Assembly (NCBI GenBank): GCA_902780135.1
Contig: CACZEK010000012.1
Span: forward strand, 1-64,000
DNA length: 64,000 nucleotides
Direction of reading: 5' to 3'
Source of the DNA: an uncultured bacterium
Lineage (GTDB): Bacteria > Verrucomicrobiota > Lentisphaeria > Victivallales > UBA1829
Shown here one piece after another: positions 1 to 64,000 of this stretch. The notes under the pieces were generated by a model. The model had not been told where the DNA came from. It did no database searches and saw only the letters and a list, made by a program, of their open reading frames with translations. The translations under genes and the position numbers were made by a program. The first letter of the stretch is position 1, and each line of letters begins with the position of its first letter.

Positions 1-425
1 TTTTTCGAATTTTCTTCGACACCGTGCTCCGTATCCCGCCACGGAATCCGAAGCTTCTTTCTCGCTTTTGAGGAGAACACCGGCACTTTTCAGAACCGAT
101 ATCATATAAAATACACCCAAAACCGGGCTTTGTCAAGCCCTTCCCGCGAAAAATCCTCAAAAAAACTGAAATATATCCGCCCCGCCCCGGACGCCACGAA
201 ACAGGTTGCGGACAATGCCTTGAACATACGCGACCGGCTCCCGCCGCCTCAGCCCCAGCATACCCGTACGCGCGGCGCGCTATCTGATACGTCCTATGTC
301 GCGCAGAACGCAATCCGTGTTCATCCGGGACAATGCACCACGGAACGCAGGAATCCGTCCGCGACCAACAGGAAAAGAGGAGCCGAGCTCAATTCAACAT
401 TTTTCTGACAGAAACGGCGCAAAAC
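1..425. other. Gene-free left flank
   Basis: I can support no gene here. A short open frame exists on the plus strand, but its Pro/Arg-rich translation resembles no protein family and has no convincing ribosome site. The stretch carries the promoter of a minus-strand gene that must lie beyond the left edge. Positions 1-100 would be that gene's untranslated leader, because no ATG is visible on the minus strand. Confidence 0.6.
108..136 (-). promoter_or_regulatory. Sigma-70-type promoter of a gene left of the window
   Basis: On the minus strand there is a TTGACA box (136-131), a 17-bp spacer ending in GTG, and a TATTTT box (113-108). The layout matches other promoters in this window. The transcript would run off the left edge. 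Confidence 0.55.
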
Positions 426-440
426 TGTGAATTATTCACA
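426..440. promoter_or_regulatory. Perfect 15-nt palindrome, candidate DeoR operator
   Basis: TGTGAAT-T-ATTCACA is a perfect dyad with 7-bp arms and a one-base centre. It ends 8 bp before the -35 box of the promoter of the downstream regulator gene. That position suits autoregulation by the DeoR-type protein or control by another dimeric regulator. The link to a specific protein is inference. Confidence 0.5.
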
Positions 441-448
441 ACAAATGT

Positions 449-477
449 TTGACATCGCGCACAACACGTGATACATT
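449..477 (+). promoter_or_regulatory. Sigma-70-type promoter of the DeoR/2-oxoacid dehydrogenase operon
   Basis: A perfect TTGACA (449-454), a 17-bp spacer and TACATT (472-477) lie 159 bp before the regulator's ATG. This leaves a leader of about 150 nt in which I see no recognisable riboswitch. Confidence 0.65.
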
Positions 478-635
478 AATATGTTGCACGAAAGGAAACG
501 CGCACAAACATTGCGCCATCCTCCCTCAACGCCGAATCACACGCGGTTTTTTCCCCACATTGCGCCTGATTCCGGTCCGGAACTCAAACCGAACTCAAAT
601 ACTCTCTACTCTCCAACCAAGCAAAGGAACGACCG

Positions 636-1394
636 ATGAAAGAAAGACAGGAAGCCATCAAACGCTACATCGAACGCAAAAGCGACGTGACACTGTCCGA
701 GCTCGCGAAGGAGTTTTCCGACTGGTCGGAAATGACGATCCGCAGGGACCTGGAGTTCCTGGAGCAGCGGAGGTTCCTCATCCGCACGAAACGGGGCGCG
801 CGCATCATGCCGACGAGCTACGAAGTGAGCGTGGGCATGTACGGCGAACGCGAAAAACGGAACTGCGACCTGAAGCAGGAGATCGCGGCGAAGGCGGCGG
901 CGCTGGTCGAAACGGACATCAGCATGTACCTGGACGCCGGATCGACCGCGATGATGCTGGCGCGCGAGCTGCCGGACCGCAACCTGATCATCACCACGTC
1001 CGCGCCGAACATCGGGATCGAGATCGTGCTCAAGAAAAAGAACCCGACGGTCATCCTGCTGGGCGGGACGCTCCAGCGCAAAACGATCTCGATTTCGGGG
1101 CTGAACGTGCTGGACCAGCTCAAGACGCTCAACATCGACACGGCGTTCATGTGCGCGTCCGGGTACACGGAGGCGACCGGGTTTTCCGTCGGCGGCCAGC
1201 ACGAATGCGTGCTGAAGCGCGCGGTCATCGCATCCGCGCGTCGGGTGATCATGATGATGGACAGCTCGAAACTGAACTCGATCCTGCCGTTCACGTTCGC
1301 GCAACTGTCCGACATCGACACGTTCATAACGGACTCGAAAGCGCCGGAATCCATCAAGGCGGCGTTCCGCGCGGCGGGAGTCCACGTGATCTGA
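636..1394 (+). CDS. DeoR/GlpR-family transcriptional regulator
   Basis: This is a 252-residue repressor-type protein. Residues 1-55 form the DeoR winged helix-turn-helix, including the MTIRRDL recognition-helix signature. The rest is the DeoRC sugar-phosphate sensor fold, with YLDAGST, a TTSAPN segment and GGTLQR. Length and domain order are normal for the family, whose members usually sense a phosphorylated metabolite. An AAAGGA ribosome site precedes the ATG by 7 nt. It is the first gene of a run of four: the E2-like gene follows after 25 bp, so it probably regulates that operon and itself, perhaps through the palindrome at 426-440. The effector is unknown. Confidence 0.9.
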   Translation: MKERQEAIKRYIERKSDVTLSELAKEFSDWSEMTIRRDLEFLEQRRFLIRTKRGARIMPTSYEVSVGMYGEREKRNCDLKQEIAAKAAALVETDISMYLDAGSTAMMLARELPDRNLIITTSAPNIGIEIVLKKKNPTVILLGGTLQRKTISISGLNVLDQLKTLNIDTAFMCASGYTEATGFSVGGQHECVLKRAVIASARRVIMMMDSSKLNSILPFTFAQLSDIDTFITDSKAPESIKAAFRAAGVHVI

Positions 1395-1419
1395 ATTTGA
1401 ACGGAACCGGTCCCGAACC

Positions 1420-2640
1420 ATGCTGAGCACGATCAGGATGCCCCAGATGGGCGTATCCGACGAAAGCGCGATCCTGTCCAAATGGCTGGTCCGCGGGGGG
1501 GACCGCGTTTGCAAGGGGCAGCCCGTTTTTTCGCTCGAGACCGACAAGGCGACGTTTCAGTACGAAGCGGAGTCGGACGGGTTCCTCGTGCGCATCCTGA
1601 CCGGAGAAGGCGAGGAGGCGGCAGTCGGAAGCCCGGTCGGCATCCTGTCCGACACCGGAGACTTCGAGGGAACCGAACTGGAAGCGCTGCTGAACGGGAC
1701 GGATGCGGCGGGAAAAGGCGTTGAGGCACGGGGCGAGGCGGAGACAGGCAAAACGGAACCTCTCGAACCGGCCGCCGCCCCGGACAGCGTCCATGTTCGA
1801 CCCGCCCCCTCCCCGGCGCGAAGGATCTCGCCGCGCGCGAAGAAAAAGGCGGACGAGCTCGGATTGGACTTGAACCTGATGCAGTCGGGAAGCGGGCCGG
1901 AAGGACGCATCATCGAACGCGACGTATGGAATGCGGACCGCGCATTCTCCGGGAATGGCTCCGTCCGAAAAACGAGGGGGATCTATCCCGGGCGGCCGCT
2001 GACGCAGGATGACCGCGTCAACGCAAGGAGAATGCCGGAAGGCAGGACAGGTCAGACCGGATTTGCCAGCCGCCTGGTCGACGCCCGGAAGATCCTGGCC
2101 CAATGCACGCCTCGAAACGGGCTCACGCCCGGCGCGGCGGTCTGCCGCGAACTGGCGCAGCTCCTTGTCAGGATGCCCGGCATGAACATCCGGCGGCACG
2201 GCGACCGCATTTACGAGTATCAAACAGTCCATCTGCGCCTGACCGTGGAAACGCCGCGCGGCACGCTGAAGCCGGTCATCCGGTGCGCGGAAGCATACAC
2301 GGCGGACGAACTTGCCGCGCTGATGCGGAACGCCGCCGAACGATGCAGAGTATTCGCCTCGAAACCGCAGGAATTTCAGGAGGGAACGTTCACCGTGGCG
2401 GATTTGAGCGGATACGGGACGGACTTCTTCACGCCGGAGCTGACGCCGCCGGAACTCTGCGCGCTCGGCATCGGCGCCGTCACCATGCAGGCGAAGACCG
2501 GCAGACAAGGCGGGCACGAGGTGTATCCGGCGATCCGGCTGACGCTCGCCTACGACCGCGCGGGAGCCGACGCGCTCCGGGCGGCGGTCTTCCTGAACGA
2601 ACTCGCGGTCCGGCTCGAACCGGGCGGGACCGAACCATGA
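1420..2640 (+). CDS. Lipoyl-domain E2-like protein of a 2-oxoacid dehydrogenase, degenerate acyltransferase
   Basis: This 406-residue protein has the domain order of a dihydrolipoyl acyltransferase (E2). An N-terminal lipoyl domain (about 1-80) has the ETDKA site with the lipoyl lysine at K43. A Pro/Ala/Glu-rich linker follows, then a peripheral subunit-binding domain (about 134-170, RISPRAKKKADELG...GRIIERDV), and a shortened C-terminal acyltransferase-like domain (about 215-400). TFTVADLSGYG and FFTPELTPP match the family fold. The usual catalytic DHRxxDG reads DRAGADA (379-385), so the catalytic His is Arg380. It sits between the DeoR regulator and the E3 and E1 genes, so it should be the swinging-arm core of that complex. 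It may be a scaffold rather than an active transferase. Confidence 0.85.
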   Translation: MLSTIRMPQMGVSDESAILSKWLVRGGDRVCKGQPVFSLETDKATFQYEAESDGFLVRILTGEGEEAAVGSPVGILSDTGDFEGTELEALLNGTDAAGKGVEARGEAETGKTEPLEPAAAPDSVHVRPAPSPARRISPRAKKKADELGLDLNLMQSGSGPEGRIIERDVWNADRAFSGNGSVRKTRGIYPGRPLTQDDRVNARRMPEGRTGQTGFASRLVDARKILAQCTPRNGLTPGAAVCRELAQLLVRMPGMNIRRHGDRIYEYQTVHLRLTVETPRGTLKPVIRCAEAYTADELAALMRNAAERCRVFASKPQEFQEGTFTVADLSGYGTDFFTPELTPPELCALGIGAVTMQAKTGRQGGHEVYPAIRLTLAYDRAGADALRAAVFLNELAVRLEPGGTEP

Positions 2641-2689
2641 AACGAAACAAAAACAACCTCACATAACCTCATAACACAAGGATGAAACC

Positions 2690-4069
2690 ATGACATACGA
2701 CTTACTGATCCTGGGCGGCGGCCCCGCGGGATTCCGCGCGGCGGAACGGGCGGGGCATTTCGGGCTGAGCGCCGCGGTTTTCGAAGGGAATGCGCTGGGC
2801 GGCGTCTGCCTCAACGAAGGGTGCATCCCGACCAAGACGATGCTGTATTCGGCGAAGCTGTACGACTATGCAAAGGGCGGCGCGGAGAAATACGGCGTGA
2901 CGGCAAAGGAAGCCTCGCTGGACCATGAATTCGTGGTGGCGCGCAAGGACAGGATCGTGAAGAAGCTCGTGGCGGGCGTGGAAATGCAGATGAAGAAGGC
3001 GCGCGCGGACGTCGTGCGAGCAAACGGCGCGCTGGCGGGCAGAAACGAGGCGGGCGAGTTCGTGATCGAGGCGGGCGGCGAGACGTTCGCCGGAAAAAAC
3101 GTGCTGATCGCGACCGGGTCCTCCGCCTCGGTCCCGCCGGTCCCCGGGCTGAAAGAGGCGCTCGCGGACGGATTCGCGGTCACGAACCGGGAAATCCTGT
3201 CGATGAGGGAGATCCCCTCGAAACTGGTCGTGATGGGCGCGGGCGCGATCGGGCTGGAAATGGCGTCGTACTTCAACTCCGCCGGGTCGGACGTGACGGT
3301 CGTCGAGATGCTCGACCGCATCGGCGGGCGCATCGACCGCGACATCGCCGCGCTGCTTCAGCGGAACTACACGGCGCGCGGAGTCAAATTCCTGACCGGG
3401 AGCCGAATCCAGTCGGTCGAGGCGGGACGCGTCCGCGGCGTGAAGCCGAACGGAGACGAGTTCGAACTGGAAGCCGACAAGATCCTGGTCGCCGCAGGAC
3501 GCAAGCCGAACACGCGGGGAATCGGGCTGGAATCGCTCGGGGTCGAGCTCGTCGCGAACGGCGGCATCCGCACGGACGAGAAAATGCGGACGAACGTGCC
3601 GGGCGTGTTCGCCGCCGGGGACGCGAACGGAATTTCCATGCTGGCGCACACGGCGTACCGCGAGGCGGAAGTGGCGGTGAACGTGATCCGCGGCGCCGAC
3701 GACACGATGCGCTACGACGCGATCCCGTCGGTGATCTACACGAACCCGGAAGCGGCGTCCGTCGGCGAGACCGAGGAGACCGCGGCGGAAAAAGGCATGA
3801 CCGTGAAGACGGTCAAGCTGCCGCTGCTCTTCAGCGGGCGGTACCAGGCGGAAAACGAGGGCGGAAACGGCATCATGAAGCTGGTGCTGGACGGGGAGAA
3901 GCGCATCATCCTCGGCGCGTGCATGCTCGGCAACCCGGCGTCGGAGATCATCCCCGCGATGGCAGTGGCGGTCGCGCGGCGCATGACCGCCGCCGACCTC
4001 GCGCAAACGGTGTTCCCGCATCCGACCGTGGCGGAAGTCCTGCGCGACGCCGCACTGACGGAGCTTTGA
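2690..4069 (+). CDS. lpdA: Dihydrolipoyl dehydrogenase (E3)
   Basis: This 459-residue flavoprotein reoxidises dihydrolipoyl groups with NAD+. The FAD-binding GGGPAGF (9-15) is followed by the redox-active disulfide in GGVCLNEGCIPTK (C40 and C45), the NAD-binding GAGAIGLE, the second FAD motif AAGDANG, and the C-terminal HPTVAE with the catalytic His444/Glu449 pair. All catalytic residues are present and the length is normal. It lies 49 bp after the E2-like gene and 16 bp before the fused E1 gene, so all three are likely co-transcribed as one 2-oxoacid dehydrogenase complex. Confidence 0.96.
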   Translation: MTYDLLILGGGPAGFRAAERAGHFGLSAAVFEGNALGGVCLNEGCIPTKTMLYSAKLYDYAKGGAEKYGVTAKEASLDHEFVVARKDRIVKKLVAGVEMQMKKARADVVRANGALAGRNEAGEFVIEAGGETFAGKNVLIATGSSASVPPVPGLKEALADGFAVTNREILSMREIPSKLVVMGAGAIGLEMASYFNSAGSDVTVVEMLDRIGGRIDRDIAALLQRNYTARGVKFLTGSRIQSVEAGRVRGVKPNGDEFELEADKILVAAGRKPNTRGIGLESLGVELVANGGIRTDEKMRTNVPGVFAAGDANGISMLAHTAYREAEVAVNVIRGADDTMRYDAIPSVIYTNPEAASVGETEETAAEKGMTVKTVKLPLLFSGRYQAENEGGNGIMKLVLDGEKRIILGACMLGNPASEIIPAMAVAVARRMTAADLAQTVFPHPTVAEVLRDAALTEL

Positions 4070-4085
4070 AAAACGGAATGACGCG

Positions 4086-6554
4086 ATGCCGAAGACACAG
4101 ATCATCCATCCCTCGGACCTGAGGCGGGCCGGACGGCTGGAAATGCCGGAGATCCCGCTGAACCGGTACAACAGGTCTTTCGAGGAGGAATTGAAGACTT
4201 TTTCGCCGGAGGAACTGAGGAGCATCTACCTCGACATGCGGTACATCCGCGAGGTCGAGACGATGATCTACGGCGTCCGCACGGTCAAAAACTACAACGG
4301 CGTCGAATACTGCTACACCGGCCCGGCGCACCTCTCCGCCGGACAGGAGGCGGCGGCAGTCGGCATGGCGTTCACGCTGAACAGCGACGACATCATCTTC
4401 GGGTCGCACCGCAGCCACGGCGAATTCCTGGCGCGCGGATTCCGCGCGATCCGGACGCTGAGCGAGGATGAGCTCGACCGCATCATGAAGTCGCGGCCGG
4501 ACATCCTGCGCGTCGCGGAGAAAGACGCAAAAAGCAACAGCATCCGCGAGCTCGCGGCGGATTTCCTGCTGTACGGGTTCATCTGCGAGGTCTTCGGGCG
4601 CGCAAACGGATTCAACCGCGGCCACGGAAACTCCATGCACGTCTTCTTCCCTCCGTTCGGCATCTACCCGAACAACGCCATCGTGGGCGGCTCGGCGGGG
4701 ATCGCGGCGGGCGCGGCGCTGTACCGGAAAGTGACCCGGAGCGGCGGGCTCGTGGTGTGCAATTTCGGCGACGGCGCGCTGGGGCGCGGCCCTGTGTGGG
4801 AGGCGATGAACTTCGCCGCCATGGACCAGTTCGACATGCTGTGGGAGAAAGGATACCGCGGCGGACTGCCGGTCATCTTCAACTGCATCAACAACTGCTA
4901 CGGCATGGGCGGGCAGACCTCGGGCGAGACGATGGCGTACGGCTGCGCCGCGCGGGTAGCGGCGGGCGTGAACCCGGAAGCCATGCACGCGGAACGCATC
5001 GACGGCTATAACCCGCTGGCGGTGGTCGACGCCTTCCGCCGGAAACGCGCGCTCATTGAGGCGAACCGGGGCCCGGTCTTCCTGGAGACGATCACGTACC
5101 GTTACGCCGGGCACTCCGCCACGGACGCGAATTCGTACCGTTCGCAGGAGGAGATCGAGGAATGGCGCAAGGCGGATTCGATCCTTGCGCTGAGGCGGGA
5201 CCTTGAAGCGGCGGGACTTGTTTCGTCTGATGATTTTGAGGAGACGGACGCCCGAATCGTCGAACATGTCACGCGCCTCACGCGACTGGCGGCGGACACG
5301 GCGGTCTCGCCGCGCCCCGATCCCGTGAGGGAACCCGACGCTTTCCGCAAATACAATTTCTCGAACGGGCGCACCGAAGCGCACCCGGCGGTCGTCGGGC
5401 GCGACGTCACGCAGCCGGTCGAAGCGAACGCGAGGCGGAAAAAGCTCGCGGAGAAAACGCGGTTTTACCTGGACGCCGCGGGCAATCCGGTCTCCAAACT
5501 GAAGGCGTTCACGCTGCGCGACGCGCTGTTCGAGGCGATCCTGAACAGGGCGTACGCCGACGACAGGCTCGTCATCTACGGCGAGGACAACCGCGACTGG
5601 GGCGGCGCGTACGGCGTGTACACCGGGCTGACCGAAGCCCTGCCCTACCATCGGCTCTTCAACGCGCCGATCTCCGAGGCGGCGATCGTCGCGACGGCGG
5701 TCGGCTGCGGGATGTGCGGCGGGCACGTGCTGATCGAGCTCATGTACAGCGATTTCATCGGATGCGCCGGGGACGAGGTGTTCAACCAGCTCTCGAAATG
5801 GCAGGCGATGTCGGCGGGCATGCTGAAAATGCCGGTGGTCCTGCGGGTCTCCGTGGGCGCGAAATACGGCGCACAGCACGCGCAGGACTGGACCGCCCTC
5901 TGCGCGCATATCCCCGGACTGAAGGTCGTCTATCCGGCGACCCCGTACGACGCAAAGGGCATGCTGGCGGCCGCGCTCGCCGGGACCGACCCGGTCGTAT
6001 TCTTCGAAAGCCAGCGGCTGTACGATACGCCGGAGACGTTCCGCGCGGGCGGCGTGCCGGAGGAGGATTACGAGATCCCGCTCGGGACGCCCGACGTGAA
6101 GCGCGCCGGAGACGATCTCACGATCCTGACGGTCGGCCCCGCGCTCTATCCCGCCATGCGGGCGGCGGAACGCCTCGAACAGGAATATCATCTCTCCGCC
6201 GAGGTCATCGACGCGCGGTCGCTCGTGCCGTTCGATTTCGAACCTGTCGTGCGGTCCGTGCGGAAGACCGGGCGCATCCTGATCGTGTCGGACGCCTGCG
6301 AACGCGGCTCCTGGATTCAGACGCTCGCCGCCCGCATCGCGCGGTACTGTTTCGACGACCTGGACGCGCCGCCCGTCGCGATCGGCGCGCCGAACGAGAT
6401 CTCGCCGTGTCCCGAGCTGGAAAAGAGCTACTATCCGCAGCCGGACTGGATCCTGGACGCGGTCCACACGCTCGTCCTGCCGCTGGACGGCTACACGCCG
6501 GGCATGGATTTCCGCGACGCGGAGCTGATGCGGCAGGACCGTCTGGGCATCTGA
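4086..6554 (+). CDS. Fused E1 alpha-beta 2-oxoacid dehydrogenase (thiamine diphosphate-dependent)
   Basis: This 822-residue protein joins E1 alpha (about 1-440) and E1 beta (about 465-822) in one chain. The alpha half shows SHRSHG, GHGNSMHVF and the ThDP/Mg motif GDGALGRG...INNCYGM, with roughly 12 extra residues inside that motif. The beta half shows PISEAAIV, YGAQHAQD and HIPGLKVVYPATPYDAKG. Fused E1 chains are known for branched-chain or acetoin/pyruvate-type complexes in several phyla. The substrate cannot be told from sequence by eye. It is the last gene of the regulator-E2-E3-E1 operon and catalyses decarboxylation and reductive acylation of lipoyl lysine. Confidence 0.93.
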   Translation: MPKTQIIHPSDLRRAGRLEMPEIPLNRYNRSFEEELKTFSPEELRSIYLDMRYIREVETMIYGVRTVKNYNGVEYCYTGPAHLSAGQEAAAVGMAFTLNSDDIIFGSHRSHGEFLARGFRAIRTLSEDELDRIMKSRPDILRVAEKDAKSNSIRELAADFLLYGFICEVFGRANGFNRGHGNSMHVFFPPFGIYPNNAIVGGSAGIAAGAALYRKVTRSGGLVVCNFGDGALGRGPVWEAMNFAAMDQFDMLWEKGYRGGLPVIFNCINNCYGMGGQTSGETMAYGCAARVAAGVNPEAMHAERIDGYNPLAVVDAFRRKRALIEANRGPVFLETITYRYAGHSATDANSYRSQEEIEEWRKADSILALRRDLEAAGLVSSDDFEETDARIVEHVTRLTRLAADTAVSPRPDPVREPDAFRKYNFSNGRTEAHPAVVGRDVTQPVEANARRKKLAEKTRFYLDAAGNPVSKLKAFTLRDALFEAILNRAYADDRLVIYGEDNRDWGGAYGVYTGLTEALPYHRLFNAPISEAAIVATAVGCGMCGGHVLIELMYSDFIGCAGDEVFNQLSKWQAMSAGMLKMPVVLRVSVGAKYGAQHAQDWTALCAHIPGLKVVYPATPYDAKGMLAAALAGTDPVVFFESQRLYDTPETFRAGGVPEEDYEIPLGTPDVKRAGDDLTILTVGPALYPAMRAAERLEQEYHLSAEVIDARSLVPFDFEPVVRSVRKTGRILIVSDACERGSWIQTLAARIARYCFDDLDAPPVAIGAPNEISPCPELEKSYYPQPDWILDAVHTLVLPLDGYTPGMDFRDAELMRQDRLGI

Positions 6555-6628
6555 CGGCGCGCGTCTGGCAGGTTCTCCGTTTCGCCGCCCGTTTTCGCGG
6601 CAAAAGCGCACTATTTGGCGAAACCGGG

Positions 6629-6657
6629 TGGAAAGTTTCACGCACACGGTGTATATT
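6629..6657 (+). promoter_or_regulatory. Promoter of serA-folK
   Basis: TGGAAA (6629-6634), a 17-bp spacer ending in GTG, and TATATT (6652-6657) lie about 60 bp before the serA ATG. The pattern matches the other promoters in the window. Confidence 0.5.
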
Positions 6658-6718
6658 ATATGCTCCAAGTTTTTTTGGACAACCGCAACCGTGCGTGAAG
6701 GCGCACAAGGAGACAAGC

Positions 6719-8275
6719 ATGAGAAAAGTCCTCATTCCCACCAAACTCGACAAGGTCGTTGAAAAAATCCTGAGCGAACACGGCTTCACCGTGGTCCAGA
6801 ACCCGGACGTCCAGCTGGCCGATCTGGCCGCCGAGAACTCCGACGCATCCGCGATCATCGTCCGCAGCGAGAAGGTCACGCCCGAGATCATGGACGGACT
6901 GAAGGACCTGAAGCTGGTCGTCCGCGCCGGCGCCGGTTTCGACAACATCGACATCCGCCACGCCCGCAAGCTCGGCATCGACGTCATGAACACCCCGGGC
7001 GCGAACTCCAACGCCGTCGCGGAGGAAGTCATCGCCCTGATCCTCGCCGCCTACCGCAAGCTCGTCCCCGCCGACCAGTCCACCCGCGCCGGCAAGTGGG
7101 AGAAGAAGAGCTTCATGGGCCGCGAGCTGACCGGCAAGACCGTCGGCATCCTCGGCCTCGGCAACATCGGCCGCCTGCTCATCAAGCGTCTCTCCGGCTT
7201 CGACGTGAAGATCCTCGCCTACGACCCCGTTCTCTCCGCCGACCTCGCCGCCCACCTCGGCGCGCAGCTCTGCACGGTCGAGGAAGTCTTCGCCCAGTCC
7301 GACATCGTCTCCCTGCACATCCCGGAAAATGACAAGACCCGCGGCATGGTCAACGCCAAGCTGCTCGGCCTCATGAAGAGGGGCGCCATGCTCGTGAACT
7401 GCGCCCGCGCCGGCATCGTCGACGAGGAAGCCATCCGCGCCGCCAAGCAGGAAAAGGACCTGATCTTCTGCAACGACGTCTACGCGAAGGACGCCGCGGG
7501 CGACAAGTCCGTCGCCGACATCGCCGACATCATGCTCCCGCACCTCGGCGCCAGCACCAAGGAAGCCAACTTCCTCGCCGCCAAGCGCGCCGCCGACCAG
7601 ACCGTCGCATACTTCGAGGACGGCGTGACCGCCTGCGTCGTGAACAAGGGCGTGCCGGACGGACTCGACGAGAACTACCAGAAGCTCGCCTCCGTGCTCG
7701 CCGGTCTCGGCGTGGCGTACCTGAACGGACGCGCGGTCTCCAAGATCGAGCTCAGCTGCTACGGCAAGCTCCACCAGTTCTCCAAGTGGATGATCGCCCC
7801 GGTCACCGCCGCCATCTGCCCGCAGTTCGACGCATTCAGCGGCGCGGACGAGGCGCTGAAGCTCCTCGAATCCCGCGGCATCCAGTTCGTCGTCCGCGAA
7901 GTCGACGAGAGCAAGCACTACGGCGAAGCCATCACGATCGACTTCATCGCCGGGTCCGAGCGCATCTCCATCCGCGGCACCATCGCCGAAGGCAGGCTCA
8001 TGGTCTCCCGCATCAACTCCTTCGACGGCATCTACATCCACCCCGCCGGAAACTACCTCTTCGTCGAATACGAAGACGCACCCGGCATCATCGGCAAGAT
8101 CGCCGGCGTCCTCGGCAAGAACAACATCAACATCACCGACGTCCGCGCTCCGCACAGCCTCGAAAACTCCCACTCGATCCTCGCCATCAACGCGGAAAGC
8201 GCGATCCCGGCCGAGCTCGTCAAGGAGATTTCCGAGGTCGTCAACGCGATCAACGCCTTCACGTTCGACTGCTGA
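6719..8275 (+). CDS. serA: D-3-phosphoglycerate dehydrogenase
   Basis: This 518-residue enzyme makes the first step of serine synthesis, oxidising 3-phosphoglycerate to phosphohydroxypyruvate with NAD+. It shows the long PGDH layout: substrate domain, Rossmann NAD-binding domain (GILGLGNIGR), the hydroxyacid-dehydrogenase signature region, an intervening domain and a C-terminal ACT domain (FVEYEDAPGIIGKIAGVLGKNNINITD) expected to bind serine. An AAGGAG site 6 nt before the ATG at 6719 fixes the start. The longer in-frame opening upstream is only the continuation of the frame through the E1 gene. The stop codon overlaps the folK start (TGATG). Confidence 0.96.
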   Translation: MRKVLIPTKLDKVVEKILSEHGFTVVQNPDVQLADLAAENSDASAIIVRSEKVTPEIMDGLKDLKLVVRAGAGFDNIDIRHARKLGIDVMNTPGANSNAVAEEVIALILAAYRKLVPADQSTRAGKWEKKSFMGRELTGKTVGILGLGNIGRLLIKRLSGFDVKILAYDPVLSADLAAHLGAQLCTVEEVFAQSDIVSLHIPENDKTRGMVNAKLLGLMKRGAMLVNCARAGIVDEEAIRAAKQEKDLIFCNDVYAKDAAGDKSVADIADIMLPHLGASTKEANFLAAKRAADQTVAYFEDGVTACVVNKGVPDGLDENYQKLASVLAGLGVAYLNGRAVSKIELSCYGKLHQFSKWMIAPVTAAICPQFDAFSGADEALKLLESRGIQFVVREVDESKHYGEAITIDFIAGSERISIRGTIAEGRLMVSRINSFDGIYIHPAGNYLFVEYEDAPGIIGKIAGVLGKNNINITDVRAPHSLENSHSILAINAESAIPAELVKEISEVVNAINAFTFDC

Positions 8276-8769
8276 TGGCAGAAACCCTCTGCGTCATCGC
8301 GCTCGGCGGAAATCTCGGGGACGTCCCCGCCGCTTTCCGCCGGGCATGCGAAGCACTTTCCAACGCCGGATTCCGCATCCGGCGTTTTTCGTCTCCGCTC
8401 CGGACCGAGCCCGTCGGCTGCGAGCCCGGCGCCCCGGTGTTCACGAACGCCGCACTGTCCGGGTTCTGGGACGGCACGGCGCACGATCTGCTCCGGCTCT
8501 GCCAAAAGATCGAGGCGGACAACGGACGCCCGAACGACCACGCGCACCATGTTTCGCGCACGCTCGACCTCGACATCATCACGTTCGGACGGGAGACGGT
8601 CCGCCTGCCGGACCTGACCGTGCCGCATCCCGAGGCCGCGCGGCGCGATTTCGTGATGCTGCCGCTGCGCGAGATCGAACCGGAGCTGGCGGACTGGCTG
8701 GCGGAACAGGCAAAGGTCAGGGCGGATTCCGGCAGCCCCGGAGGCAATTCGGACAAAACCTCCCGCTGA
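8275..8769 (+). CDS. folK: 2-amino-4-hydroxy-6-hydroxymethyldihydropteridine pyrophosphokinase (HPPK)
   Basis: This 164-residue folate-pathway kinase transfers pyrophosphate from ATP to hydroxymethyldihydropterin. Visible signatures are ALGGNLGD at the N-terminus, the central RTLDLDIITFG signature and HPEAARRDFVMLPL. Length is normal. Its ATG overlaps the serA stop, so translation is coupled, although the two pathways share only the one-carbon link through serine and folate. A strong AT-stem hairpin follows the gene. Confidence 0.93.
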   Translation: MAETLCVIALGGNLGDVPAAFRRACEALSNAGFRIRRFSSPLRTEPVGCEPGAPVFTNAALSGFWDGTAHDLLRLCQKIEADNGRPNDHAHHVSRTLDLDIITFGRETVRLPDLTVPHPEAARRDFVMLPLREIEPELADWLAEQAKVRADSGSPGGNSDKTSR

Positions 8770-8773
8770 TCCG

Positions 8774-8799
8774 TTTTTCCGGAAAAAGGCTGTTTTTCC
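8774..8799 (+). terminator. Terminator-like hairpins after folK
   Basis: Three mutually complementary segments follow the stop: TTTTTCC (8774-8780), GGAAAAA (8781-8787) and TTTTTCC (8793-8799). The second and third make a 7-bp hairpin with a GGCTG loop ending in a T-rich arm. The first and second alone form a 14-nt palindrome. This probably ends the serA-folK transcript. Confidence 0.5.
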
Positions 8800-8811
8800 G
8801 CCTCAAGCTTC

Positions 8812-8839
8812 TTGCAAAAATCATTTTTCAATCTATATT
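8812..8839 (+). promoter_or_regulatory. Promoter of the His-rich membrane protein gene
   Basis: TTGCAA (8812-8817), a 16-bp spacer and TATATT (8834-8839) lie about 95 bp before the ATG at 8933. Confidence 0.6.
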
Positions 8840-8932
8840 ATAGTTTTAAGACTTTTCGAACATCAGCGAAGCGGACGCATCGTTCCCCCGGGATACTTCC
8901 GCGAAACACCATATCAATCAGGAGATTTCTCC

Positions 8933-9856
8933 ATGTCGCAAAACACCGATCTGCCAGAAGATAAGAAAGCCTCCGAACCCGCTCAGGCGATCTCCGCTGT
9001 TCCCGCCTCGGGAAATGCCGCTTCCCCTGACGTCAAGACCGGCAACCTTGCCGACACGGATCCCGAATACAAGCACAAACACGGCGAGCACAAGCACGGC
9101 GAGCATCACCACCATCATCACCACCATCACCGGCACCACCATTTCCATTTCCTCAATCTGTCCCCCTCCGGGATCCGCGAAAACCTCAAGCTGCTCTTCA
9201 CGACCATCTACGCGTATCCCTACATCTTCCTTTTCCTGTCGCTCATTTTCCTGTTCGTCATGAACTCCGGCTTCGTGCTTTCGCGGCTCAATGCACACAA
9301 AGGCAGCTTCTCCGACGTTGAGACCTTCTTCCGCTGGCAGGAGTTCCTGGTCATGAACAAGGCGGTCCTGACCCGCGTCCCGTTCCAGTTCACGCTCCTT
9401 GTGGCGGTCGGCATCACGATCTTCCTGATGCAGCAGGCGGAACGCCACTGGCAGCGCAACGTGCTGAAAATCCTCCCCGCGCTCGGAGCTGCGCTGGTCT
9501 TCTCCATCCCGATGGGCAGCGGACGCCCCGCCGAGGAATTCGCGCGCAGCGCCTGCCGCGACTGTCTCCGCAACTACCATATCGTCTGCATCGAGTACGC
9601 GGAGCTCAACGACGGAGCATTCCCCGCGGAGTTGCCCGAAAAGCCCGCGCCCGCGGCGAAATACGGTTCGGACCACTACGTCTACCACGGCAGAGGCAAG
9701 AAAGCCGCCGATGAGCCCTTTGTCCTCGTCGAAGACAAGGACGTCAACCATGTCGGCAACTGCCGTTACGCGGTCCGCAGCGACGGCGTAATGCTCGTTT
9801 CCAAGTACGGCGGCCTGTACGAGGAATACAAGGGAAAAGGGCAGAAACAGCCCTGA
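8933..9856 (+). CDS. His-rich membrane protein with pseudopilin-like C-terminal region
   Basis: This is a 307-residue protein of unknown function. Residues 48-72 are almost all His with a few Lys, Glu and Gly, a likely metal-binding patch placed on the N-terminal side of the first membrane helix. Hydrophobic segments lie at about 92-112, 152-168 and 178-195. The C-terminal part (208-295) begins with a Cys pair in ACRDCLRNYHIVC, runs into YAELNDGAFP, and ends in NHVGNCRYAVRSDGVMLVS. That pattern resembles the globular region of Planctomycetes/Lentisphaerae type II pseudopilins. Metal sensing, storage or transport is possible but unproven. It has its own promoter and is followed after 38 bp by another membrane protein. 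Confidence 0.75.
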   Translation: MSQNTDLPEDKKASEPAQAISAVPASGNAASPDVKTGNLADTDPEYKHKHGEHKHGEHHHHHHHHHRHHHFHFLNLSPSGIRENLKLLFTTIYAYPYIFLFLSLIFLFVMNSGFVLSRLNAHKGSFSDVETFFRWQEFLVMNKAVLTRVPFQFTLLVAVGITIFLMQQAERHWQRNVLKILPALGAALVFSIPMGSGRPAEEFARSACRDCLRNYHIVCIEYAELNDGAFPAELPEKPAPAAKYGSDHYVYHGRGKKAADEPFVLVEDKDVNHVGNCRYAVRSDGVMLVSKYGGLYEEYKGKGQKQP

Positions 9857-9894
9857 CCTCCTGAACCGCGTGCGGATGCTCTCGAGGGGATGAG

Positions 9895-10437
9895 ATGAAG
9901 ATACTGATCGCATTGGCAGCGCCTGCCTTGCTCGCGGGGGCGCTTCTCGCCGAAAGCATCGCCCTGTGCCGGTTCAAAATCCCGGACCGCGTAAAACGTT
10001 TTTCGAAGGGGCTGAACCTCCTGCTTCTGTTCATCCCCGCGCTCGCCGTGCCGGTGTTCGCCGTGCTGTTTCTGTTCGTGCTGAAAGACCGGCTCTGCGA
10101 ACGCCTGTCCCATGCGATCCTTCTGCTCTCGCTCTGGCTCTATGCCGCCCGGTATTACTGGTTCCTGATCTCGTACTACAAATACCTCGACTTCGGCATC
10201 TTCATCAAACCGGCAAAATCTTTCTGCCTGTTCATTCTGTTCGGCGTCTGTTCCGCCGCGGCGGCGATCTATCTGATGCCGCTTGACCGTTATGTGGAAA
10301 AGTTGTATTCCGTCCTGGGACCGGCGTCGATCCTCGCCGGAGTCGGGCTGTTGCTCGTCTTCTACATCGCCGCATTCTTTACGACCTGCGCGAACAAAAC
10401 GAAAGTCTCCGGCGGCTCGCGGGGAATTGACAGGTGA
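9895..10437 (+). CDS. Small polytopic membrane protein, unknown
   Basis: I do not recognise the family. The 180-residue chain is very hydrophobic, with about five membrane segments: roughly 3-20, 40-62, 72-92, 102-122 and 138-165. It has a short basic stretch after the first segment and a polar C-terminus. A GAGGGGATGAG sequence just before the ATG supports the start. It lies 38 bp after the His-rich membrane protein gene with no promoter visible between them, so the two may act together at the membrane. It ends 13 bp before the methyltransferase start. Confidence 0.7.
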   Translation: MKILIALAAPALLAGALLAESIALCRFKIPDRVKRFSKGLNLLLLFIPALAVPVFAVLFLFVLKDRLCERLSHAILLLSLWLYAARYYWFLISYYKYLDFGIFIKPAKSFCLFILFGVCSAAAAIYLMPLDRYVEKLYSVLGPASILAGVGLLLVFYIAAFFTTCANKTKVSGGSRGIDR

Positions 10438-10450
10438 TCAGGTCCTGACC

Positions 10451-11398
10451 ATGGGCACGAAACTCCGCGCAAAAAACAACCGAACGATCACGCTGAGCGA
10501 CGACCGGAAGGAACAGCTGGCGCGCGAGATCGCGCCCGCGCCGGACGCCGGTCTGTCCGCGGACGCCGCCGCGAACCGCGTGTTCTGCGGCGACTGCACG
10601 GCGGTCATGCCGCGTCTGCCGGAGGGATTCGCCGCCATGGCGCTGCTCGACCCGCCGTACAACCTCACGAAAACGTTCAACGGCTCGGTCTTCCGGAGCC
10701 GTTCCGAGGATGCCTACCGCGATTATCTGGCGTCCTGGATGCCGCTCGTGCGGCGTCTGGTCCGCCCCGGCGGCGCGGTGTATCTGTGCTGCGACTGGAA
10801 ATGCAGCGCGGCGTGCTTCGAGATCCTGCGGCAGCATTTCATCGTGCGGAACCGCATCACCTGGCAGCGCGAGAAGGGACGCGCCGCCGGGACCAACTGG
10901 AAAAACGCCTGCGAGGACATCTGGTACGCCGTCGCGCCGCCGGAGGACGCCGCAGTCTACCACGCCGACGCCGTCCGCATGAAACGCAGGGTGATCGCGC
11001 CGTACCGCGAGAACGGACGCCCGAAGGACTGGAGCGAGGAATCCGGCGGGAAATTCCGCCTCACCGGAGCCTCGAATTTCTGGGACGACGTCTCGGTGCC
11101 GTTCTGGTCGATGCCGGAAAACACCGACCACCCGGCGCAAAAACCCGAAAAGCTGATTGCGAAACTCATACTCGCCTCGACCGATCCCGGGGACGTCGTG
11201 TTCGACCCCTTCTCCGGCAGCGGCACGACAGCCGTCACGGCGAAGAAGCTCGGACGCTCGTTCACCGCCGTCGAACAGGACCGCGACTACTGCTGCCTCG
11301 CGCTCGAACGCCTTCACCGCGCGGACGACGACAAAACGATCCAGGGCTATGAGGACGGCGTCTTCTGGGAACGCAACACACTGCGTGTGTCAAAGTAG
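10451..11398 (+). CDS. Site-specific DNA methyltransferase, beta class, orphan
   Basis: This 315-residue enzyme uses S-adenosylmethionine to methylate an exocyclic amino group in DNA. The catalytic DPPYN motif (67-71) comes before the SAM-binding DPFSGSGTT (252-260), the motif order of the beta class, which includes many N6-adenine enzymes such as HinfI/CcrM relatives. The segment between (about 130-230) would recognise the target sequence. No restriction endonuclease gene lies beside it, so it is probably an orphan regulator or a defence remnant. The ATG at 10451 has no strong ribosome site. A TTG at 10427 in the same frame is an alternative. Confidence 0.88.
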   Translation: MGTKLRAKNNRTITLSDDRKEQLAREIAPAPDAGLSADAAANRVFCGDCTAVMPRLPEGFAAMALLDPPYNLTKTFNGSVFRSRSEDAYRDYLASWMPLVRRLVRPGGAVYLCCDWKCSAACFEILRQHFIVRNRITWQREKGRAAGTNWKNACEDIWYAVAPPEDAAVYHADAVRMKRRVIAPYRENGRPKDWSEESGGKFRLTGASNFWDDVSVPFWSMPENTDHPAQKPEKLIAKLILASTDPGDVVFDPFSGSGTTAVTAKKLGRSFTAVEQDRDYCCLALERLHRADDDKTIQGYEDGVFWERNTLRVSK

Positions 11399-11518
11399 TG
11401 CGCGGCTCCGCTCGCGCACATGCCCTCCCCTGTGCCGTTGCGAAGCAAGGCGCTACTCGATACATTCCGTGTGTGTCCGAGCGAAGCCGGACGCTATGAC
11501 AGTGGAGGCACAGCCTCC
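11398..11518. repeat. Hairpin cluster between convergent genes, repeat-like element copy A
   Basis: Hairpins crowd the join of two convergent genes. GTGCGCG/CGCGCAC (11398-11419) includes the methyltransferase stop. Next come TTGC/GCAA around GAA, GTCCG/CGGAC around AGCGAAGC (11475-11492), and GGAGGC/GCCTCC (11504-11518). The last lies inside the final codons of the minus-strand phosphoesterase. The stretch 11463-11518 resembles 27672-27737 in order and sequence, including CGTGTG, GCGAA and CAG-GGAGGC...CTCC. No T-run follows, so this looks like a dispersed intergenic element that may also end both transcripts. Confidence 0.45.
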
Positions 11519-12318
11519 CCAGCCGAGTTCAGGTCGCGCACGGTGAAGACGCCGTTGTCGAACGTGATCTCCCGAAGGATGTCTTTTTTCGTGAGGGAGC
11601 CGACGACAAGCTCGCCACGGCCGCGCGCGTCGAGCCGCTGGAACGGCGCATGGATATGCCCCGCCACGGAAAGCGCGATCTTCCCGGCGTTCAGCAGCGC
11701 GGTCGCGCGCCCGCCGCCGATCAGACGGTGCCGGAACGACTTCCAGTCATCGTTGCCGAGCAGCGGGAAGTGTCCCACGCAGACGAGCGGCCGCGGATCG
11801 TCCTTCGCCGCCTCGCGTTTCAGGAAATCCGCCGTCTCCGGCGTCATCTCGCCGCAGGACAGCACGGGCGTGAACGGGCGCGCGCAGTCGGTCACAACGA
11901 AGCGCAGTTCGGGCGTTTCGTACACGCCGGGAAGCGCCATGGGACAGTGTTTCGTGAGCTCGGCGCGGAAACGCTCGAACGCCTCGCGGCAGGCGCGGTC
12001 GCGCACGTAGCGGTCATGGTTGCCGGGCGAGAATAGGATCGGGATGCCGGAATCGACCAGCGGACGGAGCCGTTTCAGCGCCGCCTCGAATTCGCGCGGA
12101 TCGGACGTGCTGACGGCGTCGCCCGTGAAGATCACGAGGTCGGGCCGCAGGGGATCCAGGATCGTGCGGACGGCGGCGTCGATGCGTTCCATGCGGTAGT
12201 CGCCGTGCCGGCAGAACGTCGAGTTCATCAGCCCGAAGAAACGTTTGTCGAGCAGGGCGCGGCACGAAAAGACCGCGTGTTCGTGGATGTCGGAGAAAAG
12301 GACGAACTTCGTGCTCAT
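11494..12318 (-). CDS. Calcineurin-like metallophosphoesterase
   Basis: This 274-residue cytoplasmic hydrolase carries the full set of metal-ligand motifs: SDIHEH near the start, FTGDA, SPGNHDRY, VGHFPLL and AGHIHAP. The family cleaves phosphomono- or diesters with a two-metal centre. The substrate here is unknown. It is the last gene of the nadB-pcnB-thioredoxin-like operon, starting 7 bp after the preceding stop. Its last ten residues (SAGEAVPPLS) are encoded by a hairpin-rich repeat-like element, so the tail may be an accretion. Confidence 0.88.
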   Translation of the reverse strand: MSTKFVLFSDIHEHAVFSCRALLDKRFFGLMNSTFCRHGDYRMERIDAAVRTILDPLRPDLVIFTGDAVSTSDPREFEAALKRLRPLVDSGIPILFSPGNHDRYVRDRACREAFERFRAELTKHCPMALPGVYETPELRFVVTDCARPFTPVLSCGEMTPETADFLKREAAKDDPRPLVCVGHFPLLGNDDWKSFRHRLIGGGRATALLNAGKIALSVAGHIHAPFQRLDARGRGELVVGSLTKKDILREITFDNGVFTVRDLNSAGEAVPPLS

Positions 12319-12325
12319 GGCGCGG

Positions 12326-13450
12326 TCACGGATTCGCCTTCAGCGCCTTCACGTTCCGATAGAAGGAAAGAGCCTGGTTCGCCTCGTCGAGGAATTCGGT
12401 CCCGGCGAAGAGCGACACGGCGCGCGTCTGGTCCTCGATCGCGGCGTCGATATCCTGCGCGAGGTAGGCGGCGCGCGCGGAGAATTCGCAGGAGAACGCC
12501 TCGCTGGAGCCGCCCGTGCCCGCGTAGGCTTTCTTCACGGACGCGGCGGCGTCGACGACCTCCCGGGGCGGGATCCAGCCGAACGGGGCCTGTTCGAAGG
12601 CGTAGGCGAGCAGCCGGGACTGGGCGGTCGGGGACGCGGCGAAGTCCCTGAACGCGGCCTTCAGGTCGGCGGAGAACTTCTCCATCTCGCCGGTTCGCTC
12701 GTAGTAACCGAGCAGGAGCAGGCGCACGTTCACGTTGTCCTTCACCTTGGCGGCGATCGCCTGCACGGCGGCGTTGTTCTCCCGGATGCGGCCCGTGCTC
12801 TCGAAGACGAAAAGCTTCGCCTGGATCGCGATCTGGTCGTCGGGGCGGAGCGCGAGGATCTTGTCGGCGGTGGAGAGGATGACGGCGGACAGCCCGGTCT
12901 GGATCGCGTTCTGCAGGTCCTTGTGCATGATCTCCAGTTTCAGCTGGGAATCGAAGCTGAACTTGTCCGTCTGGAGGTCGCGGATCACGTTCTCCAGCTC
13001 CTGCGGCGCGCCCTTCCACACGATCTTGCCGCCGTCCACCACGATGGCGAACGGGATGACGACCTCGGTCCCCGCGAACTCGGGATAGACGTCGCCGCGG
13101 TCGTCGCCGTAGACGGGCATGCGAAACTTCGAAAGCTCCAGCGCGGCGGTGCGCGCCTTCCCCATGCGGGAGATCGCGCAGAACGAGGCGGGCTTCGCCT
13201 TATTCTCCAGCGACTGCTCGTAGATGGAATCGGCCATGCGGAGGACGTCCTTCGCGCCGGGCAGCGCGGGGTCGAAGAAAAGGAATACCTGAAGCGAAGT
13301 CTCCGTCTTCGGGACGGTCCCCGCCACGAGGGAGAGTTTGCCGAGGTCTTTCGCCGGGGTCACGATGCCGCCGACTTCCGCCGCGGAGAGGACCGCCGCG
13401 GACGCCAGCACGAGCCCGGCAAGCACGGTTGAAAAGAAAGCGTGTTTCAT
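12326..13450 (-). CDS. Secreted thioredoxin-like/helical-repeat protein, unknown
   Basis: The 374-residue protein starts with a signal peptide (1-24, cleavage near LSAAE). Residues about 25-165 follow the pattern of a thioredoxin/TlpA fold (LQVFLFFDPALPGAKD, VIPFAIVVDGGKIVWKG), but the redox CxxC is absent: the active-site stretch reads FDPALPG. The rest (about 170-374) is alpha-helical and TPR-like (ADKILALRPDDQIAIQAKLFVF). It probably works in the periplasm as a binding or assembly factor rather than an oxidoreductase. Its ATG overlaps the pcnB stop (ATGA). A close relation to a named family could not be established by eye. Confidence 0.8.
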   Translation of the reverse strand: MKHAFFSTVLAGLVLASAAVLSAAEVGGIVTPAKDLGKLSLVAGTVPKTETSLQVFLFFDPALPGAKDVLRMADSIYEQSLENKAKPASFCAISRMGKARTAALELSKFRMPVYGDDRGDVYPEFAGTEVVIPFAIVVDGGKIVWKGAPQELENVIRDLQTDKFSFDSQLKLEIMHKDLQNAIQTGLSAVILSTADKILALRPDDQIAIQAKLFVFESTGRIRENNAAVQAIAAKVKDNVNVRLLLLGYYERTGEMEKFSADLKAAFRDFAASPTAQSRLLAYAFEQAPFGWIPPREVVDAAASVKKAYAGTGGSSEAFSCEFSARAAYLAQDIDAAIEDQTRAVSLFAGTEFLDEANQALSFYRNVKALKANP

Positions 13451-14781
13451 TCGTTGAAGTCCCTTTCTGATTCGGTAACGGATTCGGATTCCGCCGCCTG
13501 CGCGGCGGCGTGCACGGTCTGCGCGTCCTGCGCCGGATCCGCGTTGCCGTTTCCGCCGCGGCGGCCTCCGCGATGCCCGCGGCGGCGTTTTTTCGGCGCG
13601 CCGGAGGAACGGACCGGGAGCGGGCAGCTGTCCTCGAAATCGGGGATGTGCCAGGCGAGGATGTTCTGGATGATTGCGAATTCGCGCGCGCCGGGGTAGC
13701 CCTTGCGGTCGGCGAAGGAATGCAGCCTGCGGTGCGTCTTGAACCGGATCTGCATGAGCAGGTTGTTCACGGCGTCGGACGTGGTGCGGTGGGTCAGGAC
13801 GAGCGGGTGGAACAGCCTCAGGATGATGTGCCGGAGGTCGCTTTCGACGCCCATGTAGTATTCCCAGAGCCCGCCGCGCTCCGTCTGCCCGATCTCGGCT
13901 TCGGCGAACGGCAGCGCGACCATGGCGACGGCGGTGGACAGGCTCGCGCGGAAGATGCCGGACCGGATGCGTTCGCCGCGCAACGCGAGCAGCTGAAGCG
14001 CGTAGTCCGTCTGCGGCGTCTCGAAGACGGCGTCGAGTTCGGGCAGGAAATATTTCAGGAAGCCGTACTCGTGGAACGCCTTCAGGATGGCGCCGGTGTA
14101 GGAGTTGCGGAGTATCTTTTCGAGTTCGAGCGAGAGGCGCGACGGCGAGGCGTGGAGGATCAGGTCCAGCGAGGCGCGCACGGCTTTCCCCGTCTCAGGC
14201 TCCATGGTGAACCCGTACTGGCCGACCAGCTTGATCGCGCGGAGCACGCGCACCGGGTCCTCCTCGAACCGCAGCGCGGGGTCGCCGATGGTGCGGACGA
14301 TGCCGTCGCGGAGGTCGCTCACGCCGAGCCCGGTGTGGTCGACCAGTTTGTCGTCGATCGGGTCGTAGAAGATGGCGTTCACGGTGAAGTCGCGGCGGAA
14401 CGCGTCGTCGCGCGAGGTGCCGAAGGCGTTGTCGTGGAAGATCATGTTTTCGGGGGCGTTCTCGCAGCGTTTCGGGCGGTCGGCCTGGTCTTCCTGTTCG
14501 GGGCGCTTGCGGAACGTGCTGATCTCGGTGACGTCGCGTCCGCGGATGAGGTGGACCAGACGGAACCGCCTGCCGATGATGAGCGTGTGGCGGTCGCGGA
14601 AGACGCGGCGGACTTCCTCGGGGGTGGCTGCGGTGGAGACGTCGTAGTCCTTCGGGACGCGGTCGAGCAGGATGTCGCGGACCGCGCCGCCGACGAGGTA
14701 GGTCTCGTATCCTGCGGAACGCAGGCGTCCGATGACGTCGATGATGTAGGGGTCGATTTTATTTTTCAGGAACTTGGGCAT
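13447..14781 (-). CDS. pcnB: Poly(A) polymerase / tRNA nucleotidyltransferase family
   Basis: This 444-residue class II nucleotidyltransferase shows VGGAVRD (30-36) and the metal-binding DYD (45-47). LIIGRRFRLVHL matches the PcnB signature that separates bacterial poly(A) polymerases from CCA-adding enzymes. The RNA-binding helical region follows (DPALRFEEDPVRVLRAI), and the C-terminal tail is basic (RRRGHRGGRRGG). It likely tags RNA 3' ends for decay. The tRNA-Lys in this window lacks an encoded CCA, so some CCA-adding activity is needed; whether this enzyme supplies it is open. It lies 9 bp after nadB. Confidence 0.88.
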   Translation of the reverse strand: MPKFLKNKIDPYIIDVIGRLRSAGYETYLVGGAVRDILLDRVPKDYDVSTAATPEEVRRVFRDRHTLIIGRRFRLVHLIRGRDVTEISTFRKRPEQEDQADRPKRCENAPENMIFHDNAFGTSRDDAFRRDFTVNAIFYDPIDDKLVDHTGLGVSDLRDGIVRTIGDPALRFEEDPVRVLRAIKLVGQYGFTMEPETGKAVRASLDLILHASPSRLSLELEKILRNSYTGAILKAFHEYGFLKYFLPELDAVFETPQTDYALQLLALRGERIRSGIFRASLSTAVAMVALPFAEAEIGQTERGGLWEYYMGVESDLRHIILRLFHPLVLTHRTTSDAVNNLLMQIRFKTHRRLHSFADRKGYPGAREFAIIQNILAWHIPDFEDSCPLPVRSSGAPKKRRRGHRGGRRGGNGNADPAQDAQTVHAAAQAAESESVTESERDFNE

Positions 14782-14790
14782 GCGTGGAAA

Positions 14791-16467
14791 TTACCGGGAG
14801 ATCGGGGAAAAGTGTTTCTGGAGGATCGTGTCGACGCCGTCGAGCGAGGGATCGCGGTCCGGGTAGTCGGCGTTGAAGTGGAGGCCGCGGCTTTCCTTCC
14901 GGCTCATGGCGGAGTCGATGATGAGCTCGGCGACGGTGGCGAGGTTTCGGAGTTCGATCAGGTCTTTCGTGAGGTGGAAATCCCAGTAGTACTTGTCTAT
15001 CTCGCGCCGGATGTTCACGATGCGGCTCTTGGCGCGTTCGAGGCGCTTGTTGGTGCGGTAGATGCCGACGTAGTCCCACATGAACCTGCGGATCTCCTCC
15101 CAGTTGTGGGTGATCACGACCTGTTCGTCGGAGCTCGTGGCGTCGCCGCTGGACCACGGCGGCGCCTTGTGGTTGTCGAGCCCCTTGCGGAGTTCGTCGA
15201 TGTGCGCCATGATGTGCTCGGCGGCGTTCGCGGGGACCACGAGCGCCTCGAGGAGGCTGTTGCTGGCGAGTCGGTTCGCGCCGTGCAGTCCGGTGCAGGC
15301 GGTCTCGCCGACCGCGTACAGCCCGGGGATGCCCGTGTAGCCGTTCACGTCGGTCTTCACGCCGCCGCAGCTGAAATGCGCCGCCGGGACCACGGGGATG
15401 AGGTCGCGCGACATGTCGACGTCCGCCTCCAGGCACTTCGCGAAGATGTTCGGGAACCGCCGCTGCAGGAAGTCGCGGTCGTGGCAGCGCATGTCGAGCC
15501 AGGCGCACGTCTGGCCGGACCGCTTCAGTTCGTTGTCGATGGCGCGCGCCACGACGTCGCGCGGCGCAAGGCTCTTCATCGGGTGGTAGTCCTGCATGAA
15601 CTCGACCGGCTCGCCGCCGTCGCGGGAGATCTTCAGCACGCCGCCCTCGCCGCGGAGCGCCTCGCTGATGAGGAACGACTTCACTTTCGGATGGAAGAGG
15701 ATGGTCGGGTGGAACTGGTAGAACTCCATGTTCGCGATCTTGGCGAACGCGCGGTAGCCCATGGCGACGCCCGCGCCGCAGGCGACGTCCGGGTTGCTGG
15801 TGTAGAGATAGACCTTGCCGCAGCCGCCTGTGGCGAGCGTGGTGGAGAGCGCGGTGATCGCCACGACGGCGTTCTCGCGGCTGTCCAGCGCGTACGCGCC
15901 GATGCAGCGGTTTTCGCCCATCCAGCCCATGTGCCAGGTGCTGATGAGGTCGATCGCCACGTGGTATTCGAGCACGTGGATGTCCGGGTTGGCGCGGCAG
16001 GCGGCGATGAGGGAGCGTTCGACCTCCTCGCCGGTGATGTCGCCCGCGTGGAGGATGCGGCGCTTGTGGTGGCCGCCCTCGCGTCCGAGGTCGAAATCGC
16101 TGTGCCCCGCCTCGGCGGGCGCCTTGCCCATCTCCTCGCGCGTGGTGAAGTGCGTGCCGATGTCGTTGATGAGCCACTTGATGCGCTCCGGGCCGCGCCG
16201 CACGATGTCCATGACCGCCTGCGGGCTGCACAGATGCGCCCCGGCTTCAAGCGTGTCCGCGAGGTGTTCCTCGAAGGTGTCGCCGACGTCGGTCACGCAG
16301 GCGATGCCGCCCTGCGCCATCTTCGAGTTGCAGTCGTCGATGGAGCTTTTCGTGATGATGCCGATGGATCCGGCATGATGTTCCGCGAGCATGAGGGCGG
16401 TGGAAAGCCCCGCGAGGCCGCTTCCTATGACCAGATGGTCGAAATAACATTCCTTGGCTGTCTGCAT
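14791..16467 (-). CDS. nadB: L-aspartate oxidase
   Basis: This 558-residue FAD enzyme oxidises L-aspartate to iminoaspartate, the first step of de novo NAD synthesis. The FAD-binding VIGSGLAGLSTAL lies at the N-terminus. The family signatures DCNSKMAQGGIA, GLHGANRLASNSLLEALV and a C-terminal helical region follow (SRGLHFNADYPD). Length fits NadB. No nadA or nadC is adjacent. It heads a minus-strand operon with pcnB, and a divergent regulatory region separates it from lnt. The ATG has only a weak ribosome site (GGAC). Confidence 0.94.
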   Translation of the reverse strand: MQTAKECYFDHLVIGSGLAGLSTALMLAEHHAGSIGIITKSSIDDCNSKMAQGGIACVTDVGDTFEEHLADTLEAGAHLCSPQAVMDIVRRGPERIKWLINDIGTHFTTREEMGKAPAEAGHSDFDLGREGGHHKRRILHAGDITGEEVERSLIAACRANPDIHVLEYHVAIDLISTWHMGWMGENRCIGAYALDSRENAVVAITALSTTLATGGCGKVYLYTSNPDVACGAGVAMGYRAFAKIANMEFYQFHPTILFHPKVKSFLISEALRGEGGVLKISRDGGEPVEFMQDYHPMKSLAPRDVVARAIDNELKRSGQTCAWLDMRCHDRDFLQRRFPNIFAKCLEADVDMSRDLIPVVPAAHFSCGGVKTDVNGYTGIPGLYAVGETACTGLHGANRLASNSLLEALVVPANAAEHIMAHIDELRKGLDNHKAPPWSSGDATSSDEQVVITHNWEEIRRFMWDYVGIYRTNKRLERAKSRIVNIRREIDKYYWDFHLTKDLIELRNLATVAELIIDSAMSRKESRGLHFNADYPDRDPSLDGVDTILQKHFSPISR

Positions 16468-16501
16468 TTTTTTCGTCCAAAATCACAAAAGCGATTTTTA
16501 A

Positions 16502-16511
16502 TTTCATGAAA
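16502..16511. promoter_or_regulatory. TTTCATGAAA palindrome, copy 1
   Basis: This is a perfect 10-nt dyad in the nadB/lnt divergent region. An identical copy lies 82 bp away at 16584-16593 and overlaps the lnt start codon. Paired sites about eight helical turns apart could bind one dimeric regulator, but chance in AT-rich DNA is not excluded. Confidence 0.3.
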
Positions 16512-16519
16512 CATGATAT

Positions 16520-16548
16520 AAATTACATTGTAAACCCGTTTTTTTCCA
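16520..16548 (-). promoter_or_regulatory. nadB: Candidate nadB operon promoter
   Basis: On the minus strand there is TGGAAA (16548-16543), a 17-bp spacer and TAATTT (16525-16520), about 55 bp before the nadB start. The boxes are less perfect than others in the window. Confidence 0.4.
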
Positions 16549-16587
16549 GTTTTTTCTCGCGAACTTTTAAACAAAAGGCGATTTTTC

Positions 16588-18456
16588 ATGAAAGAAAGCC
16601 ATTTTTCGATATTTTTCCGGCCTTTCCGCGCCGACAAAGCGACTCCGGAGGAACTGGCGTTCCGCGTCTCCTGGAAGCGCACCGTGCGCGACCTGCTGGT
16701 GCTGGCGCTGACCGGCATGGCGCTGACCACGGCGTTCCCCGGCGTGAACTTCCAGCCGGCGGCATGGGTGTGCATCGCGCCGCTGCTGTGGCTCTGCGCG
16801 GACGTGTCGAAACGCCGCGCGTTCGCCTACGGCATGACGTGGGGGTATTTCTGGAGCCTCACGAGCACGTTCTTCCTGCGCGAGATCAGCATCGCGATCC
16901 CGTTCGTCTTCGGCGCGGTGCTGGGCGTCTTCATCGCGGTCTGGGCGATGCTGGTCCCGGTCGTGTGCCGGAGCCTGCTGGTCCCGCCCGAGGTGCGCGT
17001 GCGCGGCGCGGCGGCGGTCGCGGCGTATCCGCGTCCCCGCGCCGGCGACGAGATCCTGGCGATGTTCACGCTGGCGGCGTGGTGGGTGATCCTGGAGTGG
17101 ATCCGGTCGTGGATCTTCACGGGATTCCCGTGGAACCTGCTGGCGGCGACGCAGTGGAAGAACCTGAACCTGATCCAGATCTGCGAATACACGGGCATCT
17201 ACGGCCTGAGCTTCCTCGTGATCCTCGTCAACATCGCGCTTTTCTTCACGGCGAAGGACCTGCTGGCGGTCGCGCGCGGCGCGAAATACCGCCGTCCGCT
17301 CACGCTCTACGCCGCGCTCGCCATCGTCGCGGCGGCGGCATTCTCCGGCATGGGCGTCTGGAAGAAGTACAGCCGGGCGTACGCGCCGGAGAACGTGACG
17401 GAATACAAGGTGGGCGTAGTACAGCCGGACCTGTCGCAGCGGCGCGCCGGCGGCGACGAAAGCACGCGGGAAGCGCTTGACGTGTGTTCGCGTCTGTCCG
17501 AAGCCCTGATCGCCGACAAAAAGGCCGCGGAGGCCGTTTCCGCCGAATTCGATTCCATCCCCGTCGGCCAGCCCGCCCCGTCCACGCTCCAGCTCATCGT
17601 CTGGCCGGAGACCGCCGTCCCGACCGCCTACTACGGCGGCGGACCCGTCGCCTCGGAGTACCGTTCCCGCGTGCGCCGCATGATCCGCGAAAGCGGCACG
17701 CCGTTCCTGGTCGGCACGCTCTCCTACGACAACATCCGCAGCAGCACCGAGTTCGACATGTTCAACTCGGCGCTTCTGCTGAAGGAATTCCCCATGACAG
17801 GCGGAAACATCAGGTACGACGCGGACGCCGCGGGGCGTTACGACAAGGTCCACATCGTGCCGTTCGGCGAGTTCATCCCGCTGAACGACAAGTTCCCCGC
17901 CATCGGCAGGCTGGTCGGCATGGGGCGCAACCTCACGCCGGGCCGGGCGTTCCGTCCGGTCGACCTCACGAAGGACGTGCGCGCCGGCGTCATGATCTGC
18001 TACGAGGACGTCTTCGCCTACGCCGCGCGCGAACTGGTCCGCAACGGCGCGAACTTCCTGCTGGTCATCACGAACGACGCGTGGTACCCGACCAGCACGG
18101 AGCCGGAACAGCATTACGCGAACTCCGTCCTGCGCACCGTCGAGACGCGCCTGCCCATGCTCCGCTGCGGCAACTCCAACTACAGCGTGCTGATCGACCA
18201 GTTCGGGCGCACCGTGGACAGCGTGACGAAGCGGATCGACCCGGCGACGGGCGACACCGAGCTGACGCCGTGGGAACAGAAGGCGGCCTCGGCGGTCATG
18301 ACCGTGAGGGTGCCGAAAAACTACAGGCCGACTTTCTACGTGCGCTTCGGAAACGTGTTCGTGCTGGTGCTGTGGGTGATCTTCGCGGGCGGCATGGCGA
18401 TGGTCCTGCGGAACAACTGGCTCTTCCGCAAGAGTGCGGACAAACCCGAGGCGTAA
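16588..18456 (+). CDS. lnt: Apolipoprotein N-acyltransferase
   Basis: This 622-residue inner-membrane enzyme adds the third acyl chain to lipoproteins and is evidence for a diderm envelope. The N-terminal third has about six membrane helices. The C-terminal nitrilase-like domain shows the catalytic triad regions: Glu in VWPETAVP, Lys in DKVHIVPFGEFIP and Cys in MICYEDVF, followed by NLLVITNDAWYP-like and RCGNSNYS segments. It is somewhat longer than E. coli Lnt, mostly from an extended loop before the nitrilase domain. An AAAAGG lies upstream of the ATG. The orphan gene at 18479 follows after 22 bp. Confidence 0.93.
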   Translation: MKESHFSIFFRPFRADKATPEELAFRVSWKRTVRDLLVLALTGMALTTAFPGVNFQPAAWVCIAPLLWLCADVSKRRAFAYGMTWGYFWSLTSTFFLREISIAIPFVFGAVLGVFIAVWAMLVPVVCRSLLVPPEVRVRGAAAVAAYPRPRAGDEILAMFTLAAWWVILEWIRSWIFTGFPWNLLAATQWKNLNLIQICEYTGIYGLSFLVILVNIALFFTAKDLLAVARGAKYRRPLTLYAALAIVAAAAFSGMGVWKKYSRAYAPENVTEYKVGVVQPDLSQRRAGGDESTREALDVCSRLSEALIADKKAAEAVSAEFDSIPVGQPAPSTLQLIVWPETAVPTAYYGGGPVASEYRSRVRRMIRESGTPFLVGTLSYDNIRSSTEFDMFNSALLLKEFPMTGGNIRYDADAAGRYDKVHIVPFGEFIPLNDKFPAIGRLVGMGRNLTPGRAFRPVDLTKDVRAGVMICYEDVFAYAARELVRNGANFLLVITNDAWYPTSTEPEQHYANSVLRTVETRLPMLRCGNSNYSVLIDQFGRTVDSVTKRIDPATGDTELTPWEQKAASAVMTVRVPKNYRPTFYVRFGNVFVLVLWVIFAGGMAMVLRNNWLFRKSADKPEA

Positions 18457-18478
18457 AAACCAACAGGAGACGGACTTC

Positions 18479-19150
18479 ATGCAGGTCAAAATCTCGAAGC
18501 ATTCATTCAGTTACTGGGGCGATTTGCATTCCCAGGAATGGTTTCGGAAAAACCGGTCCAAACTCCCGGAAGTCTGGACGGGAATCGAGGAGATCGGCTG
18601 GGACGGGCACAAGCCGTTCAATGTCGTCTGGGACGGAGAGGACTGGATCGACGTCCCGGGAGATCATAAGATCAAAAACTACAAAGGCATCAAATCCTTC
18701 CGCACGTACATGACCTGGGAAAACAAATACGTCGCCGCCGTCAAGAACCTCATAAAAGTCTTCGAAATGGAGCGTATCGCGATCTGCTACAAGAAATATA
18801 TCCGGGTCAGGGAAAATATCAGGCTGAACGTCTCCTCCAATGAAGTATACCACAACATCGACTGCGGCTATATGTTTCAGCTGAGCAGGAAAGACATCTA
18901 TGACCTCATCCGGAGCTATGACGGGAAAAAAAGCTCGGGGTTCATTTTCGAGATCCTGCTCCGGTTCGGGATCCGGGGCGTGATCGCCCCGTTCGTCCTG
19001 AGAGACGCCGATGACCGGAACACGAGGATCTATGTTTCCGACCAGATGTATATTTACGGCAAATCCGGGAAGCTGACGTCGCTGGACCAGCTGAAGATCC
19101 CGAAAGGATTGAACGTGCGCCGTTTTACGCGGGGATTTCCCTACGGATAA
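18479..19150 (+). CDS. Hypothetical protein
   Basis: I do not recognise this 223-residue protein. It is soluble, rich in Lys, Tyr, Ile and Trp (SYWGDLHSQEWFRKN, VVWDGEDWIDVPGD), with no signal peptide or membrane segment. Codon and base use are less GC-biased than in neighbouring genes (many AAA, ATA and TAT codons), which suggests recent acquisition or weak selection. AGGAGA 8 nt before the ATG fixes the start. The longer frame upstream overlaps lnt. It is 22 bp after lnt and converges on the HAD gene with no gap at all. Confidence 0.7.
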   Translation: MQVKISKHSFSYWGDLHSQEWFRKNRSKLPEVWTGIEEIGWDGHKPFNVVWDGEDWIDVPGDHKIKNYKGIKSFRTYMTWENKYVAAVKNLIKVFEMERIAICYKKYIRVRENIRLNVSSNEVYHNIDCGYMFQLSRKDIYDLIRSYDGKKSSGFIFEILLRFGIRGVIAPFVLRDADDRNTRIYVSDQMYIYGKSGKLTSLDQLKIPKGLNVRRFTRGFPYG

Positions 19151-19771
19151 TCAGAGATCGTCCAGCAGCGCCGAGGCGTCGCGCAGAGCCTGTTCCGGCG
19201 ACTCGAAGCGGACGGCGTTCCAGCCGAGCCCGCGGGCATGTTCGATGATCTCGGCGCGGTCGTCGAAGAAGACGAGCGGGCGTCCGTAGCAGCGTTCGAA
19301 GGCGTCGAACATGACGCTGCCCTGAAGCTTGAACGCGCCCGCCTCGAAACTGTAGATGCCGCCCGTGACCAGGTGCACGAACTCGCAGTATTTGAAGACC
19401 TGGTCCAGGTGGATCGGGGAGATGTCGGACATGAACGAGAACCGCGCGCCCTTTGCGGCAAGCGCGCGGACGGTTTCCGCCATGCCGGGCATCGGATCCC
19501 GGACGCCGCACCGCCAGGCGTCGAGCAGATATTCCCGTGTGTGACGGTGTCCGCAAAAGACTTCGAGCCGGTCCAGGAACTCCGGGACCGTGATGCGTCC
19601 GGTTTCCAGCGCCGCGCCGTGTTCCCACAGCCGTCCGACGCTCTCGCTGTCGCCCGGATCAAGGTCGAACCGGCGGTACATCCCGTCGAAATTCAGCTTC
19701 ATGCTGACGTTTCCGATGTCGAGCGCGATGACCGGCGCGGAGATGCGTTTTGCCGTATGATCCGTACTCAT
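19151..19771 (-). CDS. HAD-superfamily hydrolase (subfamily IA)
   Basis: This is a 206-residue phosphatase-like protein. Motif I appears as ALDIGNVSMKLN with the nucleophile Asp. Motif II is the Ser/Asp of SFMSDIS, motif III the Lys in GAFKLQGS, and motif IV FFDDRAEIIEHARGLGW. The arrangement resembles YihX-type sugar-phosphate phosphatases. The substrate is unknown. Its ATG overlaps the holA stop (ATGA), with GGAGGGG upstream as ribosome site, so it is translated with holA. Confidence 0.85.
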   Translation of the reverse strand: MSTDHTAKRISAPVIALDIGNVSMKLNFDGMYRRFDLDPGDSESVGRLWEHGAALETGRITVPEFLDRLEVFCGHRHTREYLLDAWRCGVRDPMPGMAETVRALAAKGARFSFMSDISPIHLDQVFKYCEFVHLVTGGIYSFEAGAFKLQGSVMFDAFERCYGRPLVFFDDRAEIIEHARGLGWNAVRFESPEQALRDASALLDDL

Positions 19772-20898
19772 GCGAGGGTCCCCTCCGCGATCCGGATGGT
19801 GAGGAGTTCCAGCGCGACGCGGGCGTTCCCGCCGGAGGACACGATGGCGCGGTTTGCCTCGACCAGCGCGCGGAACGCCAGGACGAGCTCGCGGTCGGTG
19901 AAACGCCGGGCGTTTTCCCACGCCTTGTACGCGCGGAACGGGTGCATGGAGAAGAGCGGGGACTTGACGGGCGGCGGCGACTGCTTGTATCGCTCGTTCA
20001 TGCGGTAGAAATAATCGGAGGAGGCGTCCTCGGGGATGCCGAGCTTGACGCCCTCGCATTTGACCGAGGCGAGGTTGCGGAATTCGCCCATGACGGAGTA
20101 GATCAGCACGATCTCCGGCCTGGACGCGCCCTTGTCCTGCTCCAGATGCTCCATGATGCTCGGGATCAGTTCAAGCGCCTTGCGCGAGTTGCGTTCCACG
20201 AGCGCGGACGAGAACGCCCAGGCGAGCGTTTCGGTGGCGCGGCTGCACACCTCGCGGCAGTCGTTGTACGTCACGACCGGCTTGTCTCCGGCGTAGGTCA
20301 GGAGCTTTTCGAGCTCGGTCCCGAGGCGCGCCTCGTCGGCGCCGATGGTCTCGGCGAGGAACGACGCGGCGGCGTCCTCGATGCGCTTCCCCCGGTCCAT
20401 CACGATGGACTGGATGCGCCGGATGAGCATCTTCGCGAAGCCCTTGGTCTTCGGGTCCGCCTTCTCGAACCACTCGAGCTTGCCGCCGGAGGCTTCGCAG
20501 GCGGCGGACGCGACCTTGTAGAACGCCTTGCGGCGGTCGAGTCCGGGTCCATCGATCACGAGCGTGATGTCGGCGGGAACGCCGTCCTGGAGAAACGCTG
20601 CCAGACGGTCGAGGCGCGACGGCTTCTTCTTGGTCGAGGGCTCGGAGAACGCCTCGTCGAACTTCAGGAAATGCTTCAGCCAGACGATCTTCTCGCTGGA
20701 GAAGAACGCCGGGGAGTCCAGCGACAGCAGGAGCTTGTCGAGGACCTGGGGCGCTTTCTCGTTGTCCGAGTCGCCCCGGATGATCTCCAGCGACGGATTG
20801 TCGTCCGGCGGATCGCCGCAGAGCGCGCGCATCATCTCGTTCGCGCGCTCCTTGACCGCGTAGTCCTCGTTGCCGGAAATCAGGTAGAAAGCGCCCAT
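19768..20898 (-). CDS. holA: DNA polymerase III subunit delta
   Basis: This 376-residue clamp-loader subunit opens the beta sliding clamp. It has the typical HolA layout: N-terminal FYLISGNEDYAVKERANEMM, a central AAA+-like core with degenerate nucleotide binding (ADITLVIDGPGLDRRK), and C-terminal collar helices that include ELEKLLTYAGDKPVVTYNDCREVCSR split across the usual sites. Length is slightly above the E. coli protein. It starts 11 bp after the M42 peptidase stop. Confidence 0.88.
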   Translation of the reverse strand: MGAFYLISGNEDYAVKERANEMMRALCGDPPDDNPSLEIIRGDSDNEKAPQVLDKLLLSLDSPAFFSSEKIVWLKHFLKFDEAFSEPSTKKKPSRLDRLAAFLQDGVPADITLVIDGPGLDRRKAFYKVASAACEASGGKLEWFEKADPKTKGFAKMLIRRIQSIVMDRGKRIEDAAASFLAETIGADEARLGTELEKLLTYAGDKPVVTYNDCREVCSRATETLAWAFSSALVERNSRKALELIPSIMEHLEQDKGASRPEIVLIYSVMGEFRNLASVKCEGVKLGIPEDASSDYFYRMNERYKQSPPPVKSPLFSMHPFRAYKAWENARRFTDRELVLAFRALVEANRAIVSSGGNARVALELLTIRIAEGTLA

Positions 20899-20909
20899 GG
20901 GAATCCGTC

Positions 20910-21983
20910 TCAGTCGATGCCGGGGATGAAGGTCTCTTTGCCGGTGAGGGAGGCGATGGTCTCCACGATCAGGCCGATCGCGGACTCCACGTCGCGCAGG
21001 TCGCAGATCTCGGCGGGGGTGTGCATGTAGCGGTTCGGGATGCTGATGAGCGCCGTCGCCACGCCGCCGCGCGTCATCTGGATGGCGGCGGTGTCGGTGC
21101 CGCCGGTGGCGCGGTGGCCGGTAGTCATCTGGTACGGGATCTTGTGCTTCGCGGCGGCCTTCAGGATGCGGTTCAGGAGCGGCGGATTGTTGTCGGCGTT
21201 GCGCTGGAGTTCCGCGCCGCCGCCGAGCCTGATGTCGCCGAGGAGTTCGGGCTTGATGCCGGGGACGTCCGTGGCGAATCCGACGTCGACCGCGATGGCG
21301 GCGTCCGGGTTCACGCCGAACGCGCCGGTGATCGCGCCGCGGAGGCCGAGTTCCTCCTGCACGGTGCCGACGCACGCGACGCCGACTTTGACCTTGCGCT
21401 TGGCGAGCTGGCGGAAGGCTTCGGCGATGACGAACGCGCCGATCTTGTCGTCCAGGCTCTTCGAGTGGAGGCAGGTCTTGCTGAGCATCTCGAAATTGCG
21501 CGAGAAGGAGATCGGGTCGCCGACCTTCACGAGCTTCGCCGCCGATTTCTGGTCCGCCGCGCCGATGTCGATCCACAGGTCCTCGATCTTCGGGACCGCC
21601 TTGCGTTCGTCCGGGGTCTGCAGGTGGATCGGCTTACGCCCGATCACGCCGGGGATGTGGCCTTTTTCGGTGAGGATCTCGACGCCGGTGCCGGGGAGCG
21701 TGAGCGGGTCGATGCCGCCGACGGGCCGGAACGAGACCAGGCCCTGCGGCATGATGCTGACGACCTGGAAACCGATCTCGTCGTAGTGGCCGGACAGCAT
21801 GAACTGGAATTTCGCGTCGGGATTGAGGCGCGCGATGGTGTTGCCGAGCACGTCCGTGCGGATGTCGTCCGCGAACGGCCTGAGGTAGTCGCGGTAGACT
21901 TTCGCCTGTTCGAACTCGAACCCGGAGGGTCCGCAAGTCATCAGGAGTTCTTCGAGAAACTTTTTCGCTTTTGCGTCGATCAT
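20910..21983 (-). CDS. M42-family aminopeptidase (FrvX/glutamyl aminopeptidase-like)
   Basis: This 357-residue cytoplasmic metallopeptidase usually forms large tetrahedral complexes that trim peptides. Metal-ligand and catalytic motifs are visible: SGHYDEIGF, the SLDDKIGAF bridging Asp, VQEELGLRG with the catalytic Glu pair, AVDVGFATD and RYMHTPAE at the end. All are intact. GGAGAT lies 8 nt before the ATG. It belongs to an operon with the upstream lipoprotein and downstream holA and HAD genes. Confidence 0.92.
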   Translation of the reverse strand: MIDAKAKKFLEELLMTCGPSGFEFEQAKVYRDYLRPFADDIRTDVLGNTIARLNPDAKFQFMLSGHYDEIGFQVVSIMPQGLVSFRPVGGIDPLTLPGTGVEILTEKGHIPGVIGRKPIHLQTPDERKAVPKIEDLWIDIGAADQKSAAKLVKVGDPISFSRNFEMLSKTCLHSKSLDDKIGAFVIAEAFRQLAKRKVKVGVACVGTVQEELGLRGAITGAFGVNPDAAIAVDVGFATDVPGIKPELLGDIRLGGGAELQRNADNNPPLLNRILKAAAKHKIPYQMTTGHRATGGTDTAAIQMTRGGVATALISIPNRYMHTPAEICDLRDVESAIGLIVETIASLTGKETFIPGID

Positions 21984-22037
21984 GGTGGTATCTCCAAAAA
22001 TGAGGGGGTTGATGTGTCGGTTTTCAGGTGCGGCGGG

Positions 22038-22697
22038 TCACGGTTCCTTCGCGGACGCGTTCAGCGGCACGCCCAGCTCCGTGTACTCGCGCAGCTCGCC
22101 CTCCGCCTTGCCGTCGCGGAAGAAACAGTCGTTGGCGATCATGCCGTTTTCGTAGTAGTTGCGGGTCAAACCGTGCAGGACCTTCTCGCCCTTGTCGTTG
22201 TACTTGAACTCGTGGTAGCGTTTCGGCGCGCCGCTCTCGGAATAGCGTTCCGTCTGTGTCTCCACGCCCGCGTCTTTCGCGAGCTTCCGGAAGATCTCCA
22301 GGGCGTGGTCGAAATCGTTTTTCAACAGGCAGGCGCGGAGGTCTTCGGCGGTCTGCATGCCCTGCCCCGGCGGCTGGTCAAGCGCCAGGAACGCCGCGCG
22401 GTTCACGACGTCGGCGGTGCCGGTCCCGCTCCCCGCCCCGTTCTTGTCCTGATGGAAGAAGAAGCCCACGAAGAGCACGCTGGACGGGTTCTCCCTCAGA
22501 AACTTTTTGAAGAGCCGTTCCATCGGCGTGCCCTCCACCATGAAATGCGCGGTCCCGCCGTCCGCGTCCACGACGGTCTCGTGGACCACGCCGCCCACGG
22601 TGAATCCGCGCTGGAACCGGGCGGGCGTCACGGAGGAGCATGCGGAAACGAGCAGGACGGATGCGGTCAGGACTGTCAGGATCAGGCGTTGGAACAT
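22038..22697 (-). CDS. Lipoprotein with MORN/YwqK-type repeats
   Basis: This is a 219-residue envelope lipoprotein. A signal peptide ends in the lipobox LVSAC with the acylated Cys at position 20. The middle is unremarkable. The C-terminal 60 residues carry YwqK/MORN-type strands with the ENG and DGK turns (YYENGMIANDCFFRDGKAEGEL). Such repeats usually form beta-solenoid binding surfaces. It has its own promoter just upstream and is the first gene of the M42-holA-HAD operon. Function unknown. Confidence 0.75.
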   Translation of the reverse strand: MFQRLILTVLTASVLLVSACSSVTPARFQRGFTVGGVVHETVVDADGGTAHFMVEGTPMERLFKKFLRENPSSVLFVGFFFHQDKNGAGSGTGTADVVNRAAFLALDQPPGQGMQTAEDLRACLLKNDFDHALEIFRKLAKDAGVETQTERYSESGAPKRYHEFKYNDKGEKVLHGLTRNYYENGMIANDCFFRDGKAEGELREYTELGVPLNASAKEP

Positions 22698-22741
22698 GGC
22701 GGAAACTCCGGGCTTCGGGATATTTTTCTATTTACAAGAGT

Positions 22742-22769
22742 AATGTACCACAAAAGACGGATTTTTCAA
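22742..22769 (-). promoter_or_regulatory. Promoter of the lipoprotein-M42-holA-HAD operon
   Basis: On the minus strand: TTGAAA (22769-22764), a 16-bp spacer, TACATT (22747-22742). The -35 box continues as TTGAAAAAT, as it does upstream of dnaE, fabF and the nitroreductase gene. Confidence 0.65.
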
Positions 22770-22789
22770 GCAGAAAAGGGATGCCGCGG

Positions 22790-22807
22790 AAAAAAAAGCG
22801 CGGAGCG
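22790..22807 (-). terminator. Possible terminator of the GHL10/tsaB operon
   Basis: Just after the minus-strand stop, a short GC hairpin (CGC-TCC-GCG) is followed by C and eight T residues. The stem is only 3 bp, so the U-tract is the stronger part of the signal. Confidence 0.35.
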
Positions 22808-22808
22808 A

Positions 22809-24434
22809 TCACTTCGAAGGCGGCGCGGCGCGCCAGTAGCTGTTGAAAATCGTGCGCAGGGACGTCCGCTGGGCATTGTTCTCCGGGTTGAAACAATGGC
22901 GGGCCGGGAAGAACGCCGTGCCGGAGACCTCGCGGCGCAGAATCAGATAAAGGACCTGGTTGGAAAGTTCCGAGGGCGATTCCATGCCGGCCGCCACCCC
23001 ACCCTGATATATGCCGATGCCGATGTACAGATTCACCTTCGTTCCGCGCACCTGGTCCGCCCACCAGTTTACGATCCCGGCGAACGGAGCCCTGCTGTTC
23101 GCGAACCCCCAGTTGACCTGCGGAATCACAAAGTCGATCCACGAGTTCTTCACCCATTTGCGGACATCGGTGTATGACTGCGTGTAAGCCTCTACTCCTT
23201 TCGTCGTCGGGGAACCCTCCGGCATCTTCTTCGAACGGTTTGCCCAGATGCCGACCGGACTGACCCCGAACGGAATGGAAGTGCCGTTCAGTTTATTGAA
23301 CGCACGGACGGTTCCGGCGACGGAGCGCACCAGAAGTTCCGTATTGGCGCGCCGCCAGTCACCCAGATCCTGGTTTTTTCCGGCGTATTTGCGGAACGTG
23401 GCGGCATCGCAGGCGGTATCACATCCGTCCGGATAAAAATAATCGTCAAACACGATGCCGTCTGGTCTGTAGCGCTCCAAAATCTCGCGAACTGTGGCAA
23501 CAATATGCGTCACGACTTCGGATCGTCCGGGATCCAGGAAAAACACCGATTTGTTTGTTTTGTTGTTGTCCCAGCGGGCCACAAGCCCGGGATTCCTGCG
23601 GGCAAAATTCCCCGCGGAAAGCGTTTTAAGGTACGCGGATGCCGCCGCAGTGTCCGTCTGTCCGATCCGATATGGATTCAGCCAGGCATAAAACTTCAAG
23701 CCATGCCGGTGCGATTCGGCGATCATGAACGGCAACGGATCGAATCCGCCGTCCGGCGCTCTGCCTTCCTCCCCGGTCAGCCAGCGCGACCACGGATTGA
23801 TGGAGGATTTGTAAAAGGCATCGCAGTTCGGTCGCACCTGAAACATGATGGTGTTGAAGCCAAGCGCGGCGACTCTCGCGGCGAGCGAACGGAATGCCGT
23901 CTGGAACTCCGCGGAAGTCGGCTGTTTCGCGAAATCCAGATTGTATGCCGTAGTAACCCAGATGCCCCGGAATTCGTTCGGCTTGGGCGTGTACGTCGAG
24001 GGCAGCAGAATGGTGCCGCCGCCGTAGGCACCGTTCATCGGGATAATGTTGCCGGAAACGTCGCGCAGCGGTTTCGGATTTACGAGAATCGACGTGGCTT
24101 TCGTGGAAACAGCCGAAGACGACGATGCGGCGGGTTGCTGTAGAGAGGATTGTTGCGCGGCGGACTGTTGTTGTGTTGAGGACGTTGAAGCCGACGACGC
24201 GGGTTTCTGCTGCGCGGATTGCGTCGCGGACTCGGAAACTGTTGCCCTTTTTTGTACGGGCGGCGGGTCTTCGGCGGGCGGCGGGATCGGATGCGGCAGC
24301 GGCAGCGCCGCGCCGGACAGGCATGCGCAGAGGAACACGGTCAGGAACAGCGTCGGCAGGAGGACGGCCCGGAACCGGAATCCGGCCCGTGGAGTCCGGG
24401 AACAAAACGGAATACTGCCGGCGCGGTCCTTCAT
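22809..24434 (-). CDS. GHL10/DUF187 glycoside hydrolase-like secreted protein
   Basis: This 541-residue exported protein has an N-terminal signal (about 20-45) containing a lipobox-like LCAC, a Pro-rich stretch, then a low-complexity Ser/Gln/Ala linker (about 70-110). The catalytic-like domain (about 150-500) has the GHL10/DUF187 pattern: FRGIWVTTAYNLDF, FNTIMFQVRPNCDAFY, WSRWLTG, HGLKFYAWLNPYR, DGIVFDDYFYP and FGVSPVGIW. Members are thought to act on cell-surface or dietary glycans, though activity is poorly proven. It begins 3 bp after the tsaB stop. Confidence 0.88.
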   Translation of the reverse strand: MKDRAGSIPFCSRTPRAGFRFRAVLLPTLFLTVFLCACLSGAALPLPHPIPPPAEDPPPVQKRATVSESATQSAQQKPASSASTSSTQQQSAAQQSSLQQPAASSSSAVSTKATSILVNPKPLRDVSGNIIPMNGAYGGGTILLPSTYTPKPNEFRGIWVTTAYNLDFAKQPTSAEFQTAFRSLAARVAALGFNTIMFQVRPNCDAFYKSSINPWSRWLTGEEGRAPDGGFDPLPFMIAESHRHGLKFYAWLNPYRIGQTDTAAASAYLKTLSAGNFARRNPGLVARWDNNKTNKSVFFLDPGRSEVVTHIVATVREILERYRPDGIVFDDYFYPDGCDTACDAATFRKYAGKNQDLGDWRRANTELLVRSVAGTVRAFNKLNGTSIPFGVSPVGIWANRSKKMPEGSPTTKGVEAYTQSYTDVRKWVKNSWIDFVIPQVNWGFANSRAPFAGIVNWWADQVRGTKVNLYIGIGIYQGGVAAGMESPSELSNQVLYLILRREVSGTAFFPARHCFNPENNAQRTSLRTIFNSYWRAAPPSK

Positions 24435-24437
24435 GCG

Positions 24438-25109
24438 TTACGCTCCGGGAAACATGCGGATGGGCTTCGGATCGACAAAGACGGCGGGCCGCAGGTAGAT
24501 GAGCTCCGTGGGCGGCATGTCGCAGACGCCGGGCGGGATGGATGCCAGCGTGGCGGCGTTCACGTGCGGAGACAGGACGACGGGGAGCGACGGATCGAAC
24601 AGGCGGACCGCCTCGATGTCGTGCGGGCTGGCAGTGAAGGTGTCGTAGGAGCCGCGCATCTCGGCGAGCTTGTCCGGGTTCTCCAGCACGCCCTGCCAGC
24701 CGTCCGGGATCCAGAAACAGCCGTCCCGCTTCAGCCCGAAGCCGAGCAATTCGTGCTTGCGCCCGTCGTACAGCACCAGAACACGGTCGCCGAACGGCGT
24801 TTCGCCCTCGAATCCGCACGCGGACGGGATCCCGCGCACGGTCTGGTTTTTGCCGCGGGACGCGCCGAGCACGAACGCCGCCGCCACGCGCAGAGCGGTG
24901 AAGGAACCGGGCCCGGTCCCGACCGTCCACGTGTCGATGTCGTCGTAGGTGAACCCGGCGTCCGCCAGCGCGTTGCCAACGAGGACCGGGAGCGAGGAGG
25001 AATCGCGTCCCGGCAGGTCGACCTGGAACGAGGCGGCGGGGTTGCCGCACGGATACACAGCGGCGAACGAAAGCTCGCCGCACGAAAAATCCAAAGCCGC
25101 TCTCAGCAT
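24438..25109 (-). CDS. tsaB: tRNA threonylcarbamoyladenosine biosynthesis protein TsaB
   Basis: This 223-residue ASKHA-fold protein partners TsaD in making t6A at position 37 of ANN-decoding tRNAs. The signature VGTGPGSFTALRVAAAFVLG is clear, and the N-terminal LDFSCG and IRMFPGA end are compatible with the family. TsaD and TsaE are not in the window. It lies in a tight operon, 3 bp after the unknown gene and 3 bp before the GHL10 gene. TrmO and MtaB, which act on t6A, are also in the window. Confidence 0.88.
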   Translation of the reverse strand: MLRAALDFSCGELSFAAVYPCGNPAASFQVDLPGRDSSSLPVLVGNALADAGFTYDDIDTWTVGTGPGSFTALRVAAAFVLGASRGKNQTVRGIPSACGFEGETPFGDRVLVLYDGRKHELLGFGLKRDGCFWIPDGWQGVLENPDKLAEMRGSYDTFTASPHDIEAVRLFDPSLPVVLSPHVNAATLASIPPGVCDMPPTELIYLRPAVFVDPKPIRMFPGA

Positions 25110-25112
25110 GGG

Positions 25113-26168
25113 TCAGGCGTCCTTTCCTTCGATCAGGACCAGCGACGCGCCGGATTTCCGCAGCTGGCGGTTCGCCCAGCGGGCGAATTCCCGGAGCGCG
25201 GGCAGATCCCAGTGCGGCAGGTCTTTCTTGCGGCCGCGGTCGAGGTGTCCGGCGCGGCGGCAGAAACGCCCGCCTTCGATCGCAATGGCGAAAACGTCGC
25301 CCTCCTTCGCGGAGGCGAGGCGCGTCCGCACCCATTTTTTCAGGCTGTTTTCGGTGGCCTGGGCGCAGGCGCATTCGCCGCATTCGGCGCGCAGGTCGAA
25401 CACGTCGGCATACGTCGCGTCCGGGGCGGCGGGATCGCCCCACTGCAGCGACCAGGTGATGTTCCAGTTGCGGCCCGGCGGAGGCGGCGTTTCCGCTTCA
25501 GCGGGGGAGAAGACGTACAGGCTCCAGGTGCAGATCAGGTCGCCGCCCTCGCTGCGGACGATGAACGTGGACACGCCGTCGCCGATGCGGGCGGCGTTCG
25601 CCCAGCGCCAGACGTCCTTCCCGGTCTCGAACCGCACGGTGCGGCCGTCGGCGAGGCGGAACAGGATCGCGAGCGGAGGCGTCGCGCCCTTGTAGAGTTC
25701 GGCGTCGGCGCCGAACGGCGTCAGCTCCGGCTCCTTCACGATGCCTTCGGCGGAGGGAATCTTCACAACGGCATACGCGGCGATGGAGCCGTGGAACCGC
25801 AGGCCGCCCGCCGTGAGGCTGCGGAGCTCGAACGCATGCGGCAGCTCGAATCCGGTCTGCACGGCAAGCGATGTATCGTCCAGCTTGTAGCGGTGCGAGA
25901 TCACCACCGGGATGCCGAACGGGATGCGGCTTTCGCTGTCGAACGAGACCTCCGCGCCGTCGTCGGAGTGATGCGGACGGCGGAGTCCGGCGAGCGCCAT
26001 GGACTCGGGATATTCGCCGGGGACCGCCTCCAGCGAGGTAACGGTCAGGCCGTCGAACGGCGTAAGCGTGAAAAGTCCGGCGGCGGGCTTGTCCAGCTCG
26101 AATCCGGCGCCTTCGCCGCCGAGCCGCCAGAGACCGTCGGGCGTCTGTTCAAATTGTCTGTAGTTCAT
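25113..26168 (-). CDS. Hypothetical beta-rich protein
   Basis: I do not recognise this 351-residue protein. It has no signal peptide. The first 270 residues alternate short strands (LTVTSLEAVPGE, IPVVISHRYKLDDTSLAVQTGFELP, WNITWSLQWGD), suggesting a beta-sandwich of the kind seen in sugar-mutarotase-like domains. The C-terminal part has a Cys cluster (AECGECACAQ) and ends in a charged helical region (DLPALREFARWANRQLRKSG). The ATG at 26168 overlaps the nitroreductase stop (ATGA), so the two are translationally coupled. The longer frame upstream only overlaps the nitroreductase gene. Confidence 0.7.
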   Translation of the reverse strand: MNYRQFEQTPDGLWRLGGEGAGFELDKPAAGLFTLTPFDGLTVTSLEAVPGEYPESMALAGLRRPHHSDDGAEVSFDSESRIPFGIPVVISHRYKLDDTSLAVQTGFELPHAFELRSLTAGGLRFHGSIAAYAVVKIPSAEGIVKEPELTPFGADAELYKGATPPLAILFRLADGRTVRFETGKDVWRWANAARIGDGVSTFIVRSEGGDLICTWSLYVFSPAEAETPPPPGRNWNITWSLQWGDPAAPDATYADVFDLRAECGECACAQATENSLKKWVRTRLASAKEGDVFAIAIEGGRFCRRAGHLDRGRKKDLPHWDLPALREFARWANRQLRKSGASLVLIEGKDA

Positions 26169-26674
26169 CCGATCACCTTCACAAGCTCGTCCACGGGTTT
26201 CACGTTGCGCGGACGGCAGGCGTTTTCCCTGCCGAATCCGAGCGGGGAGACCGCCACGGACCGCCACGGGGCGGCGATCCCGGCGGCGGCGTCCACTTCG
26301 TCGCGGTTGTAGCAGCAGATCCAGCACGTGCCGAGGCCTTCCGCCGTCGCCGCGAGCACGAAATGCTCCATCACGATCGACGCGTCCACGTCCACGATGG
26401 AACCGCCGTCGGGGCGCACCCATGCGGCGGAGGCGTTCCCCGCCAGGACCGCCACGACGGGCGCTTCCTTCAGCCACGGGAACATGATCTTTTCGCAGAT
26501 CTTCGCACGGGCGGCGGGGTCGCGGTACAGGAACAGCCGGAACGGCTGGCGGTTGCAGGCGGTCGGGGCGAGCTGGACGGCGCGCGAAATCCGCGCGAGG
26601 GCATCGTCCGGGACGTTTTTGTCAAGATAGCCGCGGACGCTGCGCCGGGCTTCGATCACATCGTAAAAATCCAT
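26165..26674 (-). CDS. Nitroreductase-family protein
   Basis: This 169-residue FMN-dependent oxidoreductase has the N-terminal signature DVIEARRSVRGYLDKNVP. APTACNRQPFRLFL follows, then the dimer/FMN region EGLGTCWICCYNRDEV. It is on the short side, as in compact nitroreductase subgroups. The substrate is unknown. It is the first gene of the operon with the unknown gene, tsaB and the GHL10 gene, and has a clear promoter upstream. Confidence 0.88.
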   Translation of the reverse strand: MDFYDVIEARRSVRGYLDKNVPDDALARISRAVQLAPTACNRQPFRLFLYRDPAARAKICEKIMFPWLKEAPVVAVLAGNASAAWVRPDGGSIVDVDASIVMEHFVLAATAEGLGTCWICCYNRDEVDAAAGIAAPWRSVAVSPLGFGRENACRPRNVKPVDELVKVIG

Positions 26675-26767
26675 GATAACCTCCTCGGAAAATCATTCCG
26701 CAAAGCAAGTTCATAACGGAAACGGCGCAAACAGGATTCCGCTTCAGCGGAAACAACGCCTTATCTT

Positions 26768-26795
26768 ACTATACAGGCGGCGCGCCATTTTTCAA
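26768..26795 (-). promoter_or_regulatory. Promoter of the nitroreductase-tsaB-GHL10 operon
   Basis: On the minus strand: TTGAAA (26795-26790) extended as TTGAAAAAT, a 16-bp spacer ending in CTG, TATAGT (26773-26768). Confidence 0.65.
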
Positions 26796-26826
26796 CCGGA
26801 AACAGCCGGATTTTTTCAAGGGATTT

Positions 26827-27597
26827 TCAAAGAAGGAAATCGGGGAGCCGCTTCGCGCATTGACGCAGCAGGGCGTCGCGCTCCCGCCAGTCCGGGCACA
26901 GCCCGTCCATTTTTTCCTTGAACCGCTCGGAATGGTTCATCTCGAACTTGTGGCAGAGTTCGTGCAGGATCACGTAGTCCACGGCCTCCGGCGGGAACAG
27001 CATCAGCAGGGTGTTCAGCGTGACTTTCCCCGTGGCGGAACAGCTCCCCCAGCGGGATCTCTGAGGATGCACCAGCACGCGGAACTCCGGGAGCCCCAGC
27101 GCCGCCGCATGAGCCCGGATGCGCGCCGTCAGCACGGGCTCCGCGATCTGCGTCAGCACGGACAGAAACGCCTGCGCGAAGGCTTTCGCGTCCGCGGGAT
27201 CGCCCCGCAGGGTGATCTGCCGGAACAGCGGGTCGTACCAGCACCGGACAGCGTCCGCGCCGGGAATCTCCTCCACCGTGATCTCCAACCGTTCCCCGGT
27301 CAGGCACAGTTCGAGTTCCGGCGGGATCCGCCTCGGCACATCCGGCCCGCGCGGCATCGCGCCGGGTTCCGGCGCCATCCGGCGGATCGTCGCCGCAAGC
27401 CACGCGGTCTTGCTCTCCGCGAACTTCCGGGCGGACGCCACGGAACGCCGTTTCGGGATCACCAGCTGGACCGAGAAGGGATGCGGACACACGCGCAGGA
27501 AGAAATGCTTTGCCTTCAGGGAACGGCGGACCGCGCAGCACACGGGCGGCATGCCGTCCGGCAGGTCAAGCATGATGTACTCGGGATCGGGCTGCAT
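26827..27597 (-). CDS. YgjP/WLM-type metal-dependent hydrolase (M48-like)
   Basis: This 256-residue protein has the zinc-peptidase motif HELCHKFEMNHSERF (HExxH plus a downstream His and Glu). It is preceded by RSRWGSCSATGKVTLN, the hallmark of the YgjP/DUF45 group related to SprT and WLM proteases. The N-terminal 120 residues contain an extra, less conserved segment around the usual RRKRVR-type region (RSLKAKHFFLRVCP). Function in bacteria is not well established. It is a single-gene unit between two operons. Confidence 0.85.
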   Translation of the reverse strand: MQPDPEYIMLDLPDGMPPVCCAVRRSLKAKHFFLRVCPHPFSVQLVIPKRRSVASARKFAESKTAWLAATIRRMAPEPGAMPRGPDVPRRIPPELELCLTGERLEITVEEIPGADAVRCWYDPLFRQITLRGDPADAKAFAQAFLSVLTQIAEPVLTARIRAHAAALGLPEFRVLVHPQRSRWGSCSATGKVTLNTLLMLFPPEAVDYVILHELCHKFEMNHSERFKEKMDGLCPDWRERDALLRQCAKRLPDFLL

Positions 27598-27613
27598 GGC
27601 TTACGGAGCTCAC

Positions 27614-27642
27614 AAGATAATGAAGCTGAATAGGATTCGCAA
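27614..27642 (-). promoter_or_regulatory. Candidate promoter of the YgjP-type gene
   Basis: On the minus strand: TTGCGA (27642-27637), a 17-bp spacer, TATCTT (27619-27614), about 20 bp before the ATG. Confidence 0.4.
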
Positions 27643-27648
27643 AGAATA

Positions 27649-27671
27649 AGTCTTATGGGACCTATAAGACT
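27649..27671 (-). terminator. Terminator-like hairpin after murB-ddl
   Basis: AGTCTTAT and ATAAGACT form a perfect 8-bp stem with a 7-nt loop. Read on the minus strand it is followed by TATTCTTT, a weak U-tract. It stands between the murB-ddl gene and the YgjP-type gene. Confidence 0.45.
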
Positions 27672-27737
27672 CATGTCGTGTGCGGGCGAAAGACGCACCG
27701 GGTATCAGCACTGCCGCAGCGGAGGCGATGTCTCCTC
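27672..27737. repeat. Repeat-like hairpin element copy B
   Basis: This stretch follows the murB-ddl stop. It shares with 11463-11518 the same order of landmarks: CAT, CGTGTG, a hairpin (GTGCG/CGCAC) around GCGAAAG, TAT, CAG and a GGAG...CTCC hairpin touching the stop codon of the minus-strand gene. The copies are diverged, so this is a family resemblance rather than an exact repeat. Confidence 0.35.
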
Positions 27738-29649
27738 AGGCTTTCTTCCCGTGGCCGTATGCGGCGTAGGCGAGCGCGGAGCAGACCTCGGCGGAGGTGC
27801 GGCCGAAGACGGCGATCGACTTCGGAAGCAGGCTGGACGCCGTGAACCCCGGGAGGCTGTTGCCCTCCAGCATGAACACCGCCTTGTCGGAATCGCGCAC
27901 GATGACGTCGATGCGGATGAGCGTGGTGTTGCCGACCGCCTGTGCGAACTTCAGCGCGGCGGCGGCGATCTCCTTCTGGACTGCCTGGTCGATGGTGACC
28001 GGCGGGCAGAAATACTTGGTCTCGCCCTGGGCGTGGGTGTACTTGGCGTCGTAGTCGTAGAGGGTACCGGGGTGCTGGATCTCGACGACGGGGTAGACTT
28101 CGCCGAGGACGACGCCGACCGTGGCCTCGGTCCCGGCGATGAACTCCTCGACGAGCACGCGCCTGTCGTATTTGAGCGCGGTGGAGAGCGCGAACTTCCA
28201 TTCGGAGGCGTCGCGCACGAGCGACAGCCCGAACGTGGAGCCTTCGGAGTTCGGCTTCACGATCAGCGGCAGCTTCATCCCGGCGGGTATCTCCGCCTCC
28301 GGGTCGTCGATCACGGCGTAGGCGGCGTTGCGGATGCCCGCCTGGTCCATCACGCGCTTGGATTCGAACTTGTCCATCACGATGCGGCAGGACTCGGCGG
28401 ACCCGCCGACGAACGGGATCCCGGCCTGTTCCATGAGCGCCTGGATCGTGCCGTCCTCGCCGAAGCCGCCGTGCAGCACGGGGTAGACGACGTCCGCGGC
28501 GCGCATCCGGTCGGTGATCTCCGGCTTCGTGATGTCGTACGTGGTGACGTTGTGTCCGGCGTCGCGGAGCGCGCTTGCGACGTTCGCCGCGGACTGGAGC
28601 GAGATTTCACGTTCGGAACTGGCTCCGCCCATGAGGACGAGGATGTCCAGGGGAGTCTGCTGGCACATGGCCGCCGCCTGTTCTTTCATGTTGATCGATT
28701 TGACCTCAGGTTGAAGGATGATGTTGGAATGCCGGAAAACCGCGCTTCGCATCGCGCGGATGAGTTCGTAGCAGTCGTGGCCGGAATGCGCCAGGAGCTC
28801 CGGCGAAGGCGAGGCGTCGCGCACGATCCAGTTCGCGTGAACGGGGGACACCACGAACGCGCCGGACCGCTTGCCCTTCATCCCGGCGGATTCCAGCAGA
28901 CGGCCCGCGTAGAGTTCGGGCGCGGGGTTGCGGAAGATCGAGCCCGCGCTGCGTCCCTGCGGCGACTGGCGGCGGCGTTCGTGCTCCGCGTCCATGGCGG
29001 CTTTTTCCGCCGCCGGATCGACCGGACGGAACCGGAACCGCGCGGACATGACCATGATGTTCTCCGGGATGCCGGAGTCGCGGTAGCGCCAGAGATAGGC
29101 GTTCTTCGGGACGACGGACACGGACGCGGTCCCGAGGTCGAGCAGCGTCATGTCCAGCAGGAAATCGGAAATGGTCTGGCCGTTTGCGCCGGCGTTCATG
29201 TGCAGGCCGCCGCCGACGGAGCCGGGGATGCCGCACAGGCCCGCCGCGCCGCCGAAGCCGTGCTTCAGCGCTTCGTTCAGGACCGCCGCCAGCTTCGCGC
29301 CCGCGCCCGCCGTGCAGAGGCCGTCGTCCGAGCAGGAGACTTCCGCCAGCACGCCGGACGGCTTGAGGTAGACGGTGCCGTCGGTCGGCTCGTCGGACCC
29401 GACCAGGTTCGTGCCCGCGCCGAGCGGACGCGCGATCCATCCGGCGCTGAGGATGTAGCGCAGGAATTCGAGCGTGACGGCGGGATCGGTAACACGCGCG
29501 TAGAGGAATGTGCCGGAACCCGCGCCGAGGGAGGTGTGGTCCGCCCAGACGGCGTCGGAGACGAGCTCAATGCCGGGGAACTCCGCGGCGGCTCCGGCGA
29601 TCAGTTCACTTTTTGTAAACTTTCTTGGGATCAAAGACACGTTCTCCAA
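27736..29649 (-). CDS. Fused UDP-N-acetylenolpyruvoylglucosamine reductase and D-alanine-D-alanine ligase
   Basis: This 637-residue fusion performs two peptidoglycan-precursor steps. Residues about 1-318 are MurB: the FAD site [11 protein letters not shown], the [15 protein letters not shown] segment, the catalytic Ser region AGSIFRNP and a terminal Glu in [10 protein letters not shown]. Residues about 334-637 are Ddl: [27 protein letters not shown], the ATP-grasp loop [14 protein letters not shown] and the terminal [17 protein letters not shown]. The frame is open across the join. Met321 could also act as an internal start for free Ddl. Its ATG lies inside hisI with a 44-nt overlap. MurC-Ddl fusion is known in Chlamydiae; this pairing is different. 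Confidence 0.92.
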
Positions 29650-29983
29650 CGACTTCCAGAGTGTCGCCCGCGACTTTGCGGAAGAAGCAGGTGCGGTAGC
29701 CTTCGTGGCAGGCGGCGCCGCCGACCTGCTCGACCTTGAAGATCACGGTGTCGGCGTCGCAGTCCACCAGGATCTCCTTCACGATCTGCACGTTGCCGGA
29801 CTCCTCGCCCTTGTGCCAGAGCTTGGAGCGGGAACGGGACCAGTAGACGCCGTGTCCGGTTCTGAGCGTTTCCTTCCAGGACTCCTCGTTGATGTAGGCG
29901 AGCATGAGGACCTCGCCGGTCTTCCAGTCCTGGGCGATGGCGGGGATGAGGCCGCCGCTTTTCTTGAAATCAAGTTCGATCAT
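29606..29983 (-). CDS. hisI: Phosphoribosyl-AMP cyclohydrolase
   Basis: This 125-residue enzyme opens the adenine ring of phosphoribosyl-AMP in histidine synthesis. The metal-binding DCDADT and the [19 protein letters not shown] signature with its conserved Cys residues are intact. [16 protein letters not shown] is also typical. The HisE pyrophosphatase domain is absent, and no other his gene is near. Its 3' end overlaps murB-ddl by 44 nt. It lies 33 bp after the YcfL-like lipoprotein gene. Confidence 0.95.
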
Positions 29984-30016
29984 GGCAAATCTGTCCGGAA
30001 ATGGTGCGTGGTGCGG

Positions 30017-30691
30017 TCACTTCTCCGCGGGAACGGCAGCGGGAGCGGAAGCGGAGTCGCTCGGGACGCCGATGGTCTTGACGTCGTTTTTGTCGCCGGA
30101 GACGTTCTCCTGCGGAAGCGAAGGAATGGCTTCCCTGACCGTTTCCTCTTCCGCCTCGGCGGCCGCGGATTCGGCATCGGCTTCCGCGGCTTCATCGGCT
30201 TCCCCGTCGGCGGGTTCCACGCCGTCGGAGAAGGGCTTTTCGGAAGCCGTGAACAGGCTCATGGCGAAGTTGCGGCACTCCTCGGTCGGGGCGTGGCCGA
30301 CGAAACGCACGGGATCGCCGGGGATGGTCGAACGGAGACGGTAGGACTCCTGCTCGGGAACGAGGTTGCCTTCGGCGTCGAGCCAGTAGAAACGGTAGGC
30401 GAACTCGTAGTCGATGTCGCCGAAGAACGCCCACTTCAGGGCGGAAAGCTCGGGAGTCTTGCCGGAAACGCGCACGGCGAGATAGCCGTTTTCGTTGATC
30501 TCGCTCTCGACGTTGCTGAACACGAAGATATTCGCGGCATCCCTGGAGATGTAGATGTTGCCGGGCTGGACTTCCGTTGCCCCGTCCGCTTCGATCACGT
30601 GGACGCGCTCGTCGGTGGGAGCCGGAGTCGAAGCGCATGCCGAAACGACCAAGGCGCATGCGGCGGCCGTCAGAATGGAGAACAGTTTCAT
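30017..30691 (-). CDS. YcfL/DUF1425-like lipoprotein
   Basis: This 224-residue lipoprotein has lipobox VVSAC, with Cys19 acylated. Residues about 50-150 follow the YcfL/DUF1425 pattern (GYLAVRVSGKT, FAYRFYWLDAEGNLV, GHAPTEECRNFAMSLF). YcfL is a periplasmic-facing lipoprotein encoded next to LpoB in enteric bacteria. The last 70 residues form an acidic, Ala/Glu-rich disordered tail. It is the first gene of an operon with hisI and murB-ddl, which fits a cell-wall link without proving one. Confidence 0.75.
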   Translation of the reverse strand: MKLFSILTAAACALVVSACASTPAPTDERVHVIEADGATEVQPGNIYISRDAANIFVFSNVESEINENGYLAVRVSGKTPELSALKWAFFGDIDYEFAYRFYWLDAEGNLVPEQESYRLRSTIPGDPVRFVGHAPTEECRNFAMSLFTASEKPFSDGVEPADGEADEAAEADAESAAAEAEEETVREAIPSLPQENVSGDKNDVKTIGVPSDSASAPAAVPAEK

Positions 30692-30749
30692 GGTTGTTGC
30701 CTTTCGGTTTTATTCTAAAAACAATTGTTTGATTTGTATTCCGGTGAGT

Positions 30750-30778
30750 AATTTACACCGCGCAGGCGGTGTTTTCAA
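30750..30778 (-). promoter_or_regulatory. Promoter of the YcfL-hisI-murB/ddl operon, with a palindromic spacer
   Basis: On the minus strand: TTGAAA (30778-30773), a 17-bp spacer, TAAATT (30755-30750). The -35 box contains the gltA stop codon. The spacer is almost exactly a perfect inverted repeat, ACACCGC-loop-GCGGTGT (30755-30772). It could be an operator inside the promoter, a gltA terminator hairpin, or both. Confidence 0.6.
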
Positions 30779-32049
30779 GCCTCGATGTCACATTTTTTGC
30801 CGACATACACCTGGCGCGGGCGCACGATCTTGGTGTTCATGCCGATCATTTCCCGCCAGTGGGCGATCCAGCCGGGCAGGCGCGCCAGCGCGAACATCAC
30901 GGTGAACATCTTCTCCGGGATGCCGAGCGCGCGGTAGAGGATGCCGGAGTAGAAGTCGACGTTCGGGTAGAGGTTGCGGGAGACGAAATAGTCGTCGCTG
31001 AGGGCGGCCTTTTCGACCTCGAACGCCACCTGGAGCAGCGGGTCGGTCACGCGGCGCTTCGCGAAATAGCGTTCGCACTCCGCCTTGATGATCCGGGCGC
31101 GCGGGTCGAACGTCTTGTACACGCGGTGCCCGAAGCCCATGAGGCGTTCCGGGTTGTTGTGGTCCTTCACGCGGTCGAAGAACCTCTTCACGTTGCCGTC
31201 GTGCTCGATGCGGCGGAACATCTCGATGACTTCCTGGTTGGCGCCGCCGTGGAGCGGGCCGGACAGCGCGGACACGCCGGCGGAGATCGTGGCGTACAGG
31301 TTCACCTGCGCGCTGCCGATCGTGCGGACCGTCGTGGTCGAGCAGTTCTGCTCGTGGTCGGCGTGGAGGATCAGCAGGACGTTCAGCACGCGCACCGCCT
31401 CCTCGGAGATCTCGTACGGCATGACCGGGGAGTCGAACATCATGTTCAGGAAGTTCGCGCAGTAGGACAGGTCGTAGCGCGGATAGACGACCGGCTCGCC
31501 GATGCTCTTCTTGTACGCGAACGCCGCCATCGTGCGGACCGTGGAGATCAGGCGCGCCGTGGACGTGTCGATGTCCTCGCGGAACGACAGCAGGTCGACG
31601 TTCGGATAGAACACCGCCAGGGCGTTGATCATGGTCGACAGGATGTGCATGGGGTGCGCGCCGCGCGGATACAGGTCGAAGAAATGGCGCATGTCCTCAT
31701 GCAGCAGGGAGTTGACGTTCAGGAGCTTGGAGAACGCGCGCGCCTCCTCCGGGCTCGGCAGTTCGCCGTGGACCAGCAGGTACGCGACGTGGACGAACCG
31801 GAGCTTCTCGTCCGCCACAAGCTTCTCGATCGGAATCCCGCGGTAGCACAGGATGCCCTTTTCGCCGTTCACGTATGTGATGCTGCTGCGGCAGACCGCG
31901 GTGTTCATCAGGCCGGGGTCGAACGTGAGGCAGCCGGTCATCTTGCGGAGCGCTGTGATATCTATCGCTTTTTCGCCCTCGGTCCCGACAATAATCGGCA
32001 ACTTGATCTCCTGTCCGTTTACGGACAATGTCGCGAATTCACTCGCCAT
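30775..32049 (-). CDS. gltA: Citrate synthase (hexameric type)
   Basis: This enzyme of about 424 residues condenses acetyl-CoA and oxaloacetate. Key motifs are the ILHADHEQNCSTTTVR block with its catalytic His, GPLHGGANQEV, and GFGHRVYKTFDPRA with the catalytic His; the C-terminal Asp region is present too. The N-terminal extension with TFDPGLMNTAVCRSSITYVNGE is typical of Gram-negative NADH-sensitive enzymes. Two ATGs stand side by side. The second (32049) is 7 nt from AGGAGG and is preferred; the first (32052) is only 4 nt away. Confidence 0.96.
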   Translation of the reverse strand: MASEFATLSVNGQEIKLPIIVGTEGEKAIDITALRKMTGCLTFDPGLMNTAVCRSSITYVNGEKGILCYRGIPIEKLVADEKLRFVHVAYLLVHGELPSPEEARAFSKLLNVNSLLHEDMRHFFDLYPRGAHPMHILSTMINALAVFYPNVDLLSFREDIDTSTARLISTVRTMAAFAYKKSIGEPVVYPRYDLSYCANFLNMMFDSPVMPYEISEEAVRVLNVLLILHADHEQNCSTTTVRTIGSAQVNLYATISAGVSALSGPLHGGANQEVIEMFRRIEHDGNVKRFFDRVKDHNNPERLMGFGHRVYKTFDPRARIIKAECERYFAKRRVTDPLLQVAFEVEKAALSDDYFVSRNLYPNVDFYSGILYRALGIPEKMFTVMFALARLPGWIAHWREMIGMNTKIVRPRQVYVGKKCDIEA

Positions 32050-32125
32050 CATTCAGCCTCCTCTCTCGTATGGTTTCGGGCCGTTCGTGGTTGCAGTCGA
32101 TGTATGAAAATCATATAAACTGAAT

Positions 32126-32154
32126 AATGTACACCCCGCACGCGGAAAAATCAA
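32126..32154 (-). promoter_or_regulatory. gltA: gltA promoter
   Basis: On the minus strand: TTGATT (32154-32149), a 17-bp spacer ending in GTG, TACATT (32131-32126), about 75 bp before the gltA start. Confidence 0.6.
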
Positions 32155-32213
32155 GCGAAAAATGAATATAGATATGGGAAAAGATGAAATGCGGCCGCGG
32201 CGGCTTACGGATA

Positions 32214-32269
32214 TGAGACAAGTTTGCCGCATGGGCGGCTGGGACACAGTACTGAGACACTTTGTCTCA
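32214..32269. promoter_or_regulatory. TGAGACA dyad and half-site, candidate activator binding sites
   Basis: TGAGACA-CTT-TGTCTCA (32253-32269) is a perfect inverted repeat. A third TGAGACA stands at 32214-32220. The dyad centre is about 89 bp before the predicted sigma-54 start site of clpB, the usual range for an enhancer bound by a sigma-54 activator. Which activator is unknown. Confidence 0.55.
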
Positions 32270-32323
32270 TTCCGCTCCCATCACGCAAGCCGCAACCGCC
32301 TGATCCTGAAACGTTTTAAATCT

Positions 32324-32340
32324 TGGCACGCAAGTTGCTT
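32324..32340 (+). promoter_or_regulatory. clpB: Sigma-54-type (-24/-12) promoter of clpB
   Basis: TGGCACG-CAAG-TTGCTT matches the RpoN consensus TGGCACG-N4-TTGCW. The invariant GG (32325-32326) and GC (32337-32338) are separated by exactly 10 bp. Transcription would start near 32350, about 50 nt before the clpB ATG. No sigma-70-type pair as good is visible nearby. Confidence 0.75.
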
Positions 32341-32401
32341 GATTTCAGCCGGCATACGCAATATACAACAAACAACAACCGAAAACAAAGGAGTCGCGAT
32401 T

Positions 32402-34996
32402 ATGCTGGACATTCAGAAAATGACCGAAAAGACACGTGAAGCCCTCGCAGCCGCCGGCGCCGCCGCCCGCGAATACGGACACCAGGAGATCCGCCCGATC
32501 CACCTGCTCTCCGCATTGGCGAAACAGGACGGAGGCCTGCTGCCGTCGCTGCTGAAACGCCTCGGCACCCCGAACCAGCTACTATCGGACGCGGTGGAAG
32601 CCGAACTCGCCAAGCTGCCGAAAGTGACCGGAAACGCCGTCGACGTGTATCCGTCCCGCGATTTCAGCAACATCCTGGTGGAAGCCCGCGACCGCGCGGA
32701 AAAGATGAAGGACGAATACATCAGCGTGGAACACCTGCTGATGGCGATGATCGACAAGGACGCCGCATGCGCCGCCGCGCTCGAAAAGGCGGGGCTTACC
32801 GCCGACACCCTGCTGAAGACGCTGGTGGAAATCCGCGGCAACCAGCGCGTGACCAACGAGAACCCGGAAGCGTCGTTCGAGGCGCTTGAAAAATACGGAC
32901 GCGACCTCACGCAGGCCGCCCGCCAGAACAAGCTCGACCCGGTGATCGGCCGCGACGACGAAATCCGCCGCACCGTGCAGATCCTCGCCCGCCGCACCAA
33001 GAACAACCCGGTGCTGATCGGCGAGCCCGGCGTCGGCAAGACCGCCATCGTCGAGGGGCTGGCGGTCCGCATCGTGAAGGGCGACGTGCCGGAATCCCTG
33101 CGGAACAAGCGTCTGATCGCGCTCGACATGGGCGCGCTGATCGCCGGCGCGAAGTACCGGGGCGAATTCGAGGAACGCCTGAAAGCCGTCCTGAAGGAAG
33201 TCTCCGGCTCGAACGGCGACGTGATCCTGTTCATCGACGAGCTCCACACGGTCGTCGGCGCGGGCGCGTCCGAAGGCTCCATGGACGCGGGCAACCTGCT
33301 GAAGCCCGCCCTGGCGCGCGGCGAACTCCACTGCATCGGCGCGACCACGCTCAACGAATACCGCAAGTACATCGAAAAGGATCCCGCGCTCGAACGCCGG
33401 TTCCAGTCTGTCCTCGTGCCGCAGCCGTCCGTCGAGGACACGATCTCCATCCTGCGCGGCCTGAAGGAACGCTACGAACTGCATCACGGCGTGAAGATCC
33501 GCGACGGCGCGCTCGTGGCGGCCGCCGTGCTCTCCGACCAGTACATCGCCGACCGGTTCCTGCCGGACAAGGCGATCGACCTGATCGACGAGGCTGCGGC
33601 GAAGCTCCGCACCGAGATCGACTCCTGTCCGCAGGAGATCGACGAGGCGGAACGCAAGTCCATGCGCATGGAGATCGAGCTCTCCGCGCTCCGCAAGGAG
33701 AAGGACGAGGCGAGCGCGGCGCGGCGCGCCGAACTGGAGAAGGAACTCGCCGACATGAAGGAGAAGGCGAAGGCGATGCGCGCCTCCTGGAACGCCGAAA
33801 AGGACGCGATCGGGAAGCTGCAGACGCTGCGCGAAAGCCGCGACACGGCGAAAAGCGAGCTCGAGAAGGCGGAACGCGACAGCGACCTCCAGCGCGCCGG
33901 CGAACTCCGGTTCAGCATTATCCCCGGCATCGAAAAGCAGATCGCCGCGGCGGAAAAGGCGCTCGCGGGCGACGAGAACGGCAAGCGCATCCTGAAGGAG
34001 GAGGTAACCGAGGAGGACATCGCGGACATCGTGAGCCGCTGGACCAGCATCCCCGTCGCCAAGCTCGTCCGCAGCGAACGCGACAAGCTCCTGCACCTCT
34101 CCGAGCACCTGCACCTGCGCGTCGTGGGCCAGGACGAAGCGGTCGAGGCGGTCTCCGACGCCGTCCTGCGGTCACGCTCCGGCCTGAAGGACCCGAAACG
34201 CCCCATCGCGTCGTTCCTGTTCCTCGGGCCGACCGGCGTGGGCAAGACGGAACTCGCCCGCGCGCTGGCGGAAGACCTGTTCGACGACGAACGCGCGATC
34301 ATCCGCATCGACATGTCCGAATACATGGAGAAGTACAGCGTGTCGCGTCTGATCGGCGCGGCGCCCGGCTACGTCGGGTTCGAGGAAGGCGGCCAGCTGA
34401 CCGAGGCGGTCCGCCGCAGGCCCTACGCCGTGGTCCTCTTCGACGAGATCGAAAAGGCGCATCCGGACGTGTTCAACCTCTTCCTGCAGATCCTGGAGGA
34501 CGGCCAGCTGACGGATTCGCACGGACGCACCGTGAGCTTCAAAAACACGATCATCATCATGACGTCGAACCTGGGCAGCGACCTGCTGCTGGAGTGCGGC
34601 GGCGACGTGGAGAAGACGCGTCCCGAGATCGACAAGCTCCTGCACGCGCAGTTCCGCCCCGAGTTCCTGAACCGCATCGACGGCATCCTGCTCTTCAAGC
34701 CGCTGGAGCTCGACCAGATCGAATCCATCTTCGACATCCAGATCGGACTCCTCCGCGAACGCCTGAACAGGCAGGGCGTGGCGCTCGAGGTCAAGCCGAA
34801 GGCGCGCACGCTGCTCGCCAAACGCGGCTACGATCCGAGGTTCGGCGCGCGTCCGCTGAAGCGCGTGCTCGTGAACGACCTGGAGACGCCGCTCTCGCGG
34901 ATGCTGATCTCCGGCGAACTTCACGAAGGGATGACCCTGACCGTCGGCGTGAAAAAAGACGGCGAACTGGAGTTCACATGCGCGGACAAAGGTTGA
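32402..34996 (+). CDS. clpB: ClpB protein disaggregase
   Basis: This 864-residue AAA+ chaperone rescues aggregated proteins with the DnaK system. In order: the Clp-N double repeat (about 1-145), the first AAA domain with Walker A GEPGVGKT and DELHT, and a coiled-coil middle domain (about 410-530, Lys/Glu/Arg-rich), which marks ClpB rather than ClpA/C. The second AAA domain has GPTGVGKT and the C-terminal domain ends in [10 protein letters not shown]. The ATG at 32402 has AAAGGAG 8 nt upstream and gives the standard ClpB N-terminus. The upstream extension is rejected. The stop codon is embedded in the grpE -35 box. Confidence 0.96.
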
Positions 34997-35020
34997 AAAA
35001 AGCGTTTCCCGCGCTATATT
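34993..35020 (+). promoter_or_regulatory. Promoter of grpE-dnaJ-smpB
   Basis: TTGAAA (34993-34998) includes the clpB stop TGA. A 16-bp spacer and TATATT (35015-35020) follow. So grpE has its own housekeeping-type promoter in addition to any read-through from clpB. Confidence 0.65.
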
Positions 35021-35053
35021 AAAACGTCATAATTCAGAATCTGGAGACATACC

Positions 35054-35740
35054 ATGCACAACAAAAAACGCGGCATCGACCATGCCGAAAAAATAGAAGC
35101 CGACGCGGCCGCCGAGGCGCGCGAAATGCCCACCATGGAGCCGAAAGGCGAGGCGGCGTTCGACGAGGCGACGCAGGCCGCCGCGTCCGCGATGGCGGAC
35201 GCGAATTTCGAATACGAGGCGGAATGCGCCAAGATCGAAAAGCTGGAGGCGAAGCTCAAGGAGACCGAGGAAAAGCTGAAAGAGACGGAGCGTCTCCGCC
35301 TCCTCGCCCTCGCCGAGATGGACAACCAGCGGAAACGCCTGGCGAAGGAGATGGAGAACGTGCGGTACAACACCACGCAGGACACCATCTTCCCGTTCCT
35401 CCAGGTCTTCGACCATTTCACCATGGCGGTGGCCGCCGCCGGGAAGTCCAGCTCCCTCGAATCCCTGATCCAGGGCATGGACATCATCCAGAAGGAATTC
35501 GACAAGGCGTTTGCGGACCTCGACGTGACCGTGATCGACGCGACCGGAAAGCCGTTCGACCCCGCCCTGCACGAGGCGGTCGCCGAAGAGCCCTCCGACA
35601 CCGTGCCGAACGGCACCGTGATCCGCCAGTGGAGCCGCGGCTACCGGTGCGGCTCGCGCCTGCTGAAGCCCGCCATGGTCGTGGTCAGTTCCGGCCCGGC
35701 TGCGCCCGCGGAAAACGCGGATCAGAAGGACGGAGAATAA
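35054..35740 (+). CDS. grpE: Nucleotide exchange factor GrpE
   Basis: This 228-residue cochaperone releases ADP from DnaK. It has an acidic, disordered N-terminus, a long coiled coil (about 50-95, KIEKLEAKLKETEEKLKETERLRLLALAEMDN) given here only as a span, and the beta-wing signature near the end (FDPALHEAVAEEPSDTVPNGTVI, RGYRCGSRLLKPAMVVV). No dnaK is present in the window. GGAG lies before the ATG. It is followed by dnaJ after 81 bp that can fold into a strong hairpin. Confidence 0.93.
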   Translation: MHNKKRGIDHAEKIEADAAAEAREMPTMEPKGEAAFDEATQAAASAMADANFEYEAECAKIEKLEAKLKETEEKLKETERLRLLALAEMDNQRKRLAKEMENVRYNTTQDTIFPFLQVFDHFTMAVAAAGKSSSLESLIQGMDIIQKEFDKAFADLDVTVIDATGKPFDPALHEAVAEEPSDTVPNGTVIRQWSRGYRCGSRLLKPAMVVVSSGPAAPAENADQKDGE

Positions 35741-35748
35741 GCGGGTCC

Positions 35749-35791
35749 GGCCCGCCGGAAGCGCCGGGAGACCGGAGACGGCCGGCGGGTC
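35749..35791 (+). other. Strong nested RNA hairpin between grpE and dnaJ
   Basis: GGCCCGCCGG (35749-35758) pairs with CCGGCGGGTC (35782-35791) over 10 bp with one G-U pair. Inside it, CCGG-GAGA-CCGG (35764-35775) makes a hairpin with a GNRA-type tetraloop. No T-run follows, so it is more likely a processing, stability or attenuation element than a simple terminator. Confidence 0.5.
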
Positions 35792-35821
35792 ATCATATTC
35801 AGGCACTTTGAGGGAACATTC

Positions 35822-37024
35822 ATGGCGAAGGATTATTACGACATACTGGGAATCGCGAAAACGGCGTCGGCGGACGAGATCAAGAGGGCGTACCGCAAGC
35901 TCGCCGTCAAATACCACCCGGACAAGAATCCCGGGGACAAGGCCGCGGAGGAGAAGTTCAAGGAAGTCTCCCGCGCCTACGAAGTCCTCAGCGACGACAA
36001 GAAACGCAAGCAGTACGACCAGTTCGGGCCCGACGTCTTCGAACGGACCGGCGGCCAGGGCTACGGCCCCGGCGCGGGCGGATTCGGCGGCGGCCCGGGC
36101 GGGTTCTCCTCGGCCAATTTCAATTTCTCCGGCTTCTCCGATCCGCGCGACATCTTCAGCCAGGTGTTCGGCGACGGCGGATTCTCGTTCGACGACCTGC
36201 TCGGCGGCATGAGAAACGGCCGCGGCGCGCGGCGGCGGTCCTCGTCCGGCGTACGCAAGGGCGGCGACCTGAACTGCCGCGTGGAGATCGACCTCGAGGA
36301 CGCCATCCTCGGCGCGGACAAGAAGATCCGCCTCGCCAAGGACGAGATCTGCACGGCGTGCGGCGGGTCCGGCGCGGAGCCCGGCTCCACGCGCAAATCC
36401 TGCCCGTCCTGCGGCGGCTCCGGCTTCATCGTCTCCGGCCAGGGGTTCTTCCAGTCGCAGGAACCGTGCCCCGCCTGCCACGGCACCGGCAGCGTGATCC
36501 TGCATCCGTGCAAACGCTGCGGCGGGCGCGGCGTCATGCGCGTGGACAAGGAGCTTCAGATCCACATCCCGCCCGGAGTCGACGAAGGCTCCAAGCTGCG
36601 CGTGTCCGGCCAGGGCGAACCCGGAACGGGCGGCGGCCCGGCGGGCAATCTGTACGTCATCATCGGGCTGCGCCCGCATCCCGTCTTCGAACGCAAGGGG
36701 CAGGACCTGATCTGCGAGCTGCCGATCACGCTCGAATGCGCGATCCAGGGCGGCGTCGTGGACGTGCCCACCGTCTCCGGACGCACCCGCATGAAGATCG
36801 CGCCCGGCACGCAGAACGGCACGATGCTGCGCCTGCGCGGAAAAGGCGTGCCCGCGCTGAAGGGCGGCGCACGGGGCGACCAGCTCGTCCGCATCTTCGT
36901 GGAGATCCCGTCCGGCATGACCGCCGAACAGCAGAAGGCGATCGCTTCGCTCGGGCTCTCCGGCGCGAACTACCCGAAACAGGCGGAATTCCGCGCGAAA
37001 GCCGCAAAATTCCTGCACACATAA
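35822..37024 (+). CDS. dnaJ: Chaperone DnaJ
   Basis: This 400-residue type I Hsp40 stimulates the ATPase of DnaK. The J-domain (1-70) contains HPD in [11 protein letters not shown]. The Gly/Phe-rich linker (about 75-135) is long. Four zinc-binding CxxCxGxG repeats follow ([32 protein letters not shown]), then the substrate-binding C-terminal domains. All elements are intact. GAGGG lies ahead of the ATG. smpB follows after 16 bp. Confidence 0.96.
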
Positions 37025-37040
37025 ACCGACCGGACACACT

Positions 37041-37532
37041 ATGGCCGCGGCAAAAAACAAAGACTCGAAAAACAGCAGCGATCCCGTCATCGCCCGCAAC
37101 CGCAAGGCGTTCCACGACTACGACATCATCGAAACCTGCGAGGCGGGGATCGTGCTCGTTGGGACCGAGGTCAAGAGCTGCCGCGGCCACAGCGTCCAGC
37201 TGCAGGACTGTTTCGCGCGCATCGAGAACGGCGAACTGCTCGCCTACGGCATCCACATCTCGCTGTACGCGTTCGGCAACCGGTTCAACCACGAGGCGAA
37301 ACGCCCCCGCAAGCTCCTGATGCACAAAAAGGAGATCCTGCGCCTCGCCAACAAGGTCAAGGAAAAGGGATACGCCCTCATCCCCCTGAAAATGTACCTG
37401 AAGGGCATGCACGTGAAGGTCGAGGTCGGCCTCGCGCGCGGCAAGACGTTCGGCGACAAACGCGAGACGCTCCGCCGCAAGCAGGACGACATGGACATGC
37501 GGCGCGCCATCGCCGCCAGACGCCGGGGCTGA
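37041..37532 (+). CDS. smpB: SsrA-binding protein SmpB
   Basis: This 163-residue partner of tmRNA rescues stalled ribosomes. It has the full oligonucleotide-binding fold: NRKAFHDYDI, GTEVKSCR, GNRFNHEAKRPRKLLMHKKEI and YALIPLKMYLKG. The basic C-terminal tail (KRETLRRKQDDMDMRRAIAARRRG, shown as a span) reaches the decoding centre. The tmRNA gene itself was not found nearby. It completes the proteostasis block with clpB, grpE and dnaJ and is followed by a small terminator. Confidence 0.95.
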   Translation: MAAAKNKDSKNSSDPVIARNRKAFHDYDIIETCEAGIVLVGTEVKSCRGHSVQLQDCFARIENGELLAYGIHISLYAFGNRFNHEAKRPRKLLMHKKEILRLANKVKEKGYALIPLKMYLKGMHVKVEVGLARGKTFGDKRETLRRKQDDMDMRRAIAARRRG

Positions 37533-37533
37533 A

Positions 37534-37554
37534 CCGCTTCGGCGTTTTTTATTT
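37534..37554 (+). terminator. Terminator after smpB
   Basis: A short CGC-TTCG-GCG hairpin with a stable UUCG tetraloop is followed by six T residues and ATTT. It begins 2 bp after the smpB stop. Confidence 0.55.
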
Positions 37555-37560
37555 CCCTTT

Positions 37561-38580
37561 TTACGAATGGCTGCGGACGAGTTTCCGTTCCACGGACTCG
37601 GGATGCAGCGCCAGATTCTCCAGGTAGCGTTCCGTCGGCCCCGCCGCGACCGCGTCAAGCAGCCTGTTCAGCGCGTCGGCGGAATCCAGGAACGAGATCG
37701 ACGCCCGGAGCGCGCCGGGATACCCGCGCCCCCTCAGAAACTCCAGCAGGGACTTGCGCGCCACGACGTACGCGAACTCCGGCCCGTAGCAGTCCAGCAT
37801 GTCCTCCATGTATGCGCGGATCGTCTCCGTGAACTCCGCCACGTCCGGCGGAGGCGCGGACGGATCGGCGATCTCCCGGAAGATCCACGGATTGCCGAGC
37901 GCGCCGCGCGCGACCATGCCCGCGGAACACCCCGTTTCCTTCAGAAGCGTGCGGAACGATTCGCCGTCCATCGCGCCGCCGTTGGCGACGACGGGGATGT
38001 CGAGCGACTCGCGGACCGCGGAAATGATGTCGCAGAAAACGGGGCCGGAATAGAAATTCCGCATGAGGCGGCCGTGGATCGTGATCGCTTTCGCGCCCGC
38101 GTCGCGCAGACGGCGGCAGAACGCCACGGTCGGGGCGGGGTCGTGTTCGTCCTGGATCCGCGTTTTGGCGGTAACGGGCAGGCGGGAGGCGGAAACGAGC
38201 GTTTCGAACGCGCGGACCGCGCCGTCCGGGTCCTCCAGCGCGAACCGGATGCCCTCGCACTTGCGGGCGACTTTCGGCGCGGGACATCCGAGGTTGAAGT
38301 CCAGCACGTCGAAGTCCATGCCGTTGACGAGTTCGGCGGCGCGTTTGAGCGTGGGGAGGTCGGACCCGACCAGCTGGATGCCGAGGAAGCCCGCGTCGGA
38401 GCCGCGCTGCGCGAGGCGGAGCGTCTTCTCCCCCTGGAACACGAGGGAGCCGGCGTCGATCATTTCGGTGAACGCGTGGCGGCAGCCGAACCGCCGGATC
38501 ATGCGGCGGAAGGGGATGTCGGTATGCCCGGCGATCGGGGCCATGACGGCCGCACCCGGCGGATACAGGACCGGGAGCAT
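37561..38580 (-). CDS. dus: tRNA-dihydrouridine synthase
   Basis: This 339-residue flavoenzyme reduces uridines in the tRNA D-arm. The FMN barrel starts with PPGAAVMAPIAGHTDIPFR. The catalytic Cys lies in DFNLGCPAPKV, and TIHGRLMRNFYSGP and VVANGGAMDG follow as FMN-phosphate sites. The KCEGIRFALEDP stretch departs from the usual GGGAALL after the Cys motif, so the subgroup (DusA, B or C) is unclear. It starts 10 bp after the fabF stop. Confidence 0.9.
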   Translation of the reverse strand: MLPVLYPPGAAVMAPIAGHTDIPFRRMIRRFGCRHAFTEMIDAGSLVFQGEKTLRLAQRGSDAGFLGIQLVGSDLPTLKRAAELVNGMDFDVLDFNLGCPAPKVARKCEGIRFALEDPDGAVRAFETLVSASRLPVTAKTRIQDEHDPAPTVAFCRRLRDAGAKAITIHGRLMRNFYSGPVFCDIISAVRESLDIPVVANGGAMDGESFRTLLKETGCSAGMVARGALGNPWIFREIADPSAPPPDVAEFTETIRAYMEDMLDCYGPEFAYVVARKSLLEFLRGRGYPGALRASISFLDSADALNRLLDAVAAGPTERYLENLALHPESVERKLVRSHS

Positions 38581-38590
38581 GAAATCGACC

Positions 38591-39832
38591 TCAGGCGTCG
38601 TAGCGGGAAACGATGATCGCGGCGTTGGTGCCGCCGAATCCGAAGCTGTTGCTGAGCGCGTGGCGGACGGGGACGTTCAGGCGGACGGTCCGCACGATGT
38701 CGGCCCATGCCATGGACTCCTCGATGTCGTCCGCGTTGATGGACGGGCTGACGAAGGAGTGTTCGATCATCTGCGTGCAGAAGATCAGCTCGATCGCGCC
38801 GGCGGCCCCGATCGGATGCCCGGTCTGGGACTTGGTGCTGTTGATCATCGGGGACGCGCCGTGGTCGTGGAACACGGCCTTCAGGGCGTCGACTTCGACG
38901 GGGTCGCCGACCGGGGTGCCCGTGCCGTGCGTGTTGACGTAGTCGATGTCGGACGGCTTGAGGCCGGCGTTCGCGATGGCGTCGGACATGACGGCGGCGG
39001 AGACTTCGCGGCTGGGGGCGACCATGTCGCAGGCGTTGCTGTTGCACGCATAGCCGCTGATCCTGCCGCGGATCTTCGCGCCGCGCGCCTTCGCGTGGGC
39101 TTCGCTCTCCAGGATCATGATGCCCGCGGCCTCGGACAGCACGAATCCGGTGCGCTGCTTGTCGAACGGACGGCTTGCCTTCTCCGCGTCTTCGTTGAAA
39201 TTGTGCGCCAGCGCGTGCATCGCGCCGAACCCGAGGGCCTGCTGCCAGCAGAGCTCTTCGCAGCCGCCCGCCATGACGATGTCGTACGCGCCGGACTGGA
39301 TCAGGCGGATCGCCTGGATGAGCGCCACCGCGCCGCTGGTGCAGGCGCAGCTCACGTCGTAGCTCTCGCCGCCGATCTTGTAGACCAGGGAGAGGTTGGC
39401 GACGGCGGACGACGGCATGATGCGCGGGATGCTGAACGGGGAGATCTTGCGCGTCGAATGCGTCCTTTCGTACGTCATGATCGACTTGTAGTATTCGGCG
39501 TAGCTGCTGCCGCCGCAGCCCGTGATCACCGCCATTCTGGAGCCGGGGAGCGTCTCCATGGTGTAGCCCGCCTCGGTGATGGCTTCATAGGCGGCGGCCA
39601 CCGCCATGACGCCGCTCTGCGTCATGAAGCGGATCTGTTTCCGGTCAAACGCGGGACACTCGAACCCGTCGAGGTTCACCGCTCCGGCGACCTGCGAGTC
39701 CAGATTGAGTTCCTGCCAGTGCGGAATCCGCGTGATCCCGCTTTTTCCGGTTTTCAGGGACTCCAGATTTTCGGCAAGACTCAGCCCGATCGGGGTGATC
39801 AGACCGCGGCCTGTGATTACGACGGGAATCAT
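38591..39832 (-). CDS. fabF: 3-oxoacyl-[ACP] synthase (KAS I/II)
   Basis: This condensing enzyme of 413 residues elongates fatty acids. The catalytic Cys sits in VSCACTSGAVAL, the first His in THGTGTPVGD, the Lys in NSTKSQTGHPIGAAGAIE with the second His, and the C-terminal NSFGFGGTNAA loop is present. FabB and FabF cannot be separated by eye. The ATG at 39832 (MIPVVITGRG) is preferred because the earlier ATG at 39841 directly touches the AGGA ribosome site. No acpP or other fab gene is adjacent; dus follows. Confidence 0.92.
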   Translation of the reverse strand: MIPVVITGRGLITPIGLSLAENLESLKTGKSGITRIPHWQELNLDSQVAGAVNLDGFECPAFDRKQIRFMTQSGVMAVAAAYEAITEAGYTMETLPGSRMAVITGCGGSSYAEYYKSIMTYERTHSTRKISPFSIPRIMPSSAVANLSLVYKIGGESYDVSCACTSGAVALIQAIRLIQSGAYDIVMAGGCEELCWQQALGFGAMHALAHNFNEDAEKASRPFDKQRTGFVLSEAAGIMILESEAHAKARGAKIRGRISGYACNSNACDMVAPSREVSAAVMSDAIANAGLKPSDIDYVNTHGTGTPVGDPVEVDALKAVFHDHGASPMINSTKSQTGHPIGAAGAIELIFCTQMIEHSFVSPSINADDIEESMAWADIVRTVRLNVPVRHALSNSFGFGGTNAAIIVSRYDA

Positions 39833-39886
39833 TCGCTCCATTCCTGACTGTTTTGATAGGGGTTGTTTGAGGTATTTTATCTTTAT

Positions 39887-39914
39887 ACTTTACACGCTGT
39901 TTTTTATTTTTCAA
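39887..39914 (-). promoter_or_regulatory. fabF-dus promoter
   Basis: On the minus strand: TTGAAA (39914-39909) extended as TTGAAAAAT, a 16-bp spacer ending in GTG, TAAAGT (39892-39887). Confidence 0.55.
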
Positions 39915-39966
39915 ACGCGGGAAAATATTTTTTTAGGTAAATATCTAAATCGCCTGCGAAATAATG

Positions 39967-41574
39967 TCATTTGCCGACCCGGGCGCGGATGTCGGAGAGT
40001 TTTTCCGCCTCCGGGACCGAGGCGTTGTAACGGATCAGGGCGTCCAGATAGCGGAGCGTCTCCTGGCGCGGGAGCGCGCGGAGGATGTCGATCCCGACTT
40101 TGTTCACGCGCGCGATGTACTGCGCGGAAACGCGTTTGTCCTTGGTCAGGAACATGGCAAGCTCGATGCCGGCGGCGACGCTGAGGTCGGTCTGCGGAGC
40201 TTTCAGGATCGCCTCCTTCGCCGAGGCGATGCGCTTCTCGTCCTCGACCTGGAGCCGGGCGTTCCGGGTGGCGTCCGTCTCCTGCACGTTGCGGTACAGC
40301 GGGGAATTGGCGATCTCGCCGCTGCGGATGGACGCGATGGTGATCTCGTTCAGCGCCCTGGTATGCACCAGGTTCAGCTTCGGGTCCTTGAGCAGCCAGC
40401 GGGCGCGGGCGACCGTCTCGAATTCGGCGACGGATTTCGGCCGGGCGTAATAGGCGTCCAGATACGGGGAGATCTCCTTGGTGCAGCCGAGGATGTCGCA
40501 GGCGGCGAAGCCGGGCCATATCTTCTCGCGCGTCTCCACCATGCGGATATAGGCGTGCTTCAGGCGCCCGTCCACGGACGGCATCCCGATGATCGCGGTG
40601 AACGAGGCGTCGCGGATCTGGTCGTCCTTGGAGTCCGCCGCATCGTTGAGCAGCTCGAACGCATCCTCCGTGGCGATGTTCGTGAGGCCGAGGAACTGCT
40701 GGATCGGCGTCGCGCCGGACGCCGCGATGCGCTTGATGGCGCGCTGCAGGGCCGGGATCGAGGCGTTGCCGAACTCGGACAGATGCACGAGCGCGAACCG
40801 GTTCGTGAAGTATTCCTCGTCCTCGATGTCCAGGCAGTCCACGAGCAGGGAGATCAGGTCGGTGCCGCCCTTCATGTTGATGTGGCGGAACAGCGTGTAG
40901 ATGACGCTGATGTTGCCCGAGGCGAACACGTGGAAATCCTCCGTGGCGCCGAGGTAGAGCGTGAAGGTCTCGTACTGCGCCTGGAGCTTCCGCCACATGA
41001 TGCCGTATTTCGTGAAGAACAGCGACTGGAGCGTCGGCTCCGGCGGCTTCCCCACCGTGCCGAGCTTCAGGGCGTTGGAAAGCCGGATGGACCGGACCGG
41101 AATGAGCGTGATCGCGGCGAAATCCTCCTTCACGTCGTCTTCGCCGTCAAGCCCGGTCTGCACGCCCGCGCCGCCCGGCTTGTCGAAATTCTTCACGTAG
41201 ATCAGACGCCAGGTCGGGATCACCTCGCCGGAAAGGTCGCGGTTCAGAAGAGGTTCCTGGCTGCGCTGAAGCGGCTTGTACGGCACGAGCGTCCTGTCGA
41301 GCCGGGCGGTCATCTCCCTGATCGCCTCGGCCTCCGTTTTCGCAGGTTTCGCAGGCTTCTTTTCGGCGTCTTCCGGTTCCTTCCCGTCTTTTTCCGGGGC
41401 GGAAACCGTTTCCTCCGGTCCGTCGTCCGGAAGCTTTCCGATGACGGAGGACGATTCCTCCTCCGGCTCGTCGTCCTGGAGCTTCCGGACCGGGGCGGCG
41501 TGAAGGAGGACGCCGGACGCGGCGGCGAGGATCAGGCAGAGGAAAAGCAAATGCAGTCGGATCGTATTTGACAT
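39967..41574 (-). CDS. Secreted helical-repeat protein, unknown
   Basis: This is a 535-residue exported protein. A signal peptide (1-27) is followed by an acidic, Pro/Glu/Lys-rich low-complexity region (about 30-85). From about 180 on, the chain is alpha-helical with repeating units that look like HEAT or armadillo-type repeats (LVDCLDIEDEEYFTNRFAL, FGLTNIATEDAFELLNDAADSKDDQIRDASF-like). No catalytic motif is seen. It begins 25 bp after the dnaE stop, so it is probably transcribed with dnaE, though a replication role for a secreted protein is unlikely. Confidence 0.75.
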   Translation of the reverse strand: MSNTIRLHLLFLCLILAAASGVLLHAAPVRKLQDDEPEEESSSVIGKLPDDGPEETVSAPEKDGKEPEDAEKKPAKPAKTEAEAIREMTARLDRTLVPYKPLQRSQEPLLNRDLSGEVIPTWRLIYVKNFDKPGGAGVQTGLDGEDDVKEDFAAITLIPVRSIRLSNALKLGTVGKPPEPTLQSLFFTKYGIMWRKLQAQYETFTLYLGATEDFHVFASGNISVIYTLFRHINMKGGTDLISLLVDCLDIEDEEYFTNRFALVHLSEFGNASIPALQRAIKRIAASGATPIQQFLGLTNIATEDAFELLNDAADSKDDQIRDASFTAIIGMPSVDGRLKHAYIRMVETREKIWPGFAACDILGCTKEISPYLDAYYARPKSVAEFETVARARWLLKDPKLNLVHTRALNEITIASIRSGEIANSPLYRNVQETDATRNARLQVEDEKRIASAKEAILKAPQTDLSVAAGIELAMFLTKDKRVSAQYIARVNKVGIDILRALPRQETLRYLDALIRYNASVPEAEKLSDIRARVGK

Positions 41575-41599
41575 GGGGCAGGCTCCCGGGCCGGAGGCG

Positions 41600-44500
41600 T
41601 CACGCCGAGGCCGGTTCGGATTCGGACTCCTTGTCCCGGCGCCACTGGCGGCGCGGCTGCGGGACGTCGTCCTTCGGTTTGATCGTGTAGTGGTTTTCTC
41701 CGAGGAGCGCGTCGAGGTCGTTCAGGAGCGACCGGGACACGTACACGCGCACGGACTGCGGCAGCTCGATGAAGGCCGCCAGGCGGTCCTTCGTGGCGGC
41801 GCAGATCAGCACGGGCACGGGTTCCGGGCCCTGCTTCGCCTTCGCGTTCCTGCGTTTCGGGACGATGCTCCCCGCATCTTCCTGCGCGGGCTCCGCCGGG
41901 AAGAGCTCGGGCGGCGGCGCGGCGTGGCGGGCGAACAGCGCGCGGAGTTCGGCGAAGACTTCCGGCTTCATGCCGTCCTCGAACAGGTTGACCTGGAGCG
42001 TCTCGGCGTTGAAGAACGGCGCGTCCTCCAGCGGGATCACGTCCTCGAGCTGGAGCGAGACTTCGTCGCCCTCGTCGTCGCCCTTCTTGGTGACGGCGCG
42101 GACGAAGACCTTCGCGCCCTCGACGAGCAGGGCGTTGACCTCGGTGTACAGGCGGTTGTAGCAGACGCATTCGATGGTGTCGGTCAGGTCCTCGATCTGG
42201 ACGATGGCGAACGGCTTGCTGTCGCTCTTGGTGTATTTCTTGGCGACCGAGGTCACGAGGCCGCCGAACTTCACCCCGACGTCGCCCGGCATGCGGGAGA
42301 CCTCCGCCAGGTTTGCCGTCGAAAACGTGTCGATGATCTTCTTCGAGGACGAAAGCGGATGCCCGGAGACGAAGAACCCGAGGAGCTGTTTCTCGTCCTC
42401 CAGCATCTCGCTGTCCGGGAATTCCGGGATGTCCGGCGGCGGCTGCTCCTCGAATCCCGCCTCCTGCGGGTCGTCCAGCATGTCGAACAGGCTCGCCTGC
42501 CCGGATTCGCGGTCGCGCCGCGCGGACGCCGCGGACGACAGCGCGGAGTCGATCATGGCGACGAGCTGGGACCGCTTAAGGCCGGTGGAATCCAGCGCGC
42601 CGCAGCGGATGAGCGCCTCGAGCCCCTTGGCGTTGAGCCCCTCCGTGCGTTCGGCGAGGTCCGCCATCGAGGTGAACGGGCCGTCCTTGCGCGCTTCGAT
42701 GATGGCGGCGGAGATGCCCTGCCCGAACCCCTTGATCGCGCCGAGCCCGAAGCGGATCGCGCCGCCGTCCACCGTGAAGTTCACGTCGCTGGTGTTCACG
42801 TCCGGCGGCAGGATGCGGATGCCGGTGGTGCGGCACTCGTTGATGAGGAACGTGAGCTTCTTCGCGTTGGAAAGTTCGCTGGTGAGCACCGCCGCCATGA
42901 ATTCGGGGCGGTAGTTCGCCTTCAGGTAGGCGGTGCGGTAGGACAGCAGCGCGTACGCCGCGCTGTGCGACTTGTTGAACCCGTACTCCGCGAACTTCTT
43001 GATGTTCTCCCAGATGCGCTCCGCCTGCGCCGTCGGGATGCTGTTCGTCTTCGCGCAGCCGTCGATGAACTTGTCGTGCTGCGCCTCCATGTCCTTGATC
43101 TTCTTCTTGCCAATGGCGCGGCGGAGGATGTCCGCCTGGCCGAGCGAGAACCCGGCGAGCACCTGCACGCACTGCATGATCTGCTCCTGGTAGAGCATGA
43201 TGCCGTACGTTTCCTTCAGGTACTGCTCCATGAGCGGATGGTCGTATTCGAGCGGGATCGTGCCCTTCTTGCGGCCGACGAAGAGGTCGAGGAACTGCAT
43301 CGGGCCGGGGCGGTAGAGCGCCACGAGGGCGATGATGTGCCGCAGATTCTCCACGCCGAACTTGCGGCAGAGGTCCTGCATGCCGCCGGATTCGAGCTGG
43401 AACACGGACACGGTGTCGCCGCGGTTGATGAGGTCGTAGGTCTTCCGGTCGTCCAGCGGGATCGTGTCCATGTCCAGCGTGACGCCGTGCGTGCGCTTCA
43501 CGTTGTCCACGGCATCCTGGATCACGGTCAGCGTGCGGAGCCCGAGGAAGTCCATCTTCAGCAGGCCGATGCTCTCGCAGAGCGGCGCGACGTACTGCGT
43601 GATGACTTCCTCGTGCGCGCCGCGTCCGAGCGGGACCAGGTCGGCGAGCGGCTGGTTGCAGATGATGACGCCGCACGCGTGGATGCCCATCTGGCGGTTG
43701 AGCTGTTCGATCGGGACGCAGTACTGGAAGATCTCGCGGACCCACGCTTCCTTTTCGAGCAGCTGCTTCAGCTCGGGCGACTCCTTGACCGCCTTCGCGA
43801 GCGTCATCTTCGGGTCCTCCGGGATGAGCTTCGTGATCATGTTGCCCTCGGCCGGGGTGCGTCCCAGCACGCGCGCCACGTCCTTCACCACCGCCTTCGC
43901 CTTCAGCGTGCCGTACGTGCCGATCTGCGACACGCTGTCCTCGCCGTATTTCCGGATCACGTAGTCGATGACCTCCTGGCGGTGGCGTTCGCAGAAGTCC
44001 GTGTCGAAGTCGGGCGGCGACACGCGGTCCGGATTCAAAAAACGTTCGAACAGCAGGTCGTATTTCATCGGGTCGATGTTCGTGATGCCGCTCAGGTACG
44101 CCACGATGGACCCCGCGCCGGAGCCGCGTCCCGGCCCGACCGGGATGCCGTGCTCCTTCGCCCAGTTGATGAAGTCCCACACGCAGAGGAAGTAGCTCGG
44201 GTATTTCGTGCGGTTGATGACCGACAGCTCGAAGTCCATGCGGTCGAGGTTGCGTTTCGCCTCCTCCTTCTTGTCCTCCGGCGGATTGAACGGGTCGTAG
44301 CCGTATTTCTTTTCGTAGCCGCACACGCTGTCCGCGCGGCCCGTGCCGTACAGGCAGATGCTGCGGAGATAGGCGGCGGATTTCTTCATGACGACGCGGC
44401 GTTCGACGAGGTTGGCGCGCTTGTCGTCGGAGGGCAGAGGCTTTTCCGGGTCCTTCTCGTGGTCCTTCGCGATCTCGGCGTCGATCTCCCGCTCGGACTC

Positions 44501-45457
44501 CGCGCGGATGGCGTCCAGGTCGAGCGTATCGACGAACTCCTGCGGCGGCGTGTATTCCGGGTAGTGGTTCTCGTAGCCGATCGTCACGTCGCACTGTTCC
44601 GCGACCGCGAGCGTGTTCGTGATGGCGTCCGGCGCCTCGGTCCCGAAGACCTGCATCATCTCGTCGCCGGACTTGAAATAGAACTCGTCGTACTCCATCT
44701 TCATGCGGCGCTCGTCGCTCAGCGTGGTGCGCGTCTGGATGCACAGCATGATCTCGTGGGAACGCGCATGCTCCTTCTTCAGGTAGTGCACGTCGTTCGT
44801 GGCGACCAGCCGGATGTCGTTCTCGCGGGCGAGCTGGATCAGGCCGCGGTTCACGGTCTTCTGGTCCTCGATCCCGTGGTACATGACCTCCAGGCAGAAG
44901 TTCTCCTTTCCGCCGAAGAGGTCGAGGTAGTCGAACAGCACCTTGCGGCCGGCGTCCACACCGCAGCGCAGGATCGCCACGTCGATCTCACCCTGCAGGC
45001 ACGCGCTCATGCCGATGATGCCCTCGTGGTACTTCGCGAGGAGCTCGCGGTCGATGCGCGGCTTATAGTAGAACCCGGTCATGTGCGCTTCGGAATTGAG
45101 CTTGCAGAGGTTGTGGTAGCCCACGTTGTTCTTCGCCAGCAGGATCAGGTGGAACCCCTTGATGTTCGGCACGCCGGGCGTTTTTTCCAGACGGCTCCCC
45201 GGCGCGATGTATGTCTCGCAGCCGATGATCGGCTTGATCCCCGCCTTCTTCATGGCGTTGTGGAATTCGTAGCAGCCGCCCATGACGCCGTGGTCGGTGA
45301 TCGCGCACGCCTTCATGCCGTACTGCTGCGCCATCGTCACCAGGTCCACCTTCCCCTCGGCGTCCTCTTTCTTCAGCTTCGCCCACGAGATGGCGCACGC
45401 GCCGTCCAGCAGGCTGTAGTCCGTATGCAGGTGCAGATGCACGAAATCCGTAGCCAT
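41600..45457 (-). CDS. dnaE: DNA polymerase III subunit alpha (DnaE1 type)
   Basis: The 1285-residue replicative polymerase starts with the PHP domain (FVHLHLHTDYSLLDGACAI, ACAITDHGVMGG). The catalytic acidic residues sit in the PPDFDTDF motif, after GPGRGSGAGSIVAYLSGITNIDP. The fingers (FGVENLRHIIALVALYRPGPMQF), tandem HhH region and C-terminal OB-fold (VKFGGLVTSVAKKYT) follow. It is longer than E. coli DnaE, mostly at the C-terminus. Its own strong promoter lies about 95 bp upstream. The ribosome site (GGGA) is weak. Confidence 0.96.
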   Translation of the reverse strand: MATDFVHLHLHTDYSLLDGACAISWAKLKKEDAEGKVDLVTMAQQYGMKACAITDHGVMGGCYEFHNAMKKAGIKPIIGCETYIAPGSRLEKTPGVPNIKGFHLILLAKNNVGYHNLCKLNSEAHMTGFYYKPRIDRELLAKYHEGIIGMSACLQGEIDVAILRCGVDAGRKVLFDYLDLFGGKENFCLEVMYHGIEDQKTVNRGLIQLARENDIRLVATNDVHYLKKEHARSHEIMLCIQTRTTLSDERRMKMEYDEFYFKSGDEMMQVFGTEAPDAITNTLAVAEQCDVTIGYENHYPEYTPPQEFVDTLDLDAIRAESEREIDAEIAKDHEKDPEKPLPSDDKRANLVERRVVMKKSAAYLRSICLYGTGRADSVCGYEKKYGYDPFNPPEDKKEEAKRNLDRMDFELSVINRTKYPSYFLCVWDFINWAKEHGIPVGPGRGSGAGSIVAYLSGITNIDPMKYDLLFERFLNPDRVSPPDFDTDFCERHRQEVIDYVIRKYGEDSVSQIGTYGTLKAKAVVKDVARVLGRTPAEGNMITKLIPEDPKMTLAKAVKESPELKQLLEKEAWVREIFQYCVPIEQLNRQMGIHACGVIICNQPLADLVPLGRGAHEEVITQYVAPLCESIGLLKMDFLGLRTLTVIQDAVDNVKRTHGVTLDMDTIPLDDRKTYDLINRGDTVSVFQLESGGMQDLCRKFGVENLRHIIALVALYRPGPMQFLDLFVGRKKGTIPLEYDHPLMEQYLKETYGIMLYQEQIMQCVQVLAGFSLGQADILRRAIGKKKIKDMEAQHDKFIDGCAKTNSIPTAQAERIWENIKKFAEYGFNKSHSAAYALLSYRTAYLKANYRPEFMAAVLTSELSNAKKLTFLINECRTTGIRILPPDVNTSDVNFTVDGGAIRFGLGAIKGFGQGISAAIIEARKDGPFTSMADLAERTEGLNAKGLEALIRCGALDSTGLKRSQLVAMIDSALSSAASARRDRESGQASLFDMLDDPQEAGFEEQPPPDIPEFPDSEMLEDEKQLLGFFVSGHPLSSSKKIIDTFSTANLAEVSRMPGDVGVKFGGLVTSVAKKYTKSDSKPFAIVQIEDLTDTIECVCYNRLYTEVNALLVEGAKVFVRAVTKKGDDEGDEVSLQLEDVIPLEDAPFFNAETLQVNLFEDGMKPEVFAELRALFARHAAPPPELFPAEPAQEDAGSIVPKRRNAKAKQGPEPVPVLICAATKDRLAAFIELPQSVRVYVSRSLLNDLDALLGENHYTIKPKDDVPQPRRQWRRDKESESEPASA

Positions 45458-45550
45458 AATCCCAGTATCCCCGATCGTTTTGCGTTGAATGATCCCTTGC
45501 GGACGCGGCGGGAGGGCGCGCGTCCATTCTAATTAATGCGATGCGGAATA

Positions 45551-45579
45551 ATTATACAGCCGGAACCGGGATTTTTCAA
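45551..45579 (-). promoter_or_regulatory. dnaE: dnaE promoter
   Basis: On the minus strand: TTGAAA (45579-45574) extended as TTGAAAAAT, a 17-bp spacer ending in CTG, and a perfect TATAAT (45556-45551). It is the best housekeeping promoter in the window. Confidence 0.75.
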
Positions 45580-45641
45580 ACGCGAAACCGGAAAAAGGCG
45601 GGAAATAACGGGGAACGCCCGGAATCAGGGCACAAAAAAAG

Positions 45642-45714
45642 TGAGTCGGCAGGGACTCGAACCCTGGACCACCGCCTTAAAAGGGCGATGCTCTACCGAC
45701 TGAGCTACCGACCC
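45642..45714 (-). tRNA. tRNA-Lys (anticodon UUU)
   Basis: The 73-nt minus-strand cloverleaf is complete. The acceptor pairs GGGTCGG with CCGACTC, and the D-stem is GCTC/GAGC. The anticodon loop CTTTTAA gives UUU with A37, and the T-arm is CAGGG-TTCGAGT-CCCTG. CCA is not encoded; the 3' end is followed by CTTTTTTT, a likely terminator. A37 preceded by U36 marks it as a t6A/ms2t6A substrate, matching TsaB and MtaB elsewhere in the window. Confidence 0.95.
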
Positions 45715-45724
45715 ACGACAAAAT

Positions 45725-45753
45725 AACGTGAAACATTTTTAAAATATCACGTT
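45725..45753. repeat. Inverted repeat AACGTGA/TCACGTT upstream of the tRNA
   Basis: Arms AACGTGA (45725-45731) and TCACGTT (45747-45753) are separated by 15 AT-rich bases. On the minus strand the second arm is followed by ATTTTG, so it could end the paralog operon transcript. It also lies where the tRNA promoter should be. Function undecided. Confidence 0.35.
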
Positions 45754-45829
45754 TTCCCGAAAATGCAAATCCTTTGCGGAAAAAAGCCCGAAAAAACAAG
45801 CGGAAACGAGCCCGCGTTCACCACATGGC

Positions 45830-46858
45830 TCATGGAAACAGAGACGAGAGAAGATCGTGCAGATTTTCGGAATAGAATGCCGGTCTCTGCGTTGCAATGT
45901 ACCCGAATTTCCCGGGGAGGACGATCCTGATATCGCGGCCCGCCTTCCTCTCGTCGAACGCGAGCACGAACACCTCGTCCGCCAGCGGCTCGGACTCTTT
46001 TCTCAGCCGGTCGAAATCCGCGGCGACCTCGAACGGATCCTCCGCGCCCGACGTGGCGATGTCGATGCGGAAACGGAAATCCTTTCCGCACGTGCAGGTG
46101 GTGTTTGCGATGAGGATGCCGGGATGTTTTTCCAGCAGAGCCGGTCTCACGCTGTCGAAAAACACGGCGCGGACCGGGAGTTCCAGGGTGTTTCTCCGCA
46201 CGCCAACGCCAAGCGGACAGGAATGCAGGAGGATCATGAAAAGCAAAACGCCCAGGCCGATAAGAACGAGCCGGAACACCCTCTTCTTCCTTTTCGGGGG
46301 ATTTGACTTTTCTTTCGGAGGATTCCTGTGATTATTCTCCGAAAACGTGGAACCGGCGAGGAGGTGCAGCACGTCGGCGAGCGTTGTCTCCGGCGTGATC
46401 CGTTCGGTGTCAATGACCGGAATATCTCCGCACGCGGCAAGCGACCGGCTTAACAGGTCCCCGATCTTTTTCGAAGCCTTCATCCGTTCCTTTTCCCCGG
46501 GATGGAGGACAAAAAAGATGTCGTTCACGGTGTCATAATCGGCCGTGAAGGATTCGTAGTGTCCTTCGTGGGGCGCGAGAGCGAGGAAGGAATCGGACGG
46601 AAGGAAGAGGGCGTTGGGCCAGCCGTTGTAGACCCGGATGCACTCCAGGATCGCCTGCGTTTCCGCATGAGGCGGGAAATCCGGGGAAGCCCACATGCTT
46701 TCGATTTCGGCCTCATAAGGAACCCGCGACAGCAACTGCTGAATGACCTTTTTTCTGCACTTGCGGTCGGCGCCGAAAAAAGGCGCGGCGGAAAAGAACC
46801 CGAAGGAACTCTTCGGCGGCAGTGCGATATTTTCCGGGGTCGGCATATTCGTTCTCAT
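45830..46858 (-). CDS. Unknown membrane protein, tandem paralog 1 (with extra N-terminal domain)
   Basis: I do not recognise this 342-residue protein. Residues 1-170 form a soluble domain absent from its two neighbours (YNGWPNALFLPSDSF, YDTVNDIFFVLHPGEKERM). A basic stretch and one membrane helix (about 194-212) follow. Residues about 226-330 are a domain shared with the next two genes upstream on this strand: FRFRIDI, then DRLRKESEPLADEVFVLAFD, then IVLPGKFGYIATQRPAFYS. Topology would put the N-domain in the cytoplasm and the shared domain outside. Start at 46858 or the in-frame ATG at 46846. It is the last gene of the run. Confidence 0.7.
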   Translation of the reverse strand: MRTNMPTPENIALPPKSSFGFFSAAPFFGADRKCRKKVIQQLLSRVPYEAEIESMWASPDFPPHAETQAILECIRVYNGWPNALFLPSDSFLALAPHEGHYESFTADYDTVNDIFFVLHPGEKERMKASKKIGDLLSRSLAACGDIPVIDTERITPETTLADVLHLLAGSTFSENNHRNPPKEKSNPPKRKKRVFRLVLIGLGVLLFMILLHSCPLGVGVRRNTLELPVRAVFFDSVRPALLEKHPGILIANTTCTCGKDFRFRIDIATSGAEDPFEVAADFDRLRKESEPLADEVFVLAFDERKAGRDIRIVLPGKFGYIATQRPAFYSENLHDLLSSLFP

Positions 46859-46875
46859 CTAACTGTGTTTCAAAG

Positions 46876-47376
46876 TCATGGACGCCGGGAAACCGCGGAG
46901 AAAAAAGTCGGCTTGCTGGCGGACCGATAGCCGTTTTTTCCGGGGAAAATGAACCGGGTTCCATGGTCTTCCCTGTCGCCGTCGATCGTGACGATAAGGA
47001 CCTCCTCCGACATGAACTCCGACTGCTTCTTCAACTGGTAAATCTCCCGGGCAATCTCCATCGGCTGCGGAGCCTCCTCCCCGCGGGTGGAGATGTCGAC
47101 ATGGAAGAAGTCATCTCTCTTAAGCCGGGGCCAAGCATCGCGAATTACGACCGCCTCGCCGTAATGTTCCCGCAGAGACGATTCCATATCCTTGAAGAAG
47201 GGGTAGCCTTCCGCGTTTATGCTTTTGCGAATGATATCCGGTCCGATGAACAGGAAGAAGAACAGCCAGAAGACAAACAGAATAATTCCGACGCCGGCGA
47301 GCAAAGCCAGACAGCTCCTGAGCGGAGTCTCTTTCTTTTTGGGCGGCTTATCCCCGTTTTCCGTCGTCGTGTTCAT
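46876..47376 (-). CDS. Unknown membrane protein, tandem paralog 2
   Basis: This 166-residue member of the three-gene family has a short Lys-rich cytoplasmic start (DKPPKKKETP), one membrane helix (about 22-45) and the shared domain (about 55-160). The domain shows FFHVDISTRGEE, then YQLKKQSEFMSEEVLIVTID, then FIFPGKNGYRSASKPTFFS. The helical segment and the PGKxGY strand align with the other two copies. It overlaps the upstream paralog by 29 nt and is followed after 17 bp by paralog 1, so all are co-translated. Function unknown. Confidence 0.7.
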   Translation of the reverse strand: MNTTTENGDKPPKKKETPLRSCLALLAGVGIILFVFWLFFFLFIGPDIIRKSINAEGYPFFKDMESSLREHYGEAVVIRDAWPRLKRDDFFHVDISTRGEEAPQPMEIAREIYQLKKQSEFMSEEVLIVTIDGDREDHGTRFIFPGKNGYRSASKPTFFSAVSRRP

Positions 47377-47938
47377 TTTTTGCCTTGACGCCCTTCGTTT
47401 TTAAAAACTGGCGGTAACTGTCCCTAATCCAGAGATCCGTTGCGGATTCGCCGCCGATATCCAGAAAATAATACCACCTTTTGTGCTTTCCCCGGTTTCC
47501 GTATTTGCCGGGAAGGATGATTTCTCGTCCATGCTCGCCCTTTTCATTATCATAGACCGTGAGGACGATGACCTCGTCCGCGAGTTCTTCAGACTGTTTC
47601 CTCAGACGGTCAATCGCTTCGGCGATCGCATTCGGATCCTCCTGCCCGAACGCCCCAATGACGACATGAAACCGGAATTCCCTGTCCAGCGTCGGACAGA
47701 GGCGGATCACAAGGTCGCTGTATTGTTCTTTCAAGGCGGGGATCACATATTGGTCGAACCTGCCGCATGCCTTCAACCCAAGTGGTTTTCGCATTTCGTA
47801 CGGCCCGACAGTCAAGTACAGGAACAGAATAAAAAGGATCGGCAGGCAAACGATGATGAAAAGAAAAAGGCGACCACCCCGGGACTTCGCCTTCTTTTTC
47901 GGAAGATTCGTTCTGTTTTCTGTGGGCGGCGTACTCAT
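47348..47938 (-). CDS. Unknown membrane protein, tandem paralog 3
   Basis: This 196-residue family member has a Lys/Arg-rich start, one membrane helix (about 23-44) and the shared domain (about 55-160). Signatures are FRFHVVIGAFGQEDP, IDRLRKQSEELADEVIVLTVYD and IILPGKYGNRG. It ends with a 35-residue basic extension (about 162-196) that the other copies lack. It starts 7 bp after the ispH stop, so the trio rides on the tmk-holB-trmO-ispH transcript. Base composition is less GC-rich than in ispH, suggesting later insertion. Confidence 0.7.
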   Translation of the reverse strand: MSTPPTENRTNLPKKKAKSRGGRLFLFIIVCLPILFILFLYLTVGPYEMRKPLGLKACGRFDQYVIPALKEQYSDLVIRLCPTLDREFRFHVVIGAFGQEDPNAIAEAIDRLRKQSEELADEVIVLTVYDNEKGEHGREIILPGKYGNRGKHKRWYYFLDIGGESATDLWIRDSYRQFLKTKGVKAKNEHDDGKRG

Positions 47939-47945
47939 TTTCTCC

Positions 47946-48815
47946 TCAAAATGTTTTCGTCGTTTTGGATTCGGCGATGCGTTTCACCGCGTCCAGAATG
48001 CCGTGCACAAGGCCGTCCGGTGCGCTCGCGCCGGAGGTGACGCCGACGCGTTTCGCGCCGCGGAGGAGGTCCGGCGTGACGTCTTCCGGGCCGGAGACGA
48101 GTTCGGCACGCGCGCCCTGGGCATCGGCGATCTCGCACAGACGGCGCGTGTTTGAGCTGTGCGCGGACCCGGCGACCAGCACGAGGTCGCATTGCGCCGC
48201 GAGCTTGCGGACGGCGTTCTGGCGTTCGAGCGTGGCGCGGCAGACGGACGCGGATTCGACGAGTCCGGGTATCTTTTCGCGCAGGATCGCGGTCATCTTC
48301 GCGATCACGTCGCTGTTCATGGTGGTCTGGCTGATGCAGGCGTAGGTCCTGCCGGGGACCGGCTTGAAATCGCGTGCGTCCTCCTCGTTCGTGAGGAGAT
48401 GCTTCTCGCCGTGGATGCGCCCGAGGATGCCCTCGACCTCGCGGTGTCCCGCCTTGCCGAAGAGCAGCACGACGTGCCCGGCGTCGGAGAGCGCCGCGCC
48501 GCGTTCCTGCACCTTGCGGACCAGCGGACACGTGGCGTCGACGATGTTCAGCGGGAGCGCCTTTGCGCGCGCCTCGACCTCCTCGGAAACGCCGTGCGCG
48601 CTGAAGATGAGCGTGGAGCCGGGGGGCAGCCCCTCGGGTTCGTCGACGATCTTCGCGCCGCGCGCCAGCAGGTCGTTCACGACCGATTCGTTGTGGACGA
48701 GGTCGTGCAGGATGAAGACGGGCGCTCCGTGCAGTTTCAGCTCGTCCATGGTGCGGTTCAGCGCGTTGCGCACGCCCGAGCAGAACCCGGTGATGCCGCA
48801 AAGGATCACTTCCAT
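47946..48815 (-). CDS. ispH: 4-hydroxy-3-methylbut-2-enyl diphosphate reductase
   Basis: This 289-residue iron-sulfur enzyme makes IPP and DMAPP in the last step of the MEP isoprenoid pathway. The three cluster-binding Cys residues are present at C12 (GFCSGV), C96 (DATCPLV) and C192 (SVCRATLERQ), with HGVSEEV and GSAHSSNTRRL in the expected places. Length is normal. Its start overlaps the trmO stop by 10 nt. Confidence 0.96.
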   Translation of the reverse strand: MEVILCGITGFCSGVRNALNRTMDELKLHGAPVFILHDLVHNESVVNDLLARGAKIVDEPEGLPPGSTLIFSAHGVSEEVEARAKALPLNIVDATCPLVRKVQERGAALSDAGHVVLLFGKAGHREVEGILGRIHGEKHLLTNEEDARDFKPVPGRTYACISQTTMNSDVIAKMTAILREKIPGLVESASVCRATLERQNAVRKLAAQCDLVLVAGSAHSSNTRRLCEIADAQGARAELVSGPEDVTPDLLRGAKRVGVTSGASAPDGLVHGILDAVKRIAESKTTKTF

Positions 48816-49612
48816 GACATGACCTCCAGAAATGCCCGGTGGAACGCCTTGTCCGCGTACGGATCGGGCGTGCCGGGCGCGAGCTCGTCCGGGGCGTAGT
48901 TCGAGCCGACGGATTCGAAATGCAGCACATGGGCGTCCGCGTCGGCGCGGTACACGATGCGCCAGGTGCGGCAGTGGATCGCCCAGGAGCCGTCCGGGAG
49001 CCGTTCGATGCGCTTTCGGGCGGGGTTGAAGGGTTCGTATTTGAGCTGGACGGCGCAGAAATTTGCGAGGTCGAGCCCGGTCCGCGCCATAATCCAGTCC
49101 ATCTGCGCCCGTGCGGCGGGCGAAAAATCATGCGTCCACTCGGTCAGGACGAGTTCGTCGCGCCACCCCGCCTTCGACTCCGGGAACGCGTCAACCGCCG
49201 GGATGTACGGCTTGAGGTCGAGGATCGGGGTCCGGTCGAGAATGTCGCAGTGGTTCAGGTAGACGTTCAGGCCGTCGATGCCCTCCAGCTCGACGCAGCT
49301 CAGTCCGATCGGGTTCGGGCGGTGCGGCGACCGCGTGGAGAAGACGCCGTACTTGCGGTTTTCGGGCGCGTACGGCGGCGTGACCTTCGGTTTCCAGGTG
49401 GCGTTCAGGTGAAAGATGAAGACGACCCAGACGCGCTCGAATCCGGCAAGGTCCTCCAGCGCCTGCTCGAAGCCGCGTCCGGGGTAAAGCTCGATGCGCG
49501 CCTTCGCCTCGGAGAATCCCGCCTGGCGCGGCGCTTCGTACCGCCAGCGCAACCCGGTGTGCAGGAGCCCGATGGGCGCGAACTCGTAGCGTTCCCTGAT
49601 CTCGGCGGGCAT
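48806..49612 (-). CDS. trmO: tRNA (N6-threonylcarbamoyladenosine(37)-N6)-methyltransferase TrmO
   Basis: This 268-residue protein has the TsaA/TrmO beta-barrel: FAPIGLLHTG, a GFERVWVVFIFHLN segment, the SAM-binding GVFSTRSPHRPNPIGLSCVELEGIDG block, and ILDLKPYIPAVDAF. The C-terminal 110 residues form the extension seen in enteric-type TrmO (VGSNYAPDELAPG region is extra). The enzyme methylates t6A37, usually in tRNA-Thr, so it works downstream of TsaB, which is also encoded in the window. It starts 11 bp after the holB stop. Confidence 0.9.
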   Translation of the reverse strand: MPAEIRERYEFAPIGLLHTGLRWRYEAPRQAGFSEAKARIELYPGRGFEQALEDLAGFERVWVVFIFHLNATWKPKVTPPYAPENRKYGVFSTRSPHRPNPIGLSCVELEGIDGLNVYLNHCDILDRTPILDLKPYIPAVDAFPESKAGWRDELVLTEWTHDFSPAARAQMDWIMARTGLDLANFCAVQLKYEPFNPARKRIERLPDGSWAIHCRTWRIVYRADADAHVLHFESVGSNYAPDELAPGTPDPYADKAFHRAFLEVMSWK

Positions 49613-49623
49613 GGCGGCTCACC

Positions 49624-50700
49624 TCACCCCTGTACGCCCGTGTCGATCGCGACGGAGAGCGCGAACGCCCGCACGGCGAGCTCGTCGTTGACGTTGGTGT
49701 TCAGCACGCGGACGAGCGATTCCGCCTCGCCGAGCATGCGCGCGGCCTCGTCCGGCGGGAGCGCCGGGCGCGGGTCGGCGTCCAGCCACGCGCGGATGAC
49801 CTCCGGGTTGGGCAAGAGTTCGGGCGGCGTCCCCTCGGCGGCGAGCGCGATCTGCGCGAACCAGGTGTGCAGGATGCTGAGGAATTCCTCGCGGAGCCGG
49901 AGGTATTCGCAGCCCGTTTCGCCGTCCATGCGCTTTTCGATCAGCTTCATCGCGGCGGATTCGAGGTTTTCGGCGGCTTTCAGGCGTTCGTCCCAGCGCG
50001 CCTGCACGGTCGCCTCCGCCATGCTTCCGAGCGAGCCGAGCACGTCGATCAGCCCGGCGGCGCAGTCCTCGCCCGCCACCAGGTCGCCCTTCGAGGCGAA
50101 CGTGAGCTTCATGAGCAGCTCCGGCATGGCGGAGAACGTCTCCATGTCGTACTTGCAGACGTTGTCCGTGAGCGAGAGGATCTGGCAGCGCGAGCGGATG
50201 GTGGGCAGGAGCGAGGCGGGATGCCCCGTGGTGAGGATGAAGAGGCAGTTGCGCGGCGGCTCCTCCAGCGTCTTCAGAAACGCGTTCTGCGCGTTCTCGT
50301 TCATGGTGTCGCAGTCCTGGATGACGCCGATCTTCCAGCCGCCGGGCGCGCTGCTGCTGAGGTGGAACATGGATTCGAAGTTGCGGAGCGTGTCCGGCTC
50401 GGAGTCGTCGTTCCCGATCACGATCTGGCGCGATTTCGAGGTCGGCGCGAGCAGGAAAAGGTCGGGATACAGCCCGTTCTCCAGCAGGGAGCACGTCTCG
50501 CAGCGTCCGCACGGCGCGCCGTCGGGCTGCGGGTCCAGGCAGACCGCGAGCTGGGCGAGCAGGGTCGGGAACCGGTTGCGGATGGACGCATTCGAGGAGA
50601 CCACGAGGTGGGAATGCCCCAGGCGGCCCGCATTCTTCGCCATGCGGAGCGACCGCCCGAGGAGCGGATACGCGGATTCAAAGGATTGCCAGTCGTGCAT
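49624..50700 (-). CDS. holB: DNA polymerase III subunit delta'
   Basis: This 358-residue clamp-loader subunit has an N-terminal LGRSLRMAKNAGRLGHSHLV. The zinc module follows (CLDPQPDGAPCGRCETC), then the SRC-type motif in IRSRCQIL after DCDTMNENAQNAFLKTLEEPP. The P-loop is degenerate, as usual for delta'. The C-terminal collar region is poorly conserved. The ATG at 50700 lies inside tmk with a 23-nt overlap, which suggests translational coupling. Longer upstream frames are only overlaps with tmk. Confidence 0.88.
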   Translation of the reverse strand: MHDWQSFESAYPLLGRSLRMAKNAGRLGHSHLVVSSNASIRNRFPTLLAQLAVCLDPQPDGAPCGRCETCSLLENGLYPDLFLLAPTSKSRQIVIGNDDSEPDTLRNFESMFHLSSSAPGGWKIGVIQDCDTMNENAQNAFLKTLEEPPRNCLFILTTGHPASLLPTIRSRCQILSLTDNVCKYDMETFSAMPELLMKLTFASKGDLVAGEDCAAGLIDVLGSLGSMAEATVQARWDERLKAAENLESAAMKLIEKRMDGETGCEYLRLREEFLSILHTWFAQIALAAEGTPPELLPNPEVIRAWLDADPRPALPPDEAARMLGEAESLVRVLNTNVNDELAVRAFALSVAIDTGVQG

Positions 50701-51322
50701 GGATCGCCTCCAGAATGGATCGTGTGACCTGTTCGGGCGCGGGGGACGCGTCGACCACGGCGAAACGGACGGGATCGCGCCGGGCGAGCTCGAGGAAGCC
50801 CTCGCGCACCGCGCTGTGGAACGCCGCCGACTCGGAGTCGAACCGGTCGTTCTGCGTGTTTCCGCCGGACCGTCCCGAGGTGCGCCGCAGCCCAAGTTCC
50901 ACCGGGATGTCCAGCACGATCACCAGGTCGGGGCGCGTGCCGCGGCACACGAACTCGTTGACGCGGGCGACCGTCTCCGGCGCGATGCGGCGGGCGCAGC
51001 CCTGGTAGACGAGCGTGCTGTCGGTGAAGCGGTCGGAGATGACGACCGCGCCGCGCGCCAGGGCGGGCCGGATCATGTGCTCGCACATCTGCGCGTGGCA
51101 TGCGCCGAAGAGCATCAGCTCGGTTTCCGGCAGCAGGTCTTCGCCCGGCTCGCGCTTCTTCAGGAGGGCGCGAATCTTTTCGGCGACCGCCGTGCCGCCG
51201 GGGGAACGCGCCGTGACGACTTCGCGGCCGGATTCGGCGCGCAGGGCGGCGGCGACAAGTTCGAGCTGGGTGGATTTGCCGCAGCCTTCGCCGCCCTCCA
51301 GTGTCAGAAAAATACCGTTCAT
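50678..51322 (-). CDS. tmk: Thymidylate kinase
   Basis: This 214-residue enzyme phosphorylates dTMP to dTDP. The P-loop reads EGGEGCGKST. The usual REPGGT appears as ARSPGGTAVAEK, with Ser in place of Glu, a change near the substrate loop. The SDRFTDSTLVYQG motif is intact. It heads the minus-strand operon tmk-holB-trmO-ispH and the three paralogs. tmk next to holB is a common bacterial arrangement. Confidence 0.94.
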   Translation of the reverse strand: MNGIFLTLEGGEGCGKSTQLELVAAALRAESGREVVTARSPGGTAVAEKIRALLKKREPGEDLLPETELMLFGACHAQMCEHMIRPALARGAVVISDRFTDSTLVYQGCARRIAPETVARVNEFVCRGTRPDLVIVLDIPVELGLRRTSGRSGGNTQNDRFDSESAAFHSAVREGFLELARRDPVRFAVVDASPAPEQVTRSILEAIHARLAIL

Positions 51323-51395
51323 TTCAGGTCAGGTCCAAATAAAATCGAAGATTTTTTGCGAATGTGATTTGCGATATTGCCCGCGTGAATGTAAA

Positions 51396-51423
51396 TTGAA
51401 TGTTGCATTTTATTTATTAAAAT
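51396..51423 (+). promoter_or_regulatory. Promoter of the AICAR transformylase gene
   Basis: TTGAAT (51396-51401), a 16-bp AT-rich spacer and TAAAAT (51418-51423) lie 40 bp before the ATG, in the tmk/AICAR-transformylase divergent region. Confidence 0.5.
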
Positions 51424-51462
51424 ACCACAAAATTCCAACCTTTCAAAGCCGGAGACAAAAAA

Positions 51463-52575
51463 ATGTCTGGAAAGATCGACAGAAACACCTATCTTACCGC
51501 CAACATCGGGGATTTCCCCGACGAAATCGTCGTCTGCGGACGCCGCTACGTCAAGAAGGACGACCTCCGCTACGGCACCAATCCGCACCAGCCCGCGGCG
51601 TTCTACCGTCCCGCCGACGAACACGGCGCGCTCATGGACCTCGAAGTCCTGAAGACCGGCAAGAACGGCCTCTCCCAGACCAACCTGGAAGACATCTCCG
51701 GCGCGCTGAACATCGTGAAGTATTTCGAGGAGCCCGCTTGCGCCGTCATGAAGCACGTGAACCCGAGCGGCGCGGCGGTCGGCCTGCCCGGCGAAACGCT
51801 CCGCCAGGTCTTCGTCAAGGCGCGCGACTGCGACGCCCGCGCGGCGTTCGGCAGCGTGATCGCGTTCAACCGCAAGGTCGACAAGGACACGGCGGCGGCG
51901 ATCATGGAGCTCTTCGCCGAATGCGTGGTCGCGCCCGATTTCGACGCCGACGCGCTCGAGGTCTTCAACGACAGCGTGACCTACAAGGTCAACAAGCAGC
52001 TCCGCGTGCTGAAGTGCGGCGCGCTCGACACCCTGCCCAAGTTCGTCGGCGACCCCGCCGTCAACACCATCAAGGTCCTCGGCGACGGCTCGCTCGTGGT
52101 CGCCGCCCCGCTCCTCACGAACGTCCGCTCCTTCGCCGACCTCCCCGCCGCCACCGGCGAGAACAAGGCGTGCGGCGCGCAGGTCTCGACCGTGGAGCCG
52201 ACCGACCAGCAGGCGAAGGACCTGCTCGCGGCGTGGTACATCAACATCTCCGTGCGCTCGAACGGCGTCGTGATCGTGAAGAACGGCCAGACGCTCTCCG
52301 TGGGCACCGGCGAACAGGACCGCGTCGGCGCGGTCGAACAGGCGATCGAAAAGTTCAAGCAGAAATTCACCGGCGACGTCACGCTCGACGGAGCCGCCAT
52401 GTCCAGCGACGGCTTCTTCCCGTTCCCGGACGCCCTCGAAGTCGCCGCCGCCGCGGGCATCCGCGCGGTCGTCTCCCCCGCCGGATCCCTGAAGGACGCC
52501 GACGTGGTGAAACGCGCGAACGAACTCGGCGTGGCGCTGCGCCATGCGCCGGAACGCATCTTCTCGCATCACTGA
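51463..52575 (+). CDS. purH: AICAR transformylase domain protein (PurH C-terminal half only)
   Basis: This 370-residue protein matches only the transformylase half of bifunctional PurH: DDLRYGTNPHQPAAFY at the start, the catalytic Lys-His in VMKHVNPSGAA, the central RDCDARAAFGSVIAFN, and SSDGFFPFPDALE...VSPAGSLKD at the end. The N-terminal IMP-cyclohydrolase (MGS-like) domain of about 150-200 residues is missing. It should formylate AICAR with 10-formyl-THF in purine synthesis, so the last ring closure must be encoded elsewhere. recD2 starts 37 bp later. Confidence 0.9.
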   Translation: MSGKIDRNTYLTANIGDFPDEIVVCGRRYVKKDDLRYGTNPHQPAAFYRPADEHGALMDLEVLKTGKNGLSQTNLEDISGALNIVKYFEEPACAVMKHVNPSGAAVGLPGETLRQVFVKARDCDARAAFGSVIAFNRKVDKDTAAAIMELFAECVVAPDFDADALEVFNDSVTYKVNKQLRVLKCGALDTLPKFVGDPAVNTIKVLGDGSLVVAAPLLTNVRSFADLPAATGENKACGAQVSTVEPTDQQAKDLLAAWYINISVRSNGVVIVKNGQTLSVGTGEQDRVGAVEQAIEKFKQKFTGDVTLDGAAMSSDGFFPFPDALEVAAAAGIRAVVSPAGSLKDADVVKRANELGVALRHAPERIFSHH

Positions 52576-52612
52576 TCCGGTTGCGGCACAAGCTCAAAAC
52601 CCGCGGGCGGTC

Positions 52613-54817
52613 ATGACGGACGGACTCAGCGCAGACTCCGGAAACGCCTCCCTCGCCGAGCACAAGCTCAACGGGGAAGTGGAGCGCGTCGTGTACGAAA
52701 GCGAGGACGCCTCGTACACCGTGTTCCGCCTGCGGGACCCCCAGGGCGCGGTTCACACGGCGGTCGGGACCGTGCCGGGTCTTTCGCCCGGCCAGACGGT
52801 ACAGCTCTCCGGCAAGTGGGAGATGCACAAGGACCACGGGCGGCAGTTCCGCGTGAGCTCGTGCGTCTTCTCGCTCCCCGCCACGCGCGACGGCCTCGTC
52901 AAATACCTTTCCAGCGGCGTCGTGAAGGGCATCGGCGAGAAATACGCCAAAGCCATCGTCGACACGTTCGGCGCGGACACGCTGACCGTGCTGAACCAGC
53001 AGTCGCGCCGCCTGAAGGAAGTCCCCGGCCTCGGCAAGAAGCGCATCGAGGCGATCCGCAAGGCGTGGAAGGAGAACTCCGACCGCCGCGAAAGCCAGAT
53101 CTACCTGCAGGGGCTCGGCATCAATCCCGCCTGGTTCGTCCGCATCTACGACAAGTACGGCAACGACGCCCCCGAGGTCATCCGGTCGAATCCGTACCAG
53201 CTCGCCGCCGACATCAAGGGCATCGGGTTCACCTACGCCGACAAGATCGCGCGCCAGCTCGGAATCGGCCGCAACGACGTGCGGCGCATGACCGCGGGCG
53301 TGACCTACGGGCTGCTTCAGGCGCGCCAGGCGGGGCACGTGTGCATGCCGCAGGCGGCCTTCGTCAGGTTCCTCGCCGAACTGTTGGACGTGGACGAGGC
53401 GGACGCGGGCGCCGCGCTCGAAAAGGCGCTGGAGACCAAACGCGCGGCGTCCTGCGTCTCGCACGAGGGCGACGTGATGATCTACGAGCCGGGGCTCCTC
53501 CGCTGCGAGGACGAACTGCCCTTCCTCATCCGCTTTCTTCAGTCGCGCGACCGCTACGCCGGGATGAAGCTCGCGCAGGTCCCAGCCCCGCCGAACTCGA
53601 AATTCAGCACGGAACAGCTCCTCGCCGTCGACCGCGTGTCGCAGTCGCCGATCACGGTCATCACGGGCGGCCCCGGCGTCGGCAAGACCACGGTCGTCTC
53701 GGAGATCGTCCGGCGCGCAAAGCTGGCGCATCTCTCCATCGCGCTGGCGGCCCCGACCGGACGCGCCGCGAAACGCATGACCGAGGCTACCGGGCTGACT
53801 TCGTTCACGCTCCACCGCCTGCTCAAATGGGACCCCGCCGCCCGCAAGTTCGTGTTCGGGCGCGGCAACCAGCTTCCCTACGATTTGTATGTCCTCGACG
53901 AGACGTCCATGCTCGACATCCTGCTCGCGCTGGCGTTCTTCCGCGCCGTGAAGCCGGGCGCGTCCGTCGTGATCGTGGGCGATCCCGACCAGCTGCCGTC
54001 CGTCGGGCCCGGCAACGTCCTGAACGACCTCATCGCGTCGGGCGTCTGCCCCGTCTCCCGCCTCACGCAGATCTTCCGCCAGGGCGACGGCAGCGGCATC
54101 ATCCACGCCGCCCACGACGTGAACAACGGCGTCGTGCCGCGCCTGCCCCGCCGCGAGAAGGACGCACAGGCGGATTTCTACTGGATCGAGAAGGACGACC
54201 CGGAGGACGCCGCCGACGTGATCGAACGCATGATCACCGACCGCATCCCGCGCCGGTTCGGGCTCGACCCGGTCCGCGACGTGCAGCTGCTGTGCCCGAT
54301 GAACCGCGGCGCGGTCGGCACGCAGGCGATGAACGAGCTGCTTCAGGAGAAGCTGAACCCGGAGACGAAATTCGTGTTCCGCTCGCTCGGCCGCCTGTTC
54401 AAGACCGGCGACAAGGTCATGCAGATCGTGAACAACTACGACAAGAACGTGTTCAACGGCGACATGGGCTTCCTCGGGCGCATCGACTTCAAAAACGAAT
54501 CGTTCCAGGTCCGCTACGAATCCGGCCCGACGGTCGAATACCGCTTCGAGGAGGCCGAGCAGATCGTGCCCGCCTACGCCGTCACCGTCCACAAATCCCA
54601 GGGCTGCGAGTTCCCAGCCGTCGTCATGCCGCTCCTCTCCCAGCACTACATGATGCTCCAGCGGAACCTGCTGTACACCGGCATCACGCGCGCCAAGCGC
54701 CTCATGGTCCTGGTCGGCTCGCGCAAGGCGGTCTCCATGGCGGTGCGCAACGCCGTCCGGGAGCCGCGCTACTCGCTCCTGCTCGAAAAACTCATCACCG
54801 GAGGCCCGCTCACATGA
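52613..54817 (+). CDS. recD2: RecD2-type ATP-dependent DNA helicase
   Basis: This 734-residue superfamily 1 5'-3' helicase has the N-terminal OB-like and HhH region of RecD2 (LSSGVVKGIGEKYAKAIVDTFG, VPGLGKKRIEAI). The motor domain follows with Walker A GGPGVGKTT, APTGRAAKRMTE, LDETSMLD, VGDPDQLPSVGPG, and the C-terminal AVTVHKSQGCEFPAVV and YTGITRAK. No RecB or RecC gene is present, as expected for RecD2. The ATG at 52613 gives the usual family start. Its stop overlaps the next gene (ATGA). Confidence 0.93.
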   Translation: MTDGLSADSGNASLAEHKLNGEVERVVYESEDASYTVFRLRDPQGAVHTAVGTVPGLSPGQTVQLSGKWEMHKDHGRQFRVSSCVFSLPATRDGLVKYLSSGVVKGIGEKYAKAIVDTFGADTLTVLNQQSRRLKEVPGLGKKRIEAIRKAWKENSDRRESQIYLQGLGINPAWFVRIYDKYGNDAPEVIRSNPYQLAADIKGIGFTYADKIARQLGIGRNDVRRMTAGVTYGLLQARQAGHVCMPQAAFVRFLAELLDVDEADAGAALEKALETKRAASCVSHEGDVMIYEPGLLRCEDELPFLIRFLQSRDRYAGMKLAQVPAPPNSKFSTEQLLAVDRVSQSPITVITGGPGVGKTTVVSEIVRRAKLAHLSIALAAPTGRAAKRMTEATGLTSFTLHRLLKWDPAARKFVFGRGNQLPYDLYVLDETSMLDILLALAFFRAVKPGASVVIVGDPDQLPSVGPGNVLNDLIASGVCPVSRLTQIFRQGDGSGIIHAAHDVNNGVVPRLPRREKDAQADFYWIEKDDPEDAADVIERMITDRIPRRFGLDPVRDVQLLCPMNRGAVGTQAMNELLQEKLNPETKFVFRSLGRLFKTGDKVMQIVNNYDKNVFNGDMGFLGRIDFKNESFQVRYESGPTVEYRFEEAEQIVPAYAVTVHKSQGCEFPAVVMPLLSQHYMMLQRNLLYTGITRAKRLMVLVGSRKAVSMAVRNAVREPRYSLLLEKLITGGPLT

Positions 54818-55695
54818 ACTCACCCGGCTCCATCCCGTACACCCCGGTCAACTACACCTTCCCGTTCCCGAAGATCCGCGCGCAGGGCACGCTCGCCGCC
54901 ATCGGCTCGTGCTTCGCGCAGGACATCGCCATGACGCTGCTCGACAGCGGCATGCGCGGCATGATCAATCCGAACGGGATCCTGTACAATCCGTACTCGA
55001 TCAACGACGCGCTCCAGCGGCTGGAGTGCGGCTATACGGAGAGCGATTTCTTCGAGCTGAACGGGCTGTGGCATTCGTGGCGGCATCACGGATCGTTCTC
55101 CGCCGCAAGCGCGGCCGAGGGAGCCGCGAACGCGAACGAATCCGCCAAACGGTTCCGCCGCGTGCTCAAAAAAGCCGATTTCTTCCTCATGACCGTGTCC
55201 ACCGCGGTCGTCTACAAGCACATGCCGGAACGCCTCGTGGTCGCGAACTGCCACAAAGCGCCGGGCGGCGAGTTCGAACAGAGCGTGCTGTCCTACGACA
55301 CCTGCCGCGCCGCGATGCGCAACGCCTGCGAGATCATACGCTCGTACAACGCCAAATGCCCGATCGTCATCACGCTGTCGCCCGTGCGGCACAATCCGGG
55401 CGACCTCACCACGAATTCGCTCTCGAAGGCGCGTCTGCGCGCCGCCGCGGCGGATGTCTGCGCCAGGGTCGACGGCTGCGCGTATTTCCCCGCGTTCGAG
55501 ATCCTGAACGACGAACTGCGCGACTACCGGTTCTACGCCGAGGACATGCTCCATCCGTCCGAGCTCGCGCGGAAGATCATCCTCGAACGCTTCCTCGATG
55601 CGTGCTTCATCCCGCGCGCGAAGGCGGACTACGAAGCCGCCGAACTCCGCCGGCGCCAGTCCCGGCACATCCCGCTCGCGGAAAAGGAGAAATGA
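54814..55695 (+). CDS. GSCFA-domain protein
   Basis: This 293-residue protein begins with the GSCFA motif at 31-35 (AAIGSCFAQDIA). It continues with the family pattern GMRGMINPNGILYNPYSI, LWHSWRHHGSF, FFLMTVSTAVVYKH and ITLSPVRH, and FYAEDMLHPSE near the end. The DxxH of that last block resembles the SGNH-hydrolase catalytic pair, and the family is usually considered a GDSL/SGNH-like esterase. The substrate is unknown. Start and stop are tight with recD2 (ATGA overlap) and asnB (3-bp gap). Confidence 0.88.
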   Translation: MNSPGSIPYTPVNYTFPFPKIRAQGTLAAIGSCFAQDIAMTLLDSGMRGMINPNGILYNPYSINDALQRLECGYTESDFFELNGLWHSWRHHGSFSAASAAEGAANANESAKRFRRVLKKADFFLMTVSTAVVYKHMPERLVVANCHKAPGGEFEQSVLSYDTCRAAMRNACEIIRSYNAKCPIVITLSPVRHNPGDLTTNSLSKARLRAAAADVCARVDGCAYFPAFEILNDELRDYRFYAEDMLHPSELARKIILERFLDACFIPRAKADYEAAELRRRQSRHIPLAEKEK

Positions 55696-55698
55696 CCC

Positions 55699-57558
55699 AT
55701 GTGCGGGATCGCAGGCTGTTTCAATCCGCAATCGCCGCCCGATGAGGCGCTGCTGCAGAAGCTCTGCGGCACGATGCGCCAGCGCGGGCCGGACGCGCAC
55801 GGCGTGTACCGGGACGGCGCGCTCGGGCTTGCCCACACCCGTCTCTCCGTGATCGACCTCGACGGCGGCGCACAGCCCATGCACGGCGGCGAGGGCCGCT
55901 ACACGCTCGTCTTCAACGGCGAGATCTTCAATTTCCGCGAGCTCAGCGCCGAGCTGGAACAGTCGGGCGAAGCCTTCCGCACGAAATCCGATACGGAAGT
56001 CCTGCTGAAACTCCTGATCCGCGAGGGCGCAAATTGTCTTCCGCGCCTCAACGGCTTCTTCGCGTTCGCGTTCTACGATGCAGAAAAGAAAACGCTTCTG
56101 ATCGCGTGCGACTATCACGGCGTGAAGCCGCTGTACTATTATCACCTCCCGACCGGGGAATTTGCTTTTGCGAGCCGTTTCGAGACGCTCGCGCTCTGTC
56201 CGGGATGTCCGGACAGGATTTCGCTTCCGGCGCTCGCCGATTATCTGGCGTTCCAGTACATCCCCGCGCCCGCCACGATCCGCGAGGGCGTGAAGAAACT
56301 GTGTCCCGGGACCGCGGTCGAGTTTGAACTGGAAACGGGCTCCATGCGCGAGATCGACTGGGGCGCGCTGGTCACAATTAAGCCGGAGACGGTTTCCTAC
56401 GAAGATGCCTGCGAATCCGTGCGGACGCTTCTTTCCGATGCCGTGAAACGCCGCATGGTCGCCGATGTGCCGCTGGGGGTCTTCCTGTCCGGGGGGCTGG
56501 ACTCCGCCGTCGTGGCCGCCCTCGCCGCAAAGCATTCGACCGCGCCGCTGGAGTGCTTCTCCATCGGGTTCGACGACCCGCGCTACGACGAAAGCGCCGA
56601 CTGCAAGGCAACCGCCGCGCACCTCGCGAATCTTGCCCCTCACGGCCTGCATCACCATATCAAAACCGTCCAGCCGCAGGACTTCGACCTCCTGCCGAAG
56701 CTCGCCTCCGAGTTCGGCGAACCCTACGCGGACGCGTCCATGCTGCCGTCGTACTTTTTGGCGGCGTTCGCCCGCGAACACGTTACGGTTGCTTTGAGCG
56801 GGGACGGCGCGGACGAGCTGTTCGGCGGATACGAACGCTACCGCGCGATGGCAATGCTTCAGAATCTGAGGGCGTTCACGCCGGGATTCCTCTGGAGCGC
56901 CGCGGCGGCGTGCCTGCCGGATTCGGGCGAACGAAGCAAAGCCGGACGCCTGAAACGGTTCCTGCGGCTCGGCGCGGTCTCCGGCACGGGCGCGCGCTAC
57001 GATGCGCTGATGACGCATTTTGCGGCGGAATCCATCGGCATGATCGCGCCGGATCTCCGTCCGTATCTGAACGCAAAACGGTCTTTGCCGGAGGCGGCAG
57101 AGCTCATGGCGTCGCTGATGGAGGACGACCTGCGGCGTTACCTGCCCGGCGACGTGCTGACGAAAGTCGACGTCTGCTCCATGGCGGCCTCGCTCGAGGT
57201 GCGGAATCCGTTCCTGGACCCGAAGGTCTCCAGGCTTGCGCGCTCCCTCCCCGTCGAATTCAAGATTCATGACGGCCGCCGCAAACGCATCCTCGGCGAA
57301 GCGTTCGCGAGGGAACTGCCGCCCGGTCTCGCAGTGCGCCGCAAACGCGGATTCGGCGTGCCCGTGGCGGCGTGGTTCCGCACGGTCTGGCGCGACCGTC
57401 TGCGGACGGCTCTGCTGGACGGACTGCCGGCACGGTGGGGGATGTTCGACCGCGCCGCCGTGGAACGCCTTCTTGCCGAGCATCAGAACGGCGGAAAAGA
57501 CCGCTCCTACCTCCTGTTTTCCCTGCTGATGCTGTCGTTTCAGGGGAAAAACGCATAA
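55699..57558 (+). CDS. asnB: Asparagine synthetase (glutamine-hydrolysing)
   Basis: This 619-residue enzyme is a class II glutaminase with nucleophile Cys2 (MCGIAGCF), then RGPDAHG, FNGEIFNFREL and SDTEVLL. The synthetase half shows the PP-loop FLSGGLDSAVVAAL, GFDDPRYDES, FGEPYADASMLPSYFL, LSGDGADELFGGY and a KVDVCSMAASLEVRNPFLD block. AAGGAG lies just ahead of the ATG. Enzymes of this type make asparagine or, in biosynthetic loci, amidate other substrates. Pairing with a GSCFA gene leaves the second option open. Confidence 0.93.
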   Translation: MCGIAGCFNPQSPPDEALLQKLCGTMRQRGPDAHGVYRDGALGLAHTRLSVIDLDGGAQPMHGGEGRYTLVFNGEIFNFRELSAELEQSGEAFRTKSDTEVLLKLLIREGANCLPRLNGFFAFAFYDAEKKTLLIACDYHGVKPLYYYHLPTGEFAFASRFETLALCPGCPDRISLPALADYLAFQYIPAPATIREGVKKLCPGTAVEFELETGSMREIDWGALVTIKPETVSYEDACESVRTLLSDAVKRRMVADVPLGVFLSGGLDSAVVAALAAKHSTAPLECFSIGFDDPRYDESADCKATAAHLANLAPHGLHHHIKTVQPQDFDLLPKLASEFGEPYADASMLPSYFLAAFAREHVTVALSGDGADELFGGYERYRAMAMLQNLRAFTPGFLWSAAAACLPDSGERSKAGRLKRFLRLGAVSGTGARYDALMTHFAAESIGMIAPDLRPYLNAKRSLPEAAELMASLMEDDLRRYLPGDVLTKVDVCSMAASLEVRNPFLDPKVSRLARSLPVEFKIHDGRRKRILGEAFARELPPGLAVRRKRGFGVPVAAWFRTVWRDRLRTALLDGLPARWGMFDRAAVERLLAEHQNGGKDRSYLLFSLLMLSFQGKNA

Positions 57559-57574
57559 TTTTTAAGGATTTGAT

Positions 57575-57602
57575 TTGCAAATCCGTCAAGGATAAGTATT
57601 TT
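57575..57602 (+). promoter_or_regulatory. proA: proA promoter
   Basis: TTGCAA (57575-57580), a 16-bp spacer and TATTTT (57597-57602). The -35 box lies in a 7-bp inverted repeat (GGATTTG/CAAATCC, 57566-57584), which may be an operator or the weak end signal of asnB. Confidence 0.5.
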
Positions 57603-57706
57603 ATTATGCACGTATTTCAACAGGCGACACCGCGCAGCGGGGCCGCCGCGCCGGGAAACGGGCCGCATACAGCCGCTTCCGGCGCACCAAACCTCAAGGT
57701 TATCAG

Positions 57707-58993
57707 ATGATCTGCGAAACAAACAACGAAGCCGACATGCGGGAAGCGATGCACGAGCTGGGCCTCCGCGCCCTCCGCGCCTCCCGTGCGCTCGCCGTCT
57801 CCGACTCCGCCAGCCGTTCGCGCTGGCTGCTGGCGATGGCCGACGCGCTCGAACGCGACACGGAAATCATTCTGTCCGCCAACGCCGAAGACCTGGCGGA
57901 AGCAAAGGAAAACGGCCTGGACGCGCCGAAACTGGAACGCCTCACGCTGACGCCGAAACGCGTCAAGGACGTGGCGGACGCCCTGCGCCATGTGGCGGGG
58001 CTGGACGATCCGGTCGGACGCGTCCTCTCCAGCGTCACGCGCCCGAACGGCCTCCGCATCGACAAAGTCTCCGTGCCGATCGGCGTCATCGCGATCATCT
58101 ACGAATCCCGCCCGAACGTGACGGTCGACGCCGCCGGGCTCTGCATCAAGTCCGGCAACGCGGTCATCCTGCGCGGCGGCAGCGAGGCGTTCCGCTCGAA
58201 CACCGCCTTCGCGAAGTGCATCTCCGACGCGGGCGTCGCCGCCGGCATGCCCGAGGGCGCGCTCCAGCTGGTGCCGTTCAAGGGACACGCCGCGGTCTCC
58301 GCCATGCTGAAAATGAACGACTGCATCAACATGGTCATCCCGCGCGGCGGCGAACGCCTGATCCGCGCCGTGGTCGAACAGGCGACGATGCCGGTCATCA
58401 AGCACTACAAGGGCGTCTGCCACATCTTCGTCGACCATGTCTGCGACCAGGACCGCGCGCTCACGATCATCGAAAACGCCAAGTGCCAGCGTCCGAGCGT
58501 GTGCAACGCGCTGGAGACCATCCTCATCGACGCCTCCATCGCGCCCGAATTCGCCCCGAAGCTCGCCGCGAGGCTCGCGCAGCTCGGCGTGACCATGCAC
58601 GGCGACGAGGCGTTTATGAAGCTCTCCGCGCCCGTCGCGGTCGTCCCCGCCACCGAGGAGGACTGGCCGAAGGAATACGGATCGCTCGACGTCACGGTCG
58701 GCATCGTGGACGGCGTGAAGAAAGCCGTCGACCACATCAACCGCTACGGCTCCGGCCACAGCGACAGCATCCTCACGACCGACGAGGCGAACGCGCAGTT
58801 CTTCCTGGACAACGTGGACTCCGCGGCAGTGTACTGGAACGCCTCCACGCGGTTCACCGACGGCGGCGAATTCGGCATGGGCGCCGAGATGGGCATTAGC
58901 ACGGACAAGTTCCACGCGCGCGGTCCGATGGGCCTGGTCGAACTCACCTCCTACAAGTACAAGATCTACGGCACGGGCCAGATCCGTTCCTGA
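57707..58993 (+). CDS. proA: Gamma-glutamyl phosphate reductase (glutamate-5-semialdehyde dehydrogenase)
   Basis: This 428-residue enzyme reduces gamma-glutamyl phosphate with NADPH in proline synthesis. Typical segments are VSVPIGVIAIIYESRPNVT, KSGNAVILRGGSEAFRSN, VIPRGGERLIR and CHIFVDHVCD. A catalytic Cys lies in KCQRPSVCNALET and a C-terminal WNASTRFTDGGEFGMGAEMGIS completes the family pattern. All are intact. No proB is next to it. It is a single-gene unit with its own promoter and a GC-rich hairpin behind it. Confidence 0.96.
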   Translation: MICETNNEADMREAMHELGLRALRASRALAVSDSASRSRWLLAMADALERDTEIILSANAEDLAEAKENGLDAPKLERLTLTPKRVKDVADALRHVAGLDDPVGRVLSSVTRPNGLRIDKVSVPIGVIAIIYESRPNVTVDAAGLCIKSGNAVILRGGSEAFRSNTAFAKCISDAGVAAGMPEGALQLVPFKGHAAVSAMLKMNDCINMVIPRGGERLIRAVVEQATMPVIKHYKGVCHIFVDHVCDQDRALTIIENAKCQRPSVCNALETILIDASIAPEFAPKLAARLAQLGVTMHGDEAFMKLSAPVAVVPATEEDWPKEYGSLDVTVGIVDGVKKAVDHINRYGSGHSDSILTTDEANAQFFLDNVDSAAVYWNASTRFTDGGEFGMGAEMGISTDKFHARGPMGLVELTSYKYKIYGTGQIRS

Positions 58994-59019
58994 TCCGCAC
59001 CTCACGCACCGCTTAATCC

Positions 59020-59039
59020 GCCGGGGCACGCGTCCCGGC
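59020..59039 (+). terminator. Possible terminator hairpin after proA
   Basis: GCCGGG and CCCGGC form a 6-bp stem around an 8-nt loop. A TTTTT run follows only about 9 nt later, so the match to an intrinsic terminator is imperfect. Confidence 0.35.
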
Positions 59040-59082
59040 ACGGCCTACTTTTTCCTACAAAAACACCTCACAGCGACAGAAC

Positions 59083-60408
59083 ATGAAACCGATCACTGCA
59101 GCGGTCATAACACTTGGCTGCCGGCTCAACCAGGCCGACAGCGCGCTTCTGAACGACAGACTCATCCGCCTCGGATTCCAGATCGTTTCCCCGGACGCCT
59201 CCAGCAGTCCGAACCTCATCCTCGTCAACTCCTGCACGGTCACCGAGACCGCCTACAAAAAGAGCAAGCAGGCGCTCCGCGCCATCCGCGCCGAAAATCC
59301 GCAGTCCTTCATCGTCTTCACCGGCTGCGCCGCGGACGTGAGCAGGGACGAGCTGGAACGGAACCAGGACATCGACCTCGTGCTCACAAACGAGCAGAAG
59401 AAGGACATCGAGACGATCCTGCCCCAGTACCTCGCGCTGCTGGAAAAACGCGACGTCCCCGCCGCCCCGAAGCTCGCGAAGGGCATCTTCGCCGAACAGG
59501 CGCAGGGCGTGTTCCCGTTCCGTTCCCGCGCGTTCATCAAGGTGCAGGAGGGCTGCAACAACAGCTGCTCGTACTGCATCGTCCCGACGGCGCGCGGCCC
59601 GGAGCGTTCGCGCGACCTGAAGGAGATCGCCGCCGAGTTCAAGAAGGCGGTCGCCGACGGCTTCCAGGAGATCGTGCTGACCGGCGTGAACACCTGCCAC
59701 TACAAGGCGGGCAAGGTCGGGATGCCGGAGCTGATCGACCGTCTGTGCGACGTGCCCGGCGATTTCCGCATCCGCCTCAGCTCCACCGAGCCCTGCGACG
59801 AGCTTTTCCCGATCGTCGACGCCATGAAGCGCAACGCGGGCAAAGTCTGCGAATTCCTGCACCTGCCGCTCCAGAGCGGCTGCGACAGGATCCTGAAGGC
59901 GATGAACCGGCACTGCGACGCCGCGAAGTTCGCCGAATACGCCGCGTACGCACGCGAGGCGGTCCCGAACCTCCACCTCGGCACGGACATCATCGTCGGG
60001 TTCCCCGGCGAGACCGACGCGGATTTCGAAGAATCGCTCGCGTTCCTGCGGAAAATGGACTTCGCGAACATCCACATCTTCCCGTACTCGCCGCGCTCCG
60101 GCACCCCGGCCGCCGACATGCCGGACAAGGTGCAGAAGACCGTCGTCGCCGACCGCATCGAACAGCTCAAGGCGCTGAAGGAGGAGTGCGCGCAGAGATT
60201 CGCGAAGAGCCTCATCGGCACGGCCGGAGCCGTCCTGATCGAGACCAACTGCAACAGGAAGGACCTCTGGGACGGCTGGTCCGGCAACTACGTCCGCACC
60301 ATCGTCAGCAGCGAGTCCGACATCTCCCGCAAGCTCCTCCGCGTGAAATTCCTGCGGTTCCTCCCCGTCGGCGCGCTTTTCGCCGAAATAATCAGCGATC
60401 CGGGTTGA
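59083..60408 (+). CDS. mtaB: tRNA t6A37 methylthiotransferase MtaB
   Basis: This 441-residue radical-SAM methylthiotransferase has an N-terminal UPF0004 domain with three cluster Cys residues (LGCRLNQAD, NSCTVTE, FTGCAADV). The radical-SAM CxxxCxxC appears as GCNNSCSYCIVPTARGPERS, and the TRAM-like C-terminus is short. The ARGPERS form and LGCRLNQ start place it with MtaB rather than MiaB or RimO. MtaB converts t6A37 to ms2t6A37 in ANN-reading tRNAs, notably tRNA-Lys(UUU), which is encoded at 45642-45714. Its stop codon forms part of the recX promoter. Confidence 0.9.
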   Translation: MKPITAAVITLGCRLNQADSALLNDRLIRLGFQIVSPDASSSPNLILVNSCTVTETAYKKSKQALRAIRAENPQSFIVFTGCAADVSRDELERNQDIDLVLTNEQKKDIETILPQYLALLEKRDVPAAPKLAKGIFAEQAQGVFPFRSRAFIKVQEGCNNSCSYCIVPTARGPERSRDLKEIAAEFKKAVADGFQEIVLTGVNTCHYKAGKVGMPELIDRLCDVPGDFRIRLSSTEPCDELFPIVDAMKRNAGKVCEFLHLPLQSGCDRILKAMNRHCDAAKFAEYAAYAREAVPNLHLGTDIIVGFPGETDADFEESLAFLRKMDFANIHIFPYSPRSGTPAADMPDKVQKTVVADRIEQLKALKEECAQRFAKSLIGTAGAVLIETNCNRKDLWDGWSGNYVRTIVSSESDISRKLLRVKFLRFLPVGALFAEIISDPG

Positions 60409-60433
60409 TTTTCGCATGATCCCGGTGTATCTT
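60405..60433 (+). promoter_or_regulatory. recX: recX promoter
   Basis: TTGATT (60405-60410) contains the mtaB stop TGA. A 17-bp spacer ending in GTG and TATCTT (60428-60433) follow. Confidence 0.5.
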
Positions 60434-60476
60434 TTCTCCTGAATCAAAGTTCGAGCAAAAGGAACCGGACCGCCTC

Positions 60477-60989
60477 ATGCCCCCCGAAAAGAAAACCGCG
60501 CCCGTCGTCGCCGTGGAGATCCTCGCGAAACGCCTCGTCTCCACCGCCGAACTGCGCAAAAAGCTCGCCGCGAAGAAGCTCTTTTCGCCCGCCGAGATCG
60601 ACGAAGCCGTCCTCGCGATGAAGCGCATGGGCGCGCTGCACGACGATTTCCTCGCAGAGGACGTCGCGCGGTCCTACCGTTCGCGCGGATACGGCCCGGC
60701 GCGCATCCGCATGGCGCTCCGCAAACGCGGCATCCCGAACGAGATCGTCGAACAGGTCCTGAACGGGAAGGACGAGGACGCGGAGCCCGCCGAATCCGGG
60801 CAGTCCGGGGACGGCGAAAATGCGTTCGCCGTGCTTCACAGGAAAGCCGCGCAGTTCCGCCGCGAACCCGATCCGCGCAAACGCAAGGCGAAGGCCGTGC
60901 GGTGTCTCGTGGGGCGCGGATTCGCCTACGAGGACGCCATCGAAGCGGCGGACCGCTGGATGCGCGAGGAAGGGACGAGCGAGGAATGA
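60477..60989 (+). CDS. recX: Regulatory protein RecX
   Basis: This 170-residue protein modulates RecA filaments. It has the three-helix repeats of the family: LAKRLVSTAELRKKLAAK, YRSRGYGPARIRMALRKRGIP, and KAVRCLVGRGFAYEDAIEAA. An acidic insert (about 100-117) separates repeats two and three. recA is not in the window. Its stop overlaps the start of the peptide-binding lipoprotein gene (ATGA), although the two have no obvious functional link. Confidence 0.9.
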   Translation: MPPEKKTAPVVAVEILAKRLVSTAELRKKLAAKKLFSPAEIDEAVLAMKRMGALHDDFLAEDVARSYRSRGYGPARIRMALRKRGIPNEIVEQVLNGKDEDAEPAESGQSGDGENAFAVLHRKAAQFRREPDPRKRKAKAVRCLVGRGFAYEDAIEAADRWMREEGTSEE

Positions 60990-62785
60990 ACCGTATTTTA
61001 TCTTCGGTCCGCCGTTTTCTGTTCGTCGCGCTGCTGTGTCCGCTCTTCCTCACGCTCTGCGCCTGCGGAGACGGAGACCGCGACGCCGCCACGGAAAAAC
61101 GCGTGGTGATGAGCCTCGGCAAGCAGATCAACACGCTCGACCCCGCGCTCGCCGCCGACACGACCAGCCAGTACGTCTGCGGCGCGTTCTACGACACGCT
61201 TCTGCAATACCGTTACGCCGAGGGCGAATACCAGCTCGAACCGTGCATGCTGACGTCCATGCCGGAAGTCTCCGCCGACGGCACCGCCTACACCTGCACG
61301 CTCCGCGACGACCTCTATTTCCAGGACGGCGAGGTCTTTGCGAACGAAGACAAATCCGCCCGGAAGATCACCGCGCGCGACGTCGCGTTCTCCATCCTGC
61401 GCCTTGCCGACACCCGGCTGCGTTCGCCGGGCTTCTGGCTGGTCCGCGACCGCGTCCGCGGGCTCGAGGCGTTCCGGAAACGCACGGAAGCCGCCGCGGA
61501 AGGCGACCTCGCGCCCTACGACGATTTGTGCGAAGGGCTGGAGATCCGGGACGGCCGCACGCTCGTCATCCACCTGGAAAAAGCCGATCCGCGATTCCTG
61601 TACGCCCTCGCGCTGCCGTACACCGCCGTCGTCTCCCGCCGCGCGCTGGAGCATTACGGCGACGACTTCGCGGACCATCCGCAGGGCTCCGGTCCGTTCC
61701 GCCTGACCCGCTGGGAGAAGGACTACATCATCGAAATGGCGCGCTACGACGGCTACCACGCGGAGTCCGACGGCCGCACGCTCCCCGCCGCCGACCGCAT
61801 CTCCTGCTACCTCGTGAAACAGCCCCTCGCCTCGTGGCTGATGTTCCTGCAGGGGCGCCTGGACCTGTACGTGCCGGACAGCGAGTGTTTCGAGGCGGTC
61901 GTGAACAAGGACCTGGAGCTGTCGCCCGCCCTGCGCGGACGCGGCATCCGCCTGCTTTCGCGTCCCCAGCTGGAGACCAACTACATCGGCTTCAACTTCA
62001 CCGATCCGCTCCTCGGAAACAATCCGCACCTCCGGCGCGCCATCACGCTCGCGTTCGACAGAGAACGCCGCATCGAACACTCCGGGAGCCGGTTCTCCGC
62101 CGCCTACGGACCGGTCCCCCCGGGCGTCCCGGGCGCGGTCACGGAACCGAATCCCGAGCTCGGACACCGCGACGTCGAGGCCGCGAAACGCGAGCTCGAA
62201 CTGGCGGGCTACAAGGACGGCATCGACCCGAAGACCGGGCGCGCGCTCGTGATCACGTTCGACCAGACCGGCAGCGACACGTTCTACCGCCAGACCGCCG
62301 AGCTCATGGCAAATGACATGGCGGAGATCGGGATCGAGATCCAGCCGGAGTTCAACACCTGGCCGCGTTTCGTGCAGAAACTCCGCGCCGGCAGCATCCA
62401 GCTCTTCCGCTACTCCTGGACCGCCGACTACCCCGACGCCGAAAACTTCCTCCAGCTCTTCTACGGCGAGAACGCCGGCGGCTGCAACCGTGTGAACTAC
62501 CGTTCGGCGGAATACGACGCCATGTACCGCGAATTCCTCGCGGTCTCCGATCCCGCCGAGTACGCCGCGCGCTCGCAGAAGATGATCCGGTTCCTGCAGG
62601 GGGAATGCCCCTGGATCTTCGAGACGCACACCATGTGCTTCGTGATGGCGCACGAATGGCTCTCCGGCTACATGCCGCACGATTTCGCGTTCAACCGCTG
62701 GAAATACCTCTCCGTCGATCCCGCCGCTCGCGAACGGAAGATCAAGTCGTTCAAGCCGTTCTCCATGAACGAGCTGACGTACTGA
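60986..62785 (+). CDS. ABC-type peptide/solute-binding lipoprotein (SBP family 5)
   Basis: This 599-residue periplasmic solute-binding protein has a signal peptide with a lipobox-like LCAC near residue 27. The family 5 pattern follows: SLGKQINTLDPALAADT, FYDTLLQY, PEVSADGTAYTCTLRDDLYFQDGE, GSGPFRLTRWEKDYII, NYIGFNFTDPLLGNNPHLRRAITLAFDRE, and LFRYSWTADYPDAENFL. It probably binds oligopeptides for uptake. No permease or ATPase gene is adjacent, so its transporter is elsewhere. The ATG at 60986 overlaps the recX stop, and GAGGA is directly upstream. Confidence 0.9.
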   Translation: MNRILSSVRRFLFVALLCPLFLTLCACGDGDRDAATEKRVVMSLGKQINTLDPALAADTTSQYVCGAFYDTLLQYRYAEGEYQLEPCMLTSMPEVSADGTAYTCTLRDDLYFQDGEVFANEDKSARKITARDVAFSILRLADTRLRSPGFWLVRDRVRGLEAFRKRTEAAAEGDLAPYDDLCEGLEIRDGRTLVIHLEKADPRFLYALALPYTAVVSRRALEHYGDDFADHPQGSGPFRLTRWEKDYIIEMARYDGYHAESDGRTLPAADRISCYLVKQPLASWLMFLQGRLDLYVPDSECFEAVVNKDLELSPALRGRGIRLLSRPQLETNYIGFNFTDPLLGNNPHLRRAITLAFDRERRIEHSGSRFSAAYGPVPPGVPGAVTEPNPELGHRDVEAAKRELELAGYKDGIDPKTGRALVITFDQTGSDTFYRQTAELMANDMAEIGIEIQPEFNTWPRFVQKLRAGSIQLFRYSWTADYPDAENFLQLFYGENAGGCNRVNYRSAEYDAMYREFLAVSDPAEYAARSQKMIRFLQGECPWIFETHTMCFVMAHEWLSGYMPHDFAFNRWKYLSVDPAARERKIKSFKPFSMNELTY

Positions 62786-62823
62786 TTTTTCCGCTCATCC
62801 CGAACATAATAACACATTTCCGC

Positions 62824-62851
62824 TTGCATTTTCGCAAAAGAAGTGTATAGT
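62824..62851 (+). promoter_or_regulatory. Promoter of the toxin-antitoxin operon
   Basis: TTGCAT (62824-62829), a 16-bp spacer and TATAGT (62846-62851). The -10 box lies inside the operator palindrome, the usual layout for an autoregulated module. Confidence 0.65.
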
Positions 62852-62865
62852 ACAAGTATACACTT
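62841..62865. promoter_or_regulatory. Operator palindrome of the toxin-antitoxin operon
   Basis: AAGTGTATA and TATACACTT are perfect 9-bp inverted arms around GTACAAG. The site covers the -10 box and ends just before the ribosome site, fitting repression by the antitoxin or the toxin-antitoxin complex. Confidence 0.65.
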
Positions 62866-62881
62866 TCAAAGGAGGCGAACC

Positions 62882-63127
62882 ATGGAAGCAAGTGTCCTGG
62901 ATCTCAGAAAAAGAATGCGCGAGGTCATGACGGCCATCGACCGCCACGAAACGGTCACGCTCACGCATCGCGGGAAACGCCGCGCCGTCATCGTTCCCCT
63001 CGCCCAAACGAAGAAGGCGAAGGTCAGAACCGCCGATCTTGCCGCGTTCGGCATGTGGAGCGACCGCCCCGAAATGGCCGATCCCGCCGCCTACGTGGAA
63101 ACGATCCGCAAACCGAGGTTCCGCTGA
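62882..63127 (+). CDS. Phd/YefM-family antitoxin
   Basis: This 81-residue antitoxin and DNA-binding repressor has an N-terminal Phd/YefM-like fold (SVLDLRKRMREVMTAIDRHETVTLTHRGKRRAVIVPL, given as a span). The flexible C-terminus (DPAAYVETIRKPRF) should wrap the toxin. The pattern of VTLTHRGKR followed by AVIVPL is typical. AAAGGAGG stands 8 nt before the ATG. The toxin gene starts at the stop codon (TGATG), so translation is coupled. Confidence 0.88.
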   Translation: MEASVLDLRKRMREVMTAIDRHETVTLTHRGKRRAVIVPLAQTKKAKVRTADLAAFGMWSDRPEMADPAAYVETIRKPRFR

Positions 63128-63507
63128 TGCTGTTCGATACGGATGTCCTGATCTGGGCGCTTCGCGGCTCGAAGAAGGCGGCGAAGGAGATTGACAACGA
63201 CGAAAACCGTTTCATCTCCGCGGTCAACTACATGGAGCTGATGCAGGGCGCGCGGAGCAGGCAGGAACAGAGCCTGATCAAGCAGTTCCTGAACGCGCTG
63301 GATTTCACCGTCCTGCCGATCACGGAGGCGATCTCGCACCGTGCTGTGATCTTCATCGAGGAACACGCGCTGCGCTCCGGCATCCAGCTCGCCGACGCTC
63401 TCGTCTTTGCGACAGCCTGCGAGCATTCCCTCACGCTGTGCAGCGCCAATCAGAAGCATTTCCGGAGCATCCGGTCGCTCGATTCCAAGGTCTTCAAGCC
63501 GGAATAA
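63127..63507 (+). CDS. vapC: VapC-type PIN-domain toxin
   Basis: This 126-residue ribonuclease toxin has the PIN catalytic acidic residues: D4 in LFDTDVLIW, E37 in NYMELMQG and D90 in QLADALVFATA. The family cleaves tRNA or rRNA with Mg2+. The start at 63127 overlaps the antitoxin stop. The longer upstream frame only overlaps the antitoxin gene. The gene is intact, so the module is probably functional. Confidence 0.9.
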   Translation: MLFDTDVLIWALRGSKKAAKEIDNDENRFISAVNYMELMQGARSRQEQSLIKQFLNALDFTVLPITEAISHRAVIFIEEHALRSGIQLADALVFATACEHSLTLCSANQKHFRSIRSLDSKVFKPE

Positions 63508-63514
63508 GACGGGG

Positions 63515-63919
63515 TCATGTCTCCGGTTTGGACGGGGACGGTTCGGACGGGCGTTTCTTCTTCCGGATGATTCCAACCGCGCCCAGGAGGGCTCCGATGA
63601 TCACTCCGGCCGGAACGAACAGAAGCGTCCAGCCGATTATAAGAGCCCCCGCGATTGTCACATATTCCCAAAAAGTCATCATCTCGTAATCGAGGTCATC
63701 CTGAGCAGTCAGGTAATTCACGGTCAGGATAATCACATACAGAAAGGCAAGCCCCCACGCCGTGAAGAGTCCGCAGATCAGTCCGCGACATGCGCCATAG
63801 CCGACCCTGTCGGTCCATGTTTCCATTTTGTCCTGAAACGCCGCCACGCGACCGGACGCATTTTTTGCGCTTTCCGGCCCGTTTTCAGGAGTGTCCGATG
63901 AGTTTTTATCTTCTTTCAT
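63515..63919 (-). CDS. Small membrane protein, unknown
   Basis: This 134-residue protein has a charged, Ser/Asn-rich cytoplasmic N-terminus and membrane segments at about 45-67 and 82-118, the second long enough for two helices, plus a basic Lys/Arg-Pro tail. I do not recognise a family. The ATG at 63919 (MKEDKNSS) is chosen over an upstream TTG at 63964. GGA lies 3 nt before it. It converges on vapC with an 8-bp gap. A TATATT box at 63979-63974 on the minus strand is a candidate -10; the -35 would fall at the window edge. Confidence 0.65.
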   Translation of the reverse strand: MKEDKNSSDTPENGPESAKNASGRVAAFQDKMETWTDRVGYGACRGLICGLFTAWGLAFLYVIILTVNYLTAQDDLDYEMMTFWEYVTIAGALIIGWTLLFVPAGVIIGALLGAVGIIRKKKRPSEPSPSKPET

Positions 63920-64000
63920 GTTCCATTTCGATCGGTTCGGGGGATTCCTTCGGCAGGAGATCAAAACGGAAATAATATATCATAACAAAACATGAATTGC

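Follow-up and report, generated by a model that had tools for sequence, protein, structure and literature searches.

The clpB operon of this uncultured Victivallales bacterium carries a complete sigma-54 (-24/-12) promoter element and, upstream of it, a palindromic dyad that recurs at other chaperone operons and at the operon of a two-component pair with an NtrC-type response regulator. From the observed sequences, gene content, conservation and co-occurrence, we propose that this pair and sigma-54 very probably drive the clpB operon, dnaK and htpG, and that the circuit is limited by a copy of the dyad at the pair's own operon. Heat-shock control is usually taught as the work of sigma-32, HrcA/CIRCE, CtsR or HspR. 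The parts of the proposed circuit are familiar ones; the novelty lies in their unusual and apparently phylum-wide assignment to core heat-shock genes.

A sigma-54-type promoter and an upstream dyad precede clpB

We analysed a window of 64,000 nt of contig C12, by which we mean the whole stretch of DNA presented, together with the rest of its genome, covered by pattern searches and by scans of 570–585 kb of sequence, and the genomes of relatives. The clpB gene (32402–34996, plus strand) encodes a protein of 864 aa with Clp_N, AAA, AAA_2 and ClpB_D2-small domains; its ATG start at 32402 follows the ribosome site AAAGGAG (32387–32393). On the same strand lie grpE (35054–35740; PF01025), dnaJ (35822–37024; PF00226, PF01556 and PF00684) and smpB (37041–37532; PF01668). 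Judging by the gene spacing, clpB, grpE, dnaJ and smpB probably form one operon, with clpB as its first gene and smpB as its last. A divergent citrate synthase gene (30775–32052, minus strand; PF00285) bounds the 349-bp regulatory region in front of clpB. The sole Rfam match in the window is a tRNA gene at 45642–45714 on the minus strand.

An earlier note on this DNA had proposed that clpB is driven by a sigma-54-type promoter whose GG and GC lie 10 bp apart, with a perfect inverted repeat about 89 bp before the start and an additional TGAGACA at 32214. All of these strings are present. The sequence TTGGCACGCAAGTTGCTTG occupies 32323–32341, with its GG at 32325–32326 and its GC at 32337–32338, a spacing of exactly 10 nt, and the promoter element itself (32323–32339, plus strand; TTGGCACG-CAAG-TTGCT) fits the TGGCAYR-N4-TTGCW consensus completely, at 12 of 12 positions within 32324–32339. 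The predicted transcription start is at about 32350. By pattern search, the exact string TGGCACGNNNNTTGCW has four copies in the genome, and the three outside clpB are found upstream of glutamate synthase, a glnK and a secretin-like gene.

The dyad TGAGACA-CTT-TGTCTCA (TGAGACACTTTGTCTCA; 32253–32269) is a putative activator site, centred at 32261, about 89 bp upstream of the predicted start, and located 71 bp upstream of the -24 box. It is matched once in the window versus zero times in 100 dinucleotide shuffles, and it is the sole perfect copy in the 2.84-Mb genome. Two auxiliary half-sites are found on the plus strand, TGAGACA at 32214–32220 and TGGGACA at 32240–32246. As a single heptamer TGAGACA is not rare (three in the window versus 4.3 expected), but in the genus alignment the block containing it is kept and TGGGACA is largely kept, though much of the intergenic sequence has diverged. 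The half-site at 32214–32220 probably contributes to a weaker second site for the activator.

These observations bear on a different view of the same region, according to which clpB is transcribed mainly from a sigma-70 or sigma-32 promoter and the -24/-12 element is accessory, for example in a tandem arrangement. Such tandem promoters, recognized by sigma-66 and sigma-54, are known at hrcA-grpE-dnaK of Chlamydia (PMC7482065, PMC8762339), and our pattern scan for sigma-70-type promoters covered one promoter type. That scan returned no site between 32000 and 32460, so that the 349-bp region between the citrate synthase gene and clpB is without a sigma-70-type site, and the CIRCE element, searched as TTAGCACTC-N9-GAGTGCTAA, has no copy at up to three mismatches in the whole genome. 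A sigma-32-type conserved block is likewise not seen in the genus alignment of the clpB upstream region, where conservation falls on the half-sites, the dyad, the -24/-12 box, the nucleotides that directly follow this box and the ribosome site. We consider it unlikely that clpB is expressed mainly from another promoter.

The promoter and dyad are conserved upstream of clpB

The string TGGCACG...TTGCT could also resemble a sigma-54 promoter by chance and the palindrome could be functionless; near-matches to the -24/-12 pattern do occur elsewhere (11 at no more than one mismatch versus 29 in reversed controls). The conservation of the element was scored upstream of clpB in relatives. A -24/-12 box was counted when GG and GC were fixed and at least 10 of 12 consensus positions matched, within 300 bp upstream of clpB, and a generalized dyad, TGNGNCA-N3-TGNCNCA, was counted when at least 9 of 10 positions matched within 400 bp upstream.

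Within the family, the box, the dyad and both together precede clpB in 29 of 29 members. Most members of the order's other families keep the box (32/40), with the dyad in 20 and both in 19. The other orders of the class have the box in 11/14, the dyad in 12/14 and both in 11/14, and for the other classes of the phylum the counts are 16, 11 and 10 out of 26. An outgroup of 75 genomes, taken from a ClpB search and composed mostly of other phyla with a few Verrucomicrobia, contains three boxes, one dyad and no instance of both, while the reversed-sequence controls yield zero to one in the phylum sets and three boxes and two dyads in the outgroup. ClpB identity in the sets of relatives reaches down to about 60%; the conservation of box and dyad therefore reflects more than recency. 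A lack of conservation in relatives, which the earlier note would have counted against its proposal, is thus the opposite of what is seen: the element stands upstream of clpB far above controls. Measured from the -24 box, the dyad of relatives lies 29–158 bp upstream (median 62–86), and two positions at the centre of the dyad, which belong neither to the search pattern nor to the half-sites, are over 90% A/T.

The conservation tests rule out the chance reading. Box and dyad are retained over genera, families and orders, as opposed to a box in 3 of 75 outgroup genomes, and they recur at dnaK, htpG and hsp20, which leaves the coincidence of a promoter-like string with an idle palindrome a negligible probability.

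A recognizable box right before clpB is absent in 8 of the 40 order members. In three genomes of the order (G094, G107 and G110) an hsp20 gene upstream of clpB bears the box, accompanied by the dyad in two of them; others, such as G051, G063 and G103, show none. An exact TGGCACGCCCGTTGCT located 68 bp before the clpB start of a Rhizobium sp. (L165) comes without a dyad and was set aside as probably due to chance.

The same elements precede other chaperone operons

The earlier note had suggested a genome scan for dyads close to further -24/-12 promoters. The dyad does recur at such promoters, before htpG and dnaK. Exact TGNGNCA-N3-TGNCNCA dyads number three in the genome versus zero in the reversed control: one before clpB, one before an operon of a zinc-ribbon gene and htpG, and one in an unrelated place. 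The htpG operon has a sigma-54 box, TTTGGCACAAAGTATGCTTA, 83 bp downstream of its dyad. At dnaK, the sigma-54 box CTTGGCATCATGTATGCTTA is accompanied by a 9/10 dyad, CGCGACATTTTGGCACA, 113 bp upstream of the box. Some 0.4 kb beyond dnaK come groES and groEL; with an ORF of 68 aa and a possible weak hairpin in between, groESL may or may not share the dnaK promoter. The 68-aa ORF (L290, reverse strand, approximately 3449–3653) encodes a hydrophobic C-terminus. The small zinc-ribbon gene (PF09723) sits between the dyad and sigma-54 promoter and htpG (L005 / L331; G000 C9:45623), and genome G014 has a similar gene behind the same type of promoter.

A loose joint scan for box plus dyad in 570 kb of the genome's own DNA gave three matches, exactly the chaperone operons, versus two in reversed sequence. 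Taken by itself, this genome thus gives the joint criterion no significance; we place the weight on gene identity, all three matches being operons for chaperones, and on conservation. Three dyad-like sites, at C1:201151 (TGAAACACTTTGTTTCA), C5:192250 and C7:15062, were dropped, since neither a chaperone gene nor a convincing sigma-54 box lies close by.

Nine relatives together contain 33 exact dyads with an A/T centre, compared to four in the control. These sites include clpB and the kinase gene described below, dnaK (G018, G036, G110, G177 and G286), htpG or the zinc-ribbon gene (G014, G018 and G021) and hsp20 (G021), and the paired box and dyad precede hsp20, htpG and dnaK in relatives. The hsp20 promoters of G021 (C27; L272) and G094 (L284) have two full dyads spaced 35–36 bp apart, or about 3.5 helical turns. 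The earlier proposal of a sigma-54 promoter and activator-binding dyad at clpB is supported, and the elements appear to mark a wider circuit than it envisaged, a regulon of several chaperone operons.

An NtrC-type two-component pair is the candidate activator

Sigma-54 promoters require an AAA+ activator. The gene for sigma-54 itself, whose absence the earlier note had named as evidence against the promoter, is present: rpoN is identified by one PF04552 match (E 1.2e-60) at C6:106845–107318. Only two strong Sigma54_activat proteins are found in the genome, which is 94% complete, and a third activator could be absent from the assembly.

The first activator, on contig C8, is a GAF-AAA+-HTH protein (domains read by eye) encoded between gltBD and glnK-amtB. 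The dyad is absent where sigma-54 promoters precede gltB, two glnK, a glnA-like and a secretin-like gene. These genes outline a second sigma-54 regulon in the same genome, with near-identical TGGCACGGGATTTGCT boxes before gltB, the two glnK(-amtB), the glnA-like and the secretin-like genes (L056, G000 C8:38000–56000; L055:5731; L057:6694; L058:4924).

The second activator is an NtrC-type response regulator (C24:12297–13664, minus strand) with a PF00072 receiver, PF00158 and a PF02954 domain (HTH_8, Fis-type), and with GAFTGA at residue 222. It is preceded by the gene of a PAS-HisKA-HATPase_c kinase of 396 aa, whose stop overlaps the regulator start. No membrane span is found in this kinase, which by its sequence is a soluble protein.

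An activator gene with its own copy of the dyad, which the earlier note had thought worth seeking, is found at this operon. The next-best dyad of the genome, TGAGACAAAACGTCTCA, is the only copy with one mismatch and is located just upstream of the kinase gene, directly 3′ of a sigma-70-type promoter (TTGACT-N16-TATATT). Because the dyad abuts the -10 box, the site is suited to autorepression, and its position appears to fit an activator that represses its own operon; autoregulation is frequent among NtrC-type regulators. The layout of promoter plus dyad is shared by the genus and by several further genera, with TATAGT/TATAGTG-like variants. Dyads are also found near the kinase gene in members of the order or class (G036, G110, G085, G050, G081, G037, G066 and G199); before this gene several members of the family have a weak dyad or none, and in over half of the wider sample none was found. 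In G288, a member of another class, clpB is directly followed by the gene of a related NtrC-type regulator, and a 9/10 dyad, TGTGTCAAAAAGGCGCA, lies between the two (L270:1608–4921).

At an otherwise genuine sigma-54 promoter, the dyad could instead be bound by another protein, such as a repressor or a third activator not represented in the assembly, which could control the two-component pair as well. A dyad in the -10/start region of the kinase operon would fit any repressor, the genome is incomplete to the extent given above, and binding of the dyad by the C24 regulator is predicted. The position of the dyad in relatives, however, at 29–158 bp upstream of the -24 box, is the placement of an enhancer rather than of a repressor site; the only other activator found is the nitrogen-type GAF protein, whose targets have no dyad; and autoregulation would be nothing unusual for an NtrC-type protein. 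We regard control by another protein as quite improbable, and favour the C24 two-component pair.

According to the model with this pair as activator, sigma-54 RNA polymerase would transcribe clpB-grpE-dnaJ-smpB from the -24/-12 promoter at 32323–32339 in the cell. The C24 regulator, once phosphorylated in partnership with the soluble PAS histidine kinase, would bind the dyad at 32253–32269, aided by the half-sites, and the bound regulator would loop to the promoter, where its ATP hydrolysis would lead to the open complex. The same pair would govern the dnaK and zinc-ribbon-htpG operons and, in relatives, hsp20, dnaK or htpG. Through the dyad next to the -10 box of the sigma-70-type promoter that serves its operon, the regulator would also curb its own synthesis. 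Common control of clpB, dnaK, htpG and hsp20 would point to a heat-shock or proteostasis regulon, for which the inducing signal would presumably be protein damage or heat.

Discussion

On balance, we think it somewhat more likely than not that a dedicated two-component pair and sigma-54 run the main heat-shock response (dnaK, clpB-grpE-dnaJ, htpG and hsp20) in much of Verrucomicrobiota, where they would take the place of a heat-shock sigma factor or HrcA-type repressor, and that this represents an old and distinct way of sensing protein damage through a soluble PAS kinase. If so, a phylum-wide chaperone regulon dependent on ATP-driven activation of sigma-54 would behave differently from the usual systems, combining the absence of basal leak with a kinase-sensed signal and a cooperative switch, and one would have to ask to what the soluble kinase responds. 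The analysis names a single kinase, a single activator, a single enhancer motif and a small set of targets, so that heat-shock control in Verrucomicrobiota can now be tested directly.

Our search of the open-access literature found no earlier report specifically of sigma-54 heat-shock control in Verrucomicrobia or Lentisphaerae. A 2025 position-matrix survey, in the portion of the text available, describes chaperone COGs (GroEL, IbpA, GrpE, DnaJ, DnaK and COG0542) as enriched behind sigma-54-like promoters in Planctomycetia and Bacteroidota (PMC12316311); in that portion Verrucomicrobiota are not reported, and no activator or enhancer is named for these predictions. The effects of RpoN on chaperones in Geobacter were judged possibly indirect (PMC2725144), and the sigma-54 regulome of Desulfovibrio does not name clpB (PMC4641369).

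The closest parallel within the superphylum is the sigma-54 / AtoS-AtoC (CtcB-CtcC) regulon of Chlamydia trachomatis, which also places a sigma-54 promoter at chaperone genes: one lies upstream of hrcA-grpE-dnaK, and atoC goes up on heat shock (PMC8762339, PMC7482065). Unlike here, the chlamydial promoter stands in tandem with a sigma-66 promoter that HrcA/CIRCE controls. Roughly half of the chlamydial sigma-54 targets are associated with type III secretion, and the available parts of PMC8762339 and PMC7482065 do not mention clpB.

Compared with classical control by sigma-32 or HrcA/CIRCE, the target genes are the same, whereas here the control would be positive and enhancer-driven, in a genome without CIRCE. 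In Myxococcus, HsfA is NtrC-like, and the activation of lonD is not known to be sigma-54-dependent. The HsfB-HsfA histidine kinase and response regulator of Myxococcus xanthus activate this heat-shock gene (Ueki and Inouye 2002, as cited in a passage of PMC9548883). The likeness is a two-component pair that activates a heat-shock gene; the difference is that the target is a protease gene and the phylum is unrelated.

In its parts, the proposed system is of the NtrBC, ZraSR and AtoSC class, with a PAS kinase beside a REC-AAA+(GAFTGA)-Fis HTH regulator. Like the NtrBC class, it has putative palindromic enhancers upstream of -24/-12 promoters and a putative autoregulatory site at the sigma-70-type promoter of its operon. 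In contrast to NtrBC, ZraSR and AtoSC, whose targets serve nitrogen, metals or acetoacetate, its predicted targets are core chaperones, reached through an enhancer motif of its own.
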